This document shows, in pieces, positions 1 to 49,561 of a DNA stretch of 49,561 bases. A program made the translations under genes and the position numbers. This stretch comes from Chthoniobacterales bacterium (GTDB lineage: Bacteria; Verrucomicrobiota; Verrucomicrobiia; Chthoniobacterales; Terrimicrobiaceae): the NCBI GenBank assembly GCA_014879575.1, contig JACSRU010000106.1:1-49561 (forward strand). The letters run 5' to 3'. The notes under the pieces were generated by a model that worked only from the letters and a program-made list of their open reading frames with translations, did not search any database and had not been told where the DNA came from. Every line of letters begins with the position of its first letter. Position 1 is the stretch's first letter.

Positions 1-1
1 C

Positions 2-1051
2 GACGGCGCCGTCGGCGCCTTCCTTCCCCTGAGCGGTCCGCAGGGAGACTTCGGACAATCCACCGTCGAGGGAATCAAGCTGGCGATCACGCAAATCAAC
101 GAGGCGGGAGGGCTCCTCAAACGTCCGCTCCACCTCATTCTGCGCGATACGAATTCCAAGGGCCGCGAGGCCGCACAACTCGTCCGCCAACTGGTGACTG
201 AGGACCGCGTCGTGGCTCTCATCGGGGAGATCACCTCGGAAAATTCCCTGTTGGCAGCTCCCGTGGCGGCGGAGCTTGGCATCCCCATGATTTCTCCGGG
301 GTCCACCCATGCCGACGTGACCAAAGCCGGACCCGGCATCTTCAGGGTTTGTTTCGTGGATCCGTTCCAAGGCAGGGTCATGTCGAAATTCTCCAGCTCG
401 ATCGGCGTCACCAAGGCGGCCATCCTTTTTGACCCGGAAGATCCGTATAGCACGTCACTCGCAGCAAGCTTCGAGGAGGATTTCCTGGCCCGCGGCGGCG
501 CGATTGCCGCCAAGGAAACCCTCGCATCCGGCGCGACGGATTTCAGTGCTTCCCTCAACGCCATAAAAGACAAGCAACCGGAAGTGATCTACCTGCCCGT
601 CTATTACGCCCGCGCAGCGGCGATCATCAAACAAGCGCGACAATTGGGAATGGATCAGCCGTTCGTCGGAGCGGATGGATGGGAATCCCCGGATTTCCTG
701 AAAATTGGCGGGAAAGCGGTCGATAATACGTATTTTGCCAGCCACTTCTCGGCGGGGGAACCTTCGGAGCGCACGCAAAATTTTGTGAAGGATTACCAGG
801 CCGCGTATGGGCGCGATCCCCTCGCTCTGGCGGCCCTTGGCTACGACGCCATGAATTTCCTGGCGGAGGGGATTCGCCGGGCCGACTCGACGGAACCGGA
901 GGCGTTGCGAAACGCCCTCGCCCAGACGGAGAGTTTCCCGGGAGTGACTGGCACGATCACCCTTGATGCCGAGCGAAATCCCTCGAAGTCGGCCATTGTC
1001 ATCCGCGTGGATGCCGGGCAATTCAATTACCTCGAAACCGTCGCCCCCTAA
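2..1051 (+). CDS. Branched-chain amino acid-type ABC transporter substrate-binding protein (5' truncated)
   Basis: The reading frame is open from base 2, so the gene begins before the window; the first in-frame start inside it (GTG at 194) is not the true start. The visible 349 residues begin with GAVGAFLPLSGPQGDFGQ, the opening strand of the periplasmic-binding-protein type I fold (Peripla_BP_6, LivK-like). They continue through GLLKRP, TNSKG and LIGEITSENS, matching family positions that contact the ligand. The family captures amino acids, amides or small organic acids in the periplasm and passes them to a Liv-type permease. The signal peptide lies outside the window. No permease or ATPase gene follows, so the ligand cannot be inferred. 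The downstream transpeptidase gene follows closely on the same strand. Confidence 0.85.
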   Translation, partial: DGAVGAFLPLSGPQGDFGQSTVEGIKLAITQINEAGGLLKRPLHLILRDTNSKGREAAQLVRQLVTEDRVVALIGEITSENSLLAAPVAAELGIPMISPGSTHADVTKAGPGIFRVCFVDPFQGRVMSKFSSSIGVTKAAILFDPEDPYSTSLAASFEEDFLARGGAIAAKETLASGATDFSASLNAIKDKQPEVIYLPVYYARAAAIIKQARQLGMDQPFVGADGWESPDFLKIGGKAVDNTYFASHFSAGEPSERTQNFVKDYQAAYGRDPLALAALGYDAMNFLAEGIRRADSTEPEALRNALAQTESFPGVTGTITLDAERNPSKSAIVIRVDAGQFNYLETVAP

Positions 1052-1138
1052 GAACCTGTGAAAAAGTTCCCCTTCAAAAAGGCGCATCGCGTGCTTGCAG
1101 AAGCCGGGAACTTTATGCAGCCTGATCCAATGGATTTT

Positions 1139-1765
1139 ATGCCCACACAAAGACTCAAGGTGCTTTTTGCCGTCGTTTTTCCGGCTCTCGCCCTATCGCT
1201 GACATCCTGCACAACTCCCACCCCCACGAGCGGGCGCAATTCGTTTTCCTTCGATCCCCCGGCCCAGCAACCGTCGAATCCGGCGGACGTCAAGGCCATG
1301 CTCAGCACCGGTGCCCAGCGCCTCTACATCGTGGAGGGAAATAAAATCCTCCTGGCCACTCCGGCCACGGTCGGGAAGCCTTCGACCCCCACCCCGCATG
1401 GAAATTTTCGCATCTACTCCAAACAAAAGGAACGTCGCCGGGCCAGCAGCCCCGGAGCGGGATATCCCATGACATATTGGATGGAATTCCAGCCCGCCTA
1501 CGGGATGCACTGGGGGTTCATGAACTCCGAGCCGCGCACGCACGGTTGCGTTCGTCTCCCGCTGAAAGCCGCCAAAAAGGTTTTCAATTTGGTGCGCGTG
1601 GGGACCCCGCTTCATGTGGCCACCAGCCAGCCTTGGGATGCCACCGTCGGAAAATCCCTGCCGACTCTGGATGACTCCAGACTCGCCGATCCTCCGCTTT
1701 CCTACATGCTGAGTCCGAAGGTGTTTCAGGACGCCCATGCCGGGAAAATGTGGAACTTTCAATAA
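1139..1765 (+). CDS. L,D-transpeptidase (YkuD domain) lipoprotein
   Basis: Predicted peptidoglycan L,D-transpeptidase of 208 residues. The start at 1139 is chosen because it gives a clean lipoprotein signal peptide: basic MPTQRLK, a hydrophobic stretch and the lipobox LTSC. An in-frame GTG at 1058 would add 27 residues before it. The YkuD catalytic signature is present as MHWG, then THGCVRLP with the nucleophile Cys at residue 137. The family cross-links meso-diaminopimelate residues (3-3 links) or anchors lipoproteins to the wall. The region before the motif (QRLYIVEGN, TPTPHGNFRIYS) matches the usual strands of the domain. The Thr-Pro-rich linker after the lipid anchor would let the domain reach the wall. 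The gene follows the binding-protein gene by about 90 bases on the same strand, but no functional link is evident. Confidence 0.85.
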   Translation: MPTQRLKVLFAVVFPALALSLTSCTTPTPTSGRNSFSFDPPAQQPSNPADVKAMLSTGAQRLYIVEGNKILLATPATVGKPSTPTPHGNFRIYSKQKERRRASSPGAGYPMTYWMEFQPAYGMHWGFMNSEPRTHGCVRLPLKAAKKVFNLVRVGTPLHVATSQPWDATVGKSLPTLDDSRLADPPLSYMLSPKVFQDAHAGKMWNFQ

Positions 1766-1807
1766 CCCGGACATCGGAGACAGGCGACCTCATATCCCTT
1801 CTCGCGC

Positions 1808-3805
1808 ATGATATCCATTCGGGAGGACGGCGGAAACGGGAGCCTGTCTGCCTTTGAACAGGAAATCCACGGGATATTTTCCGAGCAGGGAAAGCTCTCT
1901 CACGGCGCGGGCTTTGAGTTTCGCAAGGAACAGCAGGACATGGCGTGCGCCGTGGCCCGCACGCTGGAACAAGGACGGCAAATCGTGGTGGAAGCCGGAA
2001 CGGGCGTCGGGAAGTCGCTCGCTTATCTCGTTCCCGCCGCCCTCCACGCGATCCGGACCAAACGAAAGGCGGTCATTTCCACCCACACGATTTCCCTGCA
2101 GGAACAACTGATCTTTAAGGACATCCCCTTCGTCCAGAATTTGCTGGATGAGGATTTCGAGGCGTTGCTCATGAAGGGACGCCAGAACTACCTCTGCGCC
2201 ACGCGGCTGGCGCGGGCCCTCGCCCACGCGGCGGATCTCTTCACCACCGAGCAAAAGTCCGAACTCGAACGGATCCGGGATTGGAGTCTGACCACGAAGG
2301 ACGGCTCGCTCAGCGACTTCCTCGAACAACCGGATCCCGCCGTGTGGGAGGAGGTCCGCAGCGAACAGCATCTCTGCACGCCAAAGATGTGCGGACAAAA
2401 TTCCGGCTGTCACTACCAGGCCCTGCGGCGTCGGATCGCGGGTGCGCACATGGTCGTGCTCAACCATGCGCTCTTTTTCACCCTGCTGGGTGCGGTCGAG
2501 GATGCGGAGCACCGCACGGGAGGACTCCTCTTCGCAAATGATTTCGTGATTTTCGACGAGGCCCACACGATCGAGGAGGTGGCTTCGCGGCACATCGGAC
2601 AGGAAGTCTCCCAACTCGGCCTCCGCCGGGCCATCCAGCGTCTGTATAATCCCCGCACCAAACGCGGGCTCTTCCAGTTCCTGAAAAACGGATCCGCCTG
2701 CAAGGCCGTGGCCGACATCCTCCCCGCCTCGGACAGTTTTTTCCAGGCGGTCACGGCGAAGTGTTCATTCAAAAAAGGCCGCGACTTCCGGATTCGGGAA
2801 GCCGGTTGGGTGGATGGCGGGGAGGTCTGCACGAACCTCGCCAGGCTCGGTGAGTTGATCGCCACGGAATCCGCCCGATGCAAGGAGGAAATCAGCGCGG
2901 CGGAGCTTCAGGATGCCGCCCGCAAACTCCGCTCCGCCCGGGCGGCGATCACCGATTTCCTCGCGCTCGATCATCCGGATCACGTTTACTGGGTGGAGAA
3001 AATCGGGCGCCAGGAACAATTCTGCACGCTTCGCTCCGCTCCGGTCGATCTGGCGGATGCCTTGCGTCGGCTCCTCTTTCGCGAGGGAGCCTGCTCGGTT
3101 CTGACCAGTGCCACGCTTTCGGTCGGGAGCCCCGATCTTACGTATTTCCGTCAACGCATCGGCGCGGAAGACGTGTCGGCCCTCCAGATCGGGAGCCCGT
3201 TCGATTACGAAAAGCAAATGCAACTCCACCTCGTCCGCCAGATGCCGGATCCAAAAGACGCCGGATACGAAACGGCACTCGAAAAGTGGATCGCCCACTT
3301 CACGGACAAAAGCCTCGCACGCGCATTTGTCTTGTTCACCAGCTACCAAACCATGCGGGCGGTCTCGGAAAAGATGGAGCCGCATTTCGCGAAGAAGGGT
3401 TGGCCCCTGCTGGTCCAGGGCACGGGCATGCCCGCCCAGCGCATGATCCGCGAGTTTCGGGAAAATTCCCACAGCGTGCTTTTTGGTGTCTCCAGCTTTT
3501 GGACCGGAGTGGACGTCCCCGGCGACGCCCTCTCGAGCGTCATCATCACCCGACTCCCCTTTGCCACACCGGATCATCCCCTCACCGAGGCCCGCCTTGA
3601 GGCCATCGAGTCCGAGGGCGGAAGGGCCTTCGAAAGTTACTCTCTCCCGGAAGCCATTCTCCGGCTTCGCCAGGGCGTTGGCCGCCTCATCCGCAGCAAA
3701 TCCGACACCGGAACGGTTGTCATTTTGGACAGCCGGATTGTGAACAAGCCCTACGGAAAATCCTTCCTGCGCGCGATGCCGAAGTGTCCCGTGGAAATCC
3801 ACTAA
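1808..3805 (+). CDS. dinG: ATP-dependent DNA helicase, DinG/XPD type
   Basis: A 665-residue superfamily 2 helicase of the DinG/Rad3/XPD group, which unwinds DNA 5' to 3' during repair and removal of R-loops. Walker A is GTGVGKS at residues 64-70 and Walker B is DEAH at 250-253. Four cysteines lie between them at 130, 190, 195 and 201, the arrangement that binds the 4Fe-4S cluster of this group. The C-terminal helicase half shows FTSYQTM, GVDVPGD and the motif VI region RQGVGRLIRS. Length is normal for bacterial DinG. The start at 1808 gives a standard N-terminus. The stop TAA shares its last A with the ATG of the MOSC gene, so the two are translationally coupled, although a shared pathway is not obvious. 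Confidence 0.9.
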   Translation: MISIREDGGNGSLSAFEQEIHGIFSEQGKLSHGAGFEFRKEQQDMACAVARTLEQGRQIVVEAGTGVGKSLAYLVPAALHAIRTKRKAVISTHTISLQEQLIFKDIPFVQNLLDEDFEALLMKGRQNYLCATRLARALAHAADLFTTEQKSELERIRDWSLTTKDGSLSDFLEQPDPAVWEEVRSEQHLCTPKMCGQNSGCHYQALRRRIAGAHMVVLNHALFFTLLGAVEDAEHRTGGLLFANDFVIFDEAHTIEEVASRHIGQEVSQLGLRRAIQRLYNPRTKRGLFQFLKNGSACKAVADILPASDSFFQAVTAKCSFKKGRDFRIREAGWVDGGEVCTNLARLGELIATESARCKEEISAAELQDAARKLRSARAAITDFLALDHPDHVYWVEKIGRQEQFCTLRSAPVDLADALRRLLFREGACSVLTSATLSVGSPDLTYFRQRIGAEDVSALQIGSPFDYEKQMQLHLVRQMPDPKDAGYETALEKWIAHFTDKSLARAFVLFTSYQTMRAVSEKMEPHFAKKGWPLLVQGTGMPAQRMIREFRENSHSVLFGVSSFWTGVDVPGDALSSVIITRLPFATPDHPLTEARLEAIESEGGRAFESYSLPEAILRLRQGVGRLIRSKSDTGTVVILDSRIVNKPYGKSFLRAMPKCPVEIH

Positions 3806-4521
3806 TGGCTCCGCTGAACAGCCTGATGACCCTCCTTGCCCTCCACGTTGGGGCCGCCGCTGAAGTCCCCACCTCCGGCACCTCCGAGTGGTGGGACAAG
3901 CCCTGGCGATCCGGCTTTATCAAAGAGTCCCAACCCGGTGCCGTGTCGCTCGGGTTCACCGGCCTCGCGGGCGACGAACAGGCCGATTTGGTCCACCACG
4001 GCGGCCCGGACAAGGCCCTCTGTGTCTATCCCGCCGAGCATTATCCGTTTTGGAACGAGACGCTGCACCCGGTCACTTTCCCGTGGGGGTCGTTTGGGGA
4101 AAATCTCACCACCCAGGGCCTCATCGAAAACGAAATTTGCATTGGAGACATCTTCACGCTTCCCCGTGGAACCGTCGTTCAGGTGAGTCAACCCCGCCAG
4201 CCCTGCTGGAAGCTCGCCAGACGTTGGCGAATCAAGGACTTTGCCCTGCAACTCGAACAAACCGGCCGCACCGGCTGGTATTTTCGAGTCCTGAAACCGG
4301 GCAGCCTGTCCGCAGGCGACACCCTCCGCCTGACTCAACGCCCACACCCGGATTGGACCATCTCCCGGGCCAATGCCCTCATGCACCATCAACGCGACAA
4401 CCGCACCGATGCCGCCGAACTGGCCCGCTGCCCGGCCCTTTCAAAAAGCTGGCAGCAAACCCTCTCCGCCCGCAGCCAAGGCGATGCTCCTTCCCCCACC
4501 CGCCGGCTGGAGCAACCTTGA
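3805..4521 (+). CDS. MOSC domain protein, YiiM-like
   Basis: A 238-residue cytoplasmic protein of the YiiM type: an N-terminal MOSC domain followed by a short three-helix tail domain. MOSC proteins handle molybdenum-cofactor-bound sulfur or reduce N-hydroxylated compounds. Visible signatures are GLAGDEQADLVHHGGPDKA, FGENLTTQGL and the conserved cofactor-ligand Cys at residue 134 in QPRQPCWKL. The C-terminal helical part (WTISRANALMHHQRDN) matches the YiiM tail. The start at 3805 overlaps the dinG stop by one base; an in-frame ATG at 3826 is the alternative. It converges with the modAB operon across a short junk region, so molybdate uptake and a molybdenum-cofactor protein lie side by side. 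Confidence 0.85.
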   Translation: MAPLNSLMTLLALHVGAAAEVPTSGTSEWWDKPWRSGFIKESQPGAVSLGFTGLAGDEQADLVHHGGPDKALCVYPAEHYPFWNETLHPVTFPWGSFGENLTTQGLIENEICIGDIFTLPRGTVVQVSQPRQPCWKLARRWRIKDFALQLEQTGRTGWYFRVLKPGSLSAGDTLRLTQRPHPDWTISRANALMHHQRDNRTDAAELARCPALSKSWQQTLSARSQGDAPSPTRRLEQP

Positions 4522-4554
4522 GCCTTCAGCCATCCAGCAACCACCCACCGCCGC

Positions 4555-4690
4555 ATGTTCCAACAAACCTTCAAAAACATAGACGACGTCCTTTGGAAGA
4601 ACGTCGGCTTCAACGGCGATCTCCGCAACAAGATCCAGAGCGGCTACAACCTGCGCGCCATTATTGACCACGTGGACGGGTTGCGGGCAT
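4555..4690 (+). pseudogene. Type I restriction methyltransferase (hsdM) remnant
   Basis: The reading starting at 4555 begins MFQQTFKNIDDVLWK, the standard N-terminus of type I HsdM subunits. After two or three residues it jumps to LRNKIQSGYNLRAIIDHVDGL, which in intact HsdM lies just before the methyltransferase core. Everything between and all catalytic motifs (DPxxGxGG, NPPF) are missing, and the sequence after about 4690 is no longer HsdM-like. This is an internally deleted, 3'-truncated relic. It is not a copy of the methyltransferase gene at 41.7-44 kb, whose N-terminus is of a different type. It sits just downstream of modB, where modC would usually be found. Confidence 0.65.
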
Positions 4691-4795
4691 CTGACCGAGG
4701 TGACCAAATTGACGACCAGATGACCCAGGCCGCATCGCCGACTACCTGCGCGTTTACCGCAACCGCAAGCTGGCGGTGGGCGCGAAGAGATTGTC
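4691..4795. other. Unassigned stretch between hsdM relic and modB
   Basis: About 100 bases with no convincing gene. One + strand frame, from about 4719, reads DDPGRIADYLRVYRNRK, which is protein-like, but it opens with a stop just upstream and fades into antisense modB. I could not assign it. The three minus-strand frames carry no recognisable ModC motif such as Walker A or the LSGGQ signature. Confidence 0.35.
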
Positions 4796-5470
4796 TCACA
4801 GAAGCCTTCTGGGGAATGGACGGCCCCCCGGATTCAAGCGGGAGAGGACAAAAAGGGCCGCTCCGGAAATCCCGACAATCACCACCGACAACAGGGCGGC
4901 TCCCGTCATGTCCCCTCCCTCGACATGAAAAAAGATCGAGATCGGTATGGTTTGAGTCCGTCCCGGAATATTGCCCGCCAACATGAGAGTCGCTCCAAAT
5001 TCCCCGATCGTCCGCACGAAGGTCAGGATCACCCCGGCAAGAATTCCCGGCCAGGCGAGCGGCACCATGATGCGCCAAAGGATGCGGCGCTCGGAGTATC
5101 CAAACACCCTCGCGGCGTCGAGCAGTTCTGCATCCATCTGCAGGAAGGCTCCCTTGGCTGTTTGATACATGATGGGAAAAGCCACCGCCGTGGCGGCGAT
5201 CACTGTGGCTTCCCATGTGAAGACGATCGGGCGTCCGATCTCCGCGAGCACCTGCCCAACGGGCGACTGCCGACCGAACACCACCAGCAGCAACAAGCCC
5301 ACCACCGTGGGTGGCAGGGCCAGCGGAAAAAGCAACACGCCATCGAGAAAATCAATAAACGCCCCGCTGTGCTTGATTCGCCAGCGGGCGGCAAGTATCC
5401 CGAAAACCATGGTGATGCCCGTGGCACACAGGGCGGTTTTCAGGGAAACCAATACGGGAGACCAATCCAT
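4796..5470 (-). CDS. modB: Molybdate ABC transporter permease ModB
   Basis: A 224-residue inner-membrane permease with about five hydrophobic segments. It has the cytoplasmic EAA loop that docks the ATPase, seen here as DAARVFGYSERRILWRIMVP. PLALPPTVVG and EFGATLMLAGN are typical of ModB/CysT-type permeases. The ATG at 5470 is chosen because it overlaps the modA stop (TGATG), giving tight coupling; a GTG one codon upstream is the alternative. Within an oxyanion ABC importer it would form the membrane channel for molybdate or tungstate. The partner ATPase ModC is not encoded next to it or elsewhere in the window, so it must be supplied from another locus or be lost. Confidence 0.9.
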   Translation of the reverse strand: MDWSPVLVSLKTALCATGITMVFGILAARWRIKHSGAFIDFLDGVLLFPLALPPTVVGLLLLVVFGRQSPVGQVLAEIGRPIVFTWEATVIAATAVAFPIMYQTAKGAFLQMDAELLDAARVFGYSERRILWRIMVPLAWPGILAGVILTFVRTIGEFGATLMLAGNIPGRTQTIPISIFFHVEGGDMTGAALLSVVIVGISGAALFVLSRLNPGGRPFPRRLL

Positions 5471-6219
5471 CACGGCACGGAGGATACCGAAAACCCGGCG
5501 GATTTGAAGACTGCGGCAGCCTCCTGACTGCGGAGAAATTCGAGAAAGCGGGTGGCCTCCGCCGCATGCGGTGAGGCCTTCACGATGGCGGCGGGATATT
5601 CGATCTTTTGGTGCGAGGCCTCCGGGGCGGTCGCCACGATGCGCACGGCCTTGGAACTGGCGGCATCGCTGCCATAGACGATCCCCGCATCCGCATTCCC
5701 GCTTTCGACATAGATCAGAACCTGGCGCACGTCCTTGGCATAAACCAACCTCTCCCGCACGGCCTCCGCGAGTCTCAAATGCGTCAAAACTTCCATGGCA
5801 TACATCCCGGCCGGCACACTCTGCGGCTCTCCGATGGCAAGGGTCCGAACCGATGTCAGATCCCCAAATCCTGTCGGGGCCTTCGTTCCGGCAGGCGCGA
5901 TCAGAACCAACGTGTTTCCGAGCAGAACAAAGCGGCTGTCGGGCAGTATCCCTCCGGCTGCCTCCAGCGCATCCATCTGCCTGGCAGCGGCGGAAATAAA
6001 GACATCCACCGGAGCTCCGTTGACGATCTGTTGCTCCAGAGAACCCGAGGATCCGAAGTTGTAGATCACCTTCGTCCCGGGATTGGCCTTCTCAAATCCG
6101 GTCTGCAACGTTTCCAGCGGTGCCTTGAGACTGATGGCCGCAGAGACGGTGATGGTTACAGGTTCGGCCCGCAACGAAAACGAGGCGCACAATGCGAGGA
6201 GAAGGAGGATTTTTTTCAT
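5470..6219 (-). CDS. modA: Molybdate ABC transporter periplasmic binding protein ModA
   Basis: A 249-residue periplasmic binding protein with a Sec signal peptide (MKKILLLLALCASFSLRA). Family signatures are ISLKAPLETLQTGFEKANP, FGSSGSLEQQI, GAPVDVFISA, QSVPAGMYAMEVL and GNADAGIVYGSDA. The Ser residues in AAIS and GSSGS are those that hold the tetrahedral oxyanion in characterised ModA proteins. It delivers molybdate (or tungstate) to ModB. The start overlaps the stop of the upstream binding-protein gene (ATGA), and its stop overlaps the modB start. Length and motif set are ordinary for the family. Confidence 0.93.
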   Translation of the reverse strand: MKKILLLLALCASFSLRAEPVTITVSAAISLKAPLETLQTGFEKANPGTKVIYNFGSSGSLEQQIVNGAPVDVFISAAARQMDALEAAGGILPDSRFVLLGNTLVLIAPAGTKAPTGFGDLTSVRTLAIGEPQSVPAGMYAMEVLTHLRLAEAVRERLVYAKDVRQVLIYVESGNADAGIVYGSDAASSKAVRIVATAPEASHQKIEYPAAIVKASPHAAEATRFLEFLRSQEAAAVFKSAGFSVSSVP

Positions 6220-7037
6220 GGTGTTGAGGTGATGGGAAAAAGAAGCGGTTTGCCATCGGGCTGATCACGGGCCGCAGCCTTCAAGATTTCCTGTCCACGG
6301 GGCCCCGCCAGGTAATCACTGAGCTGCCTGGCCGCCAAGGATCTCGTGCCGGGCAACTTGGCCGGGTTTGCCTCGATGACCACGTAGGGGCGCTGCATGT
6401 CCGAATCCCCTTCGACGGCGATCTGCATGCCTCCTTTCGGAAGTTTTCCAAACAGCACCGGGATCCGTCCGCTCAGCACATAGGCGCCATTGCGCTCGGC
6501 AAAGGCGAGGAGTTCGGCGGGTGAAGCACTCTGATCCGTCAGCAGCCATTCACCTGTCGGACGAATGCCCGCCTTGCTCCAGAGCTTCTCGGCGATGATT
6601 CGTTTGCCGGCCCCCTTCGCGTCCACAAACCGACTCCGCGTCTCCGCAATTCTTCTCAGGGCAGCCGCGCCATCCTTCCAACCCATGATTCCGGCAGGAT
6701 CCCCGGGCGGCGCCAGGATGACGAGTTCGTTCCGTGCCCAGGGGCGCATGTTCTGCCCATACCCCGCAGCCACCAAGTCGGTTGCCACATCGCTCGAATG
6801 CATCGTCAGAACGTCCGCGACTCCCTCACGGAATGCCGGACCGATCACTTCCTTGTTTCCACTGATTACGAGAACGACCTTCACGCCGGTGTCCTTTTCA
6901 AACTGTCCGGATAATTTATCCCACATCCCACTCATGACCAGACCGCCGATCACCGCAACCCGGACGACCTTTGGCTCAGGCGACGGCTTGCACCCCGCCA
7001 CCAGAGCCAACAGAAGAATTCCGAGAACTTTCCTCAT
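6216..7037 (-). CDS. Second oxyanion-type (tungstate/molybdate-like) binding lipoprotein
   Basis: A 273-residue binding protein with a lipoprotein signal peptide (MRKVLGILLLALVAGC, lipobox VAGC). The core resembles TupA/WtpA-type tungstate and molybdate receptors: FEKDTGVKVVLVISGNKE, ADVLTMHSSD, NELVILAPPGDPAG and TGEWLLTD. The start at 7037 is chosen for the lipobox; reading further upstream gives only antisense-like sequence. The gene starts one base past the pseudopilin stop and overlaps modA by four bases. Two receptors with one permease could broaden ligand range, for example one for tungstate and one for molybdate. The ligand is inferred only from fold-like motifs and context; a phosphate- or sulfate-type receptor is possible. 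Confidence 0.65.
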   Translation of the reverse strand: MRKVLGILLLALVAGCKPSPEPKVVRVAVIGGLVMSGMWDKLSGQFEKDTGVKVVLVISGNKEVIGPAFREGVADVLTMHSSDVATDLVAAGYGQNMRPWARNELVILAPPGDPAGIMGWKDGAAALRRIAETRSRFVDAKGAGKRIIAEKLWSKAGIRPTGEWLLTDQSASPAELLAFAERNGAYVLSGRIPVLFGKLPKGGMQIAVEGDSDMQRPYVVIEANPAKLPGTRSLAARQLSDYLAGPRGQEILKAAARDQPDGKPLLFPITSTP

Positions 7038-7038
7038 G

Positions 7039-7734
7039 TCAAAAAACCGGTCTCCAGGTGTCCCCGGCAAGTCCGGGTTGCCAGCGGATGTCTGGCTGCG
7101 CCACTTCGCCACTGCCACACCCGAGGTAATCTCCGGGAAAACTTCCCACGTGTCCGTCAACAAATGCCACATTGGCTCGTCCGCCGTGGCGGGGCATGAC
7201 CGAAAATGGCCGCGAAGAGGGCACGGTGGACGCATACCCGCCGGGGGAGTCCGCAAGGAAAGCCAGTGTCGCGGGACTGGGTAACTGCACCACCCGGCTT
7301 CTCTCCGGCTGATCCCAACGTGAGAGATACATATTCATCCCGTAACTGATAAAGTGCGTGTAGGAATTTGTCACCCTGGCGGCGGGACACACAAACACGC
7401 TTCGAGCACCTGGCTTCGGCGCCTTTCCCGCCTTGTAAAGATCGTGATAGGCGGGCATTTCGAGATATGCCGCGAGGCTGTTGAACCAATCGTCCGGCCG
7501 ATCCACGACCCAGACGGGCTGAACCCCCTGCCCTCGTCGCGGCAGGAACCCTCCGCTCTCCTGGATGTAACATTGGAGCGCACCTCCCCATTGTCTGAGA
7601 TGGGAGAGGCACTTTGCCGAGTTGACCCTGTCAATACTCCGTCCAACCGCCGCGATTCCAAGCGAGGCAAGAAGTCCCGCCACCGCGACTGCGGCGAGCA
7701 GCTCGGGCAGGGAAAAACCCGCGAGTCTTTTCAT
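7039..7734 (-). CDS. Type II pseudopilin-like protein with prepilin N-terminus
   Basis: A 231-residue protein beginning MKRLAGFSLPELLAAVAVAG, a prepilin peptidase site: cleavage after the Gly, Glu at +5 of the mature chain, then a hydrophobic helix. The C-terminal part carries RHGGRANVAFVDGHV, the H-X9-DG type motif of the large secreted/pseudopilin families in Verrucomicrobiota, Planctomycetota and Lentisphaerota. Such proteins are exported by a type II/type IV pilus-like machine. Their individual roles are mostly unknown. The start at 7734 overlaps the stop of the PEP-CTERM gene (ATGA), and the stop lies one base from the next start, so it is embedded in the oxyanion transporter operon. GspE/PilB ATPases are encoded at 11.5-14.8 kb. 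Confidence 0.85.
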   Translation of the reverse strand: MKRLAGFSLPELLAAVAVAGLLASLGIAAVGRSIDRVNSAKCLSHLRQWGGALQCYIQESGGFLPRRGQGVQPVWVVDRPDDWFNSLAAYLEMPAYHDLYKAGKAPKPGARSVFVCPAARVTNSYTHFISYGMNMYLSRWDQPERSRVVQLPSPATLAFLADSPGGYASTVPSSRPFSVMPRHGGRANVAFVDGHVGSFPGDYLGCGSGEVAQPDIRWQPGLAGDTWRPVF

Positions 7735-8741
7735 GCGCGTCTGTTTTTCCTGGCGAGCCACCCAACGACCGCCAGCCCCAGCAAAACTGTCGGGGCCGGC
7801 TCCGGAACGGAGACCACATCGAACGAAAAAGTGGGCAGCATTGAGGCTCCGCCCGTAAAAATCGTCATCCCCAGCGAAGGGCTCGCCGCCATGAGGTAGA
7901 AGGATACCTTGGAACCACCAACCGGGGCAACCATGTCGGAAACCAGCTTGCCGGCCGTGCCAAGTTCCACCGTGAGCACCCCCTGACGCTCCCCCGTTTT
8001 GTCGGTGGTCCACGATGTCAAATCTGCAACGGTTCCCGCATAAGTGGCCGTGCTCCACGAATAGTATTTTCGCACCAGCATTTCCTGGTCGCCCGACCAC
8101 GACAGGAGCCCGGTTGCTTCCGTGGCATGGACAGGATTGTTCGATCCCTGCACCCATCCGTCGTTGGCGACCCAATAAACATCAAAATCCCCTGCCCCAC
8201 CACCAAAGCGACTGTTGTTTGCATAGAGGGTGAATTGGAAGGCCAGCCGAATGTTCTCCACCGTCCAATTCCCCGTCCCATAGGCGATGTCCATCGATGA
8301 GACAAACGCTCCAAGGTCGAATTTGAAAGCCACATTGGCAGCGGAGGGACTCACTCCCAGGAGATTCGTCGATGCACCTCCCTGCACTCCCGCCGCTCCT
8401 CCAGACCATGAGCCCCCGTCACTCATAATCATGGCGGTCGTCTCAGCTGCGGCACCGGTCTGCCCTCCGCCACCCGTCGTGGTATAGCTCATCGTGGTAA
8501 GCAGAGATCCGTAGCTCATGCCGGGCAGAAAAAGCAGGAGAGGAAAGAGAGGAAATTTCCATCCCACACACGCTGTCGGGATGGTCCTGGACTCTTCTCC
8601 ATGCCCTCCCGCCTTCTTCCTGCGGCGCATCATCAGGACAAGCAGCGTGACGGCAAAAAGCCCAAGGGCTCCGGGCTCAGGAATTGCATAAACCACACTC
8701 ACCGCCATCGCCAGCATGATTCCCATGATACTTTTGTTCAT
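7731..8741 (-). CDS. PEP-CTERM sorting domain protein with an extra N-terminal PEP segment
   Basis: From the ATG at 8741 the protein is 336 residues. The C-terminus has a canonical exosortase signal: VPEPAPTV, a hydrophobic helix and a basic tail (ARKNRRA). Unusually, the N-terminus is a signal peptide (MNKSIMGIMLAMAVSVVYA) followed at once by IPEPGALGLFAVTLLVLMM and RRRKK, a second complete PEP-CTERM-like unit. A second hydrophobic segment (FPLFPLLLFLPGMSYG) comes next, and then the Gly/Ser-rich passenger domain. The same frame is open to 8846, but those residues do not look like a protein start. A GTG at 8567 would give a conventional PEP-CTERM protein starting at the second hydrophobic segment. 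The passenger has no recognised enzyme motif. It heads the mod operon. Confidence 0.75.
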   Translation of the reverse strand: MNKSIMGIMLAMAVSVVYAIPEPGALGLFAVTLLVLMMRRRKKAGGHGEESRTIPTACVGWKFPLFPLLLFLPGMSYGSLLTTMSYTTTGGGGQTGAAAETTAMIMSDGGSWSGGAAGVQGGASTNLLGVSPSAANVAFKFDLGAFVSSMDIAYGTGNWTVENIRLAFQFTLYANNSRFGGGAGDFDVYWVANDGWVQGSNNPVHATEATGLLSWSGDQEMLVRKYYSWSTATYAGTVADLTSWTTDKTGERQGVLTVELGTAGKLVSDMVAPVGGSKVSFYLMAASPSLGMTIFTGGASMLPTFSFDVVSVPEPAPTVLLGLAVVGWLARKNRRA

Positions 8742-8758
8742 TGTGTTTTTTGGTTGCC

Positions 8759-8770
8759 AGGAACGTTCCT
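8759..8770. promoter_or_regulatory. 12-bp perfect palindrome upstream of the PEP-CTERM gene
   Basis: AGGAACGTTCCT is a perfect palindrome 17 bases upstream of the ATG at 8741. Its position suits an operator in the leader of the minus-strand operon. The binding protein is unknown and chance occurrence cannot be excluded. Confidence 0.3.
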
Positions 8771-8896
8771 TCGGGGACGCCCGGGTGCTTTTTTTGAACT
8801 CCCACCAGACGGCTTCCGGGAAAGTTTGTTCCGGGCAGATTGTCATCCGTTTTTTACATTGTCACTTTTTCTTTACACTTATTTCCCCTCAAAAAA

Positions 8897-8914
8897 TCCC
8901 GAATAGCCTCGGGA
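8897..8914 (-). terminator. Hairpin followed by six T on the minus strand (leader terminator candidate)
   Basis: Read on the minus strand, TCCCGA-GGCTAT-TCGGGA is a 6-bp stem with a 6-base loop followed directly by TTTTTT, an intrinsic-terminator pattern. No minus-strand gene lies just upstream, because the phosphatase gene at 8959 runs the other way. It would therefore act on transcripts entering the PEP-CTERM/mod operon, either as an attenuator or to block antisense transcription. The stem is short. Confidence 0.35.
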
Positions 8915-8958
8915 AAAAATGGGGTTTTGGTTTTGAAAGTTGTGGCTAGTCTGTCCGG

Positions 8959-9969
8959 ATGTCCTGTCCCACACCTGATGCCCTGCGCCTTCTGCTTTGC
9001 TCGCTCGGGATCGCAATCCGCGATGAGGTCATGCGCCGGCGGACGGACCTCAGTGCCGCAACCCTCTCCCAGGTGACCGGACATGAGGGCGGGGATACGA
9101 TCTATGCGGTGGATAGATTCAGCGAGGAGGCCATCCTTGCCTGGTTTGAAAAATCCTGGCCCCCCGGGTGGCCGGTGGAGGTCGTCATGGAGGGCCTCTC
9201 GCGCGATCTGTGTTTTCCGGCGGGAACCGCCAAAGCCGCCACCCATTGGAAGTGCATTTTGGATCCGATCGATGGAACGCGCGGCATCATGTATGACAAG
9301 CGCAGTGCCTGGGCTCTCGGGGGAGTCGCTCCACAAAATGGCGACGACACCATGCTCTCGGAAATCGTGGCCTCGGCAATGACCGAAATCCCGACATCCA
9401 AACAGTGGCGCTCGGACCAATTCAGCGCGACGTCCGACGGGCGGCTCGTGGGACACTCCTTCGATGTGCGGACGCAAGCGGTCTGGGATCTTGCCCCTTC
9501 CCCATCCTCCGCCAGGGATTTTTCCCACGGATTTTCCTCCTTCGTAAAATTTTTTCCGGAGGGCCGCACGCTGACCGCGCAGATTGAGGAGCGGATCTGG
9601 GACGAACTGGTCGGATTAAATTCCTCGCCATCCCCCACGATCTTCGACGACCAGTATATTTCGACCGGCGGACAATTTTACGAGGTGGTGGTCGGTCATG
9701 ACCGGATGGTTGGGGACTTGCGGCCGCTGGTGTTCCGTGCCCTCGCCATGGACTCTCCCTCCCTGGTCTGCCATCCGTATGATGCCTGCGCCTGGCTGGT
9801 ATTGAAAAATGCGGGCGGCGTTTACGAGCACCCCCTGGGTGGGTTCCCGGACGCCCCGCTGGATACCGACAGCGAGATCGCGTGGATCGCCTACGCCAAC
9901 GAATCCCTCGCCTCCCTGGCGCGCCCCGTCCTCCGGAAAGTCCTCAAGGATTTCTGCCATGAGTCGTGA
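8959..9969 (+). CDS. Inositol monophosphatase-family phosphatase (CysQ/IMPase-like)
   Basis: A 336-residue member of the FIG/IMPase superfamily of Mg-dependent, Li-sensitive phosphatases. The metal-binding signature DPIDGTRG is intact, preceded by a Glu in VVMEGLS. A degenerate C-terminal metal Asp region, HPYDACAWLVLKNAGG, stands where the family has WDxAA. Substrates in the family include inositol phosphates, 3'-phosphoadenosine 5'-phosphate and fructose-1,6-bisphosphate. The spacing between motifs is longer than in SuhB or CysQ, with an extra middle region (about residues 150-220), so the substrate is not assigned. The last codons overlap the acyltransferase start by 11 bases, suggesting a shared transcript. 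Confidence 0.75.
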   Translation: MSCPTPDALRLLLCSLGIAIRDEVMRRRTDLSAATLSQVTGHEGGDTIYAVDRFSEEAILAWFEKSWPPGWPVEVVMEGLSRDLCFPAGTAKAATHWKCILDPIDGTRGIMYDKRSAWALGGVAPQNGDDTMLSEIVASAMTEIPTSKQWRSDQFSATSDGRLVGHSFDVRTQAVWDLAPSPSSARDFSHGFSSFVKFFPEGRTLTAQIEERIWDELVGLNSSPSPTIFDDQYISTGGQFYEVVVGHDRMVGDLRPLVFRALAMDSPSLVCHPYDACAWLVLKNAGGVYEHPLGGFPDAPLDTDSEIAWIAYANESLASLARPVLRKVLKDFCHES

Positions 9970-10594
9970 ACGGATCCTTGCCTTCATCGGTTCATCGCTC
10001 CTCAAGGCGCTCTTCCTGACGATCCGCCTGCGACTGGACGACCGGGGGGGGCTCACGAAGCGCGACTTCACCGAGCCCTGCCTCATTTGTTTCTGGCACA
10101 ATCGGATTCTTGGCATCACCTGCACATTCCACCGCCGCTACCCCAAAAAATGGCGGCGCGGCGTAACCGTGCTCACGAGTCCGAGCCGGGACGGGGAAAT
10201 CCTCGCGCAGCTTGTCGCGGACTTCGGGATGCGTTCCGTCCGGGGTTCGAGTTCGCGTCGCGGTTCGCGGGCCCTGCTGGAACTGGTGCGGATCCTCCGC
10301 GAGAAGGGAGACATCGCGATCACGCCCGATGGCCCCCGCGGCCCCCGATACGCACTCGGGCCCGGGATCATCCTGCTCGCCCAGACGACGGGCGCGCCGA
10401 TCATCCCCATGCACGCAAGCTTCTCGAGGAGCCTCCGCATGAAAACATGGGATGGCTTCATCATCCCGTTGCCATTTTCCACCATATCAGTCACCGTGGC
10501 GGAACGTATTGACATTCCCAAGGACCTGAGCGAGGAGGAATTCGAGCAGGCCAGGAAAAATCTGGAGGACACCCTGAAAAATGCAGCGGATTGA
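9959..10594 (+). CDS. Lysophospholipid acyltransferase-family protein (DUF374)
   Basis: A 211-residue protein of the DUF374 branch of LPLAT/LpxL-like acyltransferases, which transfer acyl chains to lipid A precursors or glycerophospholipids at the inner membrane. Visible signatures are FWHNRILG near residue 45, [32 protein letters not shown] and [11 protein letters not shown]. An N-terminal amphipathic/hydrophobic stretch ([17 protein letters not shown]) would associate with the membrane. The start at 9959 overlaps the phosphatase gene by 11 bases, and the 3' end overlaps folD by 14 bases. Acyl acceptor and donor cannot be read from the sequence. Confidence 0.8.
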
Positions 10595-11471
10595 CGGAGC
10601 CGCGATTGCGGCAAAAGTTTTGGAAGAAACGAAAACGCGCGCGGAGAGCCTGCGCAAGGAAGGCCTCCGTCCGGGTTTGGCGGTCGTGCTCGTCGGCGAC
10701 GATCCGGCCTCGCGCGCCTATGTGCGCTCAAAGGACAAAAAGGCCGCGGACCTCGGATTCCACTCGGTCAAAAAAGAGCTTCCCGCCGCGACCTCCCAGG
10801 TGGATCTCCTGGCGATCGTCGCGGAATTGAACGCCGACCCGGCCGTGCATGGGATCCTCGTCCAGTCTCCGCCCCCTGCGCATATCAACGAGGCCGAGAT
10901 CGTTCGCGCGATTGATCCCCGCAAGGATGTGGATGGATTCCATCCGGTCAATGTCGGCAAGCTCGCCATGGACGATCCATCCGGCTTTGTGCCCTGCACG
11001 CCACTGGGGTGTCTCCGCCTGCTCACCGAGTCCGGAATCGAAACCGCCGGACGCAAGGTCGTGATCGTCGGGCGGAGCCTGATCGTCGGGAAACCCCTTG
11101 CCCTGCTCCTGATGCGCAAAGGTCCCGGCGGGGACGCAACGGTCACCGTCGCGCATTCGCGCTCAAAAAATCTGGCGGACATCACACGGGCGGCGGACAT
11201 CGTCATTGCCGCCATCGGTCGCCCGCATTTCCTCGGGTCCGATCATATTCGCGAAGGGGCCGTGGTTGTGGATGTGGGGATCAACCGGGTGGACGATCCC
11301 TCCAGCCCGAAGGGTTACCGCCTTGTGGGCGACGTGGATTACGAAGCTGTTGTCGAACGGTGCGCCGCGATCACGCCGGTGCCCGGCGGCGTCGGACCCA
11401 TGACGATCGCCATGCTGATGTCCAATACCGTCACGGCAGCCGAACGCCTCCGGTCGGCTACGTGTATTTGA
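10581..11471 (+). CDS. folD: Bifunctional methylenetetrahydrofolate dehydrogenase/cyclohydrolase FolD
   Basis: A 296-residue cytosolic enzyme interconverting 5,10-methylene-, methenyl- and 10-formyl-tetrahydrofolate. The catalytic Tyr and Lys are in [14 protein letters not shown]. The folate-site Gln is in VQSPPPAH (most homologues have VQLPLP). [13 protein letters not shown] supplies the conserved Asp, [12 protein letters not shown] is the NADP loop, and [12 protein letters not shown] is the C-terminal signature. 10-formyl-THF made here feeds Fmt, encoded 4.4 kb downstream on the same strand. The start overlaps the acyltransferase gene by 14 bases. The 3' end overlaps the convergent gspE-like gene, also by 14 bases, with stop codons inside each other's coding sequence. 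Confidence 0.95.
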
Positions 11472-13152
11472 GGACTTCTTCGATGGTGGTGATCCCATCG
11501 TAGATCGAGCGCATCCCGTCCTCGCGCAGCGTGGTCATTCCCAACTCGATCGCCTTCTGGCGCAGGAGAACACCCGGTGCCCGCTCGTTGATCATTTCCC
11601 GGATCGGATCCGAAATTTTCAGGAGCTCATAAATGCCTTTGCGCCCCTTGTAGCCGGTGTTGTTACAGGCCTCGCACCCTTTGCCGTAGTAAAAATTCTT
11701 GTCGCCGATGTCGTGAATACCGAGCCCGAGCGAGGCCAGCACGTGTTCATTCGGCTCATAGGCCGTGCGGCAGGATGTGCAGATTTTTCGGATCAGACGC
11801 TGGGCAAGAATGCACTCGAGGGAGGCGGAAATGAGGAACGGTTCGATCCCCATATCCACAAGGCGGGTGACGGCACCCGTCGAATCGTTCGTGTGCAGCG
11901 TGGTGAAAACCAGGTGCCCCGTGAGCGAAGCCTGGATCGCAATCTGCGCGGTCTCCATGTCACGGGTTTCCCCCACAAGAATCCGATCCGGATCCTGCCG
12001 CAGAAACGCCCTCAATGCGCGGGCAAATGTCAACCCGATGCCCTCATTGATCGGAACCTGAATGATTCCGTCAATCTCGTATTCGACCGGATCCTCCGCC
12101 GTGAGAAGCTTCGAGTCTATCGTGTTGATTTTTCTGAGGCAGGAATAGAGGGTCGTCGTCTTCCCGGAACCGGTGGGACCGGTCACGATGAAAATGCCGT
12201 TGGGCCTTTCGATGACCTGAAGGATGTAGTTGTAGATATCCTCCGGAACCCCGAGCGATTCCAGATCGAGATTCACACTCGACCGGTCGAGAACGCGCAG
12301 CACCACGCTCTCACCGAATGTCGTGGGAAGCGTCGAAACACGGAGATCCACCGGTCGTCCGTTGATCGTGCGCTGGATGCGTCCATCCTGCGGAAGCCGC
12401 CGCTCCGCAATGTTCAGATTCGACATCACCTTCACGCGCGAGATGACCGGAAGGGCCAGATGAAGCGGAGGGGGATCCATCTCGTAAAGGGCGCCGTCCA
12501 CACGATAACGAATCTTGAACTCCGCCTCGAAGGGCTCGAAATGGATGTCGCTCGCCCTCGCGGCGATGGCCTTCTCGAGAATCAGATCAACATACTTGAT
12601 GATGGGCCCGGTATTGGCCTGCGCCGTGACATCCTGGAGATTGAAGGCATCCCCGCCCCCCTCGGTGACAACCAAGTCCGAACCGGCACCCAACTGCGCA
12701 ATGATATCGTCGAAGTTGGTGACTTCCGAACCGTAGTGCTGACGAATCAGGGCCTCGACGCGGGTGGGAAATGCAACCATCACCTGGATTTCCCGGCCCA
12801 GGGCAAAGCGCAAATCCTCAATTTTCTGCGAGTTCAACGGATCGGTCAGCGCGACAATAATCGTGTTTCCAGACCCCATGATCGGCATGGCACCATGCAG
12901 GCGGGCGAGGCCCGACGGGATCAGCCCGAGAACGGTGGTGTCGGGGGAGAATTCCTGAAGATTATAGGCCTCAGCTCCAATGGAATCCGCGATGACATGG
13001 ATGAACCCGTCCTCATCCACGACCTGATATTCCACAAGCAACTGCTCGATGGGCTTGTCGCCAGCGGCTGCCAGCTTCACATATTCCTCCGCCTGCTCGG
13101 GAGTGAGATAGCTCCGCTCCACAAAAATATCCGTGACTTGTCGTGCGTCCAT
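11458..13152 (-). CDS. GspE/PilB-type secretion or pilus assembly ATPase (second of tandem pair)
   Basis: A 564-residue hexameric ATPase of the type II secretion/type IV pilus family. An N-terminal MshEN/GspE-N domain (about 1-145) precedes the ATPase core. Walker A GPTGSGKT is at about residue 325, and the Asp box is [14 protein letters not shown]. Walker B reads [10 protein letters not shown], with GET where the paralogue and most homologues have GEI. The His box is TTLHTNDS, and a zinc-binding region is formed by CTSC and [12 protein letters not shown]. It powers export of pseudopilins such as the one at 7.0-7.7 kb. It lies 7 bases downstream of its paralogue; no GspF/PilC or pilin gene is adjacent. 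Confidence 0.9.
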
Positions 13153-13159
13153 ACGGGTT

Positions 13160-14818
13160 TTAATCGAGATCGGTCATGGTGGTTGTCAGCACTTCCTCTG
13201 CGGTGGTCATCCCGGCCAGAACCTTGCGAATGCCATCCTCGCGCAAAGTCCGCATCCCAAGCTCCCGCGCCCGCTGGCGCAGGGCGATTGTGGAAGCATT
13301 GTTGTTGATCATGTTCCGGACTTCGTCGTCCACAACGAAGAGTTCGAAAATTCCCATCCGCCCCTTGTAACCCTTCCCACGACAGAGCTCGCATCCCACC
13401 GGGCGCATGATTTGCGCTCCCTCCAGCTGGCCCGCATCGATGTGGAGCATGTTCATCTCGTATTCGGTGAGTTCCGTCGGCGCCTTGCATTTTGGACACA
13501 GTCTCCGAACCAGACGCTGGGCCAGCACCGAGCGCACGGACGTCGAGACCAGGAAGGGCTTGATGCCGATGTCCACAAGACGGGCAATCGCGCTGGGCGC
13601 ATCATTGGTGTGCAGCGTGGAAAGCACAAGGTGGCCGGTCAACGACGCATTGGTGGCAATGTTCGCGGTTTCCGCATCACGAATCTCACCGATCATGATG
13701 ATGTTTGGCGCCTGGCGGAGAATCGAGCGGAGGGCGGCCGGAAAAGACATCCCGATACTCGCGTTCACGGGCACTTGGTTGATGCCGCTCATTTGATACT
13801 CCACTGGATCTTCCACCGTGATCAGCTTCCGGTCCGGCTTGTTCATGTAGTTCAGACAGCCGTAAAGCGTGGTCGTTTTTCCCGAGCCGGTCGGTCCTGT
13901 GACGAGGATGATCCCGTCCGGCAGGTTGATCTGCCTTTCAAATTTCATCTGGTCATCGGAGAGGAATCCAAGATCCGGCAAGCCCAGCATGAGCGAGGTC
14001 TTGTCGAGGATTCGCATCACCACGCTCTCGCCATGAACCGTCGGGATCGTCGAGACGCGAAGATCGATCGCCTTGTCCCCGAGTTTGATTTGGATGCGGC
14101 CATCCTGTGGCAGGCGTTTCTCCGCGATGCTCATGGACCCGCTCATGATCTTGACGCGGCTGACCATTGCGGCCTGGAGCTTCTTCGGCGGGCTCGGCAT
14201 TTCCTGGAGGACACCGTCAATACGGAAACGGACGCGAAACTTCGACTCAAGCGGTTCGAGGTGAATGTCGCTGGCCCGGTTCTGGTGCGCCTCCACAAGG
14301 AGCAATGAGACCATTTTGATAATCGGCGCATCGTCGGCTCCCGCCTCGTCCGAAGACGTCTCCATCCCGGACCCGTAGGTGGAAGTCGCTTCGCCGCCAT
14401 AATACTGGATCAGTCCGTTTCGGATGGCATCCGGAGTCGCGCAGACGAATTCGACCTCCCGGCGGAGTTTGAACGTGAGATCGTCCATCGTCTGCATGTC
14501 CATGGGATCTCCGACGGCGATGAGCAGGGCACCCTCGCGCTCGCCAATGGGAATGGCCTTCCAGCGCTTGGCATCCTCGGCCGGCAAAAGCTCAATGATA
14601 TTCGGAGGAACCACGATCTGCGACAGATCCAGGAATTCCATGCCGTTCTGGGCGGCCAGGGTGCGCCCGACGTCCTCCTGGGTGATAAAGCCTTCATGGA
14701 TCAGCGCATCGAGAACGCTGTGACCGGTCATTTGCCCGCGGGCATATTCCACCTGCGTGCGTGTAACCAGCCCGACATCCACCAGGATTTCTACAATGTA
14801 ATCTTCATTCTGGGCCAC
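13160..14818 (-). CDS. GspE/PilB-type secretion or pilus assembly ATPase (first of tandem pair)
   Basis: A 552-residue paralogue of the following gene with the same order of domains: an N-terminal MshEN-type domain (FITQEDVGRTLAAQNGMEF), then the ATPase core. Walker A GPTGSGKT is at about residue 308. The Asp box is VEDPVEYQMSG, Walker B is NIIMIGEIRDAET, the His box is STLHTNDAPSA, and zinc cysteines lie in CPKC and CELCRGKGYKGR. The DFVxxPxIIELLP-like part (PPNIIELLPAEDAKRWKAIP) is standard for PilB. The start at 14818 gives a normal N-terminus. Two tandem assembly ATPases could drive distinct substrate sets or form a mixed hexamer; which one serves pili and which secretion cannot be told. 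Confidence 0.9.
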   Translation of the reverse strand: MAQNEDYIVEILVDVGLVTRTQVEYARGQMTGHSVLDALIHEGFITQEDVGRTLAAQNGMEFLDLSQIVVPPNIIELLPAEDAKRWKAIPIGEREGALLIAVGDPMDMQTMDDLTFKLRREVEFVCATPDAIRNGLIQYYGGEATSTYGSGMETSSDEAGADDAPIIKMVSLLLVEAHQNRASDIHLEPLESKFRVRFRIDGVLQEMPSPPKKLQAAMVSRVKIMSGSMSIAEKRLPQDGRIQIKLGDKAIDLRVSTIPTVHGESVVMRILDKTSLMLGLPDLGFLSDDQMKFERQINLPDGIILVTGPTGSGKTTTLYGCLNYMNKPDRKLITVEDPVEYQMSGINQVPVNASIGMSFPAALRSILRQAPNIIMIGEIRDAETANIATNASLTGHLVLSTLHTNDAPSAIARLVDIGIKPFLVSTSVRSVLAQRLVRRLCPKCKAPTELTEYEMNMLHIDAGQLEGAQIMRPVGCELCRGKGYKGRMGIFELFVVDDEVRNMINNNASTIALRQRARELGMRTLREDGIRKVLAGMTTAEEVLTTTMTDLD

Positions 14819-14923
14819 GGGTTGGGAATTGGGTGTGAGAAGTGATTAAGGGAGCCGCGCAACAAAGTCAACGCCTCACCCGAAATCTTCAACCCAGAGT
14901 TGCAGAAACGCATTCCTCCGGCT

Positions 14924-15565
14924 ATGGTCCCCGCCATTGTGTCAACAAAATACGCCACCTATCTCTTCTTTGGCGCCCCCGGAAGTGGAAAAGGCACGCA
15001 GGGAACCACCCTTGGAACCCTCCCCCGATTTTTCCACTGCGCGTGCGGCGATGTCTTCCGCCGAATGGATACCCGCAGTCCCCTCGGCAAGGCTTTCCTG
15101 AAATACTCGAGCAAGGGACGCCTGGTTCCGGACGAGATCACGGTCGAACTCTGGAAAGAAAGCATCGCACATGTCGTCGAGTCAGGCGCCTTCAAGCCCG
15201 ACATTGACTACCTGGTGCTCGATGGAATCCCCCGCAATGTCCGACAGGCCGAGCTGATGTCCGAAATCATCGCTGTGAAGCGCGTGTTTCATCTCCATTG
15301 CGCGGATGTGAACAAGGTGGTGGCCCGGTTGAAAAAACGGGCCCTGAAAGACAACCGACTGGATGACGCAAATGAGGACGTCATCCGGCGGCGCCTGGAG
15401 ACCTACCGAAAGGAATCCCTTCCTCTGCTGGATTTTTTCGGGCCGGACTTGATCGTCGAAGTGGATGCCACCGAACCCCCGGTGGTCGTCATGCAAACCA
15501 TCCTGTCGCACATCGTGAAGGATCGGGTTCGTCCCGGCGATTTTACGGAACAGCCGGACGCCTGA
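14924..15565 (+). CDS. adk: Adenylate kinase
   Basis: A 213-residue adenylate kinase-family enzyme (ATP + AMP to 2 ADP). The P-loop is FFGAPGSGKGTQ. The NMP-binding part is CGDVFRRMDTRSPLGK, and the DGFPR motif appears as DGIPRN. The LID is of the short form without a zinc finger (KDNRLDDANEDVIRRRLETYRKES). The Arg residues that bind phosphates (RRRLETYR) are conserved. The start at 14924 is chosen as the first ATG close to the P-loop strand; a TTG at 14900 is also possible. The unusual Ile in DGIPRN and the C-terminal extension (HIVKDRVRPGDFTEQPDA) are small departures from type. The next gene starts 3 bases after its stop. Confidence 0.88.
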   Translation: MVPAIVSTKYATYLFFGAPGSGKGTQGTTLGTLPRFFHCACGDVFRRMDTRSPLGKAFLKYSSKGRLVPDEITVELWKESIAHVVESGAFKPDIDYLVLDGIPRNVRQAELMSEIIAVKRVFHLHCADVNKVVARLKKRALKDNRLDDANEDVIRRRLETYRKESLPLLDFFGPDLIVEVDATEPPVVVMQTILSHIVKDRVRPGDFTEQPDA

Positions 15566-15568
15566 TTC

Positions 15569-15802
15569 ATGCAACAGTTTGAAAGCTTCCGCGCCTCCTC
15601 CCTTTATTGCAACAAGTGCCAGAAGGCTATGACGGTGCGGGAAAAACTTCTGCTCGTGCTGCCCGACAAGGAAATCTTCGATTACCTCTGCACCGGGTGC
15701 GCCTCTTCCTTGGGGCAGCGGGAAGTGACCGCCGCCGAGCGGGTGGCCGCGCTGTCCGCCCGGCCCGCCCGCCAGCCGCAACTCCGTCGCGGCTTCCTCT
15801 AA
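15569..15802 (+). CDS. Small two-CxxC protein, probable zinc ribbon
   Basis: A 77-residue protein of unknown function. It contains YCNKCQKAM and, about 27 residues on, YLCTGCASSLG, a pair of CxxC knuckles that would bind one zinc ion. Between them is a charged and hydrophobic segment (VREKLLLVLPDKEIFD), and the tail is Arg-rich. The gene starts three bases after the adk stop and lies just before fmt, pyrH and frr, so it probably shares their transcript. Whether it works with adenylate kinase or with translation is not shown by the sequence. It is too short for a domain assignment by eye. Confidence 0.65.
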   Translation: MQQFESFRASSLYCNKCQKAMTVREKLLLVLPDKEIFDYLCTGCASSLGQREVTAAERVAALSARPARQPQLRRGFL

Positions 15803-15866
15803 TTTTGGCGGTTGTTGCGAGACCGGAATCCCCTTTCAATACTCACGCGAGGCTCTTCACGGACTC

Positions 15867-16808
15867 ATGAAAATTGTTTTTTGCGGCACAGGCGACATCG
15901 GCTTGCCGTCGCTCCACGCCCTGGCAACCTCCGAGTGTCACACGGTGACAGGCGTCATCACGCAACCGGATCGTCCCGCCGGCAGGGAGTTGCGTCCACG
16001 GGCGTCAGCAGTCAAGTTGGCAGCCCTCGCACGGGGAATCCCCGTCGTCCAACCCGAGCGAATCGGCAGGGATTTTTCGGCGCTGGCTGAGTGGCAACCC
16101 GATCTGATGGTGGTTGCCGCTTACGGGCAAATCCTTCCCGGCAAGGTCCTCCGGCTTCCCCGATTGGGGTGCCTAAATCTCCACGCCTCGCTCCTCCCCC
16201 GCCATCGGGGAGCGTCCCCGATCCAGGCAGCAATTCTGGCAGGCGACGCCGAGAGCGGCATCACCGCGATGGCCATGGATGAAGGGCTCGACACCGGCGA
16301 CATCCTCCTCGCCCGCCGGATTCCCCTCTCCCCGGACGAGACGGGCGGCAGCCTGCACGACCGCCTGGCAAACCTGGCTCCGGCGGTGTTGCTCGAAGCC
16401 CTGGAGCTTTTGGAGACGGGCTCCGCTCCACGGATTCCGCAGGATTCCCGGCTCGCCACCTATGCTCCCAAATTGGAAAAAAAAGATGGTCGGCTCGATT
16501 GGAACGAGCCCGCCGAACTCCTCGCCCGCAGGGTCCGCGCCATGAATCCCTGGCCGGGAGCTTCCGCGAGACTGGACGGGAACATTCTCAAAATTCATTT
16601 GGCAAGTGCGGTCACCGGGACAGGCCTTCCTGGAACCGTGCTTCACACGGGACCGGAGGGGATCCTCGTGGCTGCCGGGGCGGGAAGCCTCCTCCTCCGG
16701 GAGGTCCAACTGGAGGGAAGAAAGCGCCTTCCCGGCAAGGAATTTCTCCGCGGATTCCCGCTGGCCGACGGAACGAAATTCGATTTGTCCTTTTCAGGTC
16801 CGCCCTGA
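15867..16808 (+). CDS. fmt: Methionyl-tRNA formyltransferase
   Basis: A 313-residue Fmt, which formylates initiator Met-tRNA using 10-formyl-tetrahydrofolate. The N-terminal formyltransferase domain shows [12 protein letters not shown], the catalytic signature [17 protein letters not shown] (Asn, His) and GLDTGDILL with the catalytic Asp. The C-terminal OB-like tRNA-binding domain begins around residue 205 ([20 protein letters not shown]). Length is normal. The stop overlaps a possible pyrH start (TGATG). The usual partner def is absent here; neighbours adk, pyrH and frr fit a translation/nucleotide cluster. Confidence 0.95.
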
Positions 16809-16831
16809 TGCGGTTGGATGGGCCGCACCTC

Positions 16832-17578
16832 ATGTCCACCACTTTCACCCCGCGTTACAAACGTGTCATATTAAAACTCAGCGGCGAAGCCCTCCGTGAG
16901 CCGGGGAGTGGCGACAACATTTCCCCACAGATCGTGGCCCGCATTGCCGCCCAGATTGCCGAAGTCCGGAAACTGAATGTCGAGCTGGCCGTGGTCATCG
17001 GCGGGGGGAACATCTGGAGGGGTCTTGCCGCAAGCCACCGCGGGATGAACCGCACGACCGCCGACTACATGGGGATGCTCGCCACCGTGATCAACGGACT
17101 CGCCCTGATGAGCGCCCTCGAGGGACTCGGCGTGGACGTTCGCGTGCAGACCGCCATCGAAATGCACAATGTCGCCGAACCTTTCATCCTCCGCCGCGCC
17201 CGGCACCATCTGAGCCAGGGGCGCGTTGTCATTTTCGTTGCCGGCACGGGAAACCCTTTTTTCTCCACCGACACAACCGCCGCCCTCCGCGCGAGCGAAA
17301 TCGACGCCCAGGTCATCCTGAAAGCCACCAAGGTCGATGGCGTTTACGACTCCGATCCCAAAAAAAATCCGGACGCCAGGCGGTTCACGCACATCACCTA
17401 CAGCGAGGCGCTGGCCCGCAGGCTTCAAGTGATGGACTCGACCGCCTTCAGTCTCTGCCTGGACAACCGCGTGCCGATCATCATTTTTGACATGAACGAG
17501 CCGGACAACATTCGGCGGGCCATCGCCGGGGAAGCCGTGGGAACCCTGGTCTCGGAAAAACCGGAAAACGAAATATGA
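16832..17578 (+). CDS. pyrH: Uridylate (UMP) kinase
   Basis: A 248-residue bacterial UMP kinase of the amino-acid-kinase fold, phosphorylating UMP to UDP; the family is usually hexameric and regulated by GTP and UTP. Signatures are [53 protein letters not shown] and [13 protein letters not shown]. The ATG at 16832 puts the first strand at the usual distance. An ATG at 16808 overlapping the fmt stop is an alternative with eight more residues. The stop overlaps the frr start by four bases, the common pyrH-frr arrangement. Confidence 0.95.
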
Positions 17579-18135
17579 GCCTGGAGGAAGTCACATTCGA
17601 AGCGGAAGTTGCCATGGAAAAGGCGGTGGAATTCATGATGCATGAGTTCAATGCCATCCGCACGGGGAAAGCCTCCCCGGCCCTCGTCGAAAGCCTCGAC
17701 GTGAACGCCTATGGCTCGCTCATGAAGCTCAAGCAACTTGCGCTCATCACCGCTCCGGAGCCCCGGCTGCTTGTCATCCAACCCTTCGATGCCTCGACGG
17801 TTCGGGACATCGAGCGCGCGATCAATGAGTCGCGACTCGGAATCCATCCGGCCGTTGACGGAAAAATCATCCGCATCCCGATTCCGGAACTCTCCGAGGA
17901 ACGGCGGCGCGACCTTGCCAAGACCGTCAAACAAATTGCCGAGGAAAGCCGCATCCGGGTCCGCGCGTGCCGGCGAACCGCCATGGAAGCCGCCAAGAAA
18001 ATGGAGAAGGACGGCCAGTTGACCGAAGACGGTCTCCGCGATGCGGAAGTCGAAATCCAGAAACTCACCGACCGCTTTGTCGCCGCCCTCGACAAACACA
18101 CCGCGTCCAAAGAGGCGGAACTGATGAAAATATGA
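17575..18135 (+). CDS. frr: Ribosome recycling factor
   Basis: A 186-residue ribosome recycling factor, which with EF-G splits post-termination ribosomes. It has the long helical hairpin and the family sequences [53 protein letters not shown] and [20 protein letters not shown]. The conserved Arg in the hinge region, usually within VAVRNIRR, is here in [13 protein letters not shown], so a Cys and Arg replace the more common N-I. It overlaps pyrH (ATGA) and the next gene (ATGA), so three genes are coupled. Confidence 0.95.
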
Positions 18136-18605
18136 AATCCCTGATCCTTCTTCTCGTCCTGGCCGCCGGCACGCTGAACGCCGATGTCGTCCGTCCCTCA
18201 CCGGAATATACCTGGGTGGATTCGACGGGGACACGGAAAAGCTCCCGGGAATTCCTGGGGCGTCCCGTCGTCGTGCTCGTCGCCAACTCTCCGCGTTCCT
18301 GGGCATTCCGCTCCCAGGTCGGACAACTCCAGAGAATGTATGATCGGCTGGCCGCCGAAAAAATTGTGTGCGTGGCCGCCTTCTCGCAGACCCCCGGCGT
18401 GATCCGCTCAAACATCCCCTTTGTCCTCGCCGCAGATGGTCCCCGGCTGGCACATGATTTCCAGGCGTCGAGGGGCTTTGCGATCGCGATCATCGGCAAG
18501 GATGGCAACATGGACTTCTTTGGCCACCGGGTCATTCCCGTGCGGCGCATCTACGACATTTTGGATAATTCCTTTGTCGTACAAAAAACCCTTCGCCGCA
18601 ACTGA
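18132..18605 (+). CDS. Secreted protein with thioredoxin-like features but no CxxC
   Basis: A 157-residue exported protein of unknown function. A Sec signal peptide ([17 protein letters not shown]) is followed by a small domain. Its strands and helices recall a thioredoxin or peroxiredoxin fold: FLGRPVVVLVANSPRSWAFR, then QLQRMYDRLAAEKIVCVAAF, GFAIAIIGKDGNMDFFG and a C-terminal helix. The position of the redox CxxC holds SPRSW instead, so it would be redox-inactive if the fold is right. The single Cys in IVCVAAF is on a strand. It overlaps frr by four bases, an odd partner for a periplasmic protein, and precedes hpt by 19 bases. Confidence 0.7.
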   Translation: MKSLILLLVLAAGTLNADVVRPSPEYTWVDSTGTRKSSREFLGRPVVVLVANSPRSWAFRSQVGQLQRMYDRLAAEKIVCVAAFSQTPGVIRSNIPFVLAADGPRLAHDFQASRGFAIAIIGKDGNMDFFGHRVIPVRRIYDILDNSFVVQKTLRRN

Positions 18606-18624
18606 TCGGCCACCCACGGGGATT

Positions 18625-19173
18625 ATGGTTTCCGACATCGCGAAGGTTCTCTATCACGAGTCCACGATTCTCAGCCGGCTCGACGAACTGGCCCATCAAA
18701 TCACCGCAGACTACAAGGACAAGGAACTCACGGTCATCGCCGTGCTGAACGGCAGTTTCATTTTCCTGGCCGATTTGCTGCGCCGGATTCCCCTTCCCCT
18801 CCAACTCGACGGACTGAGCGTCTCGAGCTATCAGGGCACGCAGACGACTGGCTCGATCCAGTTCCGGCAGAGCCAGCTTGCGGATGTGAAGGGACGCCAT
18901 GTGTTGCTTCTGGATGACATTTTGGACAGCGGACTGACCATTCATGCGATCAAGGAGCGGCTCGAAAAGGAGGCTGGCGCCGCCAGCCTGAAAGTCTGTG
19001 TGCTCCTCCGAAAAAACGTTGAACGCCTCCGCGCCGTGGATGCCGACTATGTCGGATTCGACATTCCGAACGAATTTGTTGTCGGCTATGGCCTCGACTA
19101 CAATGAGCACTACCGCAACCTGCCCTACATTGGCATTCTCAATGAGGCCGGGATCCGGCGCTATGCCCGGTGA
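18625..19173 (+). CDS. hpt: Hypoxanthine phosphoribosyltransferase
   Basis: A 182-residue purine salvage enzyme converting hypoxanthine or guanine plus PRPP to IMP or GMP. The PRPP-binding loop is VLLLDDILDSGLTI. The early VIAVLNGSFIFLADLLR contains the cis-peptide loop. The flexible loop is SVSSYQGTQTTGSI, and the base-binding region is YVGFDIPNEFVVGYGLDYNE. The ATG at 18625 is the natural N-terminus (MVSDIAKVLYHES). The last codons are part of a strong hairpin shared with the gap before trmD. PRPP would come from Prs, encoded at 30 kb. Confidence 0.93.
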   Translation: MVSDIAKVLYHESTILSRLDELAHQITADYKDKELTVIAVLNGSFIFLADLLRRIPLPLQLDGLSVSSYQGTQTTGSIQFRQSQLADVKGRHVLLLDDILDSGLTIHAIKERLEKEAGAASLKVCVLLRKNVERLRAVDADYVGFDIPNEFVVGYGLDYNEHYRNLPYIGILNEAGIRRYAR

Positions 19174-19184
19174 CGCCGGATCCC
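19150..19184. terminator. Hairpin at the hpt/trmD convergent junction
   Basis: GGGATCCGGCG (19150-19160) and CGCCGGATCCC (19174-19184) form a perfect 11-bp stem with a 13-base loop that includes the hpt stop codon. It sits between two convergent genes only 22 bases apart and could end transcription in both directions. There is no U tract on either side, so intrinsic termination is not certain. Confidence 0.45.
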
Positions 19185-19195
19185 CTTGAAAATTC

Positions 19196-19861
19196 TCACC
19201 GAAGATCCGGGCGCTTGAGGAGGGTGGCCTTTTCCGCCGTCTCCCGGCGCCACGCCTCGATCGCTGCGTGATTGCCGGAAAGCAAAACCCGCGGAACCTC
19301 CCACCCCCGATAATTCTCCGGACGGGTGTAATGCGGGTAATCCAACCGCCCGGCAACAAAGGATTCCTGCTCTGCCGACTGGCTGTCTCCCAGGACGCCA
19401 GGAATGAGCCGCACAAGCGCATCAACAACCACCAAAGCCGGCAGCACCCCGCTGGTCAGCACATAGTCCCCGATGGATATTTCGTCGTCCACGAGATGAT
19501 CGGACACCCGTTGGTCAATCCCCTCGTAGTGGCCACAGAGAAAAATCAAATGCGATTCGCGCGAAAGTTCCCGGGCCATTTCGTGGGAAAACTTTCGTCC
19601 CTGCGGCGAGAGAAAGACGACCTTGGCTCCTGGTTTGCGAAGGGAGGTGAGCGCACGGTCAATCGGTCCGATGGTCATGACCATGCCGGGTCCGCCGCCA
19701 TAGGGGGCATCATCCGTGCTCCGGTGCTTGTCCGTCGTCCAGTCCCGCAGGTCATGCGCCGAAAGATCCACCAAGCGCCTCTCCTGCGCGCGCTTGAGGA
19801 TGCTTTCCCCAATCACGGCACGACAAACATCCGGAAAGATGGTGAGAATTTGGATTTTCAA
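19196..19861 (-). CDS. trmD: tRNA (guanine-N1-)-methyltransferase TrmD
   Basis: A 221-residue SPOUT-fold enzyme that methylates G37 of tRNAs with SAM. The N-terminus MKIQILTIFPD, the DAPYGGGPGMVM loop, the trefoil-knot segments LSPQGRKFS and LCGHYEGIDQRV, and DEISIGDYVLTSG are all present. The conserved catalytic Asp follows in the C-terminal helical domain (YTRPENYRGWEVP). The usual partners rpsP, rimM and rplS are not adjacent. The gene lies 52 bases downstream of the coiled-coil/TPR gene on the same strand. Confidence 0.95.
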   Translation of the reverse strand: MKIQILTIFPDVCRAVIGESILKRAQERRLVDLSAHDLRDWTTDKHRSTDDAPYGGGPGMVMTIGPIDRALTSLRKPGAKVVFLSPQGRKFSHEMARELSRESHLIFLCGHYEGIDQRVSDHLVDDEISIGDYVLTSGVLPALVVVDALVRLIPGVLGDSQSAEQESFVAGRLDYPHYTRPENYRGWEVPRVLLSGNHAAIEAWRRETAEKATLLKRPDLR

Positions 19862-19913
19862 CGGGGATCAATTTGCCATCGGCGGGCGGCCAGGCCATCC
19901 GCCCTGGCGGGCT

Positions 19914-22094
19914 TCAGTGCGTGCCGGGTTGCTCGAACAGGCGTTCGAGGGACGGATCCGGCGTTGATCCGGCCTCGATCGCCTTCTTGTAGTGGTCCTT
20001 GGCGGAATTCATGGATGGGGGTTCCGTGGTTGCGTAAAGGACGGACAGATTAAAGTGCGCATCCGCGTAATCGGGACGGATTTCGATGCTGCGCTTGAAG
20101 GCCTCCTCCGCCTTTCCCTTGAGACCCTTCTCCCCATAGCAGATGCCCAGATAGTTCTGGGCAATGTAATCCTTGTCATCCGAGGCAACCGCCTCCTGAA
20201 GGGACGCAATCGATTCGTCAAATCGGCCCTGTTTGCAAAAAACGATGCCCAGATTGGTGGCGGCAAAGGAATCCTTGGGATTGATCTCGATGGCCTTCTT
20301 CAGGGCCACCTCCGCCGCAGACAGCTTCCTCACCTGGATTTGTGTCACGCCCAGATTCGAGAGAGCGAAATAGTTGTTCGGTGCCGAGTCCACAATTTGC
20401 TGATACATCTTCTCGGCATCTCCATAGCGTCCCTGATCGAAAAGCTTTCTCGCCTGGTCCACCATATCCCGCGTCGCATCCGGCAGGGATTCCGGCCCAT
20501 CCACCGGAGGAGGCACGGGAAAACCCTCTGCCGGCTTGGCGATGGCCATGTTGACGGACAGGGTGGAATCCGTCGGCTCAACCAGCGCGGCAATCGGTTC
20601 CTTGAAAAGAAGCCGCTCGTCGTCGCTGAGATGAAAGGCGGGTCGTGAAAGCACGGAGAGCTGGGAGGAGAGGGCGTCGGATTGGACCTGGAGCCGCTGA
20701 AGTTCCTTTTGCAATCCGTCCCGGGCGGCGTCGCGCTCGGCCTGGTCCTTGATCTGGCGGAGAATGATTCCGCGCAGAAGATCGTTCTCCACCATCGTGC
20801 GCTTCTCGTCAACCGTCGGCTGGGGGTTGAGCTTCAGCCTCGCTGCCTCCCCGGAGGACTCATCAAGTTGTTTCGCGAGCGCCTTGATCTGGTCGTCCCT
20901 TGTGGCGATTTGGGCCTGGCTTTCGAGCAAGCGGTCGTTCAGGGAATTGATTTCGCTCCGGAGTTCGGAAATGGCTTTTTCGCTCTCCGCCGGCTTGGCG
21001 GTGGCCTCGGCAAGTTTCTTCTCAGACTCCGCCAACCGGGAGGCGAGTTCCTTGTTTTCCGCCGCGAGCTTGTCGAGTTGCTCGGTGCTCAACGCCTTGG
21101 CCAGCTTGGTCTCAAGTTCCTTTTTCTCCCTGGCGAACTGTGTCTGGAGGTCCTCTTTTTCCTTCGTCAACTTTTCGAGGGCCGCCGTGTTGTCCTTGAT
21201 CTTCTTTGTGCGGGCGATCACGTCATCGCGTTGCTTCGCAATCTTTTTCCGGTCCTCGTCGAGAATCTTTCGACCGGCATCCGCAGACTCGATGTATTTC
21301 GAGGCCGTTTCGAGTTTTGCCAGGAGCCGCTGATTTTCCTCGAGGAGGGCTTCGTTGTCGGCTTCGGCATTCGCAATGCGATCATTGAGTTCCTTCAGCC
21401 GCTTGTCATCCACGGGCGGTTTCTTTGCGGCAGCGATTTCCCGGTCCCGGATGGCGCTCTCCATGGCGTCCTGTGCCTGCGCAAGCTGGGCCTTCAACTC
21501 CACGACCGTGACTTTCCTCTTGTCGATTTCCACCAAGGCACTCCGAAGTTCCGCCCCCTGGCGATCGAGCTTTTCCTTCAGCCGTTGGTTCTCGGCGCGC
21601 GAGGCATTGAGTTCCCGGCGCAAGGCCGCAGACTCGCCTGCGGGAATCTGGGGTTGCGGCACGGATGTCGCAATTGGGGTTCTGGTTTCCGTGGTGACCG
21701 GTCGCGATGCCACGGGACGGGTGGTGCTGATCACTGGCGGTGGCAGCGGAATTTCCTGTTGGGGAAGCGGACCCTCCAGCCCTTCCGGAACTGCGGGAAG
21801 CGCGGAGACCGCCCCCTCCAGTCGCGTGAGACTTTCCTGCGTCTTCTTCAACCGGTATTCGACAACCGCCGGCTGCCAGTCCGGCTGGGACTTGGTGATT
21901 TGTTCGAGCAATTTGGACGCACTTTGGTATCGGGTGAGCGCCTCCCGGGGATTGCCGTCCCTCTCGAGTTTTTCCCCGGCTTGAAAGTCCTGATACGCCC
22001 GCAGGAAAAGATCGGAAGCCTCTTGCGCCAAGACCGAGGCGGCAAACAGAACGAGCCCGCAGCTCAAAACAAGAATTCTCCGAAGGGTCATCAT
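19914..22094 (-). CDS. Secreted coiled-coil and TPR protein
   Basis: A 726-residue exported protein. The ATG at 22094 is chosen because it gives a signal peptide (MMTLRRILVLSCGLVLFAASVLA, ending AQ) and has AGGA about ten bases upstream; the open frame continues upstream but reads as noise. A TPR-like helical pair (FLRAYQDFQAGEKLERDGN) comes first. A Pro/Thr linker follows (about 110-155), then a long charged coiled coil (about 160-500) rich in Leu, Glu and Lys heptads. At least four TPRs lie near the C-terminus (AEKMYQQIVDSAPNNYFALS, then three similar units). The layout suggests a periplasmic scaffold for an envelope complex. No enzyme motif is seen and the partner is unknown. Confidence 0.8.
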   Translation of the reverse strand: MMTLRRILVLSCGLVLFAASVLAQEASDLFLRAYQDFQAGEKLERDGNPREALTRYQSASKLLEQITKSQPDWQPAVVEYRLKKTQESLTRLEGAVSALPAVPEGLEGPLPQQEIPLPPPVISTTRPVASRPVTTETRTPIATSVPQPQIPAGESAALRRELNASRAENQRLKEKLDRQGAELRSALVEIDKRKVTVVELKAQLAQAQDAMESAIRDREIAAAKKPPVDDKRLKELNDRIANAEADNEALLEENQRLLAKLETASKYIESADAGRKILDEDRKKIAKQRDDVIARTKKIKDNTAALEKLTKEKEDLQTQFAREKKELETKLAKALSTEQLDKLAAENKELASRLAESEKKLAEATAKPAESEKAISELRSEINSLNDRLLESQAQIATRDDQIKALAKQLDESSGEAARLKLNPQPTVDEKRTMVENDLLRGIILRQIKDQAERDAARDGLQKELQRLQVQSDALSSQLSVLSRPAFHLSDDERLLFKEPIAALVEPTDSTLSVNMAIAKPAEGFPVPPPVDGPESLPDATRDMVDQARKLFDQGRYGDAEKMYQQIVDSAPNNYFALSNLGVTQIQVRKLSAAEVALKKAIEINPKDSFAATNLGIVFCKQGRFDESIASLQEAVASDDKDYIAQNYLGICYGEKGLKGKAEEAFKRSIEIRPDYADAHFNLSVLYATTEPPSMNSAKDHYKKAIEAGSTPDPSLERLFEQPGTH

Positions 22095-22378
22095 CACAAA
22101 AGAATCCTGAAATTTGCTCCAGAGACCTCTGAATATCAACTGGAAACAGAGTTCATCCGGCGGATTGTTGCCTGGCCGGATGCTTTTCCGGACGCAATAC
22201 AGATTGGCTTCTTCGCGGCGACGCAGATTTTCAAACATTGAGATTTTAAAGATTTCTTGTAGATTTCCCGGTGCCTGCACCTCTCCGTGATCGTACGGAG
22301 GTCAGGAGCCATTGAACCCATCATCATTCACCGCGTTCTTTTTTGTGCTGTTGAGTCGGGTGCATCCCGTGGAAAACC
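22095..22378. promoter_or_regulatory. Divergent intergenic region
   Basis: About 280 bases between the minus-strand coiled-coil/TPR gene and the plus-strand polysaccharide enzyme gene. It must hold promoters for both directions. I see no clear -35/-10 pair, repeat or RNA structure, and no small open frame that looks coding. Confidence 0.4.
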
Positions 22379-25300
22379 ATGTCTGACAGCCGCTTTATTT
22401 TCCACGACACCCGGGGGGGCCGGTGGAAGCGCTTCAAGTTTTTGGCAGGATTGGGTGCCTGTGTTGGGATCGCGGCTCTCGTGCTTTTTATCCAATCTTT
22501 GGTGGTGGCGCCAAAGTTTGATTCGCCCAATTCGCTGCGGAACCTCAAGCGGCAGATTAAGGCCTACCAAAAAACGATTGCGGCCAGGGGACGCAGTGAA
22601 AGCGACAAGGCCCTCACCAGACAATTGGCGCGCGCCACACCCCTCCCTGCGGGGAGAGGGGCTGCCCGCGCACAGGCCTCCCCGGGAATCCGTGCGGCGT
22701 TCTTTTCCGGATGGGACGAAGCGGCCTTCCGCTCCCTGGCATCGAATCAAGCGGCCTTGACCCACCTCTGCCCGGAGTGGCTCACGTTCTCGACCTGGGA
22801 AGAGGGCATTCAAGAGGATGAGGAGGCGGGCATCGAACGCCTTTCCCCCTCGAAATCCTTCAAACTGATGCCGGTTCTTTCCAATCTGTCCGGAGACACG
22901 CGGGTTCCCGAGGGGGTGGAATTTCTCGCGCAGGCTGGTGAGCCGGAACGCGAAAAGTTTGTCGCCCAACTCGTCGAACGTCTCCGCAAGATCCAAGCCA
23001 CCGGGGTCGTGATTGATTGGGAGGAGGTCGATCCCGGACTCTGCGAGGAACTCACCGGTCTTCTGATTTCGATTGCCGACGCTCTGCGGACTCAGGGGAT
23101 TGAAACATGGCTTTGCGTGACAATGGATGCGGGCTTTGGCGCGTATGATTTCGAGCGTCTGGCTTCGCATATCGACAGGTTTGTGGCATTGCTGCATGAC
23201 GAAAATGGTGAGGGGAATTCCGCCGGGCCGATCGCTTCGCAGGATTGGTTCGATGGCTGGATGCAAGTCATCAGCCGTTCCGCATCACCGGAAAAATGGA
23301 TTGCCTCCCTCGGCAGCTATGGCTGCGACTGGGAGGAAGGATCTGCCGTCGGCGAACAAATTTCCTTTGCGGACGCCATGAGCCGCGCCGGGAACTCCGG
23401 GGCATTCGGAGTTCAGACGACGAGTCCGTCCTTCAATGGCTCGTTCTCCTACTACTACGAAGGCAAGGGGCATGACGTGTGGTTCCTGGATGCCGCGTCT
23501 TTCGCCAATCAACTCCAAGCGGTGAGGGACTACGGACTTGGTGGGGTGGCGGTCAACCGGCTGGGACTCGAAGATCCTGCCGTGTGGAAAATTCTCGAAG
23601 ACGGGCGGGAGGGAAAACCATTCCAACCCGGCGGGGCCATCCCGGGCGGAAATGCGATCACCTCTATCGGCTCGGGGGATATCGTCAGCCTGGATCCCAC
23701 CACGGCGGATGGCCACCGGATTTTTTCTTCAGAGCCGGGCGGCCTGTTGTCCTGCCGTTATGAACAACTTCCCTCCTACCCCACTCTCTTCCGGATCGGT
23801 GCTCCCGAGGCGGGCACCGTGGCACTGACCTTTGATGACGGACCGGATCCGGATTGGACGCCCGCCATTCTTGACATTCTTAAGGCCCATCACATCTCCG
23901 CCACATTTTTTGTGGTGGGGAGCGAGGCGGAACGCTATCCGGAACTCGTCCAGAGAATCGTCGCCGAGGGCCACGAGATCGGCAACCACACGTTCACGCA
24001 CTCCAATCTTGCGGAGGCACCGGCTCCACTCGTCAAACTCGAACTCAATGCCACTCAACGCCTGATCGAGTCGCTGACCGGACGTTCCACCACGTTGTTT
24101 CGTCCCCCCTACAATGCCAACTCCCGTCCGAAAAATCCCGGCGAATTGCTCCCAATCGAAATCGCCCAGTCTCTCGGCTACATGACCGTCCTTGAAAATG
24201 TTGACCCGAGGGATTGGCAAAGACCCTCGAAAGAGACCTTGGTGGATCTTGTAAAAACTGAACTTCCCCACGGCAACATCCTCCTCCTCCACGATGGCGG
24301 GGGCGATCGCTCCTCCACGGTGGAAGCCCTGCCCGGAATTCTTGCCTACCTCAAGGAACGCGGGGACCGGGTGGTGCCCCTCCACGAGTTGCTCGGCCTC
24401 AACAGGGAGGATGTCATGCCCCGGTTGACCAAGGACAGAAAATCCATCCACCATTATGCCAGCGGGATGGGTTTCCATGTCTATCATGTTCTCTACGACT
24501 TTCTGCACATGTTTCTCGTGGTGGCAACGATTCTTGTTCTGCTGCGAACGATCCTGGTTCTCATCCTGGCGCGCACGCACAAGCCGCCTGTTCTGCGCGG
24601 AGATTTTTCCGCGCCACCGATATCGGTGCTTGTTCCCGCCTACAATGAGGAAAAGGTCATCGCCAAGACGCTGCAATCCCTGCTCACCTCCGATTATCCG
24701 GGAGAAATCGAAATCCTTGTCATCAACGACGGATCAACGGATTCCACAGCGGACACCGTGCGCGGAGTCGGGGATCCGCGTATTCGGCTGATTGATCAAA
24801 TAAATTCCGGCAAAGCCCAAGCCCTCCAAACAGGCGTCGGAGAAGCCAAAAGTGAGTTTTTGGTTTTCATCGATGCCGACACGCAGTTCGAGCCGGATGC
24901 CCTCCGCCATTTGATTTCCGTCTTCCAGTCTCCCCAGGTTGGCGCGGTTTCCGGTCATGCCCGGGTTGGCAATCTCAAGACCTTCCTCGCGCGCTGTCAG
25001 GATCTGGAATACGTCTGCGGATTCAATCTCGACCGGCGCGCCTATGCCGCCTGGAACTGCATCACCGTCGTGCCGGGTGCCATCAGTGCCGTCCGAAAAT
25101 CCGCTGTCCTGGCCGCCGGGGGCTTTTCCCATGAGACGCTCGCGGAGGATACGGATCTGACCCTTGCGATCCACAAGGCCGGGTACCGGGTGGAATACCA
25201 ACCGGAGGCCGTCGCGCACACCGAAGCGCCGGAGACCTTTCCGACACTTGCCCGTCAGCGATTCCGGTGGGCTTACGGCACGCTGCAATGCGCCTGGAAA

Positions 25301-25678
25301 CACCGGGACATCGTCTTCAATCCGCGCTTCAAAGCCCTTGGCTGGTTCAGTCTGCCGGGCATTTGGTTCTTCCAGGTGATTCTCGTGGCCTTCTCCCCGT
25401 TTATTGATCTGATGTTCCTCCAATCCCTGCTCTTCGGGAACACCTGGGCTGTGCTTCCCTACTTTCTGGCCTTCCTCTTGTGTGACCTTCTGCTGGCGAT
25501 CGCCGCAGTCGCCATGGAAGGCCTTCCGCTTCGGACGGCATTGCGGATTATCCCGCAGCGCTTCCTTTACCGTCCGCTGTTGAGCTTTGTCATTTGGAAA
25601 TCCCTTCTCCACGCGCTCCGGGGCGCCTGGGTGGGCTGGGGAAAACTGCAACGCACCGCCTCCGTTTCCATCCCATGA
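22379..25678 (+). CDS. Trifunctional GH18-like / polysaccharide deacetylase / GT2 glycosyltransferase membrane protein
   Basis: A 1099-residue protein with three enzymatic units. After an N-terminal membrane anchor (about 20-42), a GH18-like barrel (about 105-430) carries GVVIDWEEV near residue 210: the catalytic Glu and one Asp of DxxDxDxE remain, the first two Asp do not. A CE4/NodB deacetylase (about 475-680) has TFDDGPD at about 484-490, with HTFTHS near 537 as the metal-binding motif. A membrane segment (about 700-735) precedes a family 2 processive glycosyltransferase with PAYNEE, NDGSTDST, FIDADT, AEDTDLT and QRFRW (about 745-965). Further membrane spans (about 990-1075) follow. It would make, N-deacetylate and trim an extracellular aminosugar polymer, as PgaC plus PgaB do for PNAG. 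The polymer is inferred. Confidence 0.85.
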   Translation: MSDSRFIFHDTRGGRWKRFKFLAGLGACVGIAALVLFIQSLVVAPKFDSPNSLRNLKRQIKAYQKTIAARGRSESDKALTRQLARATPLPAGRGAARAQASPGIRAAFFSGWDEAAFRSLASNQAALTHLCPEWLTFSTWEEGIQEDEEAGIERLSPSKSFKLMPVLSNLSGDTRVPEGVEFLAQAGEPEREKFVAQLVERLRKIQATGVVIDWEEVDPGLCEELTGLLISIADALRTQGIETWLCVTMDAGFGAYDFERLASHIDRFVALLHDENGEGNSAGPIASQDWFDGWMQVISRSASPEKWIASLGSYGCDWEEGSAVGEQISFADAMSRAGNSGAFGVQTTSPSFNGSFSYYYEGKGHDVWFLDAASFANQLQAVRDYGLGGVAVNRLGLEDPAVWKILEDGREGKPFQPGGAIPGGNAITSIGSGDIVSLDPTTADGHRIFSSEPGGLLSCRYEQLPSYPTLFRIGAPEAGTVALTFDDGPDPDWTPAILDILKAHHISATFFVVGSEAERYPELVQRIVAEGHEIGNHTFTHSNLAEAPAPLVKLELNATQRLIESLTGRSTTLFRPPYNANSRPKNPGELLPIEIAQSLGYMTVLENVDPRDWQRPSKETLVDLVKTELPHGNILLLHDGGGDRSSTVEALPGILAYLKERGDRVVPLHELLGLNREDVMPRLTKDRKSIHHYASGMGFHVYHVLYDFLHMFLVVATILVLLRTILVLILARTHKPPVLRGDFSAPPISVLVPAYNEEKVIAKTLQSLLTSDYPGEIEILVINDGSTDSTADTVRGVGDPRIRLIDQINSGKAQALQTGVGEAKSEFLVFIDADTQFEPDALRHLISVFQSPQVGAVSGHARVGNLKTFLARCQDLEYVCGFNLDRRAYAAWNCITVVPGAISAVRKSAVLAAGGFSHETLAEDTDLTLAIHKAGYRVEYQPEAVAHTEAPETFPTLARQRFRWAYGTLQCAWKHRDIVFNPRFKALGWFSLPGIWFFQVILVAFSPFIDLMFLQSLLFGNTWAVLPYFLAFLLCDLLLAIAAVAMEGLPLRTALRIIPQRFLYRPLLSFVIWKSLLHALRGAWVGWGKLQRTASVSIP

Positions 25679-26694
25679 AGCCCGCGCTTTTTTTCCTCAT
25701 TTTTTTGACTCTGGCACCACTCCTGCCCGCAGCCACCACCCCTTTGGTGCCGTCAGCCGGGCTTCTCTTCGGCGCCTACATGGACTTCGGCGAAACCGAA
25801 GACCATGTCACCCTGGAAGGCATCCAGGCTTTTGAAAGCCTCGTCGGAAAGGCACCCGCGATCATCGCCTCTTCGAGCTATTGGGGAGAGCAAAACTTCC
25901 CGAAAAGCAATCTCGCTCTCATTGACCGGCACGGCGCCATCCCCATGATCTACTGGTCGCCCTGGGACAAACCCTATGTCCAGAATCAGGGGCCGGATCG
26001 CTTCTCGCTCAAGGAAATTCTTTCCGGAAAATGGGATGCCTATATTGACTCCTGGGCGGATGGTGCCAAAGACTTCGGGAAACCTTTTTTCGTCTCCTTT
26101 TGCAATGAAATGAACGGGGACTGGTTTCCGTGGTCGGGCGTCTATTACGGCGGAGAGAACGGCGGGAACGAGGTTTTCAAGCAAGCCTGGAAATACGTCG
26201 TCAGCAGGGTTCGCGCGCGCGGGGCGACCAATATCCGGTGGGTTTTCCATGTCAACGCCTTTCCGGGAATCAACGAGGATTGGAACCTGATGGCTTCGTA
26301 TTATCCGGGACCGGACTATGTGGACTGGCTCGGGCTGAGCGTTTATGGGAAACAATTTCGCAGCGAGGGGAACTGGGCCGAGTTCCGGGATCTCCTCGCC
26401 TGGCCGTATGAGGAAATCTCCTCCCTCGATCCCGCCAAGCCCGTGATGCTTGCGGAATTCGGCGTCGGGGAATTTCCCAAATCCGGAGACAAGGCGAAAT
26501 GGATCCGCGAGGCCTTAACCCTCACCCCGAAGCATCCACGGATCAAAGCGGCCATCTTCTGGCACGAACGCTGGCAAAACGAAGACGGTACCTATAGCAA
26601 TCTCCGGGCAAATTCCTCTCCGTCCGCCTTGGAAGCCTTCCGTAAAGGGATCGCTCGTCCGGAGTGGGTGGGATCCCCCCGGGGGGGGCCGTAG
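25675..26694 (+). CDS. Glycoside hydrolase family 26-like secreted endo-glycanase
   Basis: A 339-residue secreted hydrolase with a signal peptide (MKPALFFLIFLTLAPLLPA). The fold is a GH26-type barrel: GAYMDFGET at the start, SFCNEMNGDWFPW with the acid/base Glu at residue 145, and PVMLAEFGVGE with the nucleophile Glu at residue 261. WLGLSVYGKQ lies between them. GH26 enzymes are mostly beta-mannanases, but similar proteins encoded beside exopolysaccharide synthases cut the polymer being exported. The start overlaps the stop of the trifunctional synthase (ATGA), so the two are made together. That favours a role in trimming or releasing its product rather than in digesting dietary mannan. Confidence 0.82.
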   Translation: MKPALFFLIFLTLAPLLPAATTPLVPSAGLLFGAYMDFGETEDHVTLEGIQAFESLVGKAPAIIASSSYWGEQNFPKSNLALIDRHGAIPMIYWSPWDKPYVQNQGPDRFSLKEILSGKWDAYIDSWADGAKDFGKPFFVSFCNEMNGDWFPWSGVYYGGENGGNEVFKQAWKYVVSRVRARGATNIRWVFHVNAFPGINEDWNLMASYYPGPDYVDWLGLSVYGKQFRSEGNWAEFRDLLAWPYEEISSLDPAKPVMLAEFGVGEFPKSGDKAKWIREALTLTPKHPRIKAAIFWHERWQNEDGTYSNLRANSSPSALEAFRKGIARPEWVGSPRGGP

Positions 26695-26708
26695 ATCACG
26701 CTTCCTTC

Positions 26709-27734
26709 CTACAGAAGTGTATCCTGGGTCGGCTTGCTGGGTGCGATCAAGCCCAACTTCCGATAGGCCTTTGGCATGGCGACGCGGCCCTGGGGAGTGC
26801 GCTTGAGAAATCCCTGCATGATCAGATAAGGTTCATGGACTTCCTCGATCGTGCCGGACTCCTCGCCGATCGCCACGGCAAGGCTGTTGAGCCCAACGGG
26901 TCCGCCATCAAAGAGCCCGATCACCGCCTCAAGAATCCGCTTGTCCATTTCATCGAACCCCTCCTCATCGATCTCGAGCATGGTCAGCGCATCGGCGGCC
27001 ACACTGGCATCAATTGTTCCGTTCGCCCGAACCTGGGCAAAATCACGCACCCAGCGGAGGAGATTATTTGCGATACGGGGAGTTCCACGGGATCTCCGGG
27101 CAATGACCTGCGCGGATCCTTCGAGGATCTCGCATCCAATCAAGCCGGCACTTCGGGAGATAATGTGAGCCAAATCCTCGGAAGGATAGTAGTCGAGGCG
27201 GCAATTCATTCCGAAGCGGGATCGCAAGGGCTCGCTGATCATGCCCGCACGCGTCGTGGCGCCGATCAGGGTGAATGGCGCGAGATTCAGACGCATGCTC
27301 CGGGCACTCGGCCCCTGGTCAATGACGATGTCCAGCTTGAAATCCTCCATGGCTGGATACAGATATTCCTCAATTGCGGGCTGAAGGCGGTGGATCTCAT
27401 CAATGAAAAGGATCCCGCCCCGCTCGATGTTTGTCAGGAGGCCCGCCAGATCACCGGCTTTTTCAATCATCGGCCCACTCGTTGTGCGCACCTCTGCTCC
27501 CATGGCGTTCCCAATGATATACGCCAGCGTGGTCTTCCCCAGGCCCGGAGGACCGCTTAACAGGATATGCTGGAGGGTGTCTCCACGCTGCAGGGCGGCT
27601 TCCACCATGACTCGCAACCGTGCCACGGTTTTTTGCTGTCCGGAAAACTCCTCGAAGAGCGGAGGCCGGAGGGACACCTCAAAAGCGGCGTCAATCGCTT
27701 CGGGCTCACGGGTCTTGGGATCAGGCCGACTCAT
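26709..27734 (-). CDS. ruvB: Holliday junction branch-migration ATPase RuvB
   Basis: A 341-residue AAA+ motor of the RuvAB complex that drives Holliday junction branch migration. Walker A is [18 protein letters not shown], Walker B is [10 protein letters not shown], sensor 1 is [11 protein letters not shown] and the Arg finger region is [10 protein letters not shown]-terminal winged helix ends the protein ([19 protein letters not shown]). Length and motifs are ordinary. ruvA and ruvC are not in the window. It lies 141 bases downstream of ssb on the same strand, so the two may share a transcript, and it converges closely with the GH26 gene (14 bases). Confidence 0.96.
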
Positions 27735-27875
27735 GCGGGGCGCACCAGGGGATTTGCGAGTGTTTTATCGGGCCATCCGAGGATCCCACCGGAAGACCTG
27801 GCGGTCCCATCCGACGGATTTCCCAATGGGATCCCCGCCTTCAGTGCGGCACGAATTCCCGCCTCGACTGGCAGC

Positions 27876-28346
27876 TTAAAATGGGATGTCGTCATCCGGC
27901 TCCGATGACTTGGGCGATTGCGGAGGGGCTGCCGGGCGCGAGGAGTGTTGGGAACGAGGCTCTTGGTGTCCGCCGCCCTCCTCTTCTCCTTCGCCACCCC
28001 GACTGCCTGGCGGGCGCGTGCCGAGCAGATGCAGTGTCTCTCCTACCACCTTCAACCGACTGCGCTTTTGTCCGGAAGCCTTGTCCTCCCAGCTATCCAA
28101 TCGCAACCGACCCTCGACGTAAATCTGCCTTCCCTTTTTGGCGTAATTGCCAGCGACTTCCGCCGTGCGTCCCCAAAGCTCAACGTCCACAAATATCACT
28201 TCCTCGTGCTTCTCACCATTGTCGCGCGTGTAGGAGCGGTTGATGGCAAGGCCCACATCCGTCACCGGCGTTCCCTTGGGGGTGAACTTGACTTCGGGAT
28301 CTCGTGTGACGTTGCCGACGAGGATGACTTTGTTTACGCTGGCCAT
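27876..28346 (-). CDS. ssb: Single-stranded DNA-binding protein
   Basis: A 156-residue SSB. The OB-fold (residues 1-105) begins MASVNKVILVGNVTRDPEVK and includes FVDVELWGRTAEVAGNYAKK and IYVEGRLRLDSWED. A Gly/Glu/Ser/Pro-rich disordered linker follows. The acidic tip DDDIPF, which recruits repair and replication proteins, closes the chain. It is the last gene of the prs-rplY-pth-rpsF-ssb series, 15 bases after rpsF; in many bacteria rpsF, ssb and rpsR are together, but rpsR is not seen here. Confidence 0.96.
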   Translation of the reverse strand: MASVNKVILVGNVTRDPEVKFTPKGTPVTDVGLAINRSYTRDNGEKHEEVIFVDVELWGRTAEVAGNYAKKGRQIYVEGRLRLDSWEDKASGQKRSRLKVVGETLHLLGTRPPGSRGGEGEEEGGGHQEPRSQHSSRPAAPPQSPKSSEPDDDIPF

Positions 28347-28361
28347 AAGATGGGGGCTGGG

Positions 28362-28673
28362 CTACGCCGCCGCAGCGGCTTTTTTCTTTGCGGGAAGCTG
28401 CACGTAATTTTGCAGCACCACGTCTCCGTCGAGTTTCAACTTCTTCCGAAGTTTGTCAATCGTGGTCGGATCGGCTTCGAAAATAAAATTTACAAAATAC
28501 GCGGACTTCTTGTGTTGGGATTCATAGGCGAGCTCGCGTTTTTCGAGGCGTTGGACCTGTTCGATGGTGGCGCCTTCGGCAGTGATCACCTTTTCGATGC
28601 GCTCAATGGTTTCCTTGACGGTGTCTTCTTTTCCCTGGGTATCCAGGGCCAGCAGGGCTTCGTAACGTTTCAT
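28362..28673 (-). CDS. rpsF: 30S ribosomal protein S6
   Basis: A 103-residue S6, one of the small-subunit proteins that bind with S18 to the central domain of 16S rRNA. The ferredoxin-like fold sequences MKRYEALLALDTQ, RLEKRELAYESQHKKSAYFV and LDGDVVLQNYVQ are recognisable. In most S6 proteins the central motif is GKRRLAYPI; here it is EKRELAYES. The tail is KKKAAAAA. The start overlaps the pth stop (ATGA). Confidence 0.94.
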   Translation of the reverse strand: MKRYEALLALDTQGKEDTVKETIERIEKVITAEGATIEQVQRLEKRELAYESQHKKSAYFVNFIFEADPTTIDKLRKKLKLDGDVVLQNYVQLPAKKKAAAAA

Positions 28674-29257
28674 GGTTCTTGTTGTTTTTGGTTGAATTGA
28701 TTCATGGCGGCCTCAAACCCGTGGGCGTTTGAGTATTCAAAAGCATCGGCGGCGCGGGCAACAGCCTCCTGAAGAAAGGGCTCCTCCGCAGGATCAAAAT
28801 TCCCGAGCACGTGATCGTGGAGCCCCTTGTCACCCGGTGCCCCGACTCCGACACGCAGGCGCGGAACCGCTTCGGTGCCCAAGTGGACAAGAATGGATTC
28901 GAGCCCATTATGCCCGCCCGAAGTTCCGGCTTTGCGAAGCCGGAGAACTCCCAGCGGGAGGGAGGCGTCATCGAGCACGATCAGGACCTCCTCGCGTTGA
29001 AGTTTGAAGAACCGGGTATAGCCCGCAACCGCCTCTCCACTCAAATTCATGAATGTCTGCGGTTTCATCAGGGCTCTCCCGCCGCAGGTGGCCACGAGGG
29101 AGTTCCATTTCGAGTGGAAAGAAAACTGGCAGGCCGAGCGCCGAGCCAGTTCGTCCGCAACAAGAAACCCGACATTGTGACGGGTTCCCGCGTATTCCCG
29201 GCCGGGATTCCCCAAGCCGGCCACCAGACGAAAGACCCCGGTTTGTTCCACGCGCAA
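28670..29257 (-). CDS. pth: Peptidyl-tRNA hydrolase
   Basis: A 195-residue Pth, releasing peptides from prematurely dissociated peptidyl-tRNAs. Catalytic and substrate residues are all visible: AGLGNPGREYAGTRHNVGF with the catalytic His and the Asn, MKPQTFMNLSGEAV with the conserved Asn, VLDDASLPLG with the catalytic Asp (the usual form is DDLDLP), and GTSGGHNGLESI with the Asn of the lid. The short N-terminal extension MRVEQTGVF precedes the core. It sits between rplY and rpsF, the common bacterial order, with six bases to rplY. Confidence 0.95.
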   Translation of the reverse strand: MRVEQTGVFRLVAGLGNPGREYAGTRHNVGFLVADELARRSACQFSFHSKWNSLVATCGGRALMKPQTFMNLSGEAVAGYTRFFKLQREEVLIVLDDASLPLGVLRLRKAGTSGGHNGLESILVHLGTEAVPRLRVGVGAPGDKGLHDHVLGNFDPAEEPFLQEAVARAADAFEYSNAHGFEAAMNQFNQKQQEP

Positions 29258-29263
29258 AAAGGG

Positions 29264-29932
29264 CTACTTCTTCTCCTCCGAACCGGCAGCGGCTTCGGGT
29301 TTCTTTTCCTTGATGACCTCGGGCGTTTCGGGAGTCTCCGCAGCAGCAGGCTCCTCGGCAACGGTGGGCTCGGCCACGATAAAGACGGTCAAATCCGCAT
29401 CCTCGTCGGCCTCAACTCCTTCGGGGAGCGGCAAATCGCGGACATGGATGGATTCCCCAATTTTCAGTGCCGAGACGTCCACCCGGATCAACTCCGGCAG
29501 GTGCTGCGGAAGACACTTCAGGGTAATGGAACGCAGACTCTGCTCCAAAAGTCCGCCGAAATTTTTGACGCCATCCGGTTCGCCGAAGGCCTCGATCACG
29601 ATGTTCGCCGAGATTTTCTCGGTCATGGATACGGCATGAAAATCCACATGGAGGACGTCGCCGCGCAGAGGATGGTGTTGGACTTCCTGGATCAGGGAAA
29701 GGCGGTTGGACTTTTTTCCGTTCTCCTCGATTTCCAGATCGACCAGAATGTTTTCCCCCACGGCATGGGAGAGCAACGCCTCAATTTCCCGGCGGGAGAC
29801 CTCCAGGTTTGCGGGTTTGTCCTTGGAACCGTAGATCACGGCGGGAACGCCACCGCGGGAACGGACTTGTTTGACCGCGTTGCGGCCGCTTTCAGAGCGG
29901 GGGCGTGCGGAGAGTTTTGCTTGCTTGGCCAT
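29264..29932 (-). CDS. rplY: 50S ribosomal protein L25/Ctc
   Basis: A 222-residue L25 of the longer Ctc/TL5 type, binding 5S rRNA. The N-terminal L25 beta-barrel spans about residues 1-95 (AKQAKLSARPRSESGRNAVK, GGVPAVIYGSKD). The second TL5 domain covers about 100-185 (VDVSALKIGESIHVRDLPLP). The acidic and Ala/Pro-rich tail EETPEVIKEKK is typical of the long form. It follows prs by 12 bases and precedes pth, the classic prs-ctc-pth order. Confidence 0.94.
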   Translation of the reverse strand: MAKQAKLSARPRSESGRNAVKQVRSRGGVPAVIYGSKDKPANLEVSRREIEALLSHAVGENILVDLEIEENGKKSNRLSLIQEVQHHPLRGDVLHVDFHAVSMTEKISANIVIEAFGEPDGVKNFGGLLEQSLRSITLKCLPQHLPELIRVDVSALKIGESIHVRDLPLPEGVEADEDADLTVFIVAEPTVAEEPAAAETPETPEVIKEKKPEAAAGSEEKK

Positions 29933-29944
29933 AAATGATTCTTG

Positions 29945-30880
29945 CTATTTGGGTTTCAGTTCAAAAAGCGAACTCACCGACTCATCGTCGTGGATGCGCC
30001 GAATGCCCTCGCCGAGCAACTCGGCGACCGACAGCACTTTCACGCGCTGTTCGGATGTTGGGCGAACGGGAACGCTGTCCGTCGTGATCAACTCCTTGAT
30101 TTCGGAGTCCTTTAATCGCTCAACTGCCAAATCTGTCAAGACTGCGTGTGTAACACCAGCATAAATATCCAGTGCCCCGTGTTTCCTGAGCATCCTTGCC
30201 GCGCTGCTGAGCGTTCCGGCGGTTTCCGTGAGGTCGTCCACGATCAGGACATTCTTTCCCTCCACATCCCCAATGATGTGCGAGGCCTCGGTCTCGACGG
30301 CACTTGTGCGTTTTTTGACGACGATCGCGAGACCGGCGCCGACCGCCTGGGCGTAGGCGGAAGCCATTTTAACGCCGCCCACATCGGGGGAAACGACGAC
30401 CAGATTGTCGATGGCCAGCTTGTGCAGATATTCGACCATGACCGGGCGGGCATGCAGGTGATCCACCGGGATGTCAAAGAACCCCTGCAACTGCTGGGCA
30501 TGGAGATCCATGGTGAGAACGCGGTTGACGCCCGCCGCAACAAGGAGGTTGGCGACAAGCTTGGCCGTGATGGGAACGCGGGGCTGATCCTTGCGATCCT
30601 GGCGCGCATAGCCGAAAAACGGGATGGCTGCGGTGATTCTGGCCGCGCTCGCCCGGCGGGCCGCGTCAACCATAATGAGCAGCTCCATCAGATTCTGATT
30701 GGTGGGCGGGCAGGTCGGCTGGATGATAAAAACATCCCGTCCGCGAATGTTGTCATTGATCTTGACGTAGGTTTCCCCATCGGGAAACGAACTGACCGAG
30801 GCATCCCCCAGCTCGACATTCAGGTAGTCGCAGATATGTCTCGCCAATTCCGGGTGGGCGTTGCCAGTGAAGATTTTCAT
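29945..30880 (-). CDS. prs: Ribose-phosphate pyrophosphokinase
   Basis: A 311-residue PRPP synthetase (ribose 5-phosphate + ATP to PRPP + AMP). Visible signatures are MKIFTGNAHPELARHI, FPDGETYVKI, the ATP-site FFGYARQDRKDQPR, DLHAQQLQGFF, the catalytic flexible loop (KKRTSAVETEAS) and the PRPP loop VLIVDDLTETAGTL. The ATG at 30880 matches the usual N-terminus; an ATG at 30904 would add eight residues. Neither has a clear Shine-Dalgarno at good spacing. PRPP supplies the hpt reaction and nucleotide synthesis. Confidence 0.95.
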   Translation of the reverse strand: MKIFTGNAHPELARHICDYLNVELGDASVSSFPDGETYVKINDNIRGRDVFIIQPTCPPTNQNLMELLIMVDAARRASAARITAAIPFFGYARQDRKDQPRVPITAKLVANLLVAAGVNRVLTMDLHAQQLQGFFDIPVDHLHARPVMVEYLHKLAIDNLVVVSPDVGGVKMASAYAQAVGAGLAIVVKKRTSAVETEASHIIGDVEGKNVLIVDDLTETAGTLSSAARMLRKHGALDIYAGVTHAVLTDLAVERLKDSEIKELITTDSVPVRPTSEQRVKVLSVAELLGEGIRRIHDDESVSSLFELKPK

Positions 30881-30958
30881 CTCCAGATTGCAGGGAAGGA
30901 TCATAGAAGAAAAAGTAAGGTCGGAGTGCCCGGAAAATTCTGGTTCAGGCCCGCATGG

Positions 30959-31663
30959 CTAATTCGAGAGCGGAACGGGAGTGGGCGGGGGATTCAGAGG
31001 AATCGTCGGTTCAAGTCTCGACTGGGCCAGGCGGGCAATATACGCACTTTCCATCCTGTCGCAGCGATCCGTCAGTTCCTTGTCCACTTTCTTCATCTTT
31101 TTGAAAAGCAGACGATAATATTCGCGGAGCGCGGCGCGTTCGTCCTCAAAGGTCTTGGCCGTCTTCGCCTGGTCGAGGAGGGAGCGCACGGCGGGATCTT
31201 TTTCCACCTGCACCCGGACCTCCTGATAGCGCACCTTGAGCTTGCGCTCGATCTCCTGGGGACTTGGTCCGGAAGGAGTTGGTGCCACAGTGTCGGTGTC
31301 GGTGGGAATGACAGAATTCGGATCCGCGAAAGTGGAATCCGGAAGCATTTCTCCGGAAGCCGGATTCGCCACCTTCGGCACTTCGGATTCGGAAACCATC
31401 GGTGTTTCTGACGCTCCGGATTCCGGAGGCAGAGGGATGATGTCTTCTCCGGAGGGGGAAGCCGCTGGGGACGATGGCGGGTCCGCCGGAGAGGGAGAGA
31501 CTGCGGGACTTTGCTCGGGAGTCGGCGTGGGATCCGGAACCGGTGGAGGGGTTGCATCAGTTCCTGGGGTCATGGCAACCGGAGATGCGGGGGAAGGCTC
31601 CGGCGTGCCCTCCTGGGCCATCAGCGGAACGGCAAGCAAGAATAGCAGAATAAAATAAGACAT
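30959..31663 (-). CDS. Proline-rich secreted protein
   Basis: A 234-residue exported protein of unknown function. A signal peptide (MSYFILLFLLAVPLMAQ) is followed by a low-complexity region of about 120 residues rich in Pro, Ser, Thr and acidic residues (repeats such as SPSPADPPSSPAASPS). A helical, charged domain comes next (IERKLKVRYQEVRVQVEKDP to about residue 215), then a Pro tail. The layout suggests a linker-plus-helical-bundle envelope protein. It lies 78 bases upstream of prs on the same strand and is divergent from pabB. No family is recognised. Confidence 0.7.
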   Translation of the reverse strand: MSYFILLFLLAVPLMAQEGTPEPSPASPVAMTPGTDATPPPVPDPTPTPEQSPAVSPSPADPPSSPAASPSGEDIIPLPPESGASETPMVSESEVPKVANPASGEMLPDSTFADPNSVIPTDTDTVAPTPSGPSPQEIERKLKVRYQEVRVQVEKDPAVRSLLDQAKTAKTFEDERAALREYYRLLFKKMKKVDKELTDRCDRMESAYIARLAQSRLEPTIPLNPPPTPVPLSN

Positions 31664-31726
31664 CGGTTGTTCGACAAAAGAGGCGAACTTGAAATCACAG
31701 CAATTTTAAACTCTCTTGGCAAGAGC

Positions 31727-32914
31727 ATGCATCAAGTCCCTGAGAAAAATGACAGCCCGCTGGCGGCGGCGCGAGTCCGGAGGGAGGATTTCGGGACGAT
31801 CTTTCTGGATTCCGGGGTGACGGGAAAAGGAATTTCCCTCCTCGCCTGCGAGCCGGATCTTGTCCTGGCCGGGGAGGATTGGGACCAATTGGAGGGCGAA
31901 CTCCGGCGCCGTCAGAGCGGAGAGCCGGGCTCCGGGCACCCCGTGGGCGCTGCGGTAGGGTATGTGGCTTTTGACGGAAGTTACCGATTTGGTTTTTACG
32001 ACAAGCTGCATCTTTTTTCCCATGAAACCGGACGCTGGACCAACCCGCCATCCGCATTTGCTCTGGAGGGGACGGAGGTCCGTCCGCCCGCGCCCATTGG
32101 CTTCCATCCCAGGATCTCGAAGGAGCGGTTTTTGGAGATGGTTGCCACCGCGCGCGAATACATCGCATCCGGCGACATTTACCAGGTTTGCCTGTCGCAT
32201 CCCTTTGTGGCCTCCACCGCCCCGCCGCAAGCCTGGGAGTTTTTCGAGCGTCTCCGCCGCCTCTCCCCTGCCCCGTTTTCCTCCTATCTCCATTTTGGGG
32301 ACACCCGGATCGCATCGTCTTCCCCGGAGTGCTTTTTGCGCATGAGTGGGCGCCGGATTTCCACCCACCCCATCAAAGGCACACGCCCAAGAAAAATTGG
32401 CGTTCGAGGCGACCAGCTCAGCGCGCAAGACCTCGTCTCCTCGCCCAAAGAAAATGCGGAGCTCATCATGATCACCGACCTCGAACGCAACGATCTGGGT
32501 CGGGTGTGCGAATACGGAAGCGTGCAGGTGCGCGACCTCCTCCGCCTCGAAACCTTCGCGCAGGTTTTCCATCTGGTTTCCACGGTCCAGGGGAAACTTC
32601 GGAAGGACGTGAGCCATGTGCAGGCACTGCGGTCGGGGTTTCCAGGAGGGTCCATTTCCGGTGCTCCGAAGAAACGCGCCCTGGAAATCATCCGGGAACT
32701 CGAACCGTTTCCCCGTGGCATCTACACAGGGGCCATCGGATACTTCGGATACAACGGAGAAAGCCAGTTCTCGATCGCAATCCGGACGGCAATTTTTGAA
32801 GAAAATCACGCCACGTTCCATGTCGGCGCCGGGATCGTCGCGGACTCGATTCCGGAAAAAGAATGGCAGGAAACCCTCGATAAGGCGTCCGGACTTCTCC
32901 TGGCGGCGGGATAG
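31727..32914 (+). CDS. pabB: Aminodeoxychorismate synthase component I
   Basis: A 395-residue chorismate-utilising enzyme that aminates chorismate to 4-amino-4-deoxychorismate on the way to folate. The choice of PabB over TrpE rests on PIKGTRPR, with Lys at residue 217; TrpE has PIAGT there. Other signatures are GDIYQVCLSHPF, SSSPECFLRM, ELIMITDLERNDLG, FPGGSISGAPK and GAIGYFGYNGESQFSIAIRT. The N-terminal tryptophan-site lobe is shorter than in TrpE. The ATG at 31727 is preferred to an upstream TTG at 31667. It links to folate use by FolD and Fmt encoded elsewhere in the window. The partner PabA is not here. Confidence 0.88.
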   Translation: MHQVPEKNDSPLAAARVRREDFGTIFLDSGVTGKGISLLACEPDLVLAGEDWDQLEGELRRRQSGEPGSGHPVGAAVGYVAFDGSYRFGFYDKLHLFSHETGRWTNPPSAFALEGTEVRPPAPIGFHPRISKERFLEMVATAREYIASGDIYQVCLSHPFVASTAPPQAWEFFERLRRLSPAPFSSYLHFGDTRIASSSPECFLRMSGRRISTHPIKGTRPRKIGVRGDQLSAQDLVSSPKENAELIMITDLERNDLGRVCEYGSVQVRDLLRLETFAQVFHLVSTVQGKLRKDVSHVQALRSGFPGGSISGAPKKRALEIIRELEPFPRGIYTGAIGYFGYNGESQFSIAIRTAIFEENHATFHVGAGIVADSIPEKEWQETLDKASGLLLAAG

Positions 32915-32932
32915 CCCGACATCCCAAAAAAA

Positions 32933-32962
32933 AGAGCCGCAGGCTTCGGGGCCCGCGGCTCT
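32933..32962. terminator. Bidirectional intrinsic terminator between pabB and rpsA
   Basis: AGAGCCGC (32933-32940) pairs with GCGGCTCT (32955-32962), with further pairing in the GC-rich inner segment. On the minus strand the stem is followed by a run of eight T (the A run at 32925-32932 and beyond on +), a strong rpsA terminator. On the plus strand CTTGTTT follows, so it can also end pabB transcripts. Confidence 0.8.
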
Positions 32963-32983
32963 CTTGTTTGGATGGAGACCGGC

Positions 32984-34666
32984 TTACTTCTTCTTCGATT
33001 CTCCGGGGCGGTATTCCTCCTCGGCGAACTGGAACGCCTGGTCGAGTCCGACCATGTCCTCGCCGGGACGCAGGGTGTCGAACGCCTCGGCTTCCTTGCG
33101 GAGAGCTTCCTCGCCGTAGTTGGCCGCCTTGATCGAGAGTCCGATCCGACGCTCGGCCTTGTCCACCTTGATGACACGGGCTTCCACTTCCTGCCCCACC
33201 TTGAGGACATCCTTGACCTTCTCGATCCGGTCTTCGCTGATTTGCGAAATGTGGACGAGTCCGTCAATATCGTCCTGGAGCTGAACAAAGGCCCCAAAGT
33301 TGGTGAGCTTGCTGATCGTCCCCTTGACGAGGTCCCCGATGCGGAACCGCCCGTCAATTTCCTTCCAGGGATCGGTATCCAGCTGTTTGATGCCGAGGCT
33401 GATCCGCTGATTGGCCTTGTCAATGTCAATGACCACGGCTTCGAGTTCGTCACCCTTCTTGAGCATTTCGCTCGGATGATTGATCTTACGGGTCCAGGAA
33501 AGGTCGGACACGTGGATCATTCCATCAATGCCCTCCTCGAGTTCGACAAAGGCTCCGTAGGCGGTCATGTTGCGGACCTTGCCCTTGACCTGCTTGCCGA
33601 TGATGTAGCGCAACTCGATCTCGTCCCAGGGATTCGGCTCGAGCTGGCGGACACCGAGCGAGATCTTCTGCTCGTCCTTGTTGACGCCGAGCACGACGGC
33701 CTCGACATCCTGTCCGAGCGTGAGCACATCCGAGGGACGGGCGATACGCTTGGTCCAGGAGAGCTCGGAGACGTGGATGAGTCCCTCAACGCCTTCCTCG
33801 ATCTGAACGAACGCGCCGTAGGGCATGAGATTCGTGATCTTGCCGGAAATCTTCTGGCCCACCGGAAAGCGCTCTTCGATTTTGTCCCAGGGATTCGACT
33901 GCATCTGTTTGAGCCCGAGAGAAACACGCTCTTTTTCCTTGTTGATGTCGAGAACCTGGACTTCCAGTTGCTGGCCGACCTTGAGGATTTCTCCCGGGTG
34001 GTTGAGGCGCGCCCACGACATGTCGGTGACATGCAGAAGTCCGTCGATCCCGTCGAGATCAATGAAGGCACCGAAGTCGGTGATGTTCTTGACCGTGCCG
34101 ACGATGCGATCATTGACATTCACACTCGAGAGGAAGGCCTGACGTTTCTCCGAACGTTCCGCCTCGATGATTTCCCGGCGGCTCAGGACAACGTTTTTGC
34201 GGTCTTCGTTGATCTTGACGATCTTGAAGTCGTAAACATTGCCCACGAACTGCTGGAGGTCTTTGGGGGGAATAATGTCAATCTGGGACGCCGGCAGGAA
34301 GGCCTCGACCCCGACATTGACCGTGAGGCCGCCTTTGACGACCGAACGGACTTTTCCCTTGATGAGGCCGTCGCCCTTGAAGACGCCGACGATCTTTTCC
34401 CAATTTTGCCGTTGGGCGGCTTTTTCCTTCGAGAGAACGACCATTCCCTCATCGTTTTCGAGACGCTCAAGAAGCACTTCGATCTCGTCACCGATTTCGA
34501 CGTCTTCCGGGTCTTCGAATTCGGAGGCGGGAATGACTCCCTCGCTTTTGTATCCGATATCCACGAGGAATTCCCGTGATCTGATCTCAAGGATGTGTCC
34601 CTTGACGATACTTCCTTCGCGGTAGTTTTTGATCGAGCTGGCGATCAGTTCTTGCAATGCTGGCAT
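32984..34666 (-). CDS. rpsA: 30S ribosomal protein S1
   Basis: A 560-residue S1 with six S1 RNA-binding repeats: two N-terminal ribosome-docking ones (KGHILEIRSREFLVDIGYKS; KGKVRSVVKGGLTVNVGVEA) and four mRNA-binding ones. Each of the latter carries FGAF/YGAF and HVSxxSW-like cores (ITDFGAFIDLDGIDGLLHVT and three similar). The tail ends ESKKK. The start at 34666 (MPALQELIASSIKNYREGS) matches family N-termini; the frame is open further upstream but reads as leader. The Shine-Dalgarno AAAGGA lies about 14 bases upstream, rather far, and within a leader that can fold two ways. It is followed by a strong terminator. Confidence 0.95.
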   Translation of the reverse strand: MPALQELIASSIKNYREGSIVKGHILEIRSREFLVDIGYKSEGVIPASEFEDPEDVEIGDEIEVLLERLENDEGMVVLSKEKAAQRQNWEKIVGVFKGDGLIKGKVRSVVKGGLTVNVGVEAFLPASQIDIIPPKDLQQFVGNVYDFKIVKINEDRKNVVLSRREIIEAERSEKRQAFLSSVNVNDRIVGTVKNITDFGAFIDLDGIDGLLHVTDMSWARLNHPGEILKVGQQLEVQVLDINKEKERVSLGLKQMQSNPWDKIEERFPVGQKISGKITNLMPYGAFVQIEEGVEGLIHVSELSWTKRIARPSDVLTLGQDVEAVVLGVNKDEQKISLGVRQLEPNPWDEIELRYIIGKQVKGKVRNMTAYGAFVELEEGIDGMIHVSDLSWTRKINHPSEMLKKGDELEAVVIDIDKANQRISLGIKQLDTDPWKEIDGRFRIGDLVKGTISKLTNFGAFVQLQDDIDGLVHISQISEDRIEKVKDVLKVGQEVEARVIKVDKAERRIGLSIKAANYGEEALRKEAEAFDTLRPGEDMVGLDQAFQFAEEEYRPGESKKK

Positions 34667-34720
34667 AATGTTGATGGTTTCCTTTGATAATGTTCCGCCG
34701 CCGTTGAGAACATCAACGGT
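34667..34720 (-). promoter_or_regulatory. rpsA leader with two mutually exclusive hairpins
   Basis: On the minus strand CCGTTGA and TCAACGG (34719-34713 and 34707-34701) form a perfect 7-bp stem with a 5-base loop. GTTGATG from the same upstream arm (34717-34711) can instead pair perfectly with CATCAAC (34676-34670), which lies between the Shine-Dalgarno AAAGGA and the start codon. The two pairings share GTTGA and cannot coexist. S1 autoregulation through leader structure is known in Gammaproteobacteria; extending that to this leader is my inference. Confidence 0.4.
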
Positions 34721-34750
34721 TGCAACCCTTCTGGTGCGGGCGGGTTGTTC

Positions 34751-34778
34751 ACAATAGACCTCCCGTCCACGGGGGCAA
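34751..34778 (-). promoter_or_regulatory. Candidate rpsA promoter
   Basis: On the minus strand TTGCCC (34778-34773) and TATTGT (34756-34751) are spaced by 16 bases and lie about 30 bases upstream of the leader hairpin. The -35 matches only TTG of the consensus, so this is a weak candidate. Confidence 0.25.
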
Positions 34779-34914
34779 TCTTTTTTCAAGAATTTCTGCG
34801 CTTGGCACAGGAACGGGCGTTCCCTGTCACCCCCGGGCGCATCTCCTTGCCAGCAGAAAAAGGATTGTGCCGGAGCATCCGGGAAAGAATACTTCCGCAA
34901 AAGACCTCCCCCTT

Positions 34915-36327
34915 ATGACAAATTCTCCCGCAGCAAAAAAAGTCAGTCTGATTGTTTACTTCATCGGGTTCACCGCCGCGCTGGCCGGCCTGCTCTTTGG
35001 ATTGGATGTCGGCGTCATCTCCGGTGCCCAGCATTTCATCGAGAAGGAGTTCAAAATCGGGGACCAACAGATCGAGATCATCGTCAGCGCACTGCTCTGG
35101 GGGGCGGTTTTTGGAACCTTGATCAGCGGCGTGATTTCGAGCCACTTTGGGCGGCGGCGCACGATTCTCGTCAGTGCGGTGATTTTCATCCTTGGCTCCC
35201 TGGCGTGCGCGATGGCGCCCAACGAGCATGCGCTCATTGTCTCGCGATTTTTTCTGGGCATCGCGGTGGGTGTCGCCTCCTTCACCGCACCCCTTTACCT
35301 TTCGGAAATTGCCCCGCGGACGGTTCGGGGCTCGATGATTTCGATGTATCAACTGATGATCACCATCGGCATCGTGCTCGCCTTCCTCAGCGACACGTGG
35401 CTGGCCAGCTATGCGACCTTTGGAGGAATCACCGGGGGACATTGGCGGATCATGCTCGGGATCATCGCCCTTCCCGCAGCGGTCATGTTCGTGGGTGTGC
35501 TCTTTCTCCCGGAAAGTCCCCGCTGGCTGTTCCTGAAGGGACTCAAGGAACGCGCGGTGAATGTTTTCCGGCGCATGCACCTGGATGATGCGGAAATCGC
35601 GGCCGAGGTGCAGGAAATCGAGGACAGCATGAAAGTCCGGCAAAACGGATTCCAGATGTTCCTGCAGAATTCCAATTTCCGGCGCGCGATCGGGCTCGGA
35701 ATCGGGCTTCAAATCATCCAACAACTCACCGGAATCAACGTGGTCATGTATTACGCCCCAAAAATTTTTGCGCTCGCGGGCTTTGAGGACGTCAACGAGC
35801 AAATGTGGGGGACGGTCATTGTCGGGGTGACCAATGTGCTTGCGACCTTCATCGCCATCGCATTTGTGGACAAGCTGGGGCGCAAGCCGATCATGTATGC
35901 CGGATTTGTGGTCATGGGTCTTGCCCTGTTGACGGTAGGTTCCCTCTTCAATGCGGACATCGAAAAAAATCCCTCCCTGGGCTATCCGGCCATCGGCGCC
36001 CTGCTCGTCTTCATCATCGGATTTGCCATGAGCGCGGGACCGATCATCTGGGTGATCTGCTCGGAGATTTATCCCCTGGCAGGCCGGGATCTGGGTGTGA
36101 CCTGCAGCACCGCCACGAACTGGATCAGCAATGCGATCGTCGGTCAGACATTTCTGACGATGTTGAGCACGCTCGGAGGCGGAAACACCTTCCTGCTCTA
36201 CGGCGGACTGAACGTTCTCTTCATCCTGTTCTTCCTGGTCCTCGTTCCAGAGACCAAGGGCATTTCCCTTGAGCAGATCGAGCGGAACCTGATGTCGGGA
36301 CTCAAGCTCCGCAAGATCGGAAAATAG
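34915..36327 (+). CDS. MFS sugar:proton symporter (GalP/XylE type)
   Basis: A 470-residue inner-membrane transporter with 12 hydrophobic segments, of the sugar porter family. Signatures are FGLDVGVISGAQ, the loop GRRRT after segment 2, PESPRWL after segment 6, QQLTGINVVMYYAP in segment 7, DKLGRKP between segments 8 and 9, and PETKG at the end of segment 12. QQLTGIN-type residues bind hexose in GalP, XylE and GLUT proteins. The ATG at 34915 gives the standard short cytosolic N-terminus. A galactokinase gene lies 4 kb downstream, so galactose is a possible substrate, but specificity cannot be read from these motifs. It is divergent from rpsA. Confidence 0.88.
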   Translation: MTNSPAAKKVSLIVYFIGFTAALAGLLFGLDVGVISGAQHFIEKEFKIGDQQIEIIVSALLWGAVFGTLISGVISSHFGRRRTILVSAVIFILGSLACAMAPNEHALIVSRFFLGIAVGVASFTAPLYLSEIAPRTVRGSMISMYQLMITIGIVLAFLSDTWLASYATFGGITGGHWRIMLGIIALPAAVMFVGVLFLPESPRWLFLKGLKERAVNVFRRMHLDDAEIAAEVQEIEDSMKVRQNGFQMFLQNSNFRRAIGLGIGLQIIQQLTGINVVMYYAPKIFALAGFEDVNEQMWGTVIVGVTNVLATFIAIAFVDKLGRKPIMYAGFVVMGLALLTVGSLFNADIEKNPSLGYPAIGALLVFIIGFAMSAGPIIWVICSEIYPLAGRDLGVTCSTATNWISNAIVGQTFLTMLSTLGGGNTFLLYGGLNVLFILFFLVLVPETKGISLEQIERNLMSGLKLRKIGK

Positions 36328-36331
36328 CGGT

Positions 36332-36356
36332 CTCCGGTCGGCAGACCGAGCCGGAG
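36332..36356. terminator. Hairpin between sugar transporter and aconitase genes
   Basis: CTCCGGTCGG (36332-36341) pairs with CCGA-G-CCGGAG (36346-36356), ten base pairs with one bulged G and a four-base loop. It lies in the 37-base gap between two convergent genes, as expected for a shared terminator. No U run follows on either strand. Confidence 0.5.
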
Positions 36357-36364
36357 GACTTCGC

Positions 36365-39184
36365 TTATTTGCTCTCCGCAATCAACTGCCGAAGGACAAA
36401 CGGGAGAATGCCCCCGTGCCGGTAGTAATCCACCTCGATCGGGGTGTCGATCCGGAGCTTTACCGACAGGGATTCCGTCCTTCCATCCTTCCGGGAAATC
36501 GTAAGGGTGAGGTCTTGTCGCGGTTGGATGTTCTCGGTGAGCCCCGTAATTTGGAAGGTCTCCGTGCCTTCAAGCCCAAGGGTCTCCGCACTGACGCCTT
36601 CGGGAAACTGGAGGGGAAGCACGCCCATGCCGACAAGGTTTGAGCGGTGGATGCGCTCGAAGCTGCAGGCGACAACCGCCTTGATGCCGAGAAGCCGGGT
36701 GCCCTTGGCCGCCCAGTCACGGCTTGAGCCGGTCCCGTATTCGTGCCCCGCGAAAACGATCAACGGAACCCCCTCTTCCTGATATTTCATGCAGGCATCA
36801 TAGATGCTCATCATTTCGCCGGAGGGCTGGTGAATCGTGAGTCCTCCCTCCACGCGCGTGCCATCCTCCTTTGGCGGGATGATCAGATTTTTGATGCGCA
36901 CATTCGCAAAAGTGCCCCTGGTCATCACCCGGTCATTTCCGCGTCGGCTGCCGTAGCTGTTGAAATCCGCAGCGGCGATGCCATTCTCGATCAGATATTT
37001 TCCGGCGGGTGAACTCGGCTTGATTGCCCCAGCGGGCGAGATGTGGTCGGTGGTGACGGAATCCCCGAAGATCCCCATCGGCCGGGCACCGGAAATGTCG
37101 GTGATCGTTCCCGCCTCCATTCCGAATCCGAGGAAGAAGGGCGGTTCCTGGATATACGTACTGTCCTTGTCCCACTCGTAGATCTGTCCGGTCGAGGCGG
37201 GCACCTCGTTCCACTTCGGATTCTGGTTGGCAAACCCGGTGTAGAGTTTTTGGAAGACCTCGGGCTTGAGCGAGGCCTGCATGGCGTCGCGAATCTCTTC
37301 CTGGCTGGGCCAGATGTCCCGAAGATAGACGTCCACACCATCCTTGTCCCTGGCAATCGGCTCCTTCGAGAGGTCGATGTCCACGCGTCCGGCAAGGGCA
37401 AAGGCGACGACCAACGGCGGCGACATCAGAAAATTTGCGCGGATGTTCTGGTGGATGCGGGCCTCGAAATTCCGGTTTCCCGACAACACGGCCGCCGTCA
37501 CGAGGTCATTCTGGACGATTGCGGACTCGATCTCGGGGTTGAGAGGTCCGGAGTTTCCGATGCACGTCGTGCATCCATAGCCCACGATTTGGAAGCCGAG
37601 TTCATCCAGATACTGCTGAACTCCCACGGTCGCGAGGTAATCCTGCACGACCCGCGAACCGGGCGCCAGGGAAGTCTTGACGGAGGGATCCACGCGCAGC
37701 CCCCGCAGCACCGCTTTCTTGGCCAGCAGACCGGCGCCGAGCATCACGCTCGGATTGCTGGTATTCGTGCAGCTTGTGATTGCTGCGATGAGCACCGAAC
37801 CGTCGCGGAGAGTGGTGTGTTCCTCGTGAAACGGCGACCGCGGAAAATCCTTTACCGTGTCCGGGGTGGGACGCTCCGCAACCATCTCGGACTCGTCCGC
37901 AGGCATCCGGCCATTGCGCTTGACTTCGGCACTGCGTCCGAGGTCGTTGGCGGACTTCCCATAGCCTCCTTCCGAGACCGGTTTCGTGAGGAGATTGGCG
38001 AACGTGTTTTTCAAGTCCGGGAGATCAATGCGGTCCTGCGGACGCTTCGGACCTGCCACGCCCGGCTGAACGGAGGCCAGGTCGAGGTCAATGTCCACGC
38101 TGTAGGTGATCTCCCCCTTGCGCGGCATGCCGAAAAGATTCTGCGCCCGATAATAATTTTCAAATGTCCGGCATTGTTCATCGGTGCGCCCGGTGGCGGC
38201 GAGGTAGTTGACGGACTCCGAATCCACCGGGAAGAATCCCATGGTCGCCCCGTATTCCGGCGCCATGTTTGCGATGGTTGCCCGATCGGTCAGCGGGAGC
38301 CCCGCCGCTCCCTCGCCATAAAACTCCACAAACTTTCCGACGACCTTTGCGGCGCGCAGGAGTTGCGTGACATGCAGGGCGAGGTCGGTTGCGGTGACCC
38401 CCGCGCGGAGACGACCCGTCAGGTGGACTCCGACGACTTCCGGCGTGAGGAAATAAACCGGCTGGCCGAGCATCCCAGCCTCCGCCTCGATTCCGCCCAC
38501 TCCCCACCCGACAACACCGAGTCCGTTGATCATCGTCGTGTGGGAGTCCGTGCCCACCAATGTGTCGGGATAATAAAGTGCCGACCCGCCAACGCTCCCG
38601 GCACTCAGCACCCCTTTGGCAAGAAATTCGAGATTGACCTGGTGAACAATGCCGATCCCCGGTGGCACCACGCCAAATGTCTGGAACGCCTGCTGGCCCC
38701 ATTTCAAAAATTGATAGCGCTCGCGGTTGCGTTTGAATTCCATCTCGAGATTGAGGCGCAGGGCATCCGCCGAACCGTAAAAATCGACCTGCACGGAATG
38801 ATCCACCACCAGATCCACCGGCACCAGCGGTTCGATGATCGCCGGGTTGCCACCGAGTCCCTTGACGGCGCTCCGCATGGCGGCGAGATCCACGAGAAGC
38901 GGCACGCCGGTGAAATCCTGCAGGACAATGCGCGCCACAACAAACGGAATCTCCTCCGCGGCCGGCGCCTTGGCATTCCAGTTTGCCAGCGTCTCGACAT
39001 CCCGGGCCTGCACCTTTTTTCCGTCGCAATTGCGCAGCACCGATTCGAGGACAATCCGTATGCTGACCGGGAGTTTGGAGACCGGACCGATGCCCTTCTC
39101 CTCCAGCGCAGGGAGGGAATGCAAGGCGCCGGACTCGCGGGAACCGGTGTCAAAGGAACGAAGGGTGTCGAAGGCCGATTTCAT
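36365..39184 (-). CDS. acnA: Aconitate hydratase AcnA
   Basis: A 939-residue aconitase of the AcnA/IRP1 type, isomerising citrate to isocitrate in the TCA cycle. The three 4Fe-4S ligand cysteines are in [15 protein letters not shown] and [34 protein letters not shown] and the C-terminal swivel-domain motif [14 protein letters not shown], with the substrate-binding Ser and Arg, are intact. The start at 39184 gives [14 protein letters not shown], matching AcnA N-termini (SxxTLxV). A 30-residue insertion-like segment near [15 protein letters not shown] is slightly longer than average. It is convergent with the sugar transporter gene. Confidence 0.95.
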
Positions 39185-39295
39185 AGTTGGGACAAATGAA
39201 GCAGGTTTTGGGCGGGTCACGCAATACCGCTCCGAAAAAATGTCACGCCGCTCACTGCGCCCGCCTCCCCCTGGCGACAACTCCTCCCGCTCCCG

Positions 39296-39673
39296 TTACC
39301 TGACCAGCCGGCTCGCAAAATCCCCCACGCGTTTTGTCGCGTAGGCGGAAAGTGCCCGCCGAACCCACGGAAAAACCACCTTGAAAAAGGCGAAGGCGAT
39401 CGCGAGCCAGCCGCGGGGTTTTCGTTTTTTCCCGTGGAGAGGCTCGCCGGGTTTCCCCTTGAGATACTTTGTCACCGTTTTCGTCCGTGTTTTGGGACCG
39501 GCAAAAATGTACCCGATCGCAGCGGCACCACCCAGCCACGCAAACGGACGGGAGCGCACGGAATTCTGCAACTTGGCTAGGACATCCAACTCGGCGCGGA
39601 CGGCTGCGGTGTCGCGTTTGATGGCCGCCCGGCTGCGGGCCACATTGGCCAGGAGTTCGGCCTTTGTCTTCAT
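39296..39673 (-). CDS. Small YqjK-like membrane-associated protein
   Basis: A 125-residue basic protein. The N-terminal amphipathic helix (KTKAELLANVARSRAAIKRD) is followed by a short hydrophobic stretch (FAWLGGAAAIGYIFAG). A Lys-rich segment comes next, then a second hydrophobic helix (GWLAIAFAFFKVVFPW). It is the third gene of a unit whose first two resemble YqjD/ElaB (DUF883) and YqjE, and takes the place of yqjK in E. coli. Similarity to YqjK itself is by position and layout only. The ATG at 39673 overlaps the stop of the holin-family gene. Confidence 0.6.
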   Translation of the reverse strand: MKTKAELLANVARSRAAIKRDTAAVRAELDVLAKLQNSVRSRPFAWLGGAAAIGYIFAGPKTRTKTVTKYLKGKPGEPLHGKKRKPRGWLAIAFAFFKVVFPWVRRALSAYATKRVGDFASRLVR

Positions 39674-40104
39674 GGCGTGCGCCCTCCCCGCAGTCCCGCC
39701 AAATCCCGGGAGATTTCCTTTCTCGTCGCGGAAAAAATTGGTGTCTTCCAGTGGCTCCTCACCAGCACCCCGCAACAAATCGCGCCGACGAAATGAAGCA
39801 CCGTGAATGCCAGAAGAATCCAGATCCAGGAAACATGGAAAACGGTCGCGAGCAGGACCGCGACAAACAGAACAAGGAGAAGGTATCCGAATGCCAGGAA
39901 AAACAACGCACCGCCGAGCAGGAGAGCCAACCGGAGATAGAGCACTCCGGCCTCGCGGGCCTCCTCACCGGCAAGAGCCCCCAGGGACTCGGCATATTGC
40001 CCGAAGGCACCGATGAGGCTGAGCACCACATCCACAAGTCCGCGCGGCCCGGCCACCGGATTTCCTCCGGGAACCGCGCCGCCAGAATCGCCTGTCGTTT
40101 CCAA
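39670..40104 (-). CDS. Phage holin superfamily III-like/YqjE-type membrane protein
   Basis: A 144-residue protein with two adjacent transmembrane segments (about 55-80 and 85-110, ALLLGGALFFLAFGYLLLVL and WIWILLAFTVLHFVGAICCG). They are flanked by an amphipathic N-terminal helix rich in Ala, Gly and Glu and a charged C-terminal tail. This is the arrangement of the Phage_holin_3_6/YqjE family, whose members are mostly not phage proteins but inner-membrane partners of YqjD-like proteins. It lies six bases after the DUF883 gene and overlaps the next gene by four. Confidence 0.7.
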   Translation of the reverse strand: METTGDSGGAVPGGNPVAGPRGLVDVVLSLIGAFGQYAESLGALAGEEAREAGVLYLRLALLLGGALFFLAFGYLLLVLFVAVLLATVFHVSWIWILLAFTVLHFVGAICCGVLVRSHWKTPIFSATRKEISRDLAGLRGGRTP

Positions 40105-40110
40105 AGGGAA

Positions 40111-40512
40111 TCAGCGACGGAAGATGATTCCGAGAAGGAATCCGATGAGCGCCGCAATCCCGACGGCTTTCAAGGGATTCTGCCGGATGTATTCCTCGGT
40201 TTCCCCCTGGTAGGTCTGGACACAGGAACTTGCATCCCCCCAGAAGGCCTTGGCTTTGTCCTGATACTCGTCGGCTTTGGCCCTCGCATAGCCACGCACA
40301 TCCTCATAGGTGGCACTGGCCGCGTCGCCAAGATCCTTGGCGGCGGCGGTGATGTGCTCCCGACCGGTTTCGTAAACAGTCTGAGCGTGTTGTTTGACGG
40401 ATTGCCCGACGGCCTTGGCCGCTTCGGTCGTGGCATCGAGTGCCTTCTTGGCATGTTCGGTGCTGCTCTCGATTTTCCGGGCCGCCGTTTTCGATTCATT
40501 GGATTCTGACAT
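40111..40512 (-). CDS. DUF883 (ElaB/YqjD-like) membrane-anchored protein
   Basis: A 133-residue protein with a long Ala/Lys/Glu helical stretch (about 5-105), predicted to be coiled coil (SSTEHAKKALDATTEAAKAV). A single C-terminal hydrophobic anchor in the GxxxG style and RR follow (IRQNPLKAVGIAALIGFLLG). E. coli YqjD and ElaB, with the same plan, tether to the inner membrane and bind ribosomes in stationary phase. The start at 40512 gives MSESNESKTAARKIESS. It is the first of three coupled genes. galK runs away on the other strand 88 bases upstream. Confidence 0.8.
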   Translation of the reverse strand: MSESNESKTAARKIESSTEHAKKALDATTEAAKAVGQSVKQHAQTVYETGREHITAAAKDLGDAASATYEDVRGYARAKADEYQDKAKAFWGDASSCVQTYQGETEEYIRQNPLKAVGIAALIGFLLGIIFRR

Positions 40513-40600
40513 GGTTTTCTCCTTGTTGGTTTGCAATTCTCACACTGGCAGAGAATTGCCGCTTGGCAAGCTTTGATGCCGCAGGAATGATGCCCCGGTT

Positions 40601-41692
40601 ATGTCTGACATTCATGCCTTTGCCCCTGGTCGGGTTGAACTCCTCGGAAACCACACGGACTACAACGGCGGCGTCGTTCTCTCGGCCGCCATCCAAATGG
40701 GAATCCACGCGACCGGCCGACGCCGGAACGACGAAAAAATCCGGCTCACAAGTGAAGGCATCGAGGGGGTCATCGAGGCTTCTCGAAAGGCCGGTCTCCT
40801 GCCGCGTGGGGGTTGGGAGGATTACCCGCTGGGTGTCGCCGAAATGCTTGCCCGGGCGGGCGCAGGGATCGGCGGATTTGAAGCCCACTTTTCCGCGGAT
40901 CTTCCCCCGGGTGCCGGACTTTCCAGCTCCGCCGCCCTCGAAGTGGCAACCGCCGTCCTGTTGACAAAACTTTTCCCCTTGGAAATTTCCCCTCTCGATC
41001 TCGCGAAACTCTGCCGTCGCGCAGAAAATGAATTTGTGGGCGTCAGTTGCGGGCTCCTCGACCAGGTCTCCTCGATTTTTGGAAAAAAGGACCATGTCAT
41101 CCACCTCGATTGCCGGGCGGAAACCGTCGCGCTCATCCCCTTCCCCTCCGATCTCGGCCTCCTGATCGTACATTCCGGCGTCAAGCATGCCCTCACGGGC
41201 GGGGAGTATAACGAACGACGCGACCAATGCTTCGAAGCCGCCAAACGGATGCGTGTCCCCGCCCTCCGGGATGTCACCTCCACGGAACTCGCGGCAGCCG
41301 ATCTTCCGCCCCTGGTGAAAAAACGCGCCGCCCACATCGTCGGAGAAAATGAACGCGTCTTCCAGGCGCTCGATTTCCTGCGCGCCGGCAACGGGGACGC
41401 CTTCGGCCGCTTGATGACAGCCTCCCACCAAAGCTCGATGGAAAATTTCCAGAACAGCACGCCGGAACTCGATGCGCTCGTCGCCATCGCAACCCGCCAG
41501 AAAGGGTGTCACGGCGCCCGCCTCACCGGGGGGGGCTTCGGCGGCGCAATCGTCGCCCTCGTGGACCTCTCGCAAATTGAAAACCTCTCGGAGAAAATCC
41601 TCGCCGACTACCTCTCCCTGACCGGACACACCGGAAAAGCCTTCCGCTGCCTCGCCAGCGATGGCGCCCTCGCGAATTCGCTCAGCGTTTAG
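40601..41692 (+). CDS. galK: Galactokinase
   Basis: A 363-residue GHMP-family kinase that phosphorylates galactose at C1. The N-terminal galactokinase signature is PGRVELLGNHTDYNGG; most homologues have GEHTDY. The ATP-binding motif 2 is LPPGAGLSSSAALEVA. The catalytic Asp is in GVSCGLLDQVSSIFG, and motif 3 is GCHGARLTGGGFGGAIVAL. The N in place of E in GNHTDY is known among related sugar kinases, so another sugar remains possible. galT and galE are absent nearby. The gene ends 48 bases before the restriction-modification island. Confidence 0.88.
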   Translation: MSDIHAFAPGRVELLGNHTDYNGGVVLSAAIQMGIHATGRRRNDEKIRLTSEGIEGVIEASRKAGLLPRGGWEDYPLGVAEMLARAGAGIGGFEAHFSADLPPGAGLSSSAALEVATAVLLTKLFPLEISPLDLAKLCRRAENEFVGVSCGLLDQVSSIFGKKDHVIHLDCRAETVALIPFPSDLGLLIVHSGVKHALTGGEYNERRDQCFEAAKRMRVPALRDVTSTELAAADLPPLVKKRAAHIVGENERVFQALDFLRAGNGDAFGRLMTASHQSSMENFQNSTPELDALVAIATRQKGCHGARLTGGGFGGAIVALVDLSQIENLSEKILADYLSLTGHTGKAFRCLASDGALANSLSV

Positions 41693-41740
41693 AGTAGTTT
41701 GCAGATCACGGGTTGCCGCGTGTTCTCTTCTTCCAAACTC

Positions 41741-44026
41741 ATGAAATCCAACCAGCCCCCAACCGAACCCCTCACCGTCCGTCGCCAAAAAGGACAAATC
41801 TACAGCCATGTCCGGAAGAAATGGCTCAACGAAACCCCGGAGGAAGCTGTCCGGCAGGAATACCTCTGCCTGCTGGTGAATGAATACGGCTTCTCCCTGG
41901 GACAGATCGACGAGGAGGTCAGCCTGCCCGGCGACCGGGGAAACAAGAACGCCCGCGCGGATTTCGTCATCTGGCGCACCGTGGAGGAGCGCAAGGCGGG
42001 CAGGACCGCCCTCATCGTCGTGGAGTGCAAGGCCGACAACGTCGCCATCGACCAGAAGACCTACCAGCAGGGCGCGAACTACGCGAACAACGAGCGCGCC
42101 AGGTTCTTCGTCGCCCACAACCGCCGCAGCACCAAGTTCTTCAAGGTCGATCTGGAAAAGCGCGCCCCGAACTACAGCGAGGTGAAGGACATCCCGCACG
42201 CCAGCGACAGCGACAAGCAAATCGAGGCCCTGCTCGCCCAATTGAAGCCCTTCGAGGGCAAGGAGTTCGCCGACCTGCTGCACCAGTGCCACAACGTCAT
42301 CCGCAACAACGAGCACCTCGACCCCGCCGCCGCCTTCGACGAGATCGCCAAGATCCTCTTCATCAAGGTCTGGGTCGAGCGCCGCCTGAAGGAACGCCGC
42401 GAGCGCAAGAACCTCTTCACCGTGGATTTCCTCCGCAGCCAGATCGGCAAGAACCCCATCCAGTCCCTTTTCGACGAAACCAAGGAAGCCTACCAAGCCG
42501 ACAAAATCTTTGAGAAAGACGAGCGCATCAACCTCAGCGCCGCCACCGTCGAGGCCATCGTGCAAAAGCTGGAAAGCTACAACCTCTCAGAGACCAGCGA
42601 GGACGTGAAGGGCATCGCTTTCGAACGCTTCCTAGGCAGCACCTTCCGTGGCAATATGGGTCAATTCTTCACCCCGCGCCCCGTGGTGGATTTCATCGTG
42701 CAGATGCTCGATCCGCAGGAGGACGAGATCATCTGCGACCCCGCCAGCGGCTCCGGCGGCTTCCTCATCCGCTGCTTTCAAATCCTCCGCGAGCGCATCG
42801 CCGCCGACGTGGACGCGCAATACCGCGCCTTCTGCGCCGAGACCGACAAATCGCGCCTGCCCGAGGCCGAGAAGGCGAAACGCAAACGCGCGAAATACGA
42901 TGAGTTGCAAACCGAACTCGACCCCTTCTCCGATCCCGACGTTTCCAGCCGGAAGAAACTCCAGTCCCGCATCTGGACGCTCTCCAACCTCCGCATTTAC
43001 GGCACCGATGCCAACGACCGCATGGCCCGCACCAGCAAGATGAACATGATCATGCACGGCGACGGCCACGGCGGCGTGCATCATCACAACGGCCTGCTCA
43101 ACGTGAACGGCATCTTCGAGGGGCGCTTCCAGGTCATCGCCACCAATCCGCCCTTCGGCGCCGTGGTGCAGGCGGGAAACAAAATCCTGCGCGGCGACCA
43201 CGTGGTGGATGGCGCGGCCCGCGCCCGCTACCGGGGCGAATACGGCCAGCTCTACGATGACGCCATCGCCCGCGTGGAAGCCGCCGAGGGCAAGCCCATC
43301 CTCTCCCTCTTCAAGCTCCCGCTCAAAGGCCAGGACGCCGACGGCGCGGGTGAGGCCCGGCTGGGCAAGATCAGCATGAAGACCGAGCTGGTCTTCATCG
43401 AACGCTGCCTCGATCTCCTCGCCCCCGGCGGGCGTCTCGGCATCGTCCTCCCGGAAGGCATCTTCAACAATCCCTCGCTGCAATACGTGCGCGAGTTCAC
43501 CGAGGACCGCGCCTTTCTCCGTGCCGTCGTCAGCCTGCCCCAGGAAACCTTCGTCAGCAGCGGGGCCAGCGTGAAGTGCTCCGTCCTCTTCCTGCAGAAG
43601 TTCACGGAAAAAGATCAGGAGGACTTCGACCGCACGCGGAGCGATGCCACCGGGGAAATCACCCGCCAGCACCAGCCCGAGGTGGACGAAACCCACGCCC
43701 GGCTCGACGAGGCCGCCGTCGCGGCCAAGGCCGCCAAAGACAAGGACCGCCTCGCCGAGCTGCGCAAGGAGCGCAAGGACTTCGACCGCCGCATGGCCGC
43801 CACTATCGCCGCCGAAAGCCGCGCCTTGCTCAAGCAGCGCTTCGACTACCCCGTCTTCCTCTACGAGGCGGAAAAAGTCGGCATCTCCGCCACCGGCGAG
43901 CCGGACCAGAACGAACTCTTCCCCAACGACCGCCTCCCCGCCGGCGTGGAAAAATCCTGCCTCGAACTCTACCGTGAGTTCCAGCAAGACCCCGCGCCTT
44001 TTTTCGTCCACGGCCCGGCGGCGTGA
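41741..44026 (+). CDS. Restriction nuclease-methyltransferase fusion (BcgI-like RM subunit)
   Basis: A 761-residue fusion. The N-terminal 180 residues are a PD-(D/E)XK nuclease domain of the HSDR_N type: D74 in ARADFVIW, then E95-C96-K97 in VVECKADN. A helical segment follows. The N6-adenine methyltransferase core has the HsdM-type FFTPRPVVDFIVQML, motif I DPASGSGGFL at 333-342 and catalytic motif IV NPPF at 469-472. The C-terminal third is a charged coiled coil. No helicase motifs are present, and no HsdR gene is nearby, so cleavage would come from this subunit, as in BcgI-type systems. The ATG at 41741 is chosen over an upstream TTG. Third codon positions are almost all G or C, unlike the flanks, suggesting transfer. 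Confidence 0.85.
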   Translation: MKSNQPPTEPLTVRRQKGQIYSHVRKKWLNETPEEAVRQEYLCLLVNEYGFSLGQIDEEVSLPGDRGNKNARADFVIWRTVEERKAGRTALIVVECKADNVAIDQKTYQQGANYANNERARFFVAHNRRSTKFFKVDLEKRAPNYSEVKDIPHASDSDKQIEALLAQLKPFEGKEFADLLHQCHNVIRNNEHLDPAAAFDEIAKILFIKVWVERRLKERRERKNLFTVDFLRSQIGKNPIQSLFDETKEAYQADKIFEKDERINLSAATVEAIVQKLESYNLSETSEDVKGIAFERFLGSTFRGNMGQFFTPRPVVDFIVQMLDPQEDEIICDPASGSGGFLIRCFQILRERIAADVDAQYRAFCAETDKSRLPEAEKAKRKRAKYDELQTELDPFSDPDVSSRKKLQSRIWTLSNLRIYGTDANDRMARTSKMNMIMHGDGHGGVHHHNGLLNVNGIFEGRFQVIATNPPFGAVVQAGNKILRGDHVVDGAARARYRGEYGQLYDDAIARVEAAEGKPILSLFKLPLKGQDADGAGEARLGKISMKTELVFIERCLDLLAPGGRLGIVLPEGIFNNPSLQYVREFTEDRAFLRAVVSLPQETFVSSGASVKCSVLFLQKFTEKDQEDFDRTRSDATGEITRQHQPEVDETHARLDEAAVAAKAAKDKDRLAELRKERKDFDRRMAATIAAESRALLKQRFDYPVFLYEAEKVGISATGEPDQNELFPNDRLPAGVEKSCLELYREFQQDPAPFFVHGPAA

Positions 44027-45399
44027 GTCATCACGCCGGCCGGGCCTTTGCTGTCCAATGGTCGCAAGCCAGCCGCTGGAGTCCCGGCAGCTTCCGCGAG
44101 GTGGCTTGGAGCTGGCCGCCCGAGACCATCCAACCGCTTTCCACCGTCCTGCGCCGTCGCATCGAGTGCGTAGGCCGCGCGGAACACCCGCTCGACTCGC
44201 TCGTGTTCGGCTCGCTCCACTTCGGCGGCGAACTTTCCCGGCGCGACATGAGCAGCAAGCAGGAGGTCAAAGGAAAGCTCTTCTTCGCCCATGCCGACGA
44301 CGTGGTTTACTCGAAGATCGACGCGCGGAACGGTGCCATCGGCATCGTCCCGCATGAAATGCCGCTGGTGGTCTTCAGCTCCGAATATCCCATCTATGAA
44401 GTGGACCGGGAACGGGCGCTGCCGGAATACGTGAAGCTGCTGTTCCGCATGGCAAGCTTTCGCCAGCGCATCAACAGCCTGATCAGCGGCGCAAGCGGCA
44501 GGAAACGGGTTGAGCCAAGCACGCTGGAAGGTATTGAAGTTCCTTTGCCCCCGCTCGCCACCCAGCAAGCCATCGTGGACCACTGGCAGGCCGCGCAGCG
44601 GAAAAACGCCGCTGCCCTTCGCACGGCGGACGAGCAGGAGGCGGAGACGGAATCAGCTTTTCTCAGGGACCTTGGCCTCAAGAGCTCTGTATCAATACTA
44701 ACGCATCGAGGTTTCGCGCTTCATTGGTCGGACGTTGAGAGGTGGGGCGTGGATGGGCTACGCAAAACGATTGGCGGAATTGATCCGAACAAAAGTAAAT
44801 TCGCCGCTGAATCATTGAGCACGGTGCTGGAGTTCGCCCAGTATGGAACCAGTGACAAAGCCAACGAGGCGCAAAAGGGCGTTCCCGTGCTGCGAATAAG
44901 CAACATCAAGGACGGCAGGATATCCTGGGAGAATCTCAAGCATATCGAACTGCCTGGGAGGACAGAAGCGTCCCTCAAGCTCGTGGATGGTGACATTCTC
45001 ATCATCCGAACGAGCGGTAGCCGCGACTTAGTTGGAACTTGCGGAGTTTATCGCGGGGATCGCCCGTCTGTCTTCGCGTCATATCTGATCCGTCTGCGCA
45101 TCGATCAGAGCAAAGCGGTGCCTGAATTTATCAGCTATTTCATCAACTCACCTGCGGGCCGCCAGCAGGTGGATGCGGTGAGCCGTCAGATCATGCAAAA
45201 CAATATTAACAGCGAAGAAATCAAAGGCTTGCGCATCCCCCTCCCGCCGCTCGCCATCCAGCAACACCTCGTCGCCGAAGTGAGCGCCGCGCGCGAAACC
45301 ATCGCCGCCGTGCGCGCCGCCGCCGCGCAGCGCGCCGCCGATACCGCCCGCGAAGTGGAGGAAATGATCCTCGGCCACCGCCCGGCTTCGAAATCGTGA
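44023..45399 (+). CDS. Restriction-modification specificity subunit (HsdS-like)
   Basis: A 458-residue S subunit with two target-recognition domains (about 1-185 and 225-415), each ending in a conserved helical spacer. The repeats at their ends match: EGIEVPLPPLATQQAIV and KGLRIPLPPLAIQQHLV. The GTG start overlaps the stop of the nuclease-methyltransferase gene (GTGA), so the two are coupled. The S subunit directs the partner to a bipartite DNA sequence. The first domain is GC-rich like its partner gene. The second (about 44690-45230) reads visibly lower in GC, which suggests domain swapping by recombination. The recognition site cannot be deduced. Confidence 0.88.
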   Translation: MSHHAGRAFAVQWSQASRWSPGSFREVAWSWPPETIQPLSTVLRRRIECVGRAEHPLDSLVFGSLHFGGELSRRDMSSKQEVKGKLFFAHADDVVYSKIDARNGAIGIVPHEMPLVVFSSEYPIYEVDRERALPEYVKLLFRMASFRQRINSLISGASGRKRVEPSTLEGIEVPLPPLATQQAIVDHWQAAQRKNAAALRTADEQEAETESAFLRDLGLKSSVSILTHRGFALHWSDVERWGVDGLRKTIGGIDPNKSKFAAESLSTVLEFAQYGTSDKANEAQKGVPVLRISNIKDGRISWENLKHIELPGRTEASLKLVDGDILIIRTSGSRDLVGTCGVYRGDRPSVFASYLIRLRIDQSKAVPEFISYFINSPAGRQQVDAVSRQIMQNNINSEEIKGLRIPLPPLAIQQHLVAEVSAARETIAAVRAAAAQRAADTAREVEEMILGHRPASKS

Positions 45400-45454
45400 G
45401 GGGAGAGGGTCAGTCCCATAAATTATAATTTCTTTCGAATTCCGGACGCTGAGG
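45400..45454. mobile_element. Possible left end of an insertion sequence
   Basis: The 55 bases after the hsdS stop turn abruptly AT-rich (GGGTCAGTCCCATAAATTAT and on) and lead directly into a transposase start codon. This suits the terminal region of an insertion sequence. No matching inverted right end was found before 46060, consistent with a truncated element. Confidence 0.4.
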
Positions 45455-45772
45455 ATGTTTCGCACCAGCATTTTGAAGTTGATGCCCGCCACAGAAGTCG
45501 GGGAGGCCTTCGACCCGCAGATCGGGCGGCCGACGAAAGAACTTCATGCCGTGTGCGGACTCTTGCTGCTCATAGAATATCTCAACTGGAGCGTGGAGCA
45601 GACGGCAAACGCGTGGTGTTTTGATGCCTCCGTGCCGTTCGCGCTCAACTTGCCGCGCGACAAACAAAATCTGAGCGAGCGCACGGTGGACAGCTATCGG
45701 CAGTTGCTGAGGGAAAGCGAATCGGCGGAAATCTTCGAGACGGTGGACCTCAAGGAGGGGGGCGGCCATTGA
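45455..45772 (+). pseudogene. Transposase fragment, IS1182/ISNCY-like N-terminus
   Basis: A 105-residue reading with the N-terminal part of DUF772-type transposases: [42 protein letters not shown] and [13 protein letters not shown]. Full-length relatives have about 400 residues or more including a DDE catalytic domain, all of which is missing. The similarity ends near 45755. The remaining residues before the stop (LKEGGGH) look like junction sequence. It marks the right border of the restriction island and abuts the orphan B12-binding fragment on the other strand. Confidence 0.7.
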
Positions 45773-45880
45773 CGGCGGCGACAGAAAAGAAAATCGCCTT
45801 GGATCAACGGCGGGCCGAACAAGAAATCCCGCGCGGCGTTCTGAACGAGCGGAACCCGCATTTTGTTTTTGCGCCCGCAT

Positions 45881-46060
45881 CTGCAAAGCCGCGCGCACGA
45901 TTTGCTCCGGGGTTCGGCGAATGCCCGTGTAGATCACTTCGAACCCGGCGTCGCAAAGGATGTCCGCCACGTATTTTGCCCCGCAGTCGTGTCCGTCGAG
46001 CCCTGGCTTCGCGATGAGGATGCGAAAACGGCCTCCGGCGGCGCGGGAGTCATGGGAATA
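45881..46060 (-). pseudogene. Methylmalonyl-CoA mutase B12-binding domain fragment
   Basis: On the minus strand 60 codons read [17 protein letters not shown], then [20 protein letters not shown] and [13 protein letters not shown]. This is the start of the cobalamin-binding domain of methylmalonyl-CoA mutase, with the DxHxxG cobalt-ligand motif intact (LDGHDCG). It begins in the same frame directly after the stop of the acyl-CoA synthetase gene. It ends abruptly at Q, where the domain should continue into the second strand set; foreign sequence and the transposase relic follow. The catalytic TIM barrel is absent. It is a relic truncated at both ends, left by deletion or by the island's arrival. 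Confidence 0.8.
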
Positions 46061-47560
46061 TCAGGCTCGAAATTGCTGGGCCAGTTCGGGTTTCACCACC
46101 TTGCCCATGGCGTTTCGCGGAAGCTCCGGAAGAATGAGGAGGCGGGAGGGGACTTTGTAAATGGCAAGGCGTTCCTTCGCCCACGCCCTTAGCGTATCCA
46201 GGCTTAAGGAATTTCCTTCCTTCACCACCACCGCCGCCGCGACGCGTTCCCCCCATTCGGGGTCTTCGACTCCCACCACCGCGCACTGTTCGATGGCCTC
46301 GTGGTTTCGCAGTTCGTCTTCGATTTCGAGGGCGGAAACCTTATATCCCCCGGTCTTGATGATATCGACCGACTCGCGGCCGAGGATGCGGAACGATCCG
46401 TTCTCCCGCACGGCAACGTCGCCCGTTTTGAACCAGCCCTCCACGAAGGCTTTCTCCGTTTCCGACGGACGCTGCCAATACTCGCGGAAAACGGTCGGTC
46501 CCTTCACCTGGATTTGGCCGGGAGTGCCATCGGGCACGGCGTTCAGCGTTTCATCGACCAGGCGGACTTCCACATAGGGCAGGGCTTGGCCGACAAAACC
46601 GGGCAGGCGTGCTCCGTTGAGAGGATTGGAAAGGGCCATCCCCAATTCGGTCATGCCATATCGTTCGAGCAGCGTGTGGCCGCTGATTTCCCTCCAGCGC
46701 TCCAAAGTGACGACCGGCAGCGCCGCGGAACCGCAGACCATGAGGCGCAACTTTCGGCAGGCGGCGGAAAGCGCCTGTTGTTTCCCGGGAGAAGCGGACT
46801 CCCAGGCCTTGACGAGCCGGGCATAGACTGTGGGCACCGCCATGAAAAGCGTGAGCCGGCCCGATTGGATGCCTGCCCAGGTTTCCTCGGCATCGAAGCG
46901 GGGCGCCATTTCGCAGGTCGCTCCCGCCCAGAGTGCGCAGGACAGGACGTTCAGGATGCCGTGCAGGTGATGCAGCGGGAGAACCAGCAGCGTGCGGTCG
47001 TCGGGCACCCAGCCCCAGGCTTCGATGAGACTGCGAATCTGCCAGGAAAGAATTTTGTGAGTGGTGACGACTCCCTTGGGTTTGCTCGTCGTCCCGCTCG
47101 TGTAAATGAGCATCGCCGCGCGATCCGCTTCCACCGCAGGAAGCGCGCCCAGAGCGTGATCCCGGATGTCCTCACAGCGGAGAAACCGGCAGCCGAGCCG
47201 CTCGGCCACCGGCGCGAGCTTGTCGGCGAACTCGGCGTGGGCGACCACGATTTCCGCGCCGGAATCCTCCAGCACGTAGGACCACTCTGCCGGAGGGTGC
47301 ATGGTGCAAAGGGGGACTGCCGTTCCACCGGCCCGCCAGATGCCCCACTGGACGCAGGGATAGTCAAACGACGAAGGCACCAGAAATGCCACGCGGCGGC
47401 CTTCCAGATCGGCCCGGCCGGCGAGAAGGGCCGAGGCGATGGCGTGGGATTTTTCCAAAAGCTGGCCGTAGCTGTATTCCCCGGCGGAATCGGCGATGGC
47501 GATCCGGTCGGGGGCGGTTTGTTCGGCGCGGGCGACAAGAGGAATGAGGGATTCGGTCAT
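46061..47560 (-). CDS. AMP-forming acyl-CoA synthetase, ACSF3/MatB (malonate/methylmalonate) type
   Basis: A 499-residue adenylate-forming ligase. The P-loop is MLIYTSGTTSKPKGV, motif A5 is LLERYGMTELGMA, the hinge Asp is in GWFKTGDVAV, and the catalytic C-terminal Lys is in PRNAMGKVVKPEL. PLHHLHGILNVLSCALWAGA and FMAVPTVYARL match the malonyl/methylmalonyl-CoA synthetase branch (ACSF3, MatB). It would activate a C3-C4 dicarboxylate with ATP and CoA. It follows the permease gene by seven bases. The stop is directly followed by a methylmalonyl-CoA mutase fragment, which supports a methylmalonate-linked past role. Acyl specificity is inferred. Confidence 0.8.
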   Translation of the reverse strand: MTESLIPLVARAEQTAPDRIAIADSAGEYSYGQLLEKSHAIASALLAGRADLEGRRVAFLVPSSFDYPCVQWGIWRAGGTAVPLCTMHPPAEWSYVLEDSGAEIVVAHAEFADKLAPVAERLGCRFLRCEDIRDHALGALPAVEADRAAMLIYTSGTTSKPKGVVTTHKILSWQIRSLIEAWGWVPDDRTLLVLPLHHLHGILNVLSCALWAGATCEMAPRFDAEETWAGIQSGRLTLFMAVPTVYARLVKAWESASPGKQQALSAACRKLRLMVCGSAALPVVTLERWREISGHTLLERYGMTELGMALSNPLNGARLPGFVGQALPYVEVRLVDETLNAVPDGTPGQIQVKGPTVFREYWQRPSETEKAFVEGWFKTGDVAVRENGSFRILGRESVDIIKTGGYKVSALEIEDELRNHEAIEQCAVVGVEDPEWGERVAAAVVVKEGNSLSLDTLRAWAKERLAIYKVPSRLLILPELPRNAMGKVVKPELAQQFRA

Positions 47561-47567
47561 GATGATT

Positions 47568-49223
47568 TCAAGGGATGGACCGCACCATGGCGGTAAAGGG
47601 AAAGACGTAGGCTTGCAGGAATACGAGTCCGCCCATCAGGCAGGCCAGTGCGAGGGTATGGGGAAAAACGCGGCGGAAGATTTCCCCCTCCGCTCCGCTT
47701 TGATTGGTGGCCGTGGCGGTAACCACCAGGCTTTGCGCGGCAATGGCCTTACCCATCACTCCGCCCGTCGTGCCTGCGGCGCACATAAGGTAGGGATCGA
47801 GGCCAATCTGCTGCGCGGTGATCTTTTGCAGATTTCCGAACAGCACGTTCGTGGAGGTGTCCGAGCCGGTCACGGTCACGCCGACCCACCCAAGCAGCGT
47901 GCCGAAGAACGGATACAGCCCGCCGGTCAACGCCAGTGCCAGGCCGAGCATCGCGTCACAGCCGGAGAATTTCACCACGTGGCCAATGGCCAGCATCAGG
48001 GAAATGATTACCAGCGAGTGCCGAAGATGACAAAGTGTCGCAAAATAGACTCCCACCATCTCCCGGAGACGGAAGCGCATCAACAAGCCGGAGATCACCG
48101 CTGCCAGAAGGATTCCTGTGCCGCTGGCGGAAAGGAGGTTCAGCTTGAATACCGCCGCCTCGGGACCCGCTCCGGCCGGAACAATCGGAGGAACGCGCTG
48201 CACGAGACCATCGAGGAAAGGGACCGGAATCTTGATCACCCGCACGTCGTCGCAAAACCGGACAAACCCCGGCATTCCCCAAATGAAAACCACCACCGTC
48301 AGAATGATCCATGGCATCCACGCGGCGAGGGTTCCCCGCTGAAATACGGAAGCGGAGCCCCGCGCCGGAGGCGGCGTTTCGTTTCCCTCGTGATCCCAAT
48401 ACGAGCGCGGGTTCCAGAACTGGCAGAAGACGGCCACACTGATCAGACAAATCGCCCCGGAAACAATATCCACCAGCCAGGGTCCGTGGAAGTTGGCCAT
48501 GACAAATTGGGGAATCGCCAGTCCCAATCCGGCCACCAACGCTGCCGGCCAGACTCCGCGCAGGGCGCGAAAGCCGCCAAAAAACACCACGAGCCAGAAC
48601 GGCATGATGAGGGAAAAGAACGGAAGCTGCCGCCCGACGATGGCGGACAAATGCAGCCCATTCAAGCCGGTCACCTGCTCGAGTGTCGTCACGGGAATGC
48701 CGAGAGATCCAAACGCGACGGACGCCGTGATCCCAAGCAACGAAAGACAGGCGGCGTCCAGCGGACGGAAACCCATTTGTAAAAGCAGCGCGGACGTGAT
48801 GGCCATGGGCGCGCCAAATCCCGCCATGCCTTCCAGAAACGAACCGAAGGCAAAGGCGATCAGGATGATTTGAATCCGGGCATCCGGCGCGATCGAAGTG
48901 AGGCTCTGCCGCAGAATGTCCATATGGCCGCGCCGCACGGCTAACTGATACAGAAAGACCACATTGAGAAGAATCCATCCAATCGGGAAGAGCCCATACG
49001 CCACCCCATACAAAGTGCTGGCCACGGCGGCGGATCCCGGCATCCGATTGACCAGCACCGCCACCCCGAAGGCCGCGACGAGGGAGATTATCGCGGATGG
49101 CAGGATCTTCAGGCGGAAAAGACCGATGCACGCAAAGAGCAGCAGAATCGGGAAGGCCGCCGCCAGCGTGGAGAGCACCTGATTCTGGAACGGGTCGTAA
49201 TTTTGGATCCAGATCGCGGTCAT
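47568..49223 (-). CDS. LctP-family organic acid permease (L-lactate permease type)
   Basis: A 551-residue inner-membrane protein with about 13 hydrophobic segments. It belongs to the LctP family, which takes up lactate, glycolate or related acids with protons. Signatures are FGSFLEGMAGFGAPMAIT, SVAFGSLGIPVTTL, GWVGVTVTGSDTSTNVLFG and AAGTTGGVMGKAIAAQSLVV. The ATG at 49223 gives the usual start (MTAIWIQNYDPF); the frame is open further but poorly protein-like. Coupling to the synthetase suggests the imported acid is activated to a CoA thioester, so the true substrate may not be lactate. Confidence 0.88.
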   Translation of the reverse strand: MTAIWIQNYDPFQNQVLSTLAAAFPILLLFACIGLFRLKILPSAIISLVAAFGVAVLVNRMPGSAAVASTLYGVAYGLFPIGWILLNVVFLYQLAVRRGHMDILRQSLTSIAPDARIQIILIAFAFGSFLEGMAGFGAPMAITSALLLQMGFRPLDAACLSLLGITASVAFGSLGIPVTTLEQVTGLNGLHLSAIVGRQLPFFSLIMPFWLVVFFGGFRALRGVWPAALVAGLGLAIPQFVMANFHGPWLVDIVSGAICLISVAVFCQFWNPRSYWDHEGNETPPPARGSASVFQRGTLAAWMPWIILTVVVFIWGMPGFVRFCDDVRVIKIPVPFLDGLVQRVPPIVPAGAGPEAAVFKLNLLSASGTGILLAAVISGLLMRFRLREMVGVYFATLCHLRHSLVIISLMLAIGHVVKFSGCDAMLGLALALTGGLYPFFGTLLGWVGVTVTGSDTSTNVLFGNLQKITAQQIGLDPYLMCAAGTTGGVMGKAIAAQSLVVTATATNQSGAEGEIFRRVFPHTLALACLMGGLVFLQAYVFPFTAMVRSIP

Positions 49224-49459
49224 GACATTCCGAACGACTCGGGGTGACAGCAGCCGCGCGCCGGTCGGCGGGAATGCAGGGGGCAAAATAGGAAGAAGCA
49301 GAACATGGGGAAAACGCGAGTGCCGAGGGACAACGGCTACCGCAAAGGCTGGCAGAGCGCAACAAAATTTTGCATGATTTTGCGCAATAATGCAATAATC
49401 TGCCAATTTCCTCCAGCAGTTCTCATTATGATGCTCACGCCCGAGGGGGAAACTGGGGG
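49224..49459 (-). promoter_or_regulatory. Upstream region of the permease operon with a dyad-symmetric site
   Basis: A 236-base gap ahead of the permease gene. Between 49370 and 49395 a nested dyad is visible: TTGCAT, then the palindrome TTGCGCAA (49380-49387), then ATGCAA, all in an AT-rich stretch unlike the flanks. This looks like a regulator-binding site. No promoter could be assigned with confidence, and no small gene was seen. Confidence 0.35.
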
Positions 49460-49561
49460 TCAGGCTGCATTTTCTTGCATTTTCACAAATTTCTGAAGCG
49501 CCACCGGCAATTCCGCCAAGCTCCCCTTGCTGCGATGAAGTGCCAGGCTCACGTTCGCCGC
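49460..49561 (-). CDS. 3' end of an unidentified gene
   Basis: The last 33 codons of a minus-strand gene that begins beyond the window. The end reads NVSLALHRSKGSLAELPVAL, then QKFVKMQENAA and a TGA stop. The composition is protein-like. Because it sits just upstream of the permease operon on the same strand it could encode a regulator, but the fragment is too short to assign a family. Confidence 0.45.
   Translation of the reverse strand, partial: AANVSLALHRSKGSLAELPVALQKFVKMQENAA

What the first reader, a model, noticed from the sequence alone, without database searches (positions are those of the whole stretch)
41741..45399. Two-gene BcgI-like restriction-modification system without a helicase
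One polypeptide joins a PD-(D/E)XK nuclease domain (D74, E95-C96-K97) to an HsdM-type methyltransferase (DPASGSGG, NPPF), followed by a coupled S subunit with two recognition domains. There is no HsdR translocase here. This is the organisation of type IIB enzymes such as BcgI, which cut on both sides of a bipartite site, but the nuclease domain looks like the HSDR_N domain of type I enzymes. It may be a separate lineage that recruited the HsdR nuclease without its motor.
Basis: partly seen in the sequence, partly recalled or inferred. Interest (0 to 1): 0.6.

Follow-up and report, generated by a model that had tools for sequence, protein, structure and literature searches.

The report
BsaXI-like two-subunit Type IIB restriction enzyme
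Two overlapping genes encode a restriction enzyme in which one protein both cuts and methylates DNA and a second protein reads the target sequence; this is a known kind of enzyme, already described for BsaXI, and is ordinary apart from belonging to a large, little-studied branch.

Summary
ORF 41741-44026 encodes one 761-aa protein: a PD-(D/E)XK nuclease (HSDR_N_2), a helical connector and an N6-adenine methyltransferase. A two-TRD S subunit (44023-45399) follows with a 4-nt overlap. No HsdR motor was found in the window, in the flanks of about 80 related loci, or in five genomes that carry relatives. The one HsdR in this genome sits with its own M and S genes.

The novelty claim fails. The nuclease of the solved Type IIB enzyme BsaXI itself matches Pfam HSDR_N_2 above the curated cut-off. 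BsaXI is the best solved relative by profile (7e-67) and by Foldseek (5.7e-23). Its four catalytic residues E73/D90/E105/K107 align with E59/D74/E95/K97 here, kept in 86 of 87 relatives. A methyltransferase-only tree puts this family, BsaXI and MADS Mad2 in one clade apart from HsdM, so a single old fusion is the simplest history.

Best reading: a Type IIB-like (RM)2S enzyme of the BsaXI kind. It is a new member of a known kind, in a widespread family that PADLOC labels 'Type I methyltransferase'. Cutting itself is inferred. Side finding: two MADS Mad2 proteins carry the same domain with the active site lost.

The parts
41741..44026 (+). RM subunit, 761 aa: nuclease (about residues 20-150), helical connector (about 170-300), gamma-class N6-adenine methyltransferase (about 300-620), long helical hairpin (623-700), C-terminal tail
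   Evidence: ORF; HSDR_N_2 3.5e-22 and N6_Mtase 8.8e-34; AlphaFold2 model mean pLDDT 83.5; best Foldseek match BsaXI RM 5.7e-23
41915..42031 (+). nuclease active site E59, D74, E95, K97 (residues 59-97 of the RM protein)
   Evidence: E59 kept in 86 of 87 relatives, D74/E95/K97 in 87 of 87; align with BsaXI E73/D90/E105/K107, catalytic by mutagenesis in PMC11997821
42737..42763 (+). methyltransferase motif I, DPASGSGGF (residues 333-341)
   Evidence: D333, G337, G339, G340, F341 invariant in 45 sequences
43145..43156 (+). methyltransferase motif IV, NPPF (residues 469-472)
   Evidence: invariant in 45 sequences
44023..44026 (+). 4-nt overlap GTGA, start of S inside the stop of RM (suggests translational coupling)
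   Evidence: sequence; same overlap in 46 of 69 related loci
44023..45399 (+). S (specificity) subunit, 458 aa: TRD1, long helix 178-216, TRD2, long helix 410-450
   Evidence: two Methylase_S matches; AlphaFold2 model pLDDT 88.7; best folds PacII S and BsaXI S, both 1.2e-19

Best explanation
This is a Type IIB-like restriction-modification enzyme of the BsaXI kind. Two RM subunits and one S subunit would form an (RM)2S complex. The two TRDs of S read the two halves of a bipartite site. Each RM subunit methylates one adenine (m6A) in its half-site. When the site is unmethylated, the N-terminal PD-(D/E)XK domains cut the DNA at a fixed short distance on both sides, with Mg2+ and without ATP or translocation. 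Shown here: domain order, intact catalytic residues, the two-TRD S fold (predicted), gene coupling, and no conserved HsdR. Inferred from BsaXI and BcgI: stoichiometry, m6A product, cutting on both sides, cofactors. Unknown: the recognition sequence.
For: BsaXI is the top solved relative by profile (7e-67, next 1.4e-32), top by Foldseek (5.7e-23), and among the 50 VIA rows BsaXI and DrdV are the enzymes aligned from the nuclease through the methyltransferase. The BsaXI nuclease matches HSDR_N_2. The catalytic tetrad is kept in 86 of 87 relatives and aligns with BsaXI residues shown catalytic by mutation. S model: TRD-helix-TRD-helix, BsaXI S among the top matches. RM-S adjacency in 69 loci, 4-nt overlap in 46. 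No HsdR-like gene found in flanks. Five of 49 genomes bearing relatives have no SWI2/SNF2 match, one of them a 4.0-Mb genome with a 3.95-Mb scaffold. PMC3874165 defines the RM+S Type IIB layout.
Against: No cleavage or methylation data. Sequence identity to BsaXI is low (19% in the Foldseek alignment), and BsaXI's knob and paddle were not both recognised: a long helical hairpin takes the knob position. Engineered fusions of an HsdR nuclease to HsdM methylated but did not cut (PMC6158711), so the layout alone does not prove cutting. Two relatives (MADS Mad2) have lost the active site, so the nuclease can be dispensable.
Confidence: 0.8

Rival explanations
1. Methyltransferase only: the nuclease domain is regulatory or vestigial and the pair methylates for an epigenetic or MADS-like role.
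For: Two Mad2 proteins of MADS have the same layout with ExK lost; NCBIfam's best model for the window protein is MAD2, 6.1e-86 but 289 bits against a cut-off of 720.
Against: Tetrad kept in 86 of 87 relatives. The flanking genes are metabolic (galactokinase, acyl-CoA synthetase-like, lactate permease), not a MADS cluster.
Confidence: 0.1
2. M and S of a Type I system that works with an unlinked HsdR.
For: PADLOC names the family 'Type I methyltransferase'; this genome has one HsdR, on C132; most genomes with relatives have some SWI2/SNF2 protein.
Against: The C132 HsdR has its own M and S neighbours. Five genomes with relatives have no SWI2/SNF2 match. A second nuclease would be redundant; the MTase lies outside the sampled HsdM groups.
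Confidence: 0.04
3. An active enzyme with a different cutting rule (one side only, or cutting gated by partners such as the RadC or DGQHR proteins that flank many relatives).
For: RadC lies upstream in 16 and a DGQHR protein downstream in 21 of 82 loci, in some loci overlapping the neighbouring gene.
Against: 53 of 82 loci have neither, though some are cut by contig ends; this locus has neither. Two-TRD S subunits go with two-sided cutting in known RM+S enzymes.
Confidence: 0.06

Closest known systems
BsaXI (Type IIB, RM + S; PMC11997821, PDB 8w0p)
   Same: Domain order nuclease-helical connector-MTase, separate two-TRD S, aligned catalytic tetrad, HSDR_N_2 nuclease, best profile and Foldseek match
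   Different: Low identity; 761 aa against 916; a long helical hairpin at the knob position; BsaXI's C-terminal paddle region lies beyond the aligned part
BcgI-like Type IIB enzymes (BcgI, Hpy99XXII TCAN6TRG; PMC3874165, PMC3936762)
   Same: Two genes, RM fusion plus S, no motor
   Different: PMC11997821 reports that BcgI's nuclease does not superpose on the others; a BcgI-sized family (PDLC03602, identity with BcgI not tested) lacks HSDR_N_2 in the members scanned and branches apart
Mad2 and Mad5 of MADS
   Same: HSDR_N_2 plus N6_Mtase fusion and an S-like partner; same MTase clade
   Different: Nuclease ExK lost in the two Mad2 proteins checked; MADS has further genes, not seen here
Type I HsdM and HsdS
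   Same: HsdM-like MTase fold, HsdS-like S subunit
   Different: Own nuclease on M, no HsdR partner found; MTase outside the sampled HsdM groups

Membership tests
Type IIB (RM + S) | Nuclease and gamma-class MTase in one chain | tested here: met
   Pfam and AlphaFold2 model
Type IIB (RM + S) | Complete PD-(D/E)XK active site | tested here: met
   E59/D74/E95/K97, kept in 86 of 87 relatives
Type IIB (RM + S) | Separate S subunit with two TRDs | tested here: met
   Two Methylase_S matches and predicted fold
Type IIB (RM + S) | No ATP-driven motor subunit | tested here: met
   None linked; the genome's HsdR has its own M and S; none in five genomes with relatives
Type IIB (RM + S) | Cuts both sides of a bipartite site | not testable with these tools
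   Needs biochemistry
Type IIB (RM + S) | m6A on both strands of the site | not testable with these tools
   Needs a methylome
BsaXI subfamily | Knob and paddle insertions | tested here: inconclusive
   A hairpin at residues 623-700 sits where the knob lies; no separate paddle segment aligned
Type I R-M | HsdR with HSDR_N and SWI2/SNF2 motor in the system | tested here: not met
MADS (Mad2) | Score above the NCBIfam MAD2 cut-off | tested here: not met
   289 bits against 720
PADLOC PDLC03018 (labelled MTase_I) | Full-length profile match | tested here: met
   3e-219 over residues 27-742 of the 775-aa form

The most novel reading that the evidence does not exclude
The family is a large unrecognised Type IIB branch filed as Type I methyltransferases, whose activity in many hosts is tuned by operon partners (a RadC protein upstream, a DGQHR/DndB-like protein downstream), and from whose wider clade MADS took its methyltransferase after losing the nuclease.
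Probability: 0.2. Interest if true: 0.5.

Novelty: new member of a known kind. Interest (0 to 1): 0.25.

Why it matters
It suggests that hundreds of proteins labelled 'N-6 DNA methylase' or 'Type I methyltransferase' are probably complete cutting enzymes, a source of new Type IIB specificities, and that genome surveys of Type I systems may count them wrongly. The Mad2 comparison gives a testable history for the MADS methyltransferase.

Tried and rejected
Separate recruitment of an HsdR nuclease: rejected because the BsaXI nuclease is in the same Pfam family and the MTase tree unites the fusions; but the order inside that clade is weak (80/51 just below the starred node), BsaXI is a long branch and was entered from aligned pieces only. 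Unlinked HsdR: searched, not supported. A conserved third gene as an essential part: RadC and DGQHR are frequent but absent from most loci, this one included. No published account of the RadC-RM-S-DGQHR operon was found; the library lacks most subscription papers. The MADS paper itself was not held, so MADS statements rest on NCBIfam and PADLOC models. Pfam scans of large flank genes list only the 25 commonest families, so a single HsdR there could be hidden; the motif scan also found none. BcgI could not be placed because its sequence was not at hand.

Full report
Observation. The RM ORF (41741-44026, 761 aa; alternative start 41699 gives 775 aa) and the S ORF (44023-45399, 458 aa) are intact and overlap by GTGA. 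Pfam finds HSDR_N_2 (3.5e-22) and N6_Mtase (8.8e-34) in RM and Methylase_S (1.3e-12) in S; a genome search finds two separate Methylase_S matches in S.

Nuclease. In 45 aligned relatives E59, D74, E95 and K97 are invariant; across 87 relatives with the region, E59 is kept in 86 and the other three in all (one gene is counted twice, as L003 and L046). A profile of the family aligns them with BsaXI E73, D90, E105 and K107, which the BsaXI paper identifies as catalytic by mutagenesis and conserved in Type IIB enzymes (PMC11997821). The AlphaFold2 model has the expected helix and strand order with these residues in or next to the strands 56-61, 72-77 and 92-96. The BsaXI nuclease fragment itself matches HSDR_N_2 at 39.8 bits against a cut-off of 25. 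So the HSDR_N label does not separate this enzyme from Type IIB. A review likewise states that Type IIG cleavage domains belong mainly to the PD-(D/E)XK family found in Type I R subunits (PMC3874165).

Closest relative. By profile search of the PDB the best hit is BsaXI RM (7e-67), the next a Type I M subunit (1.4e-32). Foldseek ranks three BsaXI chains first (5.7e-23). VIA-align gives similar Z for several MTase folds, but BsaXI and DrdV are the rows that span nuclease and MTase. The S model shows TRD, long helix, TRD, long helix, with PacII S and BsaXI S as best matches.

History. A tree of the MTase region alone groups this family, BsaXI, Mad2 and Mad2-like fusions (99/98; one other long-branched protein, L011, without a nuclease match, joins them), apart from the sampled HsdM groups and from PDLC03602. 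The nuclease HMM finds the domain in all the fusion members of that clade (BsaXI by Pfam) and not in the HsdM rows. One old fusion is the simplest reading; BsaXI's exact place is uncertain because its branch is long.

No motor. Large flank genes of about 85 related loci show no HsdR family among the commonest Pfam matches, none match the genome's HsdR by BLAST, and none carry both helicase motifs. The genome's HsdR on C132 has its own HsdM and HsdS; contig C106 holds a truncated Type I M-S pair. Of 49 genomes carrying relatives, five have no SWI2/SNF2 match at all, including one of 4.0 Mb with a 3.95-Mb scaffold.

Distribution. Relatives occur across many phyla and on plasmids, and the S gene is adjacent in 69 loci. 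In three congeners the galactokinase block upstream is conserved but no RM-S pair follows in the stretch read, and one congener has an 80% identical RM gene elsewhere, beside an Mrr-family gene. The pair is therefore accessory and probably moved horizontally (inference).

Neighbours. RadC precedes RM in 16 and a DGQHR (DndB-like) gene follows S in 21 of 82 loci. Their role is unknown, and this locus has neither.

Counter-evidence weighed. Artificial HsdR-nuclease/HsdM fusions methylate but do not cut (PMC6158711), and Mad2 shows that the nuclease can be lost. Against this stands the near-complete conservation of the tetrad in this family.

Verdict. A Type IIB-like RM+S enzyme of the BsaXI kind; new member of a known kind. 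Cutting, two-sidedness and m6A are inferred, not shown.

Noticed in passing
L149:1171-3462, L150:1462-3462: Two Mad2 proteins above the NCBIfam cut-off keep the HSDR_N_2 domain but have lost the ExK (LCR, VCR) and the first E: MADS may use a Type IIB-like enzyme with a dead nuclease. Only two were checked.
   Followed up: partly
L092:7247-13149 and similar loci: Recurrent operon RadC - RM - S - DGQHR/DndB-like gene; 8 of 82 loci have both partners.
   Followed up: partly
window 43607-43840 (RM residues 623-700): Long charged helical hairpin at the position of BsaXI's knob; its length varies widely in relatives.
   Followed up: no
L043 and L128 (G000:C132): A separate Type I system in this genome (M, S, R) with further genes between S and R, in a stretch that looks rich in defence genes.
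   Followed up: no
L042:7719-11444: Plasmid pAQ6 of Picosynechococcus carries a 1241-aa relative that may join RM and S in one chain.
   Followed up: no
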